Shown piece after piece: positions 1-40,892 of a DNA stretch of 40,892 bases (positions within the stretch are counted from its first letter, which is position 1; every line of letters starts with the position of its first letter). The position numbers and the translations under genes are program-made. The DNA comes from Terriglobia bacterium. GTDB lineage: Bacteria; Acidobacteriota; Terriglobia; Terriglobales; Acidobacteriaceae. The notes below the pieces were generated by a model, which was not told the DNA's origin, ran no database searches, and saw only the letters and a list, made by a program, of their open reading frames with translations. The DNA lies in assembly GCA_020073105.1 (NCBI GenBank), contig JAIQFW010000008.1, positions 1 to 40,892 of the forward strand, given 5' to 3'.

Positions 1-90
1 CGATCGCTGGTTGCCGGACGAGTCTTCCCAACCGAAACTGTAAAGGATGTCCCGGGACACTCTGTAAACCATGTCGTGGGACTGGACACA
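1..90 (+). mobile_element. probable right end of an insertion sequence (transposase tail plus subterminal repeats)
   Basis: Frame 2 from base 2 is open and ends at a TAA at 41-43 with the peptide DRWLPDESSQPKL, which resembles the C-terminal tail of an integrase-type transposase. The stop codon lies inside the first of two related direct repeats: CTGTAAAGGATGTCCCGGGA begins at 38 and CTGTAAACCATGTCGTGGGA at 62, exactly 24 bp apart, and the second runs on into CTGGACA. Regular subterminal repeats abutting a transposase stop are typical of IS ends. The rest of the element would lie left of the window, so family and exact boundary cannot be fixed. Confidence 0.45.
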
Positions 91-370
91 AAACCGGCTC
101 GGATGGGGCACCCCGAAGGGTTAGGCTGGGCCAGCCCCCTAAGCTTGACTGTTAATACGCGTCCTACCTGAGGGGCCACATTTTGGGTGGATCCGCAGGT
201 TTGTGCTTGTCCCAGGAAGAATTCGGCTCCCCATGCTCTCAGTCCGTCCCACTCTTTTCTTTATTCCTCATAAGTGATTGATTATCAGCCACATCAGAGC
301 ATGACCTTGGTTACCCCGGCAACCTCCTTGGCGTAACTCGTCATCCAAGCCGGGGTTTAACATCAGCAGG
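91..370. other. intergenic region, no gene seen
   Basis: This 280-base stretch lies between the presumed IS end and the first complete gene. No open frame with coding character, strong promoter, terminator or repeat was found in it. It may hold the promoter of the downstream gene and old IS-flank sequence. Confidence 0.5.
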
Positions 371-1687
371 ATGTGGGCCGCCTGTAGCCATCGCAAAGCT
401 TTGAAATTGCTGGCGCTACTGGTGTTTCTGCTGGCGCCCCTGGCGCGGGCCAGGGCGGATGCGACCTTGCTCCTGGAAGAGCCCTACGGACGTCTCGGTT
501 TCTTCACCGGAACCGGCCACGTTGCGGTTTACCTCGATCGGGTATGTGCAGATTCCCCACTGGTTCTCCGCCGTTGCGCCGCAGGAGAAACCGGAGCGGT
601 GCTCGGCCGCTATAACAACATTGCCGGGTACGACTGGATTGCCATACCTCTGCTCCCTTACTTGTACGCGGTCGAAAACCCGGACGAAGTGCCGCTGCTG
701 GCAAACCCGAAGCTGGTTGCCTTCCTGAGAAACGAGTATCGCAAGCGGCACCTGGAGGAGATCGCGCCGGACGATGAGAGCGGTGAGCCGCCGGCCGGCA
801 ACTGGACGCAATTAGCGGGTGCGTCCTATGACCGCGCGATCTACGGTTTCACCATCGCCACCAGCGAGCAGCAGGACGACCGGCTTATCGCTTTGCTCAA
901 CGCGCAAGCCAACCGCTCGCGCTATCGCAGCCTGACCCGGAATTGTGCGGATTTCGTCCGCGAGGTCATCAATTTTTACTATCCCAAAGCCCTGCACCGC
1001 AATATTGTCGCGGACCTGGGGATCTCCACTCCCAAGCAGATGGCGAAATCGCTGGTGAAGTTCAGCTCCCGTCACCCGGAACTGCATGCCGCGCGCTTCG
1101 TCGTTCCCCAGGTGCCGGGCACGATGCCGCGTAGTACAGTCGCCCACGGCGTGGCCGAATCGTTGCTGAAATCGAAGAAGTACGTCTTGCCGCTGGTTGC
1201 AGTCCAGCCGGTGCTGGCGGGATGCGTGGCGGCTGCCTACATCGGAGGCGGGCGCTTCGATCCCAAGCGCGACGCCATGGTGTTGAACCCCGGTAGTCGG
1301 CCGCAACCGCCACTGGCCGCCGCCGAGAGACGCAACTATGAGAACCGGTTGAACCTGCTCCTGGCTCGGACCGGCGCCGAGGAGAGCAGCGGGCAGAGCG
1401 CAAAGGCCTGGGCCCGTCTGCAGGCCGGCGCCCAGCCCCAGTTCGACGAGTACGGAAGGCCGGTGCTGCAGATGCACATAGATGAGAAGCTGGTGAACTT
1501 GGGCATCTCGCGGGGGAACATCCTCACCACGCCGGCGTCGCCCACTCTGGCAGGAACCGCTCTGGCTGCACGGTTGCATTGGGAACTGCGTAGTAGCTCC
1601 GAAGCCATGGTCTCCGCCAGAGGCATAGCCAGTGACTGGAACCTACTGGAGCAGGTGCTGCCTCCCCTGCGAGCGGACCTGAACTAA
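371..1687 (+). CDS. secreted protein with a permuted papain-like (LRAT/DUF4105-like) domain
   Basis: This 438-residue protein begins with a clear signal peptide (basic Arg/Lys start, Leu/Ala core, processing near residue 30), so it is exported. The motif TGTGHVAVYL places a His at residue 50, and RNCADFVREV places a Cys at 191. The His-before-Cys order fits circularly permuted NlpC/P60-like folds such as LRAT and DUF4105 proteins, which act on acyl or peptide bonds. About 240 residues follow with no recognised domain. The substrate is unknown and I do not assign an activity. The ATG at 371 is used because the signal peptide follows directly. It stands alone, with an IS end upstream and HAF proteins downstream. 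Confidence 0.6.
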   Translation: MWAACSHRKALKLLALLVFLLAPLARARADATLLLEEPYGRLGFFTGTGHVAVYLDRVCADSPLVLRRCAAGETGAVLGRYNNIAGYDWIAIPLLPYLYAVENPDEVPLLANPKLVAFLRNEYRKRHLEEIAPDDESGEPPAGNWTQLAGASYDRAIYGFTIATSEQQDDRLIALLNAQANRSRYRSLTRNCADFVREVINFYYPKALHRNIVADLGISTPKQMAKSLVKFSSRHPELHAARFVVPQVPGTMPRSTVAHGVAESLLKSKKYVLPLVAVQPVLAGCVAAAYIGGGRFDPKRDAMVLNPGSRPQPPLAAAERRNYENRLNLLLARTGAEESSGQSAKAWARLQAGAQPQFDEYGRPVLQMHIDEKLVNLGISRGNILTTPASPTLAGTALAARLHWELRSSSEAMVSARGIASDWNLLEQVLPPLRADLN

Positions 1688-1877
1688 CGGTTGGTGGTCG
1701 CTTCTGACCTTTCCTGTCGGACATTGGAACAATCAGCTTCTGGGTGGAGCAGCACTTCAGCACCACATGGACTCTTCTTTCATTCCACGTTTGTCGTCTG
1801 AGGTACGTGCGGAGCATTTGTTCCCAGGTTTCTCGGTAGGTGGATGCGGCGGCCTCAGCTAGAGGCGACCCTCTCTA

Positions 1878-1906
1878 TTGACAATCAATCATTCGCTGGC
1901 TAGCTT
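1878..1906 (+). promoter_or_regulatory. sigma70-like promoter for the HAF genes
   Basis: A perfect -35 box TTGACA (1878-1883) is separated by 17 bases from TAGCTT (1901-1906), a moderate -10 box. It lies about 80 bases before the ATG at 1987 in an otherwise featureless 299-base gap, and would drive the two tandem HAF-repeat genes. The call rests on sequence match alone. Confidence 0.45.
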
Positions 1907-1986
1907 GTTCGGGTTCTCTGGTCTGGGCAAGTTGCGACTTTCATTTGTCCCCTCAATGGGGCCGGCGAACTGCGAGGGATCACCGT

Positions 1987-2835
1987 ATGAGATCACAGAA
2001 GGTTTGTTCGCTGTTATTACTGCTGGTATTGGCCGGCTGGGCGACTGCCCACGCCGCCAACCCACCGAGGTTCCACTTCGTGCAATGCCCAGAGTCGCCT
2101 GAAACCCACTTGAACGGTGTCAGCAACAACAACGTTGCGGTGGGTTATTGCCTTGGTTCCGACGGCGTCTTCCATGGCTTTGTTGCAGCCAACGGCAAGC
2201 TTACCTACGTGGATGATCCCAAAGGAGTCGGCGGCACTTTTCCGGAAGATGTCAATTCTGGCGGTACGATTGCCGGATTTTACTTGGATGAGTCATCCAA
2301 CCATCACGCCTTTTCCTACGCCAATGGCCAGTTCCGCGACCTGGATCCACCGGGGTCGATCCTTGCCATCGCTTTCGGGATTGATGAACTCGGCCGCGTG
2401 ACTGGAGAATTTGAGGATCAAGACGGATTTTTTCATGGGTGGGTTTTTGACGGCGCTTTTCACGGTGTGGAGCTGGGCTCCGGCATCACCTCGGTCCGAG
2501 ACATCAACGCCAACAACTTGGCCACGGTCGCCTGGCAGGACCAACCGCCTCTCTACCGGTCTTCGCTTTACCACGGCGGCAAACTCACGGACATTAACGT
2601 GCCTGGTGCGATTTCAACCCTGGCTCATGGGATCAACACTGCTGGTGATGTGGTGTTTTCCTGGACGGATGAGAATTCGGTGGATCACGGGGCATTGCTG
2701 GTCGGGAGAAAGTTTACAAAATTTGATGCCCCTGGTTGCGACACTACGACGGCCACCGGAATCAATGACAACCAGGTGATCGTGGGAAGCTGCAGCGCGG
2801 GTGGGATTGTGCAGGGTTTCTACGTGACTTACTGA
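1987..2835 (+). CDS. secreted HAF-repeat protein (copy 1)
   Basis: This 282-residue protein has a signal peptide (MRSQK, then a Leu/Ala-rich core ending near AHAAN) and a series of repeats of about 45 residues with the pattern 'G-I-N/D-x-x-G-x-x-x-G-x-F-x-D-x-x-x-x-x-H-A-F'. Examples are VNSGGTIAGFYLDESSNHHA and IDELGRVTGEFEDQDGFFHG. These are the HAF extracellular repeats, common in Acidobacteriota and of unknown function, probably forming a beta-propeller or solenoid. The ATG at 1987 is preferred to an in-frame one at 1945 because GAGGGA precedes it and the signal peptide begins there. Its neighbour is a tandem paralogue. Confidence 0.75.
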   Translation: MRSQKVCSLLLLLVLAGWATAHAANPPRFHFVQCPESPETHLNGVSNNNVAVGYCLGSDGVFHGFVAANGKLTYVDDPKGVGGTFPEDVNSGGTIAGFYLDESSNHHAFSYANGQFRDLDPPGSILAIAFGIDELGRVTGEFEDQDGFFHGWVFDGAFHGVELGSGITSVRDINANNLATVAWQDQPPLYRSSLYHGGKLTDINVPGAISTLAHGINTAGDVVFSWTDENSVDHGALLVGRKFTKFDAPGCDTTTATGINDNQVIVGSCSAGGIVQGFYVTY

Positions 2836-2871
2836 GCGCTTCCGACAAATCTGTAAGCGATGGAGTGTCCC

Positions 2872-3729
2872 ATGAGAATGCTGAGAGCCTGCATTCCGTA
2901 CTTGGCGCTGATTTTAGCTGTCATCAATACATCTGCCGCACAAACCCCGGTCTTTCACTTTGTGCAGTGCCCCGGAGCAAAACAGACCGCACTACGCGGC
3001 CTCAACAACCACAATGTAGCAGTGGGGAGTTGCACCGATTCTAACGATCTGTTTCACGGCTTCATTCTGGACAAAGACGGCACTACGAAAATCGACCACC
3101 CTAGTGGGACTCACGGTACATTTCTGGACGACATCAACAGCGATGGGACGATCGTAGGCTACTACTTGGATGATCTAGATTTATTTCATGCTTTTGTTTA
3201 TGCGAACGGTACCTTTAGCGAGATTGGTCCACCCAATGCCGAACAGACATTGGCGTATGGTATTGACGATCTCGGCAGAATTACCGGCGAATTCATTGAC
3301 GCGAATGGTGTGGACGCTGGTTGGATCTTCGACGGAAAGAACTATCGAGTTGTCCACGATAACGACCTGTCCGCCGGCGTAGAAGACATCAATTTGAACA
3401 ATACCTTTCTACTGGTTTGGGAGAGGTTTCAGAACATCTTCAGGTCTTCGATCTGTACTCCGGCAGGTTGCAGCAAAATTGACATTCCCGGTGCCATCGA
3501 TGTGCGGGCAAGAAAGATCAATTCCGCTGGCAACATTACCCTGTCTTGGACTAAGGACGAAAACAAATTCCATGGTGCCATTCTTGTCGGACAGAGGGTC
3601 ATAAATGTCAATGCCCCAGGTTGCGATGTCACTTTCCCGTATGGAATTAATGACCGCAATGTGATCACAGGTGGTTGCGCGCAGGGTCCAACGCGCGTGG
3701 GATTCTACGCTTTTCTCAACGGTAAGTAG
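2872..3729 (+). CDS. secreted HAF-repeat protein (copy 2)
   Basis: This 285-residue paralogue of the preceding gene shares its architecture: signal peptide (MRMLRACIPYLALILAVINT, processed near SAAQ), then the motif FHFVQCPG that also opens the mature part of copy 1, then four or five HAF-type repeats. The ATG at 2872 is chosen over one at 2860 because GGAG lies six bases upstream of it. The gap to copy 1 is only 36 bases, so the two are probably cotranscribed. A conserved Cys pair (near the mature N-terminus and in the closing NAPGCDVTFPYGI segment) occurs in both copies and may form a disulfide closing the fold. Function unknown. Confidence 0.75.
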   Translation: MRMLRACIPYLALILAVINTSAAQTPVFHFVQCPGAKQTALRGLNNHNVAVGSCTDSNDLFHGFILDKDGTTKIDHPSGTHGTFLDDINSDGTIVGYYLDDLDLFHAFVYANGTFSEIGPPNAEQTLAYGIDDLGRITGEFIDANGVDAGWIFDGKNYRVVHDNDLSAGVEDINLNNTFLLVWERFQNIFRSSICTPAGCSKIDIPGAIDVRARKINSAGNITLSWTKDENKFHGAILVGQRVINVNAPGCDVTFPYGINDRNVITGGCAQGPTRVGFYAFLNGK

Positions 3730-3749
3730 GATAGGGAAAGGTCTCTCGC

Positions 3750-5147
3750 CTAGTGCGTATTCCCCGCCAGTTCATGCACGATGCTGTTCACGAATGACTT
3801 GGCATCCCCGAACAGCATGAGGGTGCGATCCAGGTAGTAAAGCGGATTGTCGATACCGGCGAACCCCGGATTCATACTGCGTTTGATCACCATCACGGTG
3901 CGAGCTTTATCCACGTCCAGAATGGGCATACCGAAAATCGGACTCGATTGATCGGTGCGGGCAGCGGGGTTGGTGACATCATTGGCGCCGATCACCAACG
4001 CCACGTCGGTCTGGGGGAAGTCGCTATTGATGTCGTCCATCTCCATTAGTTTGTCGTAAGGGACATCGGCTTCAGCCAGCAGCACATTCATGTGTCCGGG
4101 CATGCGACCCGCCACGGGGTGGATGGCGAAACGGACATCGACTCCACGCTTGGTCAGCGCGTCGTAGAGTTCACGTACTTTGTGCTGGGCCTGCGCCACC
4201 GCCATGCCATAGCCCGGGACGACCACCACGCGATTTGCGGCGGCCAGAATTCCAGCAGCTTCATCCGGAGTCGCACTACGGACGACCTTGTCTTCCTTTG
4301 CCCCTGCAGTCGAAGCCTGCACCTGTCCGAAAGCGCCAAATAGAACGTTGGTGAAGGAACGGTTCATGGCCTTCGACATGATGACGGAGAGAATGAATCC
4401 GGAAGAGCCGTCGAGTGCACCGGCGATGATTAGCAGCTTGCTGTTCAAGACGAATCCCATGGCCGCGGCGGAGAGCCCGGCGTACGAGTTCAGCAGCGAG
4501 ATTACCGTGGGCATGTCAGCCCCGCCGATGGGCACGATCATCAAAACGCCAAAGATCAGCGGAACCACGATCATGATGGGGAAAAGTTCTTTGGCGCCCG
4601 GATGTAAGACCAAAAAGACAGCCACTACGATGGCGATGGCGAGCACGCCCAGGTTGACGAAGTTTTGTCCCCGATAGGTGATCGGACGCTGGGGCAAGAC
4701 CTCTTGGAGCTTTCCCGCCGCCATCAAACTTCCAGTGAAGGTCAGGGAGGCGAGAATGACCTCCATGGACAGCACAGCCATCATGAAACGTGGGACGTCC
4801 GGTGTTCGCAGATAGAATTCAGACGTCCCGACCAGGGTGACGCACAGCGCTCCGAACGCGTGGCTGAGCGCGGTCCGCTGCGGGACTGCAGTCATCTGTA
4901 CTAGGCCGAGCGGGACGCCAATACCCGACCCGAGCACCAGGGCGATGGCGATCCATTTGTAGTCAACGATCCCGTGGTGCAGCAGGGTGCCGGCAATGGC
5001 CAGCACCATACCGATCTCGCCCGCCAAAACTCCGCGGCGGGCGGTCGAAGGCGCGCTCAACCACTTCAGCGACAGAATGAAGAGGACGCTGGCGACGAGA
5101 TAGAGAATCTCGATCAGCTGCTGGTTGCCTGCGAATTCTGCAGTCAT
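3750..5147 (-). CDS. pntB: NAD(P) transhydrogenase subunit beta
   Basis: This 465-residue membrane protein is the beta subunit of proton-translocating transhydrogenase, which transfers hydride from NADH to NADP+ using the proton gradient. About nine transmembrane segments (domain II) fill the first 270 residues. The NADP(H)-binding domain III follows, with the signature VVPGYGMAVAQAQHKVRELY and the loop HPVAGRMPGHMNVLLAEADV. Its start overlaps the end of pntA2 by four bases (ATGA), indicating translational coupling. Length is normal. The likely role is NADPH supply. It ends 20 bases from the convergent HAF gene. Confidence 0.95.
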   Translation of the reverse strand: MTAEFAGNQQLIEILYLVASVLFILSLKWLSAPSTARRGVLAGEIGMVLAIAGTLLHHGIVDYKWIAIALVLGSGIGVPLGLVQMTAVPQRTALSHAFGALCVTLVGTSEFYLRTPDVPRFMMAVLSMEVILASLTFTGSLMAAGKLQEVLPQRPITYRGQNFVNLGVLAIAIVVAVFLVLHPGAKELFPIMIVVPLIFGVLMIVPIGGADMPTVISLLNSYAGLSAAAMGFVLNSKLLIIAGALDGSSGFILSVIMSKAMNRSFTNVLFGAFGQVQASTAGAKEDKVVRSATPDEAAGILAAANRVVVVPGYGMAVAQAQHKVRELYDALTKRGVDVRFAIHPVAGRMPGHMNVLLAEADVPYDKLMEMDDINSDFPQTDVALVIGANDVTNPAARTDQSSPIFGMPILDVDKARTVMVIKRSMNPGFAGIDNPLYYLDRTLMLFGDAKSFVNSIVHELAGNTH

Positions 5148-5440
5148 GGTTTTGTCGGACGGCTGGATTTGAACATCCTGAGCATTCGGTCGGTGATCAG
5201 GAAGCCGCCGACCACGTTGCTGGTGGCGGCAACCACGGCGATCATGCCAAGAATGAAAGAGAGATTGCTCTTATGCTCACCTACCAGCACAATTGCGCCG
5301 ACCACAGCGATAGCGTCCAGTGCATTGGTCAGCGACATCAAAGGCGTGTGCAGCAAAGGTGAGACCCGGCGGATGACCTCGAACCCGATGAAGCCCGCCA
5401 ACATGAAGACAAACAAACCATCAATTAATGCTGAACCCAT
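5144..5440 (-). CDS. pntA2: NAD(P) transhydrogenase alpha subunit, membrane part
   Basis: This 98-residue protein has three hydrophobic helices and the motif SPLLHTPLMSLTNALDAIAV, diagnostic of the C-terminal membrane domain of PntA. As in many bacteria the alpha subunit is split, with this piece supplying domain II helices and PntA1 the NAD(H)-binding domain. AGGAGG precedes the ATG at good spacing. It overlaps pntB by four bases and is separated from pntA1 by 107 bases holding a large hairpin. Confidence 0.93.
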   Translation of the reverse strand: MGSALIDGLFVFMLAGFIGFEVIRRVSPLLHTPLMSLTNALDAIAVVGAIVLVGEHKSNLSFILGMIAVVAATSNVVGGFLITDRMLRMFKSSRPTKP

Positions 5441-5493
5441 CTTGCCTCCTGCAGGCGGTTGCTTCGCTCCGCAACAGGTTCCCCTGTGGAACC

Positions 5494-5539
5494 CTGTGTC
5501 CTCTGTGGTTCCAAGAACCGTTTACCACAGAGGGCACAG
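5494..5539. repeat. intergenic inverted repeat, 16-bp stem, inside the pnt operon
   Basis: CTGTGTCCTCTGTGGT (5494-5509) pairs with ACCACAGAGGGCACAG (5524-5539), a 16-bp stem with one G-T pair and a 14-base loop. It sits between pntA1 and pntA2. There is no T-tract on the transcript side, so it looks like a REP-like intergenic repeat that may stabilise or attenuate the mRNA, not a classical terminator. The 'CCTCTGTG' core recalls repeats dispersed in Acidobacteriota-type genomes (recollection, not checked). Confidence 0.75.
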
Positions 5540-5547
5540 AGTACCCC

Positions 5548-6726
5548 TTACTTCGCTCCTTGCCCCACCAGTTCGGGCAACGCCAAAAATTCCCGCACCC
5601 GCGGGTTCACAATTTCTCCGCCACGAGTCAACAAGGTATCGCGAATAATCTCGTCTTCGGTATCCGGCCGCAATTTGCCGTCTTTCACCAGGTTGAGGAG
5701 AAAGGCGGTGAGGTTGCGCGCATACATCTGGCTGGCGTGATACGGAACTTTGGAAGCTACGTTGATAATGCCGATGATTGTGACCCCGTGTTCCACCACG
5801 GTCTGGCCGGCACGCGTCAGCTCACAGTTGCCTCCCCGCTCGGCAGCCAGGTCGAAGATCACTGAGCCGGGGGCCATTCCCTTCACCATATCCGCCGTGA
5901 CCAGCATCGGCGCCTTTTTTCCGGGCACGACGGCAGTGGTGATCACGATGTCACTCTCGGCAATAACGCGGGTCAGCAGTTCACGCTGTTTGGCGTAGAA
6001 GCTCTCGTCCTGCGCGGTGCCATAGCCGCGCGCGTCCTGCGCATCCTTGGCTTCGATAGGGAGTTCCACGAACCGCCCGCCCAGGCTCTGCACTTGCTCC
6101 TTAGAGGCCGGGCGCATGTCGTAGGCGGAGACGACTGCCCCCAGGCGGCGTGCCGTAGCAATGGCCTGAAGCCCTGCTACGCCAGCGCCAATAATGAGAA
6201 TGCGTGCCGGCGTGACCGTCCCAGCCGCGGTGGTGAGCATGGGGAAGATTCTGGGCAGGGTGTCAGCCGCGATCAGCACCGCCTTGTAGCCGCAGATGGT
6301 GGCCATTGAGGAAAGCGCGTCCATGCTCTGGGCGCGCGTGGTGCGTGGCATTAATTCCACAGAGAAGGAAGTGACTCCGGTTTGGGCCACTTGTTGGAGC
6401 ACCTCGACGGAGCCGAGCGGCCGGAGGAAGCCGATTAAAACCTGGCCGCGGCGCATCAGCGCAAGGTCGGCCTTCCCGGTAACGTCGTTGGAACCGTAAC
6501 AAAGTACTTGGGCGACAATGTCCGCTTTGCCGAAGACGGCAGCGCGGTCGGGCAGGATCTTTGCGCCTTTTTCGAGGTAGAAAGCGTCGGGATAGCCGGC
6601 TTCCACTCCCGCTCCGGTCTCAATGACGATTTCGAATCCGGCTTTGACCAGGTTGGGGACGACCATGGGGACCAGCGCTACACGCCGCTCCCCCGGATAA
6701 CTTTCCTTAGGCACGCCGATAATCAC
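5548..6726 (-). CDS. pntA1: NAD(P) transhydrogenase alpha subunit, soluble NAD-binding part
   Basis: The 392-residue product starts IIGVPKESYPGERRVALVP, the hallmark of the alanine dehydrogenase/PNT N-terminal domain. It contains the Rossmann segment GAGVAGLQAIATARRLGAVV with the NAD-binding acidic end AYDMR. It forms domain I of the transhydrogenase and binds NAD(H) in the cytoplasm. The start is taken as GTG at 6726, preceded by GAGGA, because this reproduces the usual N-terminus and length. A longer frame back to 6831 adds 35 residues without homology. First gene of the operon. Confidence 0.93.
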   Translation of the reverse strand: MIIGVPKESYPGERRVALVPMVVPNLVKAGFEIVIETGAGVEAGYPDAFYLEKGAKILPDRAAVFGKADIVAQVLCYGSNDVTGKADLALMRRGQVLIGFLRPLGSVEVLQQVAQTGVTSFSVELMPRTTRAQSMDALSSMATICGYKAVLIAADTLPRIFPMLTTAAGTVTPARILIIGAGVAGLQAIATARRLGAVVSAYDMRPASKEQVQSLGGRFVELPIEAKDAQDARGYGTAQDESFYAKQRELLTRVIAESDIVITTAVVPGKKAPMLVTADMVKGMAPGSVIFDLAAERGGNCELTRAGQTVVEHGVTIIGIINVASKVPYHASQMYARNLTAFLLNLVKDGKLRPDTEDEIIRDTLLTRGGEIVNPRVREFLALPELVGQGAK

Positions 6727-6875
6727 GGAGATGTATTCCTCGACGCCGCAGGTATAAAGACCAAACCGGCTATTGTAGCGGAACAGGCAAACGATTGCTG
6801 CGGCGAAGGAGCTTCGGGGAGTCCACCTCATTCCAAATCGGGGGCGGACGGCCCGGAGCGCCCCGTGAATCCTAT

Positions 6876-7664
6876 TCAGGCCTCGGCGTGTCCGGGGACT
6901 GCGCTTTTCTGGGACTCGCCGCCAGGTGCTTCGGCTTCTCCCGGTTTTCCCGCAGTATGCTGCACGATCACCGAGATGCGCCGGTTCGAAGGATCCAGGG
7001 GGTCGTCCCGCCTGCGCAGCAGTTGGTCGGCAAAGCCGCGGACTTGTGCCACCTGGTCCTGGCGAAGGCCGGTTTGCTGCATTAACCTGCGGGCGGCGTT
7101 GGCCCGGTCGGTGGAGAGCTCCCAGTTGCTGTATTCGCCGCGCCCGGAGTAGGGCTTGGAGTCGGTGTGGCCTTCGATGGAAATCTGGTTGGGGAGTTTC
7201 CCCAACTCTTGCGCCAGCACCAAGAGCAACTCCTTGCCATTGTCGTTGGGCTCAGGGCTGCCTAGGTTGAAAAACGTTCCTGTCTCAGTCTCCAGGAGTT
7301 CAATCCGGAGGCCGTCCGGAGTCACGGTGATCTCGATCTGATCTTTGAGCTTGTCGAAGTTACTCATCTGGTGAATGCGCTTCTGAAGCTCTTCCTTCAG
7401 CTTGGGCATATCATCTTTGGACAAAGATAAGCTTTCTCCGGAGCCGGTCATATCGGTGCCCACGTTCTTGGTTGTTCCAGAAGGGTCTCGAAAATAACCT
7501 CCCACCGCTTCCTGGACTTTCTTGCTGCTGTTCAAGAGCCAGAGCACGATAAACAGCGCCATCATGGCGGTAACAAAATCGGCGTAGGCGACTTTCCAGG
7601 CACCTCCGTGATGACCGCCGTGGGCTGCTTTCTTCTTAATGATGATGGGATGGGCTTGGCCCAT
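6876..7664 (-). CDS. motB: flagellar-motor-type stator protein MotB
   Basis: This 262-residue protein has a basic, His-rich cytoplasmic start, a single transmembrane helix (about 26-45) with the conserved proton-channel Asp at 29 (AYADFVTAMMALFIVLWLL), a plug/linker region and a C-terminal OmpA-like peptidoglycan-binding domain (ISIEGHTDSKPYS, LSTDRANAARRLM). This is the MotB stator architecture, anchoring the MotA ring to the cell wall and gating proton flow. It follows motA with a 12-base gap. No flagellar structural genes are in the window, so a non-flagellar proton-driven role cannot be excluded. Confidence 0.9.
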   Translation of the reverse strand: MGQAHPIIIKKKAAHGGHHGGAWKVAYADFVTAMMALFIVLWLLNSSKKVQEAVGGYFRDPSGTTKNVGTDMTGSGESLSLSKDDMPKLKEELQKRIHQMSNFDKLKDQIEITVTPDGLRIELLETETGTFFNLGSPEPNDNGKELLLVLAQELGKLPNQISIEGHTDSKPYSGRGEYSNWELSTDRANAARRLMQQTGLRQDQVAQVRGFADQLLRRRDDPLDPSNRRISVIVQHTAGKPGEAEAPGGESQKSAVPGHAEA

Positions 7665-7676
7665 GATTCCTCCTCA

Positions 7677-8579
7677 TTAGGCGGATGCCGCCGCGGCCGC
7701 TTCCGGCGGAGATGCTTCGCCGCTGCCTCCACCGCCGCCCCGACAGAGCGTCTCGACCTCTTGGAAGGAGGGACGCACATGGCCCGGAATCGCCCGACGC
7801 GCGAATTCCACCGCCATGATTGGGGCGGTCCCTTTCAGAAAGGAAATCATGACCACACGCAAGACATGGAGGTAGGCGCGCTCATCGTCTGCAATCTTTG
7901 CCATATTGGAAGCGATTGGGCCCACCAAGCCATAACACAACAAAACCCCCAGAAAGGTGCCGACCAATGCCGCCGCCACCTTTTGGCCGATTTCTTCCGG
8001 GGGCCCGCCCAGAGCCTGCATTGTGATCACCACACCGAGCACCGCCGCGACAATACCCAAGCCCGGCAGAGAGTCTGCTGTGGTGCTTAGCGACGCGATG
8101 GGCTGGCCGGCCTCGTGGTGATGGACCTCCATGTCCAGATCCAGGAGCTGGTCGAGGTCAAAGGCTTCTACTCCCGTGACCGCCATGCGCATGGTGTCAC
8201 AGAAATAGTCACGGATGTGGTGGTTCTGGAGGAACTGCGGATACTTGGATAGGATGGGACTTTTGTCAGGTGTCTCCACATCGTTTTCCAGGGCGATCAG
8301 GCCCTCGCGCCGCGCCTTGTTTAACAACTCATAGATCATTTTCAAGGTATCGAGATAACGCTGTTTGGTGAATTTGGACCCTCCAAACACTCCAGCGACT
8401 CCTCCAGCAATCTGTTTCAGGATGTGAAGTGGATTGGCAATCAGGACGGTGCCGGCGGCGGCGCCACCGATGATGAGAAGTTCGGCCGGCTGAAGCAGGA
8501 CGCGGATGCTGCCATGCTCCATGAGATAGCCGCCGATCACCGCACCGAACACCACGACGATGCCGACAATTGCGAACAT
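7677..8579 (-). CDS. motA: flagellar-motor-type stator protein MotA
   Basis: The 300-residue product begins MFAIVGIVVVFGAVIGGYLM, the classic MotA first helix. Helices three and four carry LPGLGIVAAVLGVVITMQAL and the region around GTFLGVLLCYGLVGPI, which contain the conserved Pro and channel residues. The cytoplasmic loop carries the Arg/Glu-rich torque segment (KARREGLIALENDVE). The start at 8579 is chosen over a longer frame because it gives the family N-terminus and has GAAGG upstream. It begins six bases after the stop of the PAS/GGDEF-like gene. A Gly/Ala-rich tail (about 20 residues) ends the protein. Confidence 0.9.
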   Translation of the reverse strand: MFAIVGIVVVFGAVIGGYLMEHGSIRVLLQPAELLIIGGAAAGTVLIANPLHILKQIAGGVAGVFGGSKFTKQRYLDTLKMIYELLNKARREGLIALENDVETPDKSPILSKYPQFLQNHHIRDYFCDTMRMAVTGVEAFDLDQLLDLDMEVHHHEAGQPIASLSTTADSLPGLGIVAAVLGVVITMQALGGPPEEIGQKVAAALVGTFLGVLLCYGLVGPIASNMAKIADDERAYLHVLRVVMISFLKGTAPIMAVEFARRAIPGHVRPSFQEVETLCRGGGGGSGEASPPEAAAAASA

Positions 8580-8584
8580 GAGAA

Positions 8585-9523
8585 TCAGCCTTCTGAACCA
8601 TCTGTGCCCGGGCACAGCTCCACGCTGGCGGTCCTTGTCCTGCCTGCCGCGGGCAGATCGAGACACCGCCGCGCCCGTCGCACCAACGAATCGACGGTAT
8701 CTCCCGGCTCCACCGCGCCGTACCCGAACGACATCGTGATAAAGATCTGCTCGCCCCACCAACGAATGCCGGCATTGGCGACCGCCTTGCGGACGCGGTC
8801 GAGGGCCCGTTCGGCGCCCAGGGCCCCACAGTTCATCAGGATGACCAGAAATTCGTTCTCGGCCCAGCGCCCGATGAAATCGCTGGGGCGAAAATTGTTG
8901 CTCAGGTTGTGCGCCATCACTCGCAGCACGGCGTCGCACGCCTGCCGGCCGTAAGCCGCGCGGAAATGATCGAGTTCTTCGGCCCGCACGCAAATGATGC
9001 TGAAAGGAACGTGGTACTCGGCAAAGCCGGCGAGGTTCTCCCGCAGGTGAAATTGAGTGAAGCCATGACTGGCGGTGCCCGTGGTGTCGTCGAGGCAGCC
9101 GTGCGGAATAGGCTGACGCTGGTCGCGCTCGGCTTGTGCGTAACGACGCTGGGCCTCGAAGCTGGCGGCCGTGGCGACCACCGAGCCATGCGGATCGCGG
9201 ATCGCGGTGACCTGCATGACTACGGGGACCAGGTGTCCTTCTTTGTGCACTATCTGCATGCGAATTTCTGTGGACTTGCCATCATGCAGGGTGCGGGTAA
9301 AGGGACAGGTCTTGCCACACTCGCTGCAACCCTGGCCTTCACAGTGCGGTAGAACGCTCTCCCGATGAGAGCGCCCGAGAATGTCATGGCGAATATGGCC
9401 GGCTAGGTGTTCGGCACCCTCGTTCCAAAACAGAATCTTCCCGTTCCGGTCCATGACCACGACTCCGGTGTGCAGGCTATCCAAGACCAGGCGAAAGACT
9501 TCTGGACTCTGAAACTCAGCCAT
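8585..9523 (-). CDS. PAS domain protein with a degenerate GGDEF domain
   Basis: This 312-residue protein has an N-terminal PAS domain (about 5-125; FRLVLDSLHTGVVVMDRNGK) and a C-terminal GGDEF-type fold (about 145-300). The catalytic signature that should read GGDEF is AENEF (221-225, in FIGRWAENEFLVIL), so diguanylate cyclase activity is doubtful and a binding or regulatory role is more likely. The PAS domain carries Cys 61, 66, 69 and 73 in HCEGQGCSECGKTCPF, a possible metal or redox site. It lies immediately upstream of motAB in the same direction, which suggests input into stator expression or function. No transmembrane helix is seen, so it is cytoplasmic. Confidence 0.8.
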   Translation of the reverse strand: MAEFQSPEVFRLVLDSLHTGVVVMDRNGKILFWNEGAEHLAGHIRHDILGRSHRESVLPHCEGQGCSECGKTCPFTRTLHDGKSTEIRMQIVHKEGHLVPVVMQVTAIRDPHGSVVATAASFEAQRRYAQAERDQRQPIPHGCLDDTTGTASHGFTQFHLRENLAGFAEYHVPFSIICVRAEELDHFRAAYGRQACDAVLRVMAHNLSNNFRPSDFIGRWAENEFLVILMNCGALGAERALDRVRKAVANAGIRWWGEQIFITMSFGYGAVEPGDTVDSLVRRARRCLDLPAAGRTRTASVELCPGTDGSEG

Positions 9524-9775
9524 GAGGAACCCGCAAGGCTCGTAGTCTCCATCGGCGGAAACTCGACCTCACTTCAGACGCACAAGGTTGGCGAGATTGC
9601 CGGGGCTGGATGTGGCGATAGCACCATGGTGGGTGAAGCTGGCACAGAGGGGCCATTCTCAAAAGGACGCGGAAAGCATTACTCTCGGATCGAGCAGTTC
9701 TGGGGGAGGGCTGCCCGGGCGTCCTGCGACCCGAAAGGGTCAGGGGCGCCTGTCTATTTTTGGCTGCTGCTTGGA
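9524..9775. other. intergenic region with a GAAA-capped hairpin (9718-9750)
   Basis: Between the PEBP gene and the PAS/GGDEF-like gene lies a strong hairpin: GGCG...CGCC outside and GACCC-gaaa-GGGTC (9728-9741) inside. Read on the plus strand it is followed by TATTTTT, but the flanking genes are on the minus strand, where no U-tract follows. It may be a processing or attenuation structure of the minus-strand transcript. The rest of the 252 bases shows no supported gene. Confidence 0.4.
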
Positions 9776-10384
9776 TCAGCGCTGATAAGTGCCCATGAGT
9801 TCCGCTTTGCCGAGGACATGGTTCTGCATCGCCTGTTCGACTTCTTGTTTACTGCCGCCCGGTTTCAAATTCAGCATCTTGTCGAGGGCATAGAGCTTAA
9901 AAAAGTAGCGGTGCGGTGTGCCAGGAGGAGGGCAGGGGCCTCCGTAACCGATCTTGTGAAAATCGTTGCGGCCTTGGCGACCGCCGCTGGGCACTTCATC
10001 GACTTTAGGGATGCCTTCCGCCAGAGAGTTGGTTTGTGCGGGCAAATCGAACAGGACCCAATGGGTCCAGGTTCCAACCGGAGCGTCGGGATCATCGGCA
10101 AGGAGTACAAAACTCTTTGTCCCGACGGGCGATCCAGTCCAAGACATTTCAGGGGAAACATCGGCACCGTCACAGGTGAATTTCCTGGGAATCGGCCCGC
10201 CGTTCGGAAAACTGGCGCTGGAGATCACGAATGCCATAGGGCGTCCTCCTGTTGCACCTGCGGGTGCGCGGAATTCTGCTGCTTCAACCTTGTCGGCGAT
10301 GCTGCGAGGACTGCTGGCCCAGAGGAGAGCAAGACCCGCCACGGTCACCCCCAGAATCCAGTAAAAGCGGCCCTCCATGTCCAT
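9776..10384 (-). CDS. YbhB/YbcL-type phosphatidylethanolamine-binding protein family member
   Basis: This 202-residue protein has an N-terminal hydrophobic segment (about 7-24, WILGVTVAGLALLWA) that could be a signal peptide or membrane anchor. The bacterial PEBP fold follows: ISSASFPNGGPIPRKFTCDG, then LLADDPDAPVGTWTHWVLFD, which carries the conserved DPDAP and the GxWxHW pocket, then YGGPCPPPGTPHRYFFKLYALD. YbhB-like proteins bind small anionic ligands; their role is unclear. It is 44 bases downstream of the tonB-like gene and probably cotranscribed with it. Confidence 0.88.
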   Translation of the reverse strand: MDMEGRFYWILGVTVAGLALLWASSPRSIADKVEAAEFRAPAGATGGRPMAFVISSASFPNGGPIPRKFTCDGADVSPEMSWTGSPVGTKSFVLLADDPDAPVGTWTHWVLFDLPAQTNSLAEGIPKVDEVPSGGRQGRNDFHKIGYGGPCPPPGTPHRYFFKLYALDKMLNLKPGGSKQEVEQAMQNHVLGKAELMGTYQR

Positions 10385-10428
10385 GTTGGTATTCCTCGCG
10401 GGCTCAAACGGGAGCTGCTGGCCAGAAA

Positions 10429-11259
10429 TCAGTAGGTTGAGATGGTGAAATTCACCGTGATGCGTGCTTCGGTCTCAACCGGCTGCCCGTTCTGGAAGTA
10501 GGGCTTGAAGTGCCACTGCTTCACGGCCTCCCGCGCAGCGGCGGCGAGGATCGTCGGTCCGCTGACCACGCGCAGATCCTGGATGCCGCCAGTTTTATCG
10601 ATCAAAGCCTGCAGCACCACAGCGCCCTGCACCTTCATTTGCTTGGCCAGCAAGGGGTAGCTCGGCTCCACCGAGCGGGCCACCCTCTCGCTGGTGTCGC
10701 GTGACAAGAGCACGTGCGCGGCGCTGGAACCGCCGGGCTGTCCTGGCTCCGTCGTGGTGGCCGAGGAAGCAGGGGTCGGCGTGCCGGGTTGCATCTCAAC
10801 TTTGACTTGGTTGTTGGCCGGCGCGAGCGACCGGCGCTCATTTCCGGCGACCACTTCCACCTCGAGTGGCGGAAGCACAGCGCGGTCGGTGGCCGCAATG
10901 ACGGGAGAGACCGCAGCCTGGGTCTCCGGTGTGGGCGCTGGTTGGTTGGACCTGGTGTTCTTGCTATCACCCTTTCGAGTCAGGGTGGGCGGGGGATGCG
11001 GGAGAGCCTCCCGGGAAGCCATCGCAGCTGCCGGGTTCTGGGCGGGGGTGGAGGCGGTTCCCTGGGATGCACCTAGATCGCTGGCTTGTGAGTCGGGTGG
11101 GGGAGCGGACGGGAACCACACCTGGCGGTCCTTAACCAGGACCACAATCAGGGCCGCCAGCAGGACTGCCAGGGCAATGAGCATGCGACGTCGCTGCTGT
11201 TGTTCGGGAGCAAGGTCGCGAACTTCCAGATTGTGGTTGTCTTTCAAGGTGATCGGCAT
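10429..11259 (-). CDS. TonB-like energy transducer
   Basis: The 276-residue product has a short cytoplasmic start, one transmembrane helix (about 26-43, MLIALAVLLAALIVVLV), a long Pro/Ala/Thr-rich periplasmic spacer and a C-terminal TonB domain (about 185-276). The domain contains SVEPSYPLLAKQMKVQGAVV and AVKQWHFKPYFQNGQPVETE. TonB proteins transmit proton-motive force to outer-membrane receptors; no ExbBD or receptor gene is nearby. It is divergent from the first crp gene, and the 236-base shared region holds three CRP-like palindromes, so it may belong to the same regulon. Confidence 0.85.
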   Translation of the reverse strand: MPITLKDNHNLEVRDLAPEQQQRRRMLIALAVLLAALIVVLVKDRQVWFPSAPPPDSQASDLGASQGTASTPAQNPAAAMASREALPHPPPTLTRKGDSKNTRSNQPAPTPETQAAVSPVIAATDRAVLPPLEVEVVAGNERRSLAPANNQVKVEMQPGTPTPASSATTTEPGQPGGSSAAHVLLSRDTSERVARSVEPSYPLLAKQMKVQGAVVLQALIDKTGGIQDLRVVSGPTILAAAAREAVKQWHFKPYFQNGQPVETEARITVNFTISTY

Positions 11260-11348
11260 GGGTCACTCCCGCCCCGCCGGGACAGGGCATTCGCCTTAGT
11301 ATGCCTCGAAACGGCCTCCAAAGCTACTCTTAGCCCATGCCTCCCTTC

Positions 11349-11366
11349 TTGTGAGTTAGATCACAA
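11349..11366. promoter_or_regulatory. perfect Crp-type operator (site 1, tonB/crp divergent region)
   Basis: TTGTGA-GTTAGA-TCACAA is a perfect 6-6-6 palindrome matching the CRP/HcpR consensus TGTGA-N6-TCACA. Its centre is 22 bp (two helical turns) from site 2. It lies 90 bases from the tonB-like start and 138 bases before the crp start. Confidence 0.8.
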
Positions 11367-11370
11367 CCGG

Positions 11371-11388
11371 CTGTGGTGCCAGTCACAG
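11371..11388. promoter_or_regulatory. Crp-type operator (site 2, tonB/crp divergent region)
   Basis: CTGTGG-TGCCAG-TCACAG is a TGTGA-N6-TCACA palindrome with one mismatch in the left half (G for A). Centred 22 bp from site 1, so both would be bound on the same DNA face. Confidence 0.65.
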
Positions 11389-11419
11389 CTAAGGGTTTCG
11401 CAGAGGGCGGACACTAGCT

Positions 11420-11437
11420 TCGTGACGCACATCACAA
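11420..11437. promoter_or_regulatory. Crp-type operator (site 3, nearest to crp)
   Basis: TCGTGA-CGCACA-TCACAA matches the operator in all but one position. Its centre is about 67 bases before the GTG start of the crp gene, suitable for autoregulation. Confidence 0.65.
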
Positions 11438-11495
11438 GCACCGGTTCACTGCCAACCCCGGCCAGTGCCCAGACCAGCGTCGCAGGGGGTGATTC

Positions 11496-12218
11496 GTGCT
11501 CTCACCATACGGGCTCGACATTATCGAAAGCTGTCTGACTTGCAAGACGCGGACCGAGCGGCTCTTCTGTGACCTGCCCGGGGCGGCGTTGCAAGCGTTT
11601 GAAAACATCAAGTACGCGACCGCCTATCCCAAGGGTGCGGTGCTATTCGTGGAAGGGCAGGCCCCACGCGGCATCTTCGTGCTGTGCAAAGGCAGAGTGA
11701 AGATGTCCATCTGCGCCACCGATGGAAAGACATTGATTGTAAGAATTGCCGAGCCCGGAGAAGTGCTCGGCTTGAGCGCCGCGGTCTCCGGCAAGCCCTA
11801 CGAATTGACCGCGGAGACGATTGATCCCTGCCAGGTGAACTTCGTGAAGCGGGACGACTTCCTGCGTTTTCTCAAGGAGCATTCCGACGCCTGCTTCAAG
11901 GTCGCCGAGCAGTTGAGTGAGAAGTACAACACCGCTTGCCACGAGGTACGTTCCCTAGGCCTGTCTCATTCGGCTGGCGAGAAACTGGCTAAACTGCTGC
12001 TGGAGTGGACTTCGAAGAATGGGGAAACGGCCAAGCAGGAGCCCCGGCTACGGCTGGCGCTTACCCACGAAGAAATCGCCCAGATGATCGGTACCTCACG
12101 GGAGACGGTGACCCGGCTGTTTGCCGATCTGAAAAAACGGCAGATCGTGCAGGCCAAGGGTTCCACCTTGGTGATCCGCAACAAGGCTGCGCTGAAGCTG
12201 ATTGCCAGCAATAACTAA
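11496..12218 (+). CDS. Crp/Fnr family transcription regulator, Cys-rich N-terminus
   Basis: This 240-residue regulator has a cyclic-nucleotide-binding-type beta barrel (about 30-125), a long dimerisation helix and a winged HTH (about 165-235). The recognition helix reads GTSRETVTRL, with Arg202, Glu203 and Arg207 where CRP has R180, E181 and R185, which predicts TGTGA-type half sites. Cys 13, 16 and 25 (C-x2-C-x8-C), with 64, 73 and 112, could hold an iron-sulfur cluster as in FNR, but the spacing differs and this is unproven. The start is GTG at 11496 with AGGGGGTGA upstream. Three matching palindromes precede it. Likely the master regulator of the cytochrome region. Confidence 0.88.
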   Translation: MLSPYGLDIIESCLTCKTRTERLFCDLPGAALQAFENIKYATAYPKGAVLFVEGQAPRGIFVLCKGRVKMSICATDGKTLIVRIAEPGEVLGLSAAVSGKPYELTAETIDPCQVNFVKRDDFLRFLKEHSDACFKVAEQLSEKYNTACHEVRSLGLSHSAGEKLAKLLLEWTSKNGETAKQEPRLRLALTHEEIAQMIGTSRETVTRLFADLKKRQIVQAKGSTLVIRNKAALKLIASNN

Positions 12219-12246
12219 CGGCCCGATGTGTCAGGGTCACGCTGAC

Positions 12247-12264
12247 GGGTGACTGCTATCACTG
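12247..12264. promoter_or_regulatory. weak Crp-type operator before the truncated crp
   Basis: GGGTGA-CTGCTA-TCACTG keeps the GTGA-N6-TCAC core but differs in the outer positions. Its centre is 41 bases before the ATG at 12297. Confidence 0.4.
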
Positions 12265-12296
12265 TTTTTCGCGCTGCTGTGGGTTATTCAGAGGGC

Positions 12297-12794
12297 ATGG
12301 ACAGTGTCATCCAACCCAGCTGTCTCGAATGCGGGGAACGGGCCGACCGTGCGTTCTGCGATCTTCCGGCCGATACCTTGCGCGACTTCGACGGGTTGAA
12401 GTCCGTACTTGTGTATCCGCGGGGCACGGCTCTGTTTCGGGAAGGGCATGCCGCGCGGGATATCTTCGTTCTCTGCTCCGGCCGGGCAAGGCTGTCGGTA
12501 TGCTCGGAAGCCGGTAGGCGCTTGACGCTGCGAGTTGCAGGGCCCGGTGAAATTCTGGGATTGAGCGCCGCACTTGCAGGCAGTGCGCATGAGGTGACGG
12601 CGGAACTGCTGGAAAATGCCCAGGTGGCGGTGATCAAGCGCAAGGACCTGCTGCAATTTCTGCGAGGCCACCGCGAAGCCTGCCTGCAGGACGTGGGCCT
12701 GCGCAGTCAGGACCTGCACATCGCCTATGACCGGGTGCGCGCGGTCGGATTGGGCCGTGGCCGACGGTGCCGGACAGTGGCGCGAGTGCACTAA
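12297..12794 (+). CDS. Crp/Fnr-type sensor domain lacking the DNA-binding domain
   Basis: The 165-residue product is clearly paralogous to the preceding regulator through the sensor barrel and dimer helix. It keeps C-x2-C-x8-C (CLECGERADRAFC), FVLC, SVC and the segment RVAGPGEILGLSAAL. It ends at RVRAVGLGRG followed by about 11 unrelated residues, exactly where the winged HTH should begin. I found no HTH in the other frames downstream. The start at 12297 has AGAGGGC upstream. It could be a decaying duplicate or a stand-alone sensor that forms heterodimers with the full-length protein. The intact sensor part and its own RBS mildly favour retained function. Confidence 0.75.
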   Translation: MDSVIQPSCLECGERADRAFCDLPADTLRDFDGLKSVLVYPRGTALFREGHAARDIFVLCSGRARLSVCSEAGRRLTLRVAGPGEILGLSAALAGSAHEVTAELLENAQVAVIKRKDLLQFLRGHREACLQDVGLRSQDLHIAYDRVRAVGLGRGRRCRTVARVH

Positions 12795-12943
12795 TCGATG
12801 TCTCACTAGCTTGTCTTAGGCCCGGTCTTCACCCAAGTTCCGGGTGGCGTGTTTGGTTTCCCCATCTTGCCGGTTCCGCTCGGGGATCCCGCCTCCTCTC
12901 ATTCTCAAAATGAAACTAAGGGGATGCCCAATAGTAATCATCC

Positions 12944-12963
12944 CTTGTGACAGATATCACAAG
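12944..12963. promoter_or_regulatory. perfect Crp-type operator before the decaheme cytochrome/porin genes
   Basis: CTTGTGA-CAGATA-TCACAAG is a perfect palindrome with the same TTGTGA/TCACAA arms as site 1 of the crp gene. Its centre lies about 95 bases upstream of the cytochrome ATG at 13049, compatible with class I activation at a promoter some 30-50 bases from the start codon. Confidence 0.8.
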
Positions 12964-13048
12964 CAACCCGGACGAAGTTGCGATAAGTTCGGTCAAGTAA
13001 CCTCGAACCCAACAACCCCGAAACTGATGACACATGGGAGAGTACAAG

Positions 13049-13975
13049 ATGAAAACACTCATGGCTGGGGCACGGTTCATGTGCATAGTTGCAGCCGCTG
13101 TGCTATGGCTGGGGCCGTTCCGTCTGGCCGCAGCTGCAGGCTCTAGCCCGCAAGACAAGTCCGCAGCGGCGCTGCCCAAAGACACAGCCCAATACGTTGG
13201 CGCGGACGTCTGCAAGACTTGCCATGAAGACGTTTACAAGAAGGAATTTGCCGCCACGCCGCATTTCAAGACCACGCTCGAAAACGGACACGGTTGCGAA
13301 TCCTGTCACGGGCCAGGTTCGGCACACGTGGAAGGCGGCGGCGATGTCAGCAAAATTACAAGTTTCAAGAGCCTGTCGCGGCAGGATGCCAGCGCTCGCT
13401 GCCTGAGTTGTCACGGCGAGGCCCACGAGCAGCGCCGGTTTGCTCAGTCACCGCATAACAGCAATGACGTGGGATGCTTGGACTGCCATTCCCCGCACCA
13501 TGCCAAAGAGCCGCAGCGCCTGTTGGTGCAGAACCAGCCCCAGCTGTGTTACGGCTGCCACACCTCGGCGAAGGCGGACTTTGCCAAGCCATTTCATCAT
13601 CGCGTAGAGCAGGGGTTGATCCAGTGCAGCGACTGCCACAGCGTCCACGGGACAGGCCCCGTGCGTCAAGTCAGGGCGCTTCCGAGCGGGGACTTCGTTT
13701 GCTACAAGTGCCATGCTGATAAGCAGGGGCCCTTCGTTTACGAGCATGTCCCGGTGAAGACCGAGGGCTGTGCCAGCTGCCACACCCCGCATGGCTCCAC
13801 CAATCCGCGGCTGCTGCGGGTCAGCCAGATCAACCTGCTCTGCCTGCAGTGCCACACCTTCCCCACGCAGGGACCGATCGGGCCGGCGCATAACCAATCG
13901 CAGAAGTACCAGGCGTGCACCATGTGCCATGGGGCCATTCACGGTTCCAACTTCAGCAACGTATTTTTCAAGTGA
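13049..13975 (+). CDS. periplasmic decaheme c-type cytochrome, MtrA/DmsE/PioA type
   Basis: This 308-residue protein has a signal peptide (MKTLMAGARF, Ala-rich core, processing near residue 30) and exactly ten CxxCH motifs, at about 55, 83, 118, 143, 167, 193, 218, 241, 265 and 290. The even spacing and length match the DmsE/MtrA/PioA family, which forms a heme wire across the outer membrane inside an MtrB-type porin. The gene for such a porin begins 83 bases downstream, making the assignment strong. The ATG at 13049 is preferred to one at 13034 because GGGAG precedes it by eight bases and the signal peptide begins there. A perfect Crp-type palindrome lies upstream. Confidence 0.92.
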   Translation: MKTLMAGARFMCIVAAAVLWLGPFRLAAAAGSSPQDKSAAALPKDTAQYVGADVCKTCHEDVYKKEFAATPHFKTTLENGHGCESCHGPGSAHVEGGGDVSKITSFKSLSRQDASARCLSCHGEAHEQRRFAQSPHNSNDVGCLDCHSPHHAKEPQRLLVQNQPQLCYGCHTSAKADFAKPFHHRVEQGLIQCSDCHSVHGTGPVRQVRALPSGDFVCYKCHADKQGPFVYEHVPVKTEGCASCHTPHGSTNPRLLRVSQINLLCLQCHTFPTQGPIGPAHNQSQKYQACTMCHGAIHGSNFSNVFFK

Positions 13976-14058
13976 GGTCACCGATGACTTTAAAAAGAAA
14001 TCTTGCCAGCCCTTCACCCATCGGTCCTTCTGCTGAACGAGTTATCCGGAGGCAGGCT

Positions 14059-16263
14059 ATGAAGTCACAGTGTCGTGGTTTCTTGTGTTGCGCGCTTCTT
14101 CTGGTGGGGCTGCGATGGTCAGCCTTCGCCCAATCCTCCAGCGGGCAGGACCCGCAGGAAGGGATCAGTTCCGGAGGCTACACGATCCACAGTTCAACCG
14201 AGATCGGATACCGCTTCAGCGACCGAACCGGTAACGCCGGGATGTACGACACTCTCGTCGATCTGCATCAGGGGCCGCGGTTCCTGGAACAGACGTTGTC
14301 GATGCAATCCCAGACCCACCAGGGTATGTTCTTCGACAACCTGTTCATCAGCAGCTTCGGCTGGGGCGGCGAGCCGGAGAACGCTTTACGCCTGCGGGCC
14401 GACAAGGACAAGTGGTACAACTTTCAGGCCAGCTTTCGTCGCGACCATAATTTCTTCGATTACAACCTGCTGGCCAATCCGCTGAATCCCTCGTCTTCCA
14501 CACCGTCGGTCCCGATTACGGACTCGCCCCACGAATTTGCCAGCACCCGGCGCATGAGCGACTTCGATCTCACGATACTGCCCCAGTCCAAGCTGAGTTT
14601 CCGGCTGGGCTACTCACGCAACAATATGACGGGTCCGTCGTTCAGCAGTTTCCACGAAGGCACCGATGTCCTGCTCGCCCAGCCTTGGAACACCACGCTG
14701 AACTCCTACCGCATGGGGGTGGATTGGAAGCTGGCGCCGCGTACGGTCGTAAGCTACGACCAGTTCCTGGATTACTACAAAGGGGACACGAACGACTTCC
14801 TGTTCCCCACATTTCCGGCGTTGCTGCCGGGAGGAACCCCAGTCTATCTGGGTTTGCCCTTCGACACCGTGAACCGCATCCCGTGTGCAGTACCCCAGGG
14901 GGCGACCAGCCTGATCAGCCCCACGGGTGTCCTGAACAACATCGCATGCAACGGCTATTTCAGCTACTCCCGCCTGCAGCGGGTCCGCACCTCGATCCCG
15001 ACCGAGCGGCTGAGCCTGCGCAGCAACTATTGGAGCCGGTTGGATCTGACGGCTTCGTATGCCTACAGTGATGCCGATCTGACCACACCAATTACCGAAT
15101 CGTTCAACGGTCTGGTGAGTCGCACCGGCACCCGTGCATTTTCAAACACCGGCACGGGCGGCGCCCACCGCATCTCCGATGTGCTGGACTTACAGACGAC
15201 GTTGTATCTGGTGAAGCACCTGCGCCTGGTGAACAAGTTCTACTTCTGGGGGTATCGCATTCCGGAAAACGGTACTTTCACCGAGGTCGACAGTAACTGC
15301 ACAGCCAATTGCAACTTGCTGACTCCGCTGAGCGGTACCGCTCCGGCAACCACCGACACCCTGACGCAATCGTCCTTCAACCAGAACTGGAAGCGGAACC
15401 AGACGGAACTGGTGTGGGACGCCACCAGCAAGCTGGGTGCACGCATCGGCTACCGCTACGGCAACCGGAGATTTGATCATTTCATCGATTTCGTCGGCGA
15501 TGACGACCACGTCACCGTGCATGAGCAGACCGCGCTTTTTGGTGTCTGGGCCAGGCCCGTGCATCGCCTGCGGCTAAACTTTGATGTCGAGCATACAAAC
15601 TACGACCACACGATTGTGCGGATTGGCCCTCGCAAGGAGTCGCGTTACCGATTCCAGACCAACTATGCACCCCGTCCCTGGGCGGTATTAGGAGGGTCGA
15701 TCAACATTCTGGAGAATTCGAACGGAGACTCCGCCACCAACTTCAGAGGCCACAATCGCAACTTCGGCTTCAACGCTTCATTCACACCGCGGGAACGTTA
15801 TGGAGTGGATCTGGCGTACAACTACAACGATTTTCTGCAGAATGCCCTCATCTGCTTCAACGACTCGGACGTGACTCTGCCGGTCGTGGCCAATGCCGGT
15901 TCCTGCGCTGTGAACGACCCAAACAATCCGTTGCTAACTGACTCCTACTACGTGAACAACAATCACTTTGGCATGGCCACGCTGATGGTTAAGCCGGTCA
16001 AGCGGGTCACCACCCGGCTAGGCTACAGCATCACGAGTGTGGACGGGAGGACAACCCAGTTCAACGCTTTGCAGCCGCTCGGCCCGTTGCAGTACAAGTA
16101 TCAGCAGCCGGTGGCTGATCTGGGTGTGGATTTGGGTCACAACCTGACCTGGAACACCAGTTGGAATTACTACCAGTACCGGGAAGGCTCGTTCGTGGGG
16201 CCAACGACCAGCCGCTACTTTCACACCAACAACGCCACTCTGTCTCTGCGCTACGCGTTTTGA
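14059..16263 (+). CDS. outer-membrane beta-barrel porin, MtrB/PioB-like
   Basis: The 734-residue product has a signal peptide (MKSQCRGFLCCALLLVGLRW, processed after SAFAQ). A long series of amphipathic beta strands rich in Tyr/Trp/Asn/Asp turns follows, and the protein ends TLSLRYAF, with the terminal Phe typical of BAM-assembled outer-membrane barrels. Size and location just behind a decaheme cytochrome fit the MtrB/PioB/MtoB family, which sheathes that cytochrome. The CxxC near the mature N-terminus of Shewanella MtrB is absent. The start at 14059 has GGAGG upstream. No outer-surface cytochrome (MtrC/OmcA) gene follows. A strong terminator closes the unit. Confidence 0.82.
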   Translation: MKSQCRGFLCCALLLVGLRWSAFAQSSSGQDPQEGISSGGYTIHSSTEIGYRFSDRTGNAGMYDTLVDLHQGPRFLEQTLSMQSQTHQGMFFDNLFISSFGWGGEPENALRLRADKDKWYNFQASFRRDHNFFDYNLLANPLNPSSSTPSVPITDSPHEFASTRRMSDFDLTILPQSKLSFRLGYSRNNMTGPSFSSFHEGTDVLLAQPWNTTLNSYRMGVDWKLAPRTVVSYDQFLDYYKGDTNDFLFPTFPALLPGGTPVYLGLPFDTVNRIPCAVPQGATSLISPTGVLNNIACNGYFSYSRLQRVRTSIPTERLSLRSNYWSRLDLTASYAYSDADLTTPITESFNGLVSRTGTRAFSNTGTGGAHRISDVLDLQTTLYLVKHLRLVNKFYFWGYRIPENGTFTEVDSNCTANCNLLTPLSGTAPATTDTLTQSSFNQNWKRNQTELVWDATSKLGARIGYRYGNRRFDHFIDFVGDDDHVTVHEQTALFGVWARPVHRLRLNFDVEHTNYDHTIVRIGPRKESRYRFQTNYAPRPWAVLGGSINILENSNGDSATNFRGHNRNFGFNASFTPRERYGVDLAYNYNDFLQNALICFNDSDVTLPVVANAGSCAVNDPNNPLLTDSYYVNNNHFGMATLMVKPVKRVTTRLGYSITSVDGRTTQFNALQPLGPLQYKYQQPVADLGVDLGHNLTWNTSWNYYQYREGSFVGPTTSRYFHTNNATLSLRYAF

Positions 16264-16283
16264 TGGGCAATTTTCCCTCCCCC

Positions 16284-16314
16284 GGGGCGGCGCTTGCGTC
16301 GCCCCTTCTTTTTC
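16284..16314 (+). terminator. intrinsic terminator after the porin gene
   Basis: GGGGCGGCG-cttg-CGTCGCCCC (16284-16305) forms a nine-pair stem with one G-U pair and a four-base loop, followed by TTCTTTTT. It lies 20 bases after the porin stop and separates the cytochrome/porin pair from the next cytochrome gene. Confidence 0.9.
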
Positions 16315-16332
16315 CCCCTTGATTCCAGCCCC

Positions 16333-16350
16333 ATGTGATACACATCACGG
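16333..16350. promoter_or_regulatory. Crp-type operator before the 11-heme cytochrome
   Basis: ATGTGA-TACACA-TCACGG matches TGTGA-N6-TCACA with one mismatch at the outer right position. It lies after the terminator and about 115 bases before the ATG at 16457. Confidence 0.65.
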
Positions 16351-16456
16351 GAGCGAGTGAGGCCACTCATTGCCGGTTCCTGTGTCGCCCAAGAAGAATG
16401 GAATTGCGGCAAGGGCCCGCACCAGGATGGTGGGGACAGACCGAAGAAGAGGGAAA

Positions 16457-18508
16457 ATGGCTAGGGGATCCAACCCGGCGGTCAAGAGGCTGGCACTGAT
16501 AGCGGTAGGTATCGCGTGGTTTTGCGTGGCTGCGGCTGCCGCTCGAAAACCCTCCGCCAAACCCACGAACGAAGACTGCTTGGCCTGTCACGGGGATTCG
16601 ACCCTGACCCACGAAGTAAACGGCAAACCGGCCAGTCTCTATGTGAATCCCGACAAGTTCAAGGAATCGATGCACGGCAGCATGTTTCAGTGTGTGGACT
16701 GCCATACCGACCTGAAGAGCGCCGCGCATGAGACCACCCCAGCCAAGGTTTCCTGCGCGACCTGCCACGCGGACCAACAGGCGGTATACGAGCGCAGCTT
16801 CCATGCCACCGCCATCAAAGCCGGCGACGGGCAGGCCGCGACTTGCGTGGATTGTCACGGGAGCCCGCACGAACTGCTGGCTGCCGGCGATCCCAAATCC
16901 AAAGTGAACCATGCCAACATTCCGGCGACGTGCGGCGCCTGTCACGGCCAGAAGTTCGTGATGGAGGCCAGTGGACACAGTGCGCAGATGTTTCTTTCCT
17001 ATCAGGAGAGCGTTCACGGGCGTGCGGTGGCCGCCGGGTCAGAAAAGGCTGCGGTCTGCACCGATTGCCACGGGGCGCACGAAATTCTCGCCGCCAGCGA
17101 TCCAAGGTCCACGATTTTCAAGTTCAATGTTCCGGCCACCTGCGCCAAATGTCACGGGCCGGTGCAACAGGAGTTTGCCCAGAGCATTCACGGGCAGGCG
17201 ATTGCACGCGGTAACGGGCTAGCGCCGGTCTGCACGGATTGCCACGGAATTCACTCCATCAAATCGCACCTCGACCCGAACTCCACGGTGTCCACTCAAA
17301 ATCTGGCGCGCGTGACCTGCGCACGATGCCATGAAGGGGTGCGGCTGTCGCGGGAGTTTGGCATCGCCGGCAGCCGGGTTTCGACCTATCTGCAGAGCTA
17401 TCACGGTTTGGCGTCCGAGTTGGGCTCGCAGGTGGTAGCTAACTGCGCGAGTTGCCATGGCGTGCATAACATTCTGCCCTCGAGCGATCCACGGTCCACC
17501 ATCAACCGCGCCAACCTGGTCCAGACCTGCGGCCAGTGCCATCCCGGCGTGACCGAAAAGTTTGTTGCCGCCAAGGTGCATGTGGACGCGCCGCTCTCCG
17601 CCGACACCGGGAGCATCGCGGTGCGCTGGATTCGCAAGTTTTATCTCAGCCTCATCCTGGTGGTCATCGGCGGGATGGTGCTGCACAACCTCATCATCTG
17701 GCGCCGCAAAGCCATCCTGCGGCGCAGCGCTGAACATCGCCTGGTGACCCGCATGACCCGGAACCAACGGGTCCAGCACCTGCTGCTGCTCTCCAGCTTC
17801 TTCGTGTTAGTGCTCACAGGATTTGCCCTCAAGTTCCCGGGTTCCTGGTTCGCCGAGCTTCTGGGAATGGGAGAACGGGTGCGCGGCATTGTCCATCGGG
17901 TCGCGGCTGTCATCCTGATCGGGGCGGGTTTCTACCATATCTTCTACCTTGCCCTGAGTCATCAAGGGCGCCGGCTCATCAAGGACTTCCTGCCCATTCC
18001 CAAGGACGCCACCGACGTATGGCGGACACTCGCCTACTACTTCGGTATCGGACCCGAAAAGCCTCAGTTTGCCCGCTTCAACTACGCCGAAAAGGCAGAG
18101 TACTGGGCGCTGGTCTGGGGTCTGTTTGTGATGGCGGGTACGGGTGTCATGCTCTGGGCGAAGGTTTTCGTCGGAAACCTGTTGCCACGCTGGTGGCTCG
18201 ACGTAGCCACGGCCATCCACTTCTACGAGGCGGTTCTGGCCACGCTCGCCATTGTGGTATGGCACTTCTACCAGGTGTTTCTCGATCCCGATGTCTATCC
18301 CATGAACTGGGCGTGGTGGGACGGAAAGATGTCCTTTGAGCACTATCGCGAAGAACATGGGCTGGACGCTGCTACCTTGTTCGAAGCCGCCAGTGCGCAA
18401 CCTCTGGAACCGGAGGTGCGGGAGGTCGAAGTTGGCGCGGCGGAACAACCGGTGGACGGCAACCCGGCAGCGGCAAGAGACGCCGATCAGGTCAATCCTC
18501 GCAAATGA
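16457..18508 (+). CDS. 11-heme cytochrome c fused to a cytochrome b561-like membrane domain
   Basis: The 683-residue product has a signal/anchor helix (about 10-30). A periplasmic domain with eleven CxxCH motifs follows (CLACH near 41 through CGQCH near 358), spaced in pairs with repeated CTDCHG and 'SDPRST' segments. The C-terminal half has about five transmembrane helices with several His residues suited to b-heme ligation (LHNLIIW, IVHRVAA, GFYHIFY, AIHFYEA, VWHFYQV), as in the b-type gamma subunits of formate dehydrogenase and Ni/Fe hydrogenase. I infer a quinol-oxidising inner-membrane module that passes electrons straight into its own c-heme chain. The start at 16457 has GAGGGA upstream. 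Sites for quinone binding are not identifiable by eye. Confidence 0.85.
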   Translation: MARGSNPAVKRLALIAVGIAWFCVAAAAARKPSAKPTNEDCLACHGDSTLTHEVNGKPASLYVNPDKFKESMHGSMFQCVDCHTDLKSAAHETTPAKVSCATCHADQQAVYERSFHATAIKAGDGQAATCVDCHGSPHELLAAGDPKSKVNHANIPATCGACHGQKFVMEASGHSAQMFLSYQESVHGRAVAAGSEKAAVCTDCHGAHEILAASDPRSTIFKFNVPATCAKCHGPVQQEFAQSIHGQAIARGNGLAPVCTDCHGIHSIKSHLDPNSTVSTQNLARVTCARCHEGVRLSREFGIAGSRVSTYLQSYHGLASELGSQVVANCASCHGVHNILPSSDPRSTINRANLVQTCGQCHPGVTEKFVAAKVHVDAPLSADTGSIAVRWIRKFYLSLILVVIGGMVLHNLIIWRRKAILRRSAEHRLVTRMTRNQRVQHLLLLSSFFVLVLTGFALKFPGSWFAELLGMGERVRGIVHRVAAVILIGAGFYHIFYLALSHQGRRLIKDFLPIPKDATDVWRTLAYYFGIGPEKPQFARFNYAEKAEYWALVWGLFVMAGTGVMLWAKVFVGNLLPRWWLDVATAIHFYEAVLATLAIVVWHFYQVFLDPDVYPMNWAWWDGKMSFEHYREEHGLDAATLFEAASAQPLEPEVREVEVGAAEQPVDGNPAAARDADQVNPRK

Positions 18509-18540
18509 GCCGGTTAGGATCTTGGATTTTGCGCCCACAT

Positions 18541-18558
18541 GAAGGACAATCATCCTTC
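18541..18558. promoter_or_regulatory. perfect palindrome before the NapC-like gene
   Basis: GAAGGA-CAATCA-TCCTTC is a perfect inverted repeat with the same 6-6-6 geometry as the Crp-type sites but unrelated arms. It lies in the 106-base gap between the 11-heme gene and the NapC-like gene. It could be an operator or a small mRNA hairpin. Confidence 0.35.
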
Positions 18559-18614
18559 CTCAGTAAACATTAATGACGGTTACGAGCTAGACCTGTGGTC
18601 AACGGAGAGAACGA

Positions 18615-20153
18615 ATGAGCCCTGAAGATTCCAAGCCGCATTCCAGCCGGCATGTCGTGCGAAACCTGCTGCGCATGATGCTGCGCAACGCCGTCAGCCT
18701 GGCGGGCGTGGCGTTGGCTCTGGTCAGTCTGGCCAACTTCTTCTTCCTGTTTCTCATCGATCTGATCTCCGAGCGGCCCAGTCCTTATGTGGACATTCTT
18801 GCCTACATGGTGGCGCCGGCATGTCTGATTTGCGGACTGGTACTCATTGCCATCGGGCTGTGGTGGGAGCGGCGAAAGAAGATTGAGGAAGTGGCGGAAT
18901 TTCCCCGCTATCCGAGGATTGATCTCAACGACCCCAATCAGCGTAGCGCGGTGGCATTCTTCGCCAGCTTTCTGGGGGCTTTTGTCATGCTGAGCGCGGT
19001 GGGAAGCTACAAGGCCTACGAGTTCACGGATTCGGTGCAGTTTTGCGGACAACTCTGCCACTCGGTGATGAACCCGGAATTCACCGCCTACCAGCTCTCG
19101 CCGCATGCGCGAGTGGCGTGCGTGGAGTGTCACGTGGGCTCAGGCGCTACCTGGTATGTGAAGTCAAAACTATCGGGAGCCCGCCAGGTTTATGCCACGC
19201 TATTCAAGACCTATCCGCGTCCTATTCCGACGCCCGTCCATGACCTGCGGCCCGCGCCGGACACCTGCGAGGAGTGTCACTGGCCGCAGCGCTTCTACGG
19301 TGCCCAGCTCAAGGTCTTCACTCACTATGCCAACGACGAGAAGAACACGCCCCTCCAGGTTCGCATGCTGCTGAAGACCGGGGGTGGCGATCCCAGCACC
19401 GGAGCACCCTCGGGTATCCATTGGCACATGAACATTTCGAACGAGATCACCTACATCGCCAGCGATGATCGGCGCCAGACGATCCCCTACATCCATGTCA
19501 AAGACATGCAGGGACGGATCACCGAGTACATGTCCAAAGATGCGCCCCCGACCAAGGAGCAGATCGAGAAGCTGCCGCGGCGGCGGATGGACTGCGTCGA
19601 TTGCCACAACCGGCCGACGCACATTTACGTTCCGCCGGACCGGGCGGTGGATGAGTCGCTGCAGGCGGGACGTCTGGATGTCACTCTGCCCTACATCAAG
19701 CAGCAAGCGGTCACGGTACTTGCCAAGACGTACAGCACCACCGAGGCCGCTATGGAAGGCATCGCCACCGATCTGCACGAGTTCTATACCACCAAGTACC
19801 CGGAGATCGACAAGAGCCGGCAGGAAGACATCCGCCACACAATTGGGGAAGTACAGCGCATCTATCGCAGCGCGACTTTCCCGGAGATGAAACTGGACTG
19901 GAAGACCCACCCCAACAACATCGGACACTTCTACTACACCGGCTGTTTCCGCTGCCACGACGGCCAGCACGTGAGCTCCGATGGCCGCATGATCCGCAAA
20001 GACTGCGACATCTGCCACACGGTCCTGGGACAACAGGAGGGGGCGACGCGCATCATTTCGGCGGAGGGATCAGCGTTCAAGCACCCGGTCGATATCGGCG
20101 ACCTCACCCAGGTGAGCTGCAGCGATTGCCATACGGGAGGGGTGGGGCCGTAA
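18615..20153 (+). CDS. membrane-anchored NapC/NirT-like heptaheme cytochrome c
   Basis: The 512-residue product has three predicted transmembrane helices (about 25-50, 60-84, 112-132) and a periplasmic domain with six CxxCH motifs (CVECH, CEECH, CVDCH, CFRCH, CDICH, CSDCH). The first heme site, residues 144-149, is CGQLCH, a CX3CH motif. It is followed by SVMNPEFTAYQLSPHARVAC, the arrangement of NapC/NirT-type quinol dehydrogenases of metal-reducing bacteria. Such proteins take electrons from menaquinol and donate them to periplasmic cytochromes. The ATG has GGAGAG upstream. With the preceding 11-heme protein it offers two quinol entry points to the decaheme conduit. Confidence 0.88.
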   Translation: MSPEDSKPHSSRHVVRNLLRMMLRNAVSLAGVALALVSLANFFFLFLIDLISERPSPYVDILAYMVAPACLICGLVLIAIGLWWERRKKIEEVAEFPRYPRIDLNDPNQRSAVAFFASFLGAFVMLSAVGSYKAYEFTDSVQFCGQLCHSVMNPEFTAYQLSPHARVACVECHVGSGATWYVKSKLSGARQVYATLFKTYPRPIPTPVHDLRPAPDTCEECHWPQRFYGAQLKVFTHYANDEKNTPLQVRMLLKTGGGDPSTGAPSGIHWHMNISNEITYIASDDRRQTIPYIHVKDMQGRITEYMSKDAPPTKEQIEKLPRRRMDCVDCHNRPTHIYVPPDRAVDESLQAGRLDVTLPYIKQQAVTVLAKTYSTTEAAMEGIATDLHEFYTTKYPEIDKSRQEDIRHTIGEVQRIYRSATFPEMKLDWKTHPNNIGHFYYTGCFRCHDGQHVSSDGRMIRKDCDICHTVLGQQEGATRIISAEGSAFKHPVDIGDLTQVSCSDCHTGGVGP

Positions 20154-20210
20154 GCCGGAAGCTGTTGTGTAGCGGATTGCGCTCTGAGAAACTCGGGTCG
20201 CCTTCGCTAT

Positions 20211-20483
20211 CTATTTCGCCGGAGCCGATCCTTTGGGCGCCGGCGCGCCCCGCAGCAATCCTTCTGTGCTCAAATCTTCGTCTAGATCCGGCCAATGAAT
20301 CCCGTAGCCGCCGCCGGCAATTCTCCAGTTCTTGCCCTGGGCGGGCGTGGCGTTGAGCAGGCGGGGATACCAAACCAGTGGCACAGAGATCACACGGCCA
20401 TCACGCAAAGTGACACTGAGCGCGTCGTCGGTGAACTCGACGCCTAAGACTCGCTCATCGGCCGTTGATGCCGAAGAATTCAT
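20211..20483 (-). CDS. DUF2442 domain protein
   Basis: This 90-residue protein contains the DUF2442 fold: VLGVEFTDDALSVTLRDGRV, then VPLVWYPRLLNATPAQGKNW, then GYGIHWPDLDEDLSTEGLLRG. DUF2442 proteins are small, often paired with DUF4160 proteins in toxin-antitoxin-like units, but no partner gene is present here. The start at 20483 has GGAGG seven bases upstream. It is convergent with the NapC-like gene and shows no link to the cytochromes. Confidence 0.85.
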   Translation of the reverse strand: MNSSASTADERVLGVEFTDDALSVTLRDGRVISVPLVWYPRLLNATPAQGKNWRIAGGGYGIHWPDLDEDLSTEGLLRGAPAPKGSAPAK

Positions 20484-20520
20484 TCCATGCCTCCAAGAAA
20501 TTCCTCCGCAGGGCACTCCA

Positions 20521-20564
20521 AAAAGCAGATCCCTCCACTCCGCTTCGCTCCGGTCGGGATGACA
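20521..20564. repeat. intergenic repeat, half copy of the 24311-24406 element
   Basis: Read on the minus strand this is TGTCATCCCGACCGG, then a GC-rich segment, then GGAGGGATCTGCTTTT. The longer element at 24311-24406 starts TGTCATTCCGACCGG and contains GGAGGAATCTGCT in the same order and similar spacing. It lies upstream of metF, between the DUF2442 start and a Crp-type palindrome. The second, inverted half is missing. Confidence 0.7.
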
Positions 20565-20597
20565 CTTCTATTGTAGAGGGCTTCACTGAACTGGCTC

Positions 20598-20615
20598 CAG
20601 TGACAAGCATCACTG
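20598..20615. promoter_or_regulatory. Crp-type operator before metF
   Basis: CAGTGA-CAAGCA-TCACTG is a perfect palindrome with the GTGA-N6-TCAC core but different outer bases from the TTGTGA arms. Its centre is 73 bases before the ATG at 20680. Confidence 0.6.
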
Positions 20616-20679
20616 CCCGAGGTGCTTAACCCTGCTCCAATGAATCAGCCCACGTTCACGACTCGTGGGAGGCCTGCCA

Positions 20680-22269
20680 ATGAGCGCCGCCGGAGGCAAT
20701 CCGAGCCCGAATTTCTTGAGATGGGCACTCGAAAACGGTGAATTCGTGTGCACAGCAGAACTCGTGCTGGGGCGCGATCACAACGTAGCGGAATCCGAAG
20801 CGTTTGTGAAGGAGGCTTCTCAGCAGGTGGATGGGATTAAGGTGATCAGCTTGACAGACCTTCCAGGAGGGAATCCCGCTCTTCCGCCGGAAGCGTTTGT
20901 ATCCTGTGTCCGCGAGCACAACCTCACGCCGATCGCGCATCTGACGGGCAAGGACGGAAACCGCTCCTTCCTCGAGGCGCGGCTTCACGGGCTGGCCCGT
21001 CTGGGCGCGGAGAACATCCTGGCCTTGACGGGTGACGCACAAAAGGCGGGATTCGCCGGGAAGTCGAAGCCCGTTCACGATCTGGATTCTGTGCTCATTC
21101 TTCGGCTGCTGCGCGCCTTACGCGATGGTCTCGAGTACAACCTGGGACCGAAAACAGTACGCAGTGCACCCTTTGACTTCTTTGCGGGCGCAGTCGTGAA
21201 CCCCTATAAGGTCCGCGAACCAGATCTCTTGATGCAACTCTACAAGCTGCGGCTGAAGGTGGCAGCGGGCGCGCAATTCATCATCACCCAGCTGGGATAC
21301 AACCTGCGCAAGCTTTACGAGTTGAGGCAATACATGGGCAGGGAGGGCATTGGCCATGTCCCGGTGTTGGCCAACGTATATGTCCCCACCGCCGCCATCG
21401 CTCAGATGATGCGGGCTGGTGAAATAGCGGGCTGCGTGATCCCGGATGAGCTCATTAAACGTCTGCAAGGCGAGAAAAAGCCTCAGCGCCTGGAACGCGC
21501 TGCATTAATGGTAGCTGCGGTGAAAGATCTGGGATTCGCCGGCGGCCATCTTGGCGGATTCGGTCTTACCCACCAAGACTTCATGACCATCATCGAGCGA
21601 GCATCCGCCATTGGTAGGGATTGGCGCGGGCGGATGGATGAACTGGTGTTTCCGTGGCCAGAGGAATTCTACCTTTTGCCTCCAGGCACGAACGGTCTCA
21701 GCGACAACGCAGCTGAGTACCAGATTACTCATGCCAAGCCGTATCCTTCTTTGGTTCAGTGCCTCTCCGAAATGGCGTACCGGCATTTCATAAGAGAGGG
21801 CTCGCCTGGGGCGCGCCTCTTTAGCGCAAAGTTCAAGGCCGCGAGCCAGCCCACCAACGGCGATTCTTCGCGGCACACCCTTTGGCACAGGTTGCTTGGG
21901 CCCTCGACCCTTTACCGGAAGGCTGCTTTTGGCTGCGTCAGTTGTGGGGACTGTATACAGGATTATCTCAACTATGCCGGGTGCTCCATGGGCGGGTGCT
22001 ACAAGGAATTGCGCAATGGTCCCTGCGGTGGGTCGCGAGTGAATGGAAACTGCGAGGCCCGGTCTGATCTGCCCTGCGTTTGGAGCCAGGTTTACCAGGG
22101 CACGCTTGCCATGGGCGACGATCCCGGCAAGTTTGCTCACGTCCTAATCCCTCCCCGCGACTGGAGCCTGGATCGCACAAACGCGCTGGCCAACCGTTTC
22201 GCAGGTCGCGATAACTTCGGCAAGAGAATTGATCTTCGCAATACAACAGAGGACACGAAAACATGCTGA
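20680..22269 (+). CDS. metF: methylenetetrahydrofolate reductase with fused MetV-like Cys-rich C-terminal domain
   Basis: This 529-residue protein has an N-terminal MTHFR (beta/alpha)8 barrel of about 300 residues (AELVLGRDHNVAES, ILALTGDAQKAG, AQFIITQLGYNLRKLYELRQ). A C-terminal domain follows with about nine Cys (CVSCGDCIQDYLNYAGCSMGGC, then NGPCGGSRVNGNCE and LPCVW, about 418-470), matching the MTHFR C-terminal/MetV domain that binds zinc or iron-sulfur in acetogens. It reduces methylene- to methyl-tetrahydrofolate. In acetogens the two parts are usually separate subunits; here they are one chain. GGGAGG precedes the ATG. It overlaps the next gene by seven bases, so translation is coupled. 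Confidence 0.85.
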   Translation: MSAAGGNPSPNFLRWALENGEFVCTAELVLGRDHNVAESEAFVKEASQQVDGIKVISLTDLPGGNPALPPEAFVSCVREHNLTPIAHLTGKDGNRSFLEARLHGLARLGAENILALTGDAQKAGFAGKSKPVHDLDSVLILRLLRALRDGLEYNLGPKTVRSAPFDFFAGAVVNPYKVREPDLLMQLYKLRLKVAAGAQFIITQLGYNLRKLYELRQYMGREGIGHVPVLANVYVPTAAIAQMMRAGEIAGCVIPDELIKRLQGEKKPQRLERAALMVAAVKDLGFAGGHLGGFGLTHQDFMTIIERASAIGRDWRGRMDELVFPWPEEFYLLPPGTNGLSDNAAEYQITHAKPYPSLVQCLSEMAYRHFIREGSPGARLFSAKFKAASQPTNGDSSRHTLWHRLLGPSTLYRKAAFGCVSCGDCIQDYLNYAGCSMGGCYKELRNGPCGGSRVNGNCEARSDLPCVWSQVYQGTLAMGDDPGKFAHVLIPPRDWSLDRTNALANRFAGRDNFGKRIDLRNTTEDTKTC

Positions 22270-23057
22270 TCATTGGTGAGCTCATCAACTGCACTCGCAA
22301 AAAGGTCGGGGAAGCGGCCCAAAAGAGAGATGTGGAATTCTTCAAAGACCTGGCCCGAAGGCAGGCCGGTGCGGGAGCCAACATGCTGGATGTTAATGGC
22401 GATCTTCCAGGCCAGGACGGGGAGCTTCTAAGTTGGCTGGTGAATCTCATTCAAGACGAGGTGGAGATTCCTCTCTGCCTTGACAGTGCCGACCCGAAAG
22501 CTCTGGTCAAAGCGCTTCCCCTCTGTAAGCGGAGACCGATGGTCAACTCGATCAGCGACGAGCCCGCACACTGGGCCATGCTGCCGGCGCTCAAGGAACA
22601 CCGTCCAAAGGTGATCGCATTATGCATGTCCGAATCCTGCCTGCCCACCGGAGTAGAGGACCGGGTTGCCACGGCCAGCCGGATGATCGATCGTCTCGCA
22701 GCAGAAGGTTTCGCGCTGGACGACATTCATGTGGACGCTTGTGTGTTGCCGGTTGCCACCGGGCCCCATGGCCAAAACCTGCTGTCCGCCATCGGGCAAA
22801 TTGTGGCAAGGTATCCGGGCGTTCACATCAGCGCGGGAGTGAGTAATGTCTCCTTTGGCCTGCCGCTTCGCAAGTTGCTGAATGAGGCCTATCTCGTACT
22901 CTTGATGGCGTGTGGACTCGATACAGCAATTGTCGATCCCTGCGACCAGCAGTTGATGCTGAATGTGATGGCGGCAGAAGCACTGCTGGGTCGCGATGCG
23001 CACTGCAAAAACTATCTGCGCGCTTATCGGGAGGGGAAGTTGGCCCAGGTCGCCTAG
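22263..23057 (+). CDS. AcsE-like methyltetrahydrofolate:corrinoid methyltransferase
   Basis: The 264-residue product is a pterin-binding TIM barrel. Residues Asp74 (LCLDSADP), Asn95 (VNSIS), Asp158 (HVDACVLP) and Asn195 (GVSNVSFGLP) fall where the methyltetrahydrofolate-binding residues of AcsE/MeTr lie. Length matches MeTr. These enzymes move the methyl group of methyl-H4folate to a corrinoid protein, or the reverse. The overlap with metF shows a two-gene unit for methyl transfer. No corrinoid iron-sulfur protein, CO dehydrogenase/acetyl-CoA synthase or O-demethylase gene is in the window, so the methyl acceptor is unknown. Cytoplasmic. Confidence 0.85.
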   Translation: MLIIGELINCTRKKVGEAAQKRDVEFFKDLARRQAGAGANMLDVNGDLPGQDGELLSWLVNLIQDEVEIPLCLDSADPKALVKALPLCKRRPMVNSISDEPAHWAMLPALKEHRPKVIALCMSESCLPTGVEDRVATASRMIDRLAAEGFALDDIHVDACVLPVATGPHGQNLLSAIGQIVARYPGVHISAGVSNVSFGLPLRKLLNEAYLVLLMACGLDTAIVDPCDQQLMLNVMAAEALLGRDAHCKNYLRAYREGKLAQVA

Positions 23058-23066
23058 CGTCAGACC

Positions 23067-24317
23067 CTAGCTCTCGATCTGCTTGATGTACAGCCGGAGC
23101 CCCAGCAAAACCAGAGCAATCGCCACCAGCGAGATCCCTAACCCGACACGCCGATGGTTGCGCTCAACCATGGCTTGCTTCCCAGCTTGCAGGTTCTTGG
23201 CGGCGACTTTCAGGCCGACTTGAATGTCCTGATCCACGAGATCCGTCCGGAAGCTATGGATCGTGACTCGGGCCTTGGTCAGCGAATCCCTTGCCTGATC
23301 CTGTCCCAGCCGAGCTTCGCTCACCTCCATGCCAGAAGACTCGGCGACACCGAGAACTTGGTCTGCGCCCTTGATGGCCTCGTCCAATCGGCTCAATCCA
23401 CTCTGCAATCCTGCCCTCGCTTGATCACAGGCGTCACCTGGGGTATGACACTGCATGCAGACGGCGGCAGGACCAGTGCCGAGCATCGCGTCCGTCGGAT
23501 GGCGGATGCCATGATTGCTGTGGCAGACGACGCATCCTGGAAGAGAAGCCGCCGCAAAGGCCGCTTTGTGCGAACTCTTTTCGTACATCTGGGCCTGGAA
23601 AGTGTGACAGTTCGAACACACATTCTGAACCTTGGCTACTCCTGGCGGGGTGGCGCCGTGATTTCCGTGGCAGGTGGTGCAGGTCGGAGCGCTTAAGTCT
23701 CCGCGCACTGCTAAAGCACTGTGGTGGACACTCTGGCTGTAGTCGGCGAACTGGTTGGTCGGAATCTTGTACGCGCTCATATAGTTCGGATCGGCGTGGC
23801 AATGAGCGCAGGTGTTCGCCACATTGACGGGATTGACCGTCGAAGCCAGGTTGCTAGGCGCACGCAAATCGTGGACGCTGTGGCAGTCGGTGCAGACTGC
23901 GACCTTCGTATCGCCGGCAGCTAACCGCTTCCCGTGCACGCTGGTCTTGTACTGGCTTAGCTGATCGGTGCGCAGACTAGGATTGAAGGTCCGCATGAAT
24001 GATGGGTCGGAGTGGCAGCTCCCACACAACTGGGGAATCTGTGCCCGGTCGATCTTCCCTTTCCACCCGGCCTTGCGGCTCATCGCTTTGTCTGCATCGT
24101 CACTGGTGGGATCGCCGCCGTGGCAACTGGCGCAGGTCAAGCCTTTCTGGGCATGAATGTCATGGCTGAATGTTTCCTGGCTGACTCCCAGAGGATCAGG
24201 CAACGCGGAGTGGCAATCCAGGCAGGAGTTCTTGGTTTCGGCGTAGGCAAACGAACACGCCAGGAGAAGGGCCGCCAGAGGCAATCGCGCCAGGATCACT
24301 GCCCAAATGTTTGTCAT
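23067..24317 (-). CDS. membrane-anchored 9-heme c-type cytochrome of the Rieske/cyt b complex
   Basis: The 416-residue product has a signal peptide (MTNIWAVILARLPLAALLLA, processed near AYAE), nine CxxCH motifs in the first 300 residues (CLDCH, CASCH, CGSCH, CTDCH, CAHCH, CTTCH, CSNCH, CVVCH, CMQCH) and an alpha-helical, probably coiled region. It ends with a transmembrane helix (VGLGISLVAIALVLLGLRLY) and a short cytoplasmic tail. It follows the Rieske and cytochrome b genes in the same direction and probably replaces cytochrome c1 as their electron acceptor. The start at 24317 is set by the signal peptide; its ATG lies inside the terminal repeat of an intergenic element. An upstream in-frame extension to 24434 would be that repeat. 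Confidence 0.87.
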   Translation of the reverse strand: MTNIWAVILARLPLAALLLACSFAYAETKNSCLDCHSALPDPLGVSQETFSHDIHAQKGLTCASCHGGDPTSDDADKAMSRKAGWKGKIDRAQIPQLCGSCHSDPSFMRTFNPSLRTDQLSQYKTSVHGKRLAAGDTKVAVCTDCHSVHDLRAPSNLASTVNPVNVANTCAHCHADPNYMSAYKIPTNQFADYSQSVHHSALAVRGDLSAPTCTTCHGNHGATPPGVAKVQNVCSNCHTFQAQMYEKSSHKAAFAAASLPGCVVCHSNHGIRHPTDAMLGTGPAAVCMQCHTPGDACDQARAGLQSGLSRLDEAIKGADQVLGVAESSGMEVSEARLGQDQARDSLTKARVTIHSFRTDLVDQDIQVGLKVAAKNLQAGKQAMVERNHRRVGLGISLVAIALVLLGLRLYIKQIES

Positions 24318-24406
24318 TCCGACCGGCTCCAGCCGGGAGGAATCTGCTGTTGTCCTGATGTGACGAAAAGCAGATTTCTCGAGAATCCATCCCCTCGAAA
24401 TGACAA
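24311..24406. repeat. near-palindromic intergenic element (MITE-like)
   Basis: Ends are TTGTCATTCCGA (24311-24322) and TCGAAATGACAA (24395-24406), 12-bp inverted repeats with one mismatch. Inside, AGGAATCTGCT (24338-24348) and AGCAGATTTCT (24369-24379) form a second inverted pair, also with one mismatch. A half copy lies at 20521-20564. No transposase frame is present. The element fills the gap between cytochrome b and the 9-heme gene and contains the latter's start codon. Confidence 0.75.
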
Positions 24407-24414
24407 TGTGTTTT

Positions 24415-25500
24415 CTACTTTGCCAAATGTCCATAGACGCTCATCCCTGCCACATAAGCCAGAGCAAAGATTGCCAGTCCGGTAATCCACCGCTTGGTGC
24501 GTGACGGGTCCTCGCTCTCGAAGAACGGCAACAGCAGCCACACCAAACCGATCACGCCGAAGGTCAGCACACCCAGAACCTCTCCGTCGATGAACCACAC
24601 CTTGGAAGGGATCATCTTCAGGGTTTGGAACATGAACAGGAAGTACCACTCCGGCTTAATGCCGGCCGGTGCCGGCACGAAAGGATCGGCCTTGACTCCC
24701 AGATTCCAGGGGAAGATCGCGGCTAGTGCCCCCAGGACACCCAGTGCCACGTACCAGGCCATCAGTTCTCGCAGCATGAAGTTGGGAAAGAATTTCATTT
24801 CCCGCTTCATCGCCGGATTCGCGTTCCACTCCACTTCCAGCTTGGGAGGCACGCTGATGCCGAGGCGCTGCACCAGCAACACGTGCAGGAGGATCAGCAA
24901 GGTCGCCAGTCCTGGTAGGACCGCAACATGAAATCCGAAGAACCGGGTCAAGGTAGCGCCCGTTACTTCTTCTCCACCGCGGAGGAAGATCATAAGCGGC
25001 TTGCCGATGACCGGCACCTGGCCGGCGATGTCGGTGCCAACCTTGGTGGCGAAGAAGGCCAGAGTGTTCCAGGGCAGCAAGTAGCCGCTGAAGCCGAACC
25101 CCATGACCAGAAACAACAGAATCACTCCGCTGACACAGGTGAGTTCCCGCGGCTTGCGGTAGGCCTTGAGGAACAGCACGCTGAACATGTGGGCGAAGGC
25201 AGTGAACACCATCAGGTTGGCAGACCAGGCATGCACCGAGCGGATCAGCCAGCCAAACTGTACCTGGGTCATGATGTACTGCACGCTCTCGAAGGCTTCA
25301 TTGGCTCCGGGCCGGTAGTACAGAAGCAACAGAATTCCGGTGAGTACCTGAATGACGAAGAGGAACAGGGTGATGCCCCCGAGAAAGTACCAGTAAGAAA
25401 GGCCATGCAAGGGGACGGCCTTCTTGCGCAACGGCTCGATCAGGTCGTCCCACTCCAACCGATCATTCAGCCAGTCTCGCAAGCTATGCCATGCACTCAA
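24415..25500 (-). CDS. qcrB: cytochrome b of a Rieske/cytochrome b complex (b6-type, single chain)
   Basis: This 361-residue protein has about eight transmembrane helices. The b-heme ligands are His90/His104 and His191/His206. The 15-residue step in the second pair is the cytochrome b6 spacing, not that of mitochondrial cytochrome b. The quinol-oxidation motif PEWY is at 283-286 (KPEWYFLF). Both the b6 half and the subunit-IV-like half are in one chain. It accepts electrons from (mena)quinol together with the Rieske protein. The gap to the Rieske stop is two bases, so both are one transcript. The small size and b6 spacing agree with menaquinol-type complexes. Confidence 0.93.
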
Positions 25501-25502
25501 TG

Positions 25503-25988
25503 TCAGGCCTCCCGGCGGCGCCGCACATAAATTTCCTCACCGCGTACCTGTACCTCAAAGCTTTCCAAGGGGCGGGGCGGTGGTCCCGAAACGTTGCGGC
25601 CATTCAGGTCGTACATGCCGTTGTGACAGGCACACCAGACTTCGTGCAAGTCGTCGCGGTACTGCACGGTGCAGGAAAGGTGGGTGCAGGTGGCGGACAT
25701 CGCACGGTACTCTCCGCTGGCCGTGCGGATCAGCAATCCTGGGTGCTGTCCGAAGCGGAAGATTTTGCCGCTGTTAGGCTTCAACTCGCCCACCCGCCCC
25801 GCCACCACGGAATCACCACCCAAGTCGGATTCCTGGGGAGGGACCAGGTAGCGCAAAACGGGATAGAAGAAGGCGACGGCTGTGGCCAGGAACCCACTGC
25901 CCAGCAGCGCTTCGACCACACGTCGACGGGGAACCGGTGTGGAGAACTGATTTCCTGCGCCAGCCGTCCCCGGATCCTTGCCTGCCAT
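25503..25988 (-). CDS. qcrA: Rieske iron-sulfur protein
   Basis: The 161-residue product has a twin-Arg-like basic start ([14 protein letters not shown]), a transmembrane helix (about 27-48) and a C-terminal Rieske domain. The first box is CTHLSC (101-106) and the second CACHNGMYD (119-127). Ligands of the [2Fe-2S] cluster are Cys101, His103, Cys119 and His122, with a predicted disulfide between Cys106 and Cys121. A Pro-loop (GPPPRPL) follows. It transfers electrons from quinol to the downstream cytochrome. Start with AAGG upstream. It is divergent from the radical SAM gene across a 295-base gap. Confidence 0.93.
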
Positions 25989-26145
25989 GATTTGCCTTTA
26001 TGAAGGAATGCCTTTTGGCCTCGCCACTCTTATGGCACGTCGCGAGCCAGCCACAAATCACAAGTTCGTGGCCATCATAGAACGACTCACGTCCGATTGA
26101 AAACAAAAAGTCGGGTTCAAGGGTCGCATTTTCAGCAGCTTAAGT

Positions 26146-26163
26146 TAGTGATCAAAATCACAG
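26146..26163. promoter_or_regulatory. Crp-type operator (site A) before the radical SAM gene
   Basis: TAGTGA-TCAAAA-TCACAG keeps the GTGA-N6-TCAC core. Its centre is 22 bp from site B, the same spacing as sites 1 and 2 at the crp gene. Confidence 0.6.
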
Positions 26164-26167
26164 CTGC

Positions 26168-26185
26168 ACGTGACAATAGTCACGG
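26168..26185. promoter_or_regulatory. Crp-type operator (site B) before the radical SAM gene
   Basis: ACGTGA-CAATAG-TCACGG keeps the GTGA-N6-TCAC core and lies about 107 bases before the ATG at 26284. The region is shared with the divergent Rieske gene, which may also be controlled. Confidence 0.6.
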
Positions 26186-26283
26186 CTGGGATGTTCGTGC
26201 CTTCTCTATCGTTAGGTCCAGGGGTGAAAAGCAGTTTCCCCAGGTTCGACCAGCACCAGGTTCAGCAGGGAAGGAGACCGCCG

Positions 26284-27543
26284 ATGGCTTCGGGCAATGG
26301 CAACGGACCCGCACAGGGTGAGAACAAGCCGCGCTTGATCTTCTGGGAAGTCACTAAGGGTTGCAATCTCCGTTGCATTCACTGCCGGGCCAGCGCGACC
26401 GAACTGAGCGCTCCCAGCGACCTCTCGACTCACACCGCCCTGGGAATCATCGATCAAATTGCTGAGGCGGCCAACCCCATCCTGGTGTTGAGTGGAGGAG
26501 AGCCGCTGTACCGCTCCGATATTTTTCAACTGGCACGCTATGCCACCGATAAGGGACTGCGCGTCGCCTTGGCTACGAACGGGACGCTGGTCACCAAAGA
26601 AGTGGCGCGCATGATTGTCGACGCCGGCGTGAAGCGGGTCTCGATCAGCTTGGATGGAGCTGATCCCACGACTCACGACACCTTCCGCGGTATTCCGGGC
26701 GCATTCGAGGCGGCGGTGCAGGGTTTACGGAACCTCAAGAGGCTCGGCATGTCGGTGCAGATCAACATGACCATTGCCCGCCACAACGCCAAGCAACTTC
26801 CCGAGGTTTTGCGATTGGCGAAGTCACTGGGCGCGGATGCGCTACACACCTTCCTGCTGGTGCCGGTGGGCTGCGGTGTGGACATCGCCGCTGACCAGAT
26901 GGTGCCCCCGGAAGAGTACGAGAAGATGCTGAACTGGTTCTACGACGAGTCACTCAAGGGTGGTATCGAACTGAAGGCCACCTGTGCCCCGCACTACTTC
27001 CGAGTGGTACGGCAACGGCGCGCTGCCGAGCGTCGGTCAGCAGAAGCGGCGGCGAGGGCAGCAGCGGCGAGCACGCCGGATCCCTCTGCCATTGGTCCGA
27101 CGGACACCTTGATGCCCGGAGGCACGGGCATTTCGCTGCGGCCGCAGGCCCATCCTGCCGGCAATCACACGGGCCATCCTAGCGGACATCCCTCTGACAT
27201 GAATGCCATGACCAAGGGGTGCCTGGCCGGTACGGGCGTGTGCTTTGTCTCGCACGAAGGCGAGGTTTTCCCCTGCGGATACCTGCCAGTGATCGCCGGT
27301 GATCTGCGGAAGCAGAAGTTCATCGACGTCTGGCAAGACGCTGAAGTGTTCAACGCGCTGCGCGACACCGGCAATCTGAAAGGGAAGTGCGGCTGCTGCG
27401 AGTTCCGCAACGTATGTATGGGCTGCCGCGCTCGCGCCTTTGCCGCTACCGGCGACTATCTGGACGAAGAGCCGTTCTGCGTCTACCAGCCCAAGATGAG
27501 CAAACCGGAGAAGAAGCGAGAGGCTCCGGTTGGCGTGCGCTAG
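26284..27543 (+). CDS. radical SAM/SPASM protein, AhbD/NirJ-like
   Basis: The 419-residue product has the radical SAM cluster motif C-x3-C-x2-C at Cys27, 31 and 34 (TKGCNLRCIHCRA), the SAM-binding LSGGEPL and a C-terminal SPASM-type Cys region (CFVSHEGEVFPCGY, then CGCCEFRNVCMGCRARAF and FCVY). The layout resembles AhbD and NirJ, which modify heme or heme d1 precursors. A tetrapyrrole role suits a heme-rich region but is inferred. Between the domains is an unusual insert (about 250-300), Ala/Arg-rich then His/Gly/Pro-rich (HPAGNHTGHPSGHPS). The start at 26284 has AAGGAGA upstream and excludes an in-frame extension through the two Crp-type sites. Confidence 0.82.
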   Translation: MASGNGNGPAQGENKPRLIFWEVTKGCNLRCIHCRASATELSAPSDLSTHTALGIIDQIAEAANPILVLSGGEPLYRSDIFQLARYATDKGLRVALATNGTLVTKEVARMIVDAGVKRVSISLDGADPTTHDTFRGIPGAFEAAVQGLRNLKRLGMSVQINMTIARHNAKQLPEVLRLAKSLGADALHTFLLVPVGCGVDIAADQMVPPEEYEKMLNWFYDESLKGGIELKATCAPHYFRVVRQRRAAERRSAEAAARAAAASTPDPSAIGPTDTLMPGGTGISLRPQAHPAGNHTGHPSGHPSDMNAMTKGCLAGTGVCFVSHEGEVFPCGYLPVIAGDLRKQKFIDVWQDAEVFNALRDTGNLKGKCGCCEFRNVCMGCRARAFAATGDYLDEEPFCVYQPKMSKPEKKREAPVGVR

Positions 27544-27571
27544 CAGAGTTGGCCTTCGCTACAATGCCAGT

Positions 27572-28282
27572 ATGTCGGAGGCCAAGGCAAAGCCCAGTCC
27601 AGCAGCTACTCTCTCCAGGGTTGCGATTTTCTCCGGGCTCGCTGAGAGCGAATTGAGTTTCCTCGCGCAGCGGACCGTGCCGCGTCACTACAGCCCCGGG
27701 GAGCTGGTTTTCAGCGAGGGAGAACCGTGTACCGGGTTGTACGTCGTCGAGTCTGGGCATATTCGCATTTTCAAAAGCTCGGCCAATGGCCGCGAACAGG
27801 TGTTGAGTATCGACGGTCCGGGCAGTTCCGTGGCTGAGCTGCCGGTCTTCGACGGTGGCAACTACCCCGCATCGGTTTCAGCGGTCGATGAGGCCACCCT
27901 TCTCTTCGTCAGCAAGCAAGATTTCCAGTCGTTGTGCTTGGCGCATCCCCAGGTAGCCTTGAAGGTGCTGCGCGTGGTTGGGGCACGGCTGCGGCGCCTG
28001 GTGGGGATCATTGAAGAACTTTCCTTTACCACGGTGCGCCACCGCCTGGCGGCATTCCTGTTGCGCTCGGCGCAACGCGAGGGAAAACACACGGCGAACG
28101 GCCTTGAGCTGACGCTGCCGGTAAGCAACCAGGAACTGGCGTCACAGATTGGCACAGTGCGCGAGCTGGTTTCGCGAAATCTCAGCCGGTTGCAGGCAGA
28201 AGGCCTCATTCACATGGACGGCCGCAACATCGTGATCCCGAATCCGAAAGCCCTCGAAGCTGAACTGAAAGATGCCGAATAG
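27572..28282 (+). CDS. Crp/Fnr family transcription regulator (third)
   Basis: This 236-residue regulator has a cNMP-binding-type barrel (about 15-125), a dimer helix and a winged HTH (about 155-225). The recognition helix is GTVRELVSRNL with Arg197, Glu198 and Arg202 in the CRP specificity positions, so it could bind the same type of palindrome as the first regulator. It lacks the N-terminal Cys cluster. It resembles regulators of nitrosative or anaerobic stress and is followed at once by an RIC (ScdA/YtfE) remnant, a pairing common in NO-response loci. No clear ribosome-binding site precedes the ATG at 27572; TACAAT at 27562-27567 would give a very short leader. Confidence 0.85.
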   Translation: MSEAKAKPSPAATLSRVAIFSGLAESELSFLAQRTVPRHYSPGELVFSEGEPCTGLYVVESGHIRIFKSSANGREQVLSIDGPGSSVAELPVFDGGNYPASVSAVDEATLLFVSKQDFQSLCLAHPQVALKVLRVVGARLRRLVGIIEELSFTTVRHRLAAFLLRSAQREGKHTANGLELTLPVSNQELASQIGTVRELVSRNLSRLQAEGLIHMDGRNIVIPNPKALEAELKDAE

Positions 28283-28305
28283 CCACTACTAGCCTTTCCC
28301 CTAGG

Positions 28306-28491
28306 TTGGGCACTTTCCAAGCCAGCGGGAACTTTGCAATCCCGGCAGATGCCTGCATCAGCTATCAAACCCTCTATCAGGCGCTGCAGGCGTTTGAGGC
28401 CGATCTCCACCAGCACATCCACCTGGAGAACAACATCTTGTTCCCACGGGCGGCGGAGATGGAAGAGAGCACGGTCGCGGCCGCGCGTTGA
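28306..28491 (+). pseudogene. remnant of an RIC/ScdA/YtfE di-iron iron-sulfur-cluster repair protein
   Basis: The frame encodes about 60 residues whose core (ACISYQTLYQALQAFEADLH, then QHIHLENNILFPRA) is the C-terminal end of the RIC family, including the HxHLEN-type di-iron ligand segment. The normal protein has about 220-240 residues. The N-terminal ScdA_N and most of the hemerythrin-like bundle are missing, and the only in-frame start is a TTG at 28306 without an RBS. I read it as a deletion remnant of a nitric-oxide-damage repair gene once coupled to the preceding crp. Confidence 0.75.
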
Positions 28492-28520
28492 ACATTATTC
28501 CACGTTGTTCACAATCATTA

Positions 28521-28815
28521 CTAGATGAAAATGTCGTCTTGGAATATCGTGCCAAATCCGGCACAGTTTCCATCCGAGCTGCCCAACAACAGGTTCTTTG
28601 GATTTAGCGGATCCGCAGCAATGGGCGCATCGGCCACCTCATACCCACCGCAGGTAACCTGGGTCGGCGGTAGAAGGCATGGAGCTGGGGAAACACGTCA
28701 GTACGTCAGGAGCGGAAACAGGCTGTTGCCCGCTAGCGGGTCCGCCCAGAAGAGCAACTATAGCAACGAGAACTCCGACGCGAATGCTCAGGGAGAAGAG
28801 AAATCGATGCAACAC
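28521..28815 (-). pseudogene. frameshifted remnant of a secreted protein (BNR/propeller-like)
   Basis: On the minus strand a GTG at 28815 opens a frame with a convincing signal peptide (HRFLFSLSIRVGVLVAIVAL, then LGGPASGQQ). It continues PVSAPDVLTCFPSS and stops. A second frame takes over with VTCGGYEVADAPIAADPLNP and KNLLLGSSDGNCAGFGTIFQ before a TAG at 28521. That last stretch looks like the start of BNR/sialidase-like propeller proteins ('APIAADPxNPxxLL'). A one-base frameshift and an early stop leave about 95 codons. It lies just downstream of the M16 peptidase gene. Identity of the parent protein is tentative. Confidence 0.55.
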
Positions 28816-28850
28816 GGCGGAAGAGAACGCCTGGAGTCACCAAGGCCTCG

Positions 28851-30128
28851 TCAGCAGGCCAGCTGTTCGCGGGTGAGCTTCAGCCCGTTCAGGTTGCCAA
28901 GCACGGTCACCGCAATCGATTCGGTGTGGAAGAATTCGTTGGCCAGCTGTTGCAGTTCGTCCGCGGTGACGCTTTCGATTTTCTCCAGCAGCTCATCCAT
29001 GGTATAGAAGCGGTCGAAATACATTTCCTGCCGTGCCAGGTTCGACATGCGCGCGGTCGAAGACTCCAGCGATAGCATCAGGCTACCCTTCAACTGGTCC
29101 TTGGAGCGGCGGAGTTCCTCATCGGGCACCCGCTCGGACTTGAGTTTTGCGAATTCGGAGACGATGCACTGCACCACCTTACTTGCCGATTCGCGGGAAG
29201 TTCCGGCATAGACCGACAAACAGCCGGTGTCGCGGTAGGGATTCAGATCGCTGTATATCGCATAAGCCAAGCCCTGGCGTTCGCGGATGTTCTGGAACAG
29301 GCGCGAGCTCATTCCCCCGCCCAGCAAAGTGTTCAGAATGTACGACGCGTGGCGTCTTTCGTGAGCAATCGGATGCGACGGAACGCCCACGCAGATCTGG
29401 ACTTGTTCGAGGGCTTTCTTGTTGCGCATGATAATGCGCGGCACGATCTTGGGCTGCGGGCTATGAAAGCCGTTCTTGACCGGCTTCATGCGCTGGAAGT
29501 GCTTCGCCACCAGATCCACGAACGGCTCATGCTTCAGATTGCCGGCGGCGCAGATGATCAGGTTGCCCGGTGAGAAGCGCTGGCCGTAGAACCCCAACAC
29601 CGGGTCCCGCTCGAACTTCTTGACCGTCTCTTTGGTCCCCAAGATCGGTTTGCCCAGCGGGTGGTCCTTCCAGAAGTTCTGGGTGAAGATCTCGTGAACG
29701 AGGTAGTCGGGGCTGTCCTCGTCCATCTTGATTTCTTCCAGGATGACGCCGCGTTCCCGGCCAATGTCCTGGGTATCAAACACCGGGTGCAGCACCAGGT
29801 CGCTGAGCACGTCCATAGCGACGGGCAGATGCTCATCGAGCACTTTCACGTTGAAGCAGACGCACTCCTTGGCAGTGAACGCGTCCATGTTTCCGCCGAT
29901 GGAGTCGACTTGGCGGGCGATGTCTTCCGCCGAGCGGTGCTTGGTCCCTTTGAAGACCATATGCTCAATGAAGTGGGAGATACCATTCCACTGTGGGTCC
30001 TCATCTCGCGATCCGGTCTTGACCCAGATCCCGATAGAGACTGAACGAATGTGCTGCATCGGTTCGGTGAGCACAGTCAGCCCGTTGGGGAGAACTTCGC
30101 GATGGATGTTGCGCGTCTCTTCTACCAT
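28851..30128 (-). CDS. M16 family zinc metallopeptidase (pitrilysin-like)
   Basis: The 425-residue protein has the inverted zinc motif HFIEH (His52, Glu55, His56) and the third ligand Glu131/132 in RGVILEEIKMDEDSPDYLVH. The C-terminal M16 domain has LLGGGMSSRLFQNIRERQGL. Size and layout match the bacterial processing-peptidase-like M16B enzymes that act as homodimers. No signal peptide is seen, so it is likely cytoplasmic. Substrates of these enzymes are mostly unknown. It stands alone, divergent from rlmN. Confidence 0.92.
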   Translation of the reverse strand: MVEETRNIHREVLPNGLTVLTEPMQHIRSVSIGIWVKTGSRDEDPQWNGISHFIEHMVFKGTKHRSAEDIARQVDSIGGNMDAFTAKECVCFNVKVLDEHLPVAMDVLSDLVLHPVFDTQDIGRERGVILEEIKMDEDSPDYLVHEIFTQNFWKDHPLGKPILGTKETVKKFERDPVLGFYGQRFSPGNLIICAAGNLKHEPFVDLVAKHFQRMKPVKNGFHSPQPKIVPRIIMRNKKALEQVQICVGVPSHPIAHERRHASYILNTLLGGGMSSRLFQNIRERQGLAYAIYSDLNPYRDTGCLSVYAGTSRESASKVVQCIVSEFAKLKSERVPDEELRRSKDQLKGSLMLSLESSTARMSNLARQEMYFDRFYTMDELLEKIESVTADELQQLANEFFHTESIAVTVLGNLNGLKLTREQLAC

Positions 30129-30331
30129 GGCCCCTAGCTCCCAACAGGCTCAAACACCGATGTTACAAACGCGGCGGCTTCAACTATTCTTACACACCGA
30201 ACGTGGCTCCGGTGAAAGATAGTTACTCGTGTAGAATCATATACTTACCATCGAACTGTCGGGTTCCGCGCGTCGAGTTGGGGTTTCGTGCCCAAATCTC
30301 CTCTACAATCGGGGGAATACTTCTTAGATGC

Positions 30332-31504
30332 ATGACGGACACGAATCAGAGCACGCTGTTAGGCCTTACACTTCAAGAACTTACACGCATTGCGGAGGAG
30401 TCTGGCCAGCCCTCCTATCGGGGGCGCCAGCTATTTGAGGCCATCTACGGGCAGAGGATCTCGGCAGTAGAAGGGATCTCCACCCTTCCGCAGGAATTTC
30501 GCAACGAGTTAGTGCAGAGTGGATTTCGCCTGGGGCTTCCAAGAATCGCAAACCAGTTCGTCTCGTCGGATGGCACGGTGCGCTACCTGGTGGAATTCAC
30601 CGACGGCCAGAGCGTAGAAACGGTCTGGATGCCGGAGGGAGACGGTGGGGAAGCGGGGGATGGGAGCGAAGCCGGCAGTGAAGGAGAGAAATTCGGACGG
30701 CCATGGCAGCGTGCCACAGTCTGTGTTTCCAGCCAGGTTGGTTGCGCGGTGGACTGCCAGTTCTGCCTCACCGCTTTGCTCGGAGTAAAGCGCAACCTTG
30801 CGGCAGGAGAGATCATCGGTCAGATCTGCGCGGTGCTGAATGATCAAGGGGTATCTCCCCCGCAAGATCGGGTGAACATTGTGTTCATGGGGATGGGGGA
30901 GCCTTTCCTGAACTACGAAAACTTCATCAAAGCAGTCCGCTTGCTGGTCGAGGGTGTGGGCATTCCCGAATCCCGCATGACGGTTTCCACCGCCGGCATC
31001 GTACCTCGCATCCACGATCTGGGGGCAGAGCCCGTGCGGCCCAAACTGGCGATCTCACTGAATGCTTCCAACGACGAATCGCGGAGCCGGTTGATGCCGA
31101 TTAATCGCAAATGGAATCTTGAGAAGGTGATTGCCGCCGCTCGTGACTTTCCCCTGCGAACCCGGGAAAAACTGACGTTTGAATACGTCCTGCTGGACGG
31201 AGTGAACGATGCACCGCAGAACGCGCGTGAACTGGCGGAGCTTATCCGTGGACTGCGAGCCAAAGTGAACTTGATCGCGCTCAATCCCGGGCCTGGGATT
31301 GCGTTTCAAACCCCGGCGGCAGAACGAGTGTTACGGTTCCAGGAGATACTGACGGCCGCTGGTGTGCCGGCGTTCATCCGCCGTCCGCGTGGGCGCGACA
31401 TTTACGCCGCCTGCGGGCAGTTGAAGCGTACGGTGGAACTGACTTCCGGCTACGGACGAGAGGCAGCGCCGGCTGGGGAATCTGACCGGAACGCGAACAG
31501 CTGA
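30332..31504 (+). CDS. rlmN: 23S rRNA (A2503-C2) / tRNA (A37-C2) methyltransferase
   Basis: This 390-residue radical SAM enzyme has the cluster motif C-x3-C-x2-C at Cys138, 142 and 145 (GCAVDCQFCLTA), the two catalytic Cys at 131 and 361 (YAACGQL) with the same spacing from the cluster as in E. coli, and MGMGEPFLNYENF. It adds a methyl group to C2 of adenosine in 23S rRNA and some tRNAs. A Gly/Glu/Ser-rich insert of about 20 residues (GDGGEAGDGSEAGSEGEKF) precedes the cluster. The ATG at 30332 gives the normal N-terminus. Its 3' end overlaps the convergent histidine kinase gene by 55 bases. Confidence 0.93.
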   Translation: MTDTNQSTLLGLTLQELTRIAEESGQPSYRGRQLFEAIYGQRISAVEGISTLPQEFRNELVQSGFRLGLPRIANQFVSSDGTVRYLVEFTDGQSVETVWMPEGDGGEAGDGSEAGSEGEKFGRPWQRATVCVSSQVGCAVDCQFCLTALLGVKRNLAAGEIIGQICAVLNDQGVSPPQDRVNIVFMGMGEPFLNYENFIKAVRLLVEGVGIPESRMTVSTAGIVPRIHDLGAEPVRPKLAISLNASNDESRSRLMPINRKWNLEKVIAAARDFPLRTREKLTFEYVLLDGVNDAPQNARELAELIRGLRAKVNLIALNPGPGIAFQTPAAERVLRFQEILTAAGVPAFIRRPRGRDIYAACGQLKRTVELTSGYGREAAPAGESDRNANS

Positions 31505-33231
31505 CTCGACCGTGTCGAATCGGCCTCAACGACTGCGGGCATTTCGATCCGGACGATCGCTCCCCCCTCAGGACGATTTTCACACAATATTTTCCCCTGG
31601 TGCTCCTGAATGATGCCGTAGCAGACACTCAGACCCAGGCCCGCTCCCTGACCGACCGGCCGCGTAGTGTAAAAAGGATCGAAGATCCGGTCGGGTTCCT
31701 GGATGCCATTACCATGATCGGAAAATTCGATCACCACCCAATCGTCCACCCTGCGTGTCGTGACACTCAGTATCCCGCCTTTTTCCGCCATGGCGTGAAG
31801 CGCATTGTTGGTGACATGCAGACACACCTGCAGAAGTTGGTTAGAGTCGCCTAGAACGGGTGGCAGGCCCGCAGCCAAGTCGGTGTGAACCTGAATCCGG
31901 GCACTGCGTAGTTGCGGAGGATATAGGCGAACTGCGGTTTGAACCAGCGCGTTGATATCGAGCCGCGACTTTTCAGCAGGAACCTGCTTGGCGAGACTTA
32001 GCATGCTCGAAACCAGGGTCCGGGTCCGGCGGATCTGCTGCTCAATCTTTTGTGCCAGCGACCGTTGCTCGCTGTCGAGTGGCGTAGCCGCCAGCAAGTC
32101 CGAATAGCCCATCATGGCGGTGAGCGGGTTGTTGAGTTCGTGCGCAGCGCCGCCGACAAGCTGTCCGAGTGATGCCAGTTTCTCGGACTGCACCAGCTGG
32201 GTCTGCAGATGCTGGAGATTCTCAAAGGACTCCTGAGAGCTTTTGAGCAAACGGAGAAGTTCATGATCCAGGAGGTGCTGCTTGAAAAAGACCATCGTGC
32301 CCAGCAGCAGCATGCTCCCCAAAGTCACCGCCAACCGGAAGGTACGAACCGATCGAGGGGTCGCAACGTCGAACATCGACCATGCCGCGAACAAAGGCAA
32401 AGAAAACATGGTGATCATGCCCAGCCGTGCTACCCACACTCCGTGGCCACTAGTACTGCGGGCGGGCTGCTGCGCCGGGCTGGATTGGAACGCGCTCAGC
32501 CCAATCCAAGTGACCCATGCCATGGAGGCGGCCAACGGTACATCGTAAAGGCTACCGGAGAAGTAAACCCGCTTCTCAATGGCCCAGTTCGCCACATAGG
32601 AACTCAGGCTATAAGTGAGCGTGCAACCGAACCAGCCGGCATAAACCGTTCTCCAGGAACGATTGCTGCGGGACCAGAGTACCGCTAGACCACCGAGAAG
32701 CACTATTTTCTCGATAAGGTAGAGAACGTTCAGACTGCGTCCATAGAGTGTCTCGTTGCGGTGAACGTACTGCCAGGGGATCACGGCAACGATGTCGAGG
32801 TATAGCCACCAGACCAGCAGCATGGCGAAGTCGAGCAATCCCAGGCGGGAGGTGCGATTGTCCTGCCGCAGATGCGGCTGCATGGCCAGCGCGGCTGTCA
32901 TTGGGACCAGATGAAGGAAAAGAACGACGTCTCCCACGAACGGATTGGGAACCTCGCGATGCAGAAAAACCTCGAAATAGCACCAAAGAACCTGGTACCC
33001 AAACCAGAATGCCATGCCCAGCATCATCAGCCCCCAAAACGCGCGGGTACGACCGTGGCTGGCCAATGTGACGGGCAGCAGGGCAAGCGTGCCTGACAGG
33101 AGGAGAAGAAGCTGGGTGAAGTCGCTCAAGGCGACCAGGGCAAAGCCGTGGGGAAGCATCAGCGACGCCGCGGCCTGGGCGCAGAGCAGACCAGTCGCCC
33201 CCAAAGCCCATAGCTTGAGGTGTCGAGACAT
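31450..33231 (-). CDS. membrane-bound sensor histidine kinase
   Basis: The 593-residue protein has about nine or ten transmembrane helices in the first 325 residues, a short coiled coil (SSQESFENLQHLQTQLVQSE), a HisKA domain with phospho-acceptor His364 (GGAAHELNNPLTAMMG) and an ATPase domain with N box (HVTNNALHAM), G1 (FSDHGNGIQ) and G2 (GAGLGLSV). The polytopic sensor has no recognised ligand domain; a membrane or hydrophobic signal is possible. No response regulator is adjacent in the same direction. It is divergent from the NarX/NarL-like pair by 172 bases. Confidence 0.88.
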   Translation of the reverse strand: MSRHLKLWALGATGLLCAQAAASLMLPHGFALVALSDFTQLLLLLSGTLALLPVTLASHGRTRAFWGLMMLGMAFWFGYQVLWCYFEVFLHREVPNPFVGDVVLFLHLVPMTAALAMQPHLRQDNRTSRLGLLDFAMLLVWWLYLDIVAVIPWQYVHRNETLYGRSLNVLYLIEKIVLLGGLAVLWSRSNRSWRTVYAGWFGCTLTYSLSSYVANWAIEKRVYFSGSLYDVPLAASMAWVTWIGLSAFQSSPAQQPARSTSGHGVWVARLGMITMFSLPLFAAWSMFDVATPRSVRTFRLAVTLGSMLLLGTMVFFKQHLLDHELLRLLKSSQESFENLQHLQTQLVQSEKLASLGQLVGGAAHELNNPLTAMMGYSDLLAATPLDSEQRSLAQKIEQQIRRTRTLVSSMLSLAKQVPAEKSRLDINALVQTAVRLYPPQLRSARIQVHTDLAAGLPPVLGDSNQLLQVCLHVTNNALHAMAEKGGILSVTTRRVDDWVVIEFSDHGNGIQEPDRIFDPFYTTRPVGQGAGLGLSVCYGIIQEHQGKILCENRPEGGAIVRIEMPAVVEADSTRSSQLFAFRSDSPAGAASRP

Positions 33232-33372
33232 GGGGTTGCATCCAATTCTTAGGCACGGGAGAGAACGGGGAAAGTTACTTGAGTAATGGGGAGTAGGGGA
33301 GCGCGTCCTGCCAAATCCAGCCAGAGATGACAGTCACGCCAGGTTCGCGTACCTTCGGAAAAGAAGTTTCGC

Positions 33373-33401
33373 TTGCTCTTTATCAGGCTAGTCAATAATA
33401 T
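33373..33401 (+). promoter_or_regulatory. possible promoter at the start of the NarX-like gene
   Basis: TTGCTC (33373-33378), 17 bases, then TAATAT (33396-33401). The -10 box ends two bases before the GTG at 33404. If this promoter is real, transcription would begin inside the annotated gene and a later start codon must be used. Confidence 0.35.
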
Positions 33402-33403
33402 CC

Positions 33404-35266
33404 GTGGCATCATTCCTGTTCAACGGGCGTACTTGCTTGCCATTTCGGGCAGTTCAGGATCGCTTCCTTTGGAGATTGCGGGCCCCGCTGGGGCCCGGCG
33501 AAATTCGCCGCACTGAACGCTGGCTCGCCTCAGCCCGGGTGTTCCTCGCCGTCTCCTCGCTGGTGGCGATCTGGATGGATCCGACCGAGATCCGCTATTC
33601 CATCTGGGCGTTTGGCTTGTTGGCTTTTTATATTGCCCAGGGTGTCAACATTATTATCTTTTTACGCCGGCGACAGCAGTCGACGGCGTCGTTTCGAGTG
33701 CTGGTTCACAGCGCCGATGTGGTCTGGGCGGTTCTGATTTCTTCCTTCGCGGCCGGCGACAGCAATCCCTTCTTTCTGTTTTTTGTTTTTGTCCTGGCGG
33801 CTGCAGCCTATCGCTGGGGGTTGTGGGAAACCGTGAGCACGGCGGCCGCGGAAGTCACCTTGCTGTGGGCCCAAAGCTTTGGCCTGCATCGGGGATTGCA
33901 CGTCTGGATCAACCTTTTTCTGTTGCGGCACCACCTGCCTGCCTTGCAGCTCGATGCCGGCGGTTTTGGCGCAAAGCCTCTCTTCATGCGCTCCATCTAC
34001 CTGCTGGTTTTGGGTTGGTTGCTCGGGTACCTGGCCGAGCAACAGAAGCAACTGCGTGCGGAAAAGGCGGTGATCGCTCGCACTTTGGGCAGGGCCCGAG
34101 TCGAAGCCGGTCTCACGGGAACTCTGCAAGAAATCGCCGGAGAGCTGCTCTCGATGTACGGGGCCAAACACCTGCTGATTGCTTCCCAGGAAATCAATCA
34201 CTATCGGATCTATGTGAGTCAGGTGAGTGCCCCCGATGGAGAGACGTCGTTTCGGTGGCTCGAGGCCTCGAGTAGCGATCGCGAAACCTACCTTGCTGAT
34301 TCGGCGGCCGCCGCTTGTTATGCAGAGCGCGTTGGAAAGGGGACGGAATTGTCCCCTCGGATCCTTGCGTTGGATCACGAAGGGTCCAGGGTGGACGATC
34401 TGACTCCGGAATTCCTGGGACGCTTTGTACAAAAGCACAAGTTCGACCGCGCGATCATGGTTGCGTTTGCTTTTGGCCAGGAGTGGCGCGGGCGGGTTTT
34501 TCTGCTCGATCCCGCGCTCACGGGTGAGACAGAAGAAGAGCTGCACTTTCTGCAAGAGCTGGTGCGGCAGGTGGGCCCGGCAGTTTACAACGTGCTTCTG
34601 TTGCGGCGTCTGCGGCTGCGCGCTGGAGCAGTGGAACGCGCCCGTTTTGCCCGCGAGTTGCACGATGGCGCCATCCAGTCGTTGATCGCGGTGGAGATGC
34701 AGGTGGATGTGTTGCGCCGACAATCCACTACCAAACCCGATTTGGTAGTTCGAGAGCTCGGCCGTATCCAGGGTCTGCTGCGTGAGGAGGTCCTCAAGTT
34801 GAGAGAGCTGATGCAGCAGATGAAAACCCTGGATGTAGATGCCAAGAGGCTGCTCGGCTTGATCCACGATACGGTGGAGCGATTTCAGCGCGAGACCGGG
34901 ATTTCGGCCCGCTTCCTCTCCGACCTGACCGAGCTCGATATGCCCCAACCCGTGTGCCGGGAAGTGGCGCGCATCGTGCAAGAGGCGCTGGTCAACGTGC
35001 GCAAGCACAGCCAGGCACGACAGGTGCTGGTACGGCTGGGAGCGCGCAATGGCGGGTGGAGAGTCGAAATTGAGGACGACGGCCGCGGCTTCCCATTCTC
35101 CGGTCGCCTCTCCCAAGACCAGCTCGATGCCATGAACAAGGGCCCGTTGGTCATCAAAGAACGTGTCCGTGTAATTGAAGGCGAACTCACGATAGAATCA
35201 AATCCTGGGCGAGGGGCGCGGTTGGAGATCACCGTCCCACGACAGCAAGGCGCAATTCATGGATAA
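33404..35266 (+). CDS. NarX/DegS-type sensor histidine kinase
   Basis: The protein, up to 620 residues, has about six transmembrane helices (residues 40-210), a GAF-like region (about 220-400), a HisKA_3 dimerisation domain with phospho-acceptor His420 (FARELHDGAIQSLIAVEMQV) and a HATPase_c domain with IVQEALVNVRKHSQA and EDDGRGF. It phosphorylates a NarL-type regulator; the matching gene overlaps its end by eight bases. The GTG start at 33404 has no RBS and conflicts with a candidate promoter, so the true start may be an internal TTG (33437 or 33476). The membrane location is secure; the signal is unknown. Confidence 0.88.
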   Translation: MASFLFNGRTCLPFRAVQDRFLWRLRAPLGPGEIRRTERWLASARVFLAVSSLVAIWMDPTEIRYSIWAFGLLAFYIAQGVNIIIFLRRRQQSTASFRVLVHSADVVWAVLISSFAAGDSNPFFLFFVFVLAAAAYRWGLWETVSTAAAEVTLLWAQSFGLHRGLHVWINLFLLRHHLPALQLDAGGFGAKPLFMRSIYLLVLGWLLGYLAEQQKQLRAEKAVIARTLGRARVEAGLTGTLQEIAGELLSMYGAKHLLIASQEINHYRIYVSQVSAPDGETSFRWLEASSSDRETYLADSAAAACYAERVGKGTELSPRILALDHEGSRVDDLTPEFLGRFVQKHKFDRAIMVAFAFGQEWRGRVFLLDPALTGETEEELHFLQELVRQVGPAVYNVLLLRRLRLRAGAVERARFARELHDGAIQSLIAVEMQVDVLRRQSTTKPDLVVRELGRIQGLLREEVLKLRELMQQMKTLDVDAKRLLGLIHDTVERFQRETGISARFLSDLTELDMPQPVCREVARIVQEALVNVRKHSQARQVLVRLGARNGGWRVEIEDDGRGFPFSGRLSQDQLDAMNKGPLVIKERVRVIEGELTIESNPGRGARLEITVPRQQGAIHG

Positions 35267-35948
35267 CAGAAGGTTGCAACCGGTTCGCATAGTCATCGCC
35301 GACGATCATCCTATCTTTCGCGATGGCTTGCGGCGGCTCTTGGAGACAGAGTCTGATCTCAAGGTGATTGGGGAAGCCTGTGATGGCGCGGAAGCGGTCA
35401 AACTCGCGCGGCAGCTCAAACCCGACATCCTGCTGCTCGATCTGGCCATGCCCCGCCACCCCGGGCTGGAAGCGCTTCGGGAGTTGAGCTCCGGGCCCGG
35501 CTCCAACGGTGTCCGGGTCATCCTTCTTACGGCGGCAGCGGAAAAGAATCAGATCGTCGAAGCCTTACAATTGGGGGCCCGTGGCGTGGTGCTGAAGGAT
35601 TCGGCCACGCAACTCCTGCTGAAGGCCATTCACACGGTCATGTCGGGAGAATACTGGGTAGGGCGGGAGAGCGTTTCCAACCTGGTGCTGTATCTCCGCA
35701 ACCTGGTCCAGTCTTCCGGGGAAGAGGCGCGGCAAAGGAAGTTTGGGCTCACTCCCCGGGAACTGGAGATCGTTTCGGCGGTGGTTGCTGGCTACTCCAA
35801 CAAGGAGGCTGCCGAGTACTTCAAAATCAGCGAGGACACGGTAAAACACCATCTCAGCAACATTTTTGACAAGCTGGGAGTGTCCACGCGGCTGGAACTC
35901 GCGCTCTTTGCCGTCAATCAGTCGTTGCCGTTAAAGCCCATCTCGTGA
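35259..35948 (+). CDS. NarL/FixJ-family response regulator
   Basis: The 229-residue product has a receiver domain with acidic pocket Asp15/Asp16, phospho-acceptor Asp61 (LLLDLAMP) and the conserved Lys in VLKDSA. A LuxR-type HTH follows (LTPRELEIVSAVVAGYSNKE, then EDTVKHHLSNIFDKLGVSTR). It overlaps the kinase gene by eight bases and is its cognate partner. Targets are unknown; the palindrome just downstream, ahead of the Flp pilin gene, is one candidate. Confidence 0.95.
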   Translation: MDNRRLQPVRIVIADDHPIFRDGLRRLLETESDLKVIGEACDGAEAVKLARQLKPDILLLDLAMPRHPGLEALRELSSGPGSNGVRVILLTAAAEKNQIVEALQLGARGVVLKDSATQLLLKAIHTVMSGEYWVGRESVSNLVLYLRNLVQSSGEEARQRKFGLTPRELEIVSAVVAGYSNKEAAEYFKISEDTVKHHLSNIFDKLGVSTRLELALFAVNQSLPLKPIS

Positions 35949-35954
35949 ATGATC

Positions 35955-35970
35955 TAGCACTTTTGTGCTA
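35955..35970. promoter_or_regulatory. perfect palindrome between narL-like gene and flp
   Basis: TAGCAC-TTTT-GTGCTA lies seven bases after the response-regulator stop and about 155 bases before the Flp start. It could be a short hairpin ending the two-component transcript (no T-tract follows) or a dimeric regulator site for the pilin gene. Confidence 0.4.
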
Positions 35971-36123
35971 CTAAGGGACACATACGGGCCATTGTCTGCC
36001 GCCGCAGGGCCGACTAACATCATTCATCCGAACAGTGCCTTTAGTGGACTCCCGTAACTACGATTCGGGTGGGGGTGGCTGCGCAAGGCAACGGGCATTG
36101 AACGGCTCCCAAGGAGGTAGGGT

Positions 36124-36291
36124 GTGTCGAGGTTCTTAAATCAACTCTGGTCTGACGAGCGCGGTCAGGATATCGCCGAGTACGCGGTGATGCTGGCGGT
36201 TGTCTTGGTGATCGTGGTGGGTACCATCCGCTTGATCGGCGCGAACGCCAACAACGTGTTCTCGTCGGTCGCCAGCTCGATTTCGCAGTAA
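36124..36291 (+). CDS. Flp/Fap-type pilin (orphan)
   Basis: A 55-residue frame starts at GTG 36124 with a perfect AAGGAGG (36111-36117) six bases upstream. The product opens SRFLNQLWSDERGQDIAEYA and then has a hydrophobic helix (VMLAVVLVIVVGTI). The site G/QDIAEY is the Flp prepilin cleavage signature, with Glu and Tyr at positions 5 and 6 of the mature protein. Flp pilins build Tad-type adhesive pili. No tad/cpa assembly or prepilin peptidase gene is in the window, so assembly must be encoded elsewhere. It follows the NarX/NarL-like pair, which may control it. Confidence 0.88.
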   Translation: MSRFLNQLWSDERGQDIAEYAVMLAVVLVIVVGTIRLIGANANNVFSSVASSISQ

Positions 36292-36451
36292 GTTTGTCCG
36301 CTCCACCGGTTATCGTCCGGGAATGCGTTCCGCCCGCGCTGCCTCCGAAGTTTCTCTCCGCTGTTCCGCTCGCCTCCGAGGACGCGGGGCCTCCTACTGC
36401 GCTAGGGTAAGCAAGTGAATACTTCCGCTTCAGGCGGGATCACAGACCTTA

Positions 36452-37810
36452 CTAGCAGGGCACAATCTTCGGGCTCTTAATGCCCTTTGTGGCGTTGCGT
36501 GTATCCACTACAAGCTGGGATTCCCGCACGATGCGGGCGTAGTCGTAGTCCGAGTGATCGGTCACGATCAACACACAATCGTACTGGCCGAGATTGTCCA
36601 GCGGCACGCACTTCATCTGTAAGTCGTACTTGCGGCCTTTCCCAACGGTTGGGAAATAAGGATCGTTGTAGCTGACCTGCGCGCCCGCCTGCTGCAGCAG
36701 TTCGATGATGGTCAGTGAGGGAGACTCGCGCAAATCGTCAATGTCCTTCTTGTAAGCCAACCCGAGCACCAGCACTTTGGAACCGTTCAGCGCCTTCTTA
36801 TGCTGGTTCAAAGCCTTGGCCACGGAATCGAGCACGTGGTAGGGCATGTTGACGTTGATTTCGCCGGCCAGTTCGATGAACCGGGTACGGAAATCCCACT
36901 CCTTGGCCTTCCAGGAGAGATAGAAGGGATCCACGGGAATGCAGTGTCCACCCAGTCCCGGCCCAGGATAAAAGGGCTGGAAACCGAACGGCTTGGTCGA
37001 GGCAGCTTCGATGACCTCCCAGATGTCGATCCCCATCCGCATGGACAGCAGCTTCAGTTCATTCACCAGCGCGATGTTCACGCAGCGGTAAATGTTTTCC
37101 AGCAGCTTGGTCATTTCCGCAGCTGCGGGCGAAGACACCCGCACCACGCGATTGAAAATCGAACCATAGAGAGCGGCCGCCAGGTCAGAGGCTTTGGCGT
37201 CCAGCCCGCCCACGACTTTGGGGATGTCGCGCCGCGCCACCGTCTGGTTGCCCGGATCTTCCCGCTCGGGAGAGAACGCGACGTAGAAGTCCGCTGTACC
37301 GGAAGCGTCCCGGGACGCCTTGAGCCCTTGAGAGTTGCCCTTCTCCAGAATCGGGATCAACACTTCTTCCGTGGTGCCAGGATAGGTTGTGCTCTCCAGA
37401 ACCACCAGCTGTCCCGCGTGCAGATGAGGAGCAATGGCTTTGGCGGTGTCAGTGATGTAGCTCAAGTCCGGCTCGTGGTACTCATCCAAAGGAGTGGGTA
37501 CGCAAATGATGATCGCGTCCATCTGCTCCAAACGGGAGTAGTCGGACGTGGCGTTGAACCCCTGCTTCTTGGCAGCCTGAATCTCGGTGGCCGGGATGCG
37601 GACGATGTAAGAGCCCCCCTGGGCCAGCGCGGAAATCTTCCGCTGATCGATGTCGAAACCGGTCACCGAAAACTTCTGTTCGGAATACAGAAGAGCCAAC
37701 GGCAGCCCGACATAGCCAAGTCCGATGATGCCGACACGCGCATTTTTGGCTTGAATTTTGGCCTTGAGTTCAGAAAACAGTGTGGAAGGTGGAGACGAAG
37801 TCGTGGTCAT
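36452..37810 (-). CDS. nucleotide-sugar dehydrogenase (UDP-N-acetylhexosamine 6-dehydrogenase, WbpA/WecC-like)
   Basis: The 452-residue protein has an N-terminal Rossmann NAD-binding domain (VGIIGLGYVGLPLALLYSEQ), the middle dimerisation domain (SPAAAEMTKLLENIYRCVNI) and the catalytic Cys290 in GPGLGGHCIPVDPFYL. The C-terminal UDP-binding domain has LGLAYKKDIDDLRESPSL. It oxidises the C6 hydroxyl of a UDP-sugar to the uronic acid for capsule, O-antigen or exopolysaccharide. The sequence around the active site is more like WbpA/WecC (N-acetyl sugars) than UDP-glucose dehydrogenase. No other glycan genes are near. Confidence 0.88.
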   Translation of the reverse strand: MTTTSSPPSTLFSELKAKIQAKNARVGIIGLGYVGLPLALLYSEQKFSVTGFDIDQRKISALAQGGSYIVRIPATEIQAAKKQGFNATSDYSRLEQMDAIIICVPTPLDEYHEPDLSYITDTAKAIAPHLHAGQLVVLESTTYPGTTEEVLIPILEKGNSQGLKASRDASGTADFYVAFSPEREDPGNQTVARRDIPKVVGGLDAKASDLAAALYGSIFNRVVRVSSPAAAEMTKLLENIYRCVNIALVNELKLLSMRMGIDIWEVIEAASTKPFGFQPFYPGPGLGGHCIPVDPFYLSWKAKEWDFRTRFIELAGEINVNMPYHVLDSVAKALNQHKKALNGSKVLVLGLAYKKDIDDLRESPSLTIIELLQQAGAQVSYNDPYFPTVGKGRKYDLQMKCVPLDNLGQYDCVLIVTDHSDYDYARIVRESQLVVDTRNATKGIKSPKIVPC

Positions 37811-38000
37811 AATGGCTGGCCTTAGACCTAAATCTTAGCATGGTGCGCCGGGCCAATCGGCTGGCACGAAAGTAACTCCAGCTGATCGCCGGTCGCGAGT
37901 CTCCATTTATCCACAGCCCCGAACCAGCCGTAGCACTTCTTGCTGGCCAGCCTGCCATTTATTTTTCTCATTCGCGTAAGTGGCGAGGGACCGCCGAACG

Positions 38001-38834
38001 ATGGCAGAAAAGCTCACCGGGCAAGACATCAGCTTTGTTGAACTGCAAACCGCGGTTTTTTGCGTGGCCTGTGAGTTGATCAGCAAGAATACCACCCCCT
38101 ATTGTATGGCTTGCGGCAGTCGGGCCGTGCTGAGCCTGTCGCGAGTGCTGGGCGGATCGCTGCGCGATCAACAGACCGCCCATTTGATTGCCGATGCCGA
38201 GTTGGACCGGCTGGTGCGCGAACTGCTGGGGACCGTGCCCGCGTCGATCTCCGAAAATCACGTCCCGGTCTCGTTTGCAACCTTCGCGCCTTCGCGGCAT
38301 CACGCCCGCTCCGTGGCCTTTCACCCAGCCAGTGGCATGGTGCGAGCATCCAACGTGAATCGGGAGATTCATCCGGGCGAAATTGACCTGGAGCCCGCGG
38401 TCAGCGTAATTGCCGAGCGTGCCCAGGCGCTGACGGGAGCGACCGGCGCCGCGATCGCTTTGCGGCACGGAGACGAGATCGTATGCCGCGCCCGGACGGG
38501 CCGCACCGCTCCTGACTTGGGCGTTCGCCTGCAGACCGACTCCGGCATCTCTGCCGACTGTGTGCGTACAGGTGAAGTAGTTCTGTGTCACGACGCCGAG
38601 CGGAACCCCATGGTGGACCTGGCGAGCTGCCGGCGCTTGGGCGTACGGTCCATCCTGGCCGCTCCGCTGCGCCACTTCCGCCGGACCCTCGGTGTCTTTG
38701 AGGTACTTTCCGCCGCCCCGTATGCCTTTGATAACCGTGACATCGCTACCATGCAGCTGCTCTCCAGTATGATGGTCGCGGCGATCTCGCGGCTATCGCA
38801 CCTGGGACCTGCCAGCCAGCGCCAATCCGCCTGA
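38001..38834 (+). CDS. GAF domain protein with N-terminal Cys-rich segment
   Basis: This 277-residue soluble protein has a small zinc-ribbon-like start (FCVACELISKNTTPYCMACG, C-x2-C-x12-C-x2-C) followed by a short helical region and a GAF domain (about 135-265; ATGAAIALRHGDEIVCRART). The GAF domain is paralogous to that of the next gene, sharing the Cys positions VCRA, DCVR and SCRRLGVRS. It has no output domain. ATG 38001 with GAGGGA upstream is preferred to a GTG at 37980. The role is presumably signalling; ligand and partner are unknown. Confidence 0.75.
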   Translation: MAEKLTGQDISFVELQTAVFCVACELISKNTTPYCMACGSRAVLSLSRVLGGSLRDQQTAHLIADAELDRLVRELLGTVPASISENHVPVSFATFAPSRHHARSVAFHPASGMVRASNVNREIHPGEIDLEPAVSVIAERAQALTGATGAAIALRHGDEIVCRARTGRTAPDLGVRLQTDSGISADCVRTGEVVLCHDAERNPMVDLASCRRLGVRSILAAPLRHFRRTLGVFEVLSAAPYAFDNRDIATMQLLSSMMVAAISRLSHLGPASQRQSA

Positions 38835-38903
38835 TTTCCGCCCTTCCCACATCAATAGGCCGGTTTTCTCCAAGGCTGGGGTAATATTGTACGCAATCTG
38901 TTT

Positions 38904-40520
38904 ATGCAGTCCCTCGGCCCCAGCCCCGCGGAGAGTGGCGCCACGCTGCGGTTTCACGCCGGACACCGGCGATGCGTCCGCCACCAGCTGAATACTCCCG
39001 CTCACGTCAGCCTAGCCCGAAATTCCGCCAGCCACCCGATTGATTTGCATGAGATTGTCAACCTCAGCGAGCTTGGCATGGCGATTCAAGCGGTGTCGTC
39101 GCTGGAGCTCAACTACGATGAGGAGTTTTGTCTTGACCTTTCCGAGATGAAGGGTCTCGTCCGGGTGGCCGGCAGAGTGGTCTGGTACGACCAGTCGGGT
39201 CGAATTGGGATCCAGTTTGCCGAATTGCCCGAGATGTCGCGGCGTGCGCTAAGAGGATGGCTACTTGCCAACGCGCCGGAGGCTGGCGTCCAGCAAGCGG
39301 TCGATGCCGACCCAATCCGTCAAGATTCGGTTGATGGTGACGGTGTGCAAGCAACGGCGGCATTCGACGAGTACGAGTCCGTGCCTCCGGACTACACCAC
39401 GCTCCTTACCGCGCTGGCCGCCGTGCGGCGAGAAGTGGAGTCCTTGGGGGCCGATCTCGACGCGGCCTTGCACCTGATTGCCAGGCGCGCCGCGGTTTTC
39501 ACTCGGGCGACAGGGACCGCGATCGCCCTCATCGAAGGTCCCGACATGGTTTGCCGGGCAACCGCGGGGCCCGACACTCCAGCGTTAGGTGCGCAGCTCA
39601 GGGTTGGGTCGGGTTTTTCTGGGGAGTGCGTGCGTTCGGACAAGCTGTTGCGCTGTGACGATTCCGAGATTGATCCGCGGGCGGATCGTGAGAGCTGCCG
39701 TGTTCTAGGCATTCGCTCGATGGCGGCGGCGCCGATTCGCGACAATGGCAACGTGGTGGGTTTGCTTGAGGTTTTTGCCCGCGAGCCGAACGCCTTTGGG
39801 TCAGACGAGGAGATCGTTCTCCAGCATTTGGCAGAAGTGGCTTCCGCTGCAGCGCGGCGGGCAGCGGCACCCGCATCGAATGCCCCGCGCGCCTTTCCCG
39901 CCAGTGTGGATGACGAGTTCCCGGTGGAAACTCCGATGGACCTGCCTCTGCCGCAGCTTTCACCATCGCGGAATCTGCTTCTGGTGGGTGCTGCAGCCAC
40001 AGTTGTGCTGGTCATCGTCTGGCTGATCGGGCCATGGAGTACCAATGACCGCAACGATGCTAGTCCGCTTCCCGCGCAGGTCCAATCCCAGCCGGTCTCA
40101 CAGCCCGCCAACATTCCACTGACGGCGTACAGCAATCTGGAAGGCCTGCGTAAGTTGGCGCAGCAAGGAGATCCAGCCGCACAGTTCGCCCTGGGCGCAC
40201 GCTACGCGACGGGAGAAGAAGTTCCCCAGAACTACGCGGAGGCTTGCCGCTGGTTTTCCGAGGCCGCAGAACGGGGCAATGTGACAGCGCAAGCGACCTT
40301 GGGGACTTACTACGAGGTGGGCCGCGGAGTGTTACCGGACCTGGAGAGGGCCTACTACTGGTCATTCCTGGCCCAGGTTAGTGGAGATGAAGCCAGCAAG
40401 TCGCACGTCTCTTCGCTTGCCATGCGTCTGAGCCACCGCCGCATTGCAGCCGCCCAGCAACAGGCCAAGGAATGGCTCAAACAGCACCAGGCAGCGCCCC
40501 AGAGTGCGCCAGCGCCGTAA
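38904..40520 (+). CDS. PilZ-GAF-transmembrane-Sel1 repeat protein
   Basis: The 538-residue protein has an N-terminal PilZ-like domain (about 20-115) with RRCVRHQL and NLSELGM, which fit the RxxxR and (D/N)xSxxG c-di-GMP-binding motifs. A GAF domain (about 175-315; ATGTAIALIEGPDMVCRATA) follows, then a Pro-rich linker, one transmembrane helix (about 354-371, LLLVGAAATVVLVIVWLI) and two or three Sel1-type repeats (GDPAAQFALGARYATGEEVP, then GNVTAQATLGTYYEVGRGVL). The cytoplasmic N-terminus would sense c-di-GMP and a GAF ligand while the Sel1 repeats face the periplasm. Its GAF domain is a paralogue of the preceding gene's. Confidence 0.8.
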   Translation: MQSLGPSPAESGATLRFHAGHRRCVRHQLNTPAHVSLARNSASHPIDLHEIVNLSELGMAIQAVSSLELNYDEEFCLDLSEMKGLVRVAGRVVWYDQSGRIGIQFAELPEMSRRALRGWLLANAPEAGVQQAVDADPIRQDSVDGDGVQATAAFDEYESVPPDYTTLLTALAAVRREVESLGADLDAALHLIARRAAVFTRATGTAIALIEGPDMVCRATAGPDTPALGAQLRVGSGFSGECVRSDKLLRCDDSEIDPRADRESCRVLGIRSMAAAPIRDNGNVVGLLEVFAREPNAFGSDEEIVLQHLAEVASAAARRAAAPASNAPRAFPASVDDEFPVETPMDLPLPQLSPSRNLLLVGAAATVVLVIVWLIGPWSTNDRNDASPLPAQVQSQPVSQPANIPLTAYSNLEGLRKLAQQGDPAAQFALGARYATGEEVPQNYAEACRWFSEAAERGNVTAQATLGTYYEVGRGVLPDLERAYYWSFLAQVSGDEASKSHVSSLAMRLSHRRIAAAQQQAKEWLKQHQAAPQSAPAP

Positions 40521-40581
40521 TCGCTTCATCAGACCCGAGTGTGAATCGGTGGAGTTAGAATGAAGATGGCAGGAGGTTTCT

Positions 40582-40892
40582 GTGCCTACCCTCCGGGATG
40601 TCGTCTACCAGCACGTCCGCGAAGGCGAACTTTACGAGAAGCTGGACCGCAATCGCGTGCGCTGTTACGCCTGTGGGCACTGCTGCCCGATTCTCGAAGG
40701 CCAGCCCGGGGTCTGCAAAGTTCGCTACAACAAAGGCGGCAGGCTGTATGTGCCCTGGGGCTATGTGGGCGGCGTTCAGTGCGATCCCATCGAGAAGAAG
40801 CCTTTCTTTCACGCTCATCCCGGCGCACTGGCTTACAGCTTTGGCATGTTGGGTTGTGATCTTCACTGCGCCTATTGCCAGAATTGGGTGAC
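40582..40892 (+). CDS. amrS: AmmeMemoRadiSam-system radical SAM protein (5' part)
   Basis: The gene begins at GTG 40582 with AGGAGG five bases upstream and runs off the window after 103 codons. The product starts PTLRDVVYQHVREGELYEKL, has CYACGHCC and the segment VCKVRYNKGGRLYVPWGYV, and reaches the radical SAM motif CDLHCAYCQNW (C-x3-C-x2-C). This order is typical of AmrS, which pairs with AMMECR1 and Memo family proteins. Their joint function is unknown. The partner genes would be to the right. Confidence 0.85.
   Translation, partial: MPTLRDVVYQHVREGELYEKLDRNRVRCYACGHCCPILEGQPGVCKVRYNKGGRLYVPWGYVGGVQCDPIEKKPFFHAHPGALAYSFGMLGCDLHCAYCQNWV

Follow-up and report, generated by a model that had tools for sequence, protein, structure and literature searches.

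A fused metFV gene and an adjoining methyltransferase gene as a probable half of a dispersed corrinoid-dependent demethylation pathway in a Terriglobia genome

The metFV-MT2 gene pair of this Terriglobia bacterium lies in a stretch of 40,892 nucleotides (hereafter the window), and we consider it likely that it supplies the steps that accept and oxidise the methyl group in a corrinoid-dependent demethylation pathway, the first half of which is encoded on another contig, C305. This reading draws on family identities, key residues, genome content, co-occurrence, shared operator-like sites and the clustering of the genes at single loci in relatives. A sequence-only reading of the window had offered three roles for the pair, and methyl oxidation, fed by an MttB-family corrinoid methyltransferase, is the best supported of them. 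The system looks like a recently described type of pathway in scattered form and not like an acetogen route that has broken down. It would extend to Terriglobia a corrinoid demethylation and methyl-oxidation pathway recently shown in marine alphaproteobacteria, and in place of an acetogen-type interpretation it offers one that can be tested. It also exposes a concrete gap, namely the upkeep of the corrinoid where, as in the sampled MttB-bearing genomes of this family, the activator RACo is absent.

In the proposed pathway, MttB (the MT1, on C305) would transfer a methyl group from a methylated substrate to a stand-alone corrinoid protein; candidate substrates are glycine betaine, other quaternary amines and further methylated compounds. 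MT2 would then pass the methyl group from the corrinoid protein to tetrahydrofolate (giving CH3-THF), and MetFV would oxidise CH3-THF to CH2-THF, which would enter the one-carbon pool. The whole would stand under a Crp/Fnr-type regulon shared with the local cytochrome genes. The order of steps follows the Ruegeria pomeroyi model (PMC12478193), and we infer both the direction of flux and the substrate.

Table 1 Features of the window relevant to the gene pair, with their positions.
Feature	Position	Strand	Basis or context
Perfect palindrome CAGTGA-CAAGCA-TCACTG, candidate Crp/Fnr-type operator	20598..20615	.	core 80 bp upstream of metFV ATG
metFV: methylenetetrahydrofolate reductase (MTHFR) fused to a Cys-rich C-terminal domain of MetV type, 529 aa	20680..22269	+	PF02219 + PF12225
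MT2: methyltetrahydrofolate:corrinoid-protein methyltransferase, 264 aa	22263..23057	+	PRK07535, D/N/D/N residues, PDB 4o0q
Crp/Fnr-family regulator with N-terminal C-X2-C-X8-C, candidate regulator	11496..12218	+	PF00027 + PF13545; upstream GTGA-N6-TCAC sites at 11351 and 11422
Second complete Crp-family regulator, other candidate	27530..28282	+	PF00027 + PF13545
Palindrome core	12947..12960	.	87 bp upstream of decaheme cytochrome gene (13034)
Palindrome core	16335..16348	.	35 bp upstream of multiheme/cytochrome b561 gene (16370)
Two palindromes	26148..26183	.	between Rieske/cytochrome b genes (-) and AhbD-like heme-synthesis radical SAM gene (+)

The gene pair and the acetogen enzymes

The claim that a MetV-type Cys-rich domain shares a chain with the MTHFR was borne out: from the ATG at 20680, one open reading frame of 529 codons holds both the MetF domain (PF02219, 81 bits) and the MetV-type domain (PF12225/DUF5981, 62 bits). 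The MTHFR catalytic Glu, Asp and Gln, whose positions we take from established knowledge of the family, are aligned and present, and the alignment shows eight Cys in the MetV domain that are kept in close relatives. MetFV therefore has both marks of a MetVF-type MTHFR, the MetF catalytic residues and the Cys-rich MetV domain.

The next gene, overlapping metFV by 7 bases, had been called AcsE-like and credited with all four folate-binding residues. The overlap and the residues (D75, N96, D160 and N199, all present) stand, and the AcsE specificity does not. Every MT2 that we compared, and the MetH folate domain as well, has the same D/N/D/N set, so these residues indicate a methyl-THF methyltransferase and not AcsE specifically, and MT2 falls far below the CODH/ACS-specific NCBIfam model NF040758 (123.5 bits vs a cut-off of 370). 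MT2 matches Pterin_bind and exceeds the cut-off of NCBIfam PRK07535 (280 vs 259 bits). Its best PDB match is 4o0q (192 bits, 38% identity), with AcsE entries at 135-144 bits, and AcsE proteins of known structure form a clade apart from it in a subfamily tree that is only partly supported.

MT2 does belong to the AcsE superfamily and is 34% identical to Moorella AcsE, which would suit a Wood-Ljungdahl methyl branch surviving as a remnant or in altered form, with AcsE function. Besides the missed model and the separate clade, genome content speaks against this explanation. We searched the genome of the window (G000; a 5.14 Mb draft, 97.6% complete and 1.2% contaminated) with profiles family by family, and neither acetyl-CoA synthase (CdhC, PF03598) nor the corrinoid iron-sulfur protein CFeSP (CdhD, PF03599) had a match, which agrees with the sequence-only reading in placing the pair in a genome without acetyl-CoA synthase. 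CdhC is likewise absent from the related genome G283 and from that of Terriglobales JOPF126 (L083), the closest relative found and the only one that came from a scan of genome contigs. We therefore rejected the AcsE/Wood-Ljungdahl role, which we regard as highly improbable.

Partner genes in the genome and in relatives

The genome encodes a single stand-alone corrinoid protein (PF02607 + PF02310), on C305 at about 19120-19785, which exceeds the TIGR02370 cut-off. Its only MttB-family gene (PF06253; about 17658-19115) follows the corrinoid gene in a two-gene operon. This MttB is below the NCBIfam trimethylamine cut-off and scores alike against several PDB entries. The genes around the operon match those flanking its orthologues in G283 (77% identity), so C305 is not an obvious contamination. 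The metFV-MT2 and corrinoid-MttB halves are unlinked in both genomes; in G283, metFV-MT2 stands alone with corrinoid-MttB elsewhere, and all are 74-77% identical to the genes of the window's genome.

In other relatives the two halves come together. JOPF126, whose MT2 is 85% identical to that of the window, has within about 10 kb corrinoid and MttB genes (minus strand), formate-THF ligase (Fhs), a cNMP-binding gene, metFV, MT2 and then a second MttB. The neighbours in G015 run Fhs (divergent), metFV, MT2, DUF1638, corrinoid protein and RACo. In six genomes of family f5, metFV-MT2 (MT2 about 69-74% identical) sits beside RACo, corrinoid, DUF1638, URO-D or homocysteine (Hcy)-methyltransferase genes, some of the contigs being short and showing only part of the locus. 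In G109, Fhs alone accompanies the pair. Fhs was not found in the window's genome.

Across a class sample of 299 genomes, DUF5981 occurs in 44, RACo in 61 and MttB in 32. The MT2 subgroup was found in 9 of them, and MttB accompanies it in 7 of these 9 vs 25 of the 290 others (Fisher 2.6e-6, relatedness not corrected). All 9 have MttB and/or RACo, so the pair was not seen there in genomes devoid of corrinoid proteins, an outcome that would have counted against the sequence-only reading. Several genomes of the window's own family have corrinoid-MttB genes without a DUF5981 match, which shows the two halves to be separable; another methyl acceptor may serve there. A literature search for Acidobacteriota trimethylamine methyltransferase with methyltetrahydrofolate gave no match.

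Known corrinoid demethylation systems use a reductive activator, RACo/RamA. Profile PF14574 for this activator matched nothing in the window's genome, nor in any of the 8 further members of its family in the class sample that carry MttB. This is the least expected feature of the system, and an unrecognised activator or a loss of function could explain it.

O-demethylation, another of the roles first offered, found no support. The genome has one strong URO-D family match, probably HemE, and one divergent protein, and we found no corrinoid gene in the ~3.5 kb read around the latter. An O-demethylase with a URO-D MT1 was set aside on this basis.

The third role, corrinoid-dependent methionine synthesis of the Dehalococcoides type, would have MT2 and the corrinoid protein running in reverse to form a split methionine synthase, for which MetFV would provide the CH3-THF. 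Homologous operons in f5 do place MT2, corrinoid protein and RACo next to a homocysteine S-methyltransferase that stands alone, and in Ruegeria both functions are served by the corrinoid protein and by MtgD (PMC12478193). Nevertheless, the window's genome encodes a second MTHFR, about 640 residues long (contig C269), and the C-terminal part of MetH with its B12-binding and activation domains, the N-terminus being cut by a short contig. Most relatives, too, have one MTHFR that long, and we therefore read the C269 protein as the presumed housekeeping, bifunctional Hcy-methyltransferase/MTHFR type. With these genes present, methionine synthesis does not explain the metFV-MT2 pair. Most relatives likewise have MetH C-terminal domains and a second MTHFR, the corrinoid protein here is paired with MttB and not with an Hcy methyltransferase, and the metFV-MT2 module is accessory at 9 of 299 genomes. 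Overall, we disfavour this role and hold it to be unlikely. A literature search for Dehalococcoides methionine synthesis with CFeSP gave no match.

Two further operon types were noticed among the relatives. MT2 is accompanied by a stand-alone homocysteine S-methyltransferase at L115, L116, L119, L120 and related loci of f5, several of which add corrinoid protein and RACo; the set resembles a split methionine synthase. At L123 and L125-L131 (families f4, f6 and f7), a MetF-MetV fusion follows a gene of ~480 residues and a MetE-like gene of 333 residues, with no adjacent MT2; in L125 the 483-residue product has no Pfam match and the 333-residue product matches Meth_synt_2. The f4/f6/f7 arrangement is possibly an alternative methionine synthase operon.

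Operator-like sites and the multiheme neighbourhood

The Crp-type palindrome previously noted ahead of the pair is indeed present and perfect (Table 1). The window has 8 copies of its core, GTGA-N6-TCAC, vs 0.91 expected from shuffles, with none of 100 shuffles reaching 8. The genome as a whole has 194 cores, a density at which 1.54 would be expected in the window (p=2e-4). Seven of the eight window sites precede the gene of the first Crp-family regulator, the decaheme gene, the cytochrome b561 gene, metFV or the AhbD-like/Rieske pair, and the remaining one overlaps the start of a second Crp-like gene. This gene (12249-12794) adjoins the first regulator gene, keeps the cNMP-binding domain, is missing the helix-turn-helix and has a GTGA-N6-TCAC beginning at its first codon; it looks like a truncated duplicate. 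The two complete Crp-family proteins of Table 1 are candidates for the regulator, which we infer to be of Crp/Fnr type.

The same core is found 60 bp upstream of the corrinoid gene on C305, which places matching operator-like sites before both halves. Its distance ahead of the corrinoid operon (in the window's genome, G283, G256, G268 and G004) or of the DUF1638-corrinoid-RACo genes (in G015) is 43-83 bp; this location is conserved across several related genera, and G328 too has a core upstream of a corrinoid gene. At the family loci, which were picked around corrinoid genes so that the count tests site position and not genome-wide exclusivity, 10 of 283 called genes have a site no more than 120 bp away. 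Seven of the ten are the first genes of corrinoid or DUF1638-corrinoid operons, two are divergent neighbours of such operons and one is divergent from Fhs in G283. No such operator was found before metFV in G283 or JOPF126, or before the corrinoid operon of G181, G113 or JOPF126.

The pair might be a functional part of the adjacent multiheme electron conduit, with methyl oxidation as its dedicated electron source, an explanation compatible with the demethylation pathway preferred here. The palindrome shared by metFV with the decaheme, cytochrome b561 and AhbD-like genes is consistent with it, and a non-NAD acceptor is plausible given that an acetogen MetVF-type MTHFR does not use NADH and takes ferredoxin electrons in vitro (PMC9430772). 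However, the cytochrome adjacency is not conserved in JOPF126, G283 or the f5 genomes, and decaheme genes abound in the class whereas the pair is rare. A DmsE-type decaheme exceeds the cut-off in 191 of the 299 genomes, so its presence is uninformative on a link to the pair, and the correlation with the multiheme cluster that had been suggested as a check was rejected on this ground. Of the earlier proposal that the pair feeds the conduit, the common palindrome thus remains, and the neighbourhood falls away because homologous pairs in relatives have no cytochromes nearby. The multiheme link consists of shared regulation and of an adjacency seen here only and not conserved. Transfer of electrons from MetFV to the co-regulated cytochromes is a possibility, and we judge a dedicated role in the conduit unlikely.

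Similarly tentative, and in our view improbable in its full form, is a scheme in which an oxygen- or redox-responsive Crp/Fnr-type regulon would tie RACo-independent corrinoid demethylation to the multiheme conduit: methyl groups of soil osmolytes would be oxidised via MetFV, electrons would leave via the cytochromes, and another partner would reactivate the corrinoid. Beside the Rieske and cytochrome b genes, we also noticed a radical SAM/SPASM protein (26170-27543) that comes close to the AhbD heme b synthase family in score (476 bits against a cut-off of 500); the start of its gene has two palindromes.

Comparison with known systems

MT2 shares its fold family and D/N/D/N folate residues with AcsE/MeTr of acetogens (PDB 1f6y, 2e7f, 2yci), but it differs in clade, in failing the CODH/ACS-specific model and in occurring without CFeSP or ACS. 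Its best structural match, the methyltransferase of 4o0q/4o1e/4o1f, has identical folate residues; these entries are labelled DHPS in the PDB, and we take them to be a Desulfitobacterium hafniense O-demethylase component. Unlike in that system, no O-demethylase MT1 partner was found for MT2, and the operon context is another one. H4F binding in CdmA, a chloromethane methyltransferase, has been modelled on the ligands of these structures (PMC13222342).

The MetVF-type MTHFR of Sporomusa ovata, which uses ferredoxin and not NAD(P)H in vitro (PMC9430772), likewise combines MetF with a Cys-rich MetV. In contrast, MetFV is a single fused chain, has no adjoining Hdr/Mvh genes and probably works in the oxidative direction.

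The closest parallel is MtgBCD with MetF2 of Ruegeria pomeroyi, a pathway model tested by genetics and proteomics (PMC12478193, PNAS 2025). There MetF2, encoded beside mtgD, was the most differentially synthesised protein on N-osmolytes, strongly increased, and was proposed to oxidise methyl-H4F. Corrinoid, DUF1638, MetV, MetF, MT2 and RACo-type (ASKHA) genes also occur together on S. meliloti pSymB (L181), a Paracoccus plasmid and an Azoarcus plasmid, and MttB adjoins the cluster on the first two. Similarity to the compared plasmid and Ruegeria proteins is only 28-42% overall (for the alphaproteobacterial proteins, MttB 28-30% and MT2 34% identical), so the substrate cannot be transferred from those systems. 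Unlike in Ruegeria and on pSymB, MetF and MetV are fused here, each half lies on a contig of its own with a matching palindrome before it, the genome has classical MetH domains, and RACo/RamA (PF14574), which the f5 genomes and G015 have, was not found in the window's genome. What the window's genome shares with Ruegeria and pSymB is an MttB-family MT1, a stand-alone corrinoid protein and a PF00809 methyltransferase (MT2) paired with an adjoining metF paralogue, here distinct from the C269 MTHFR.
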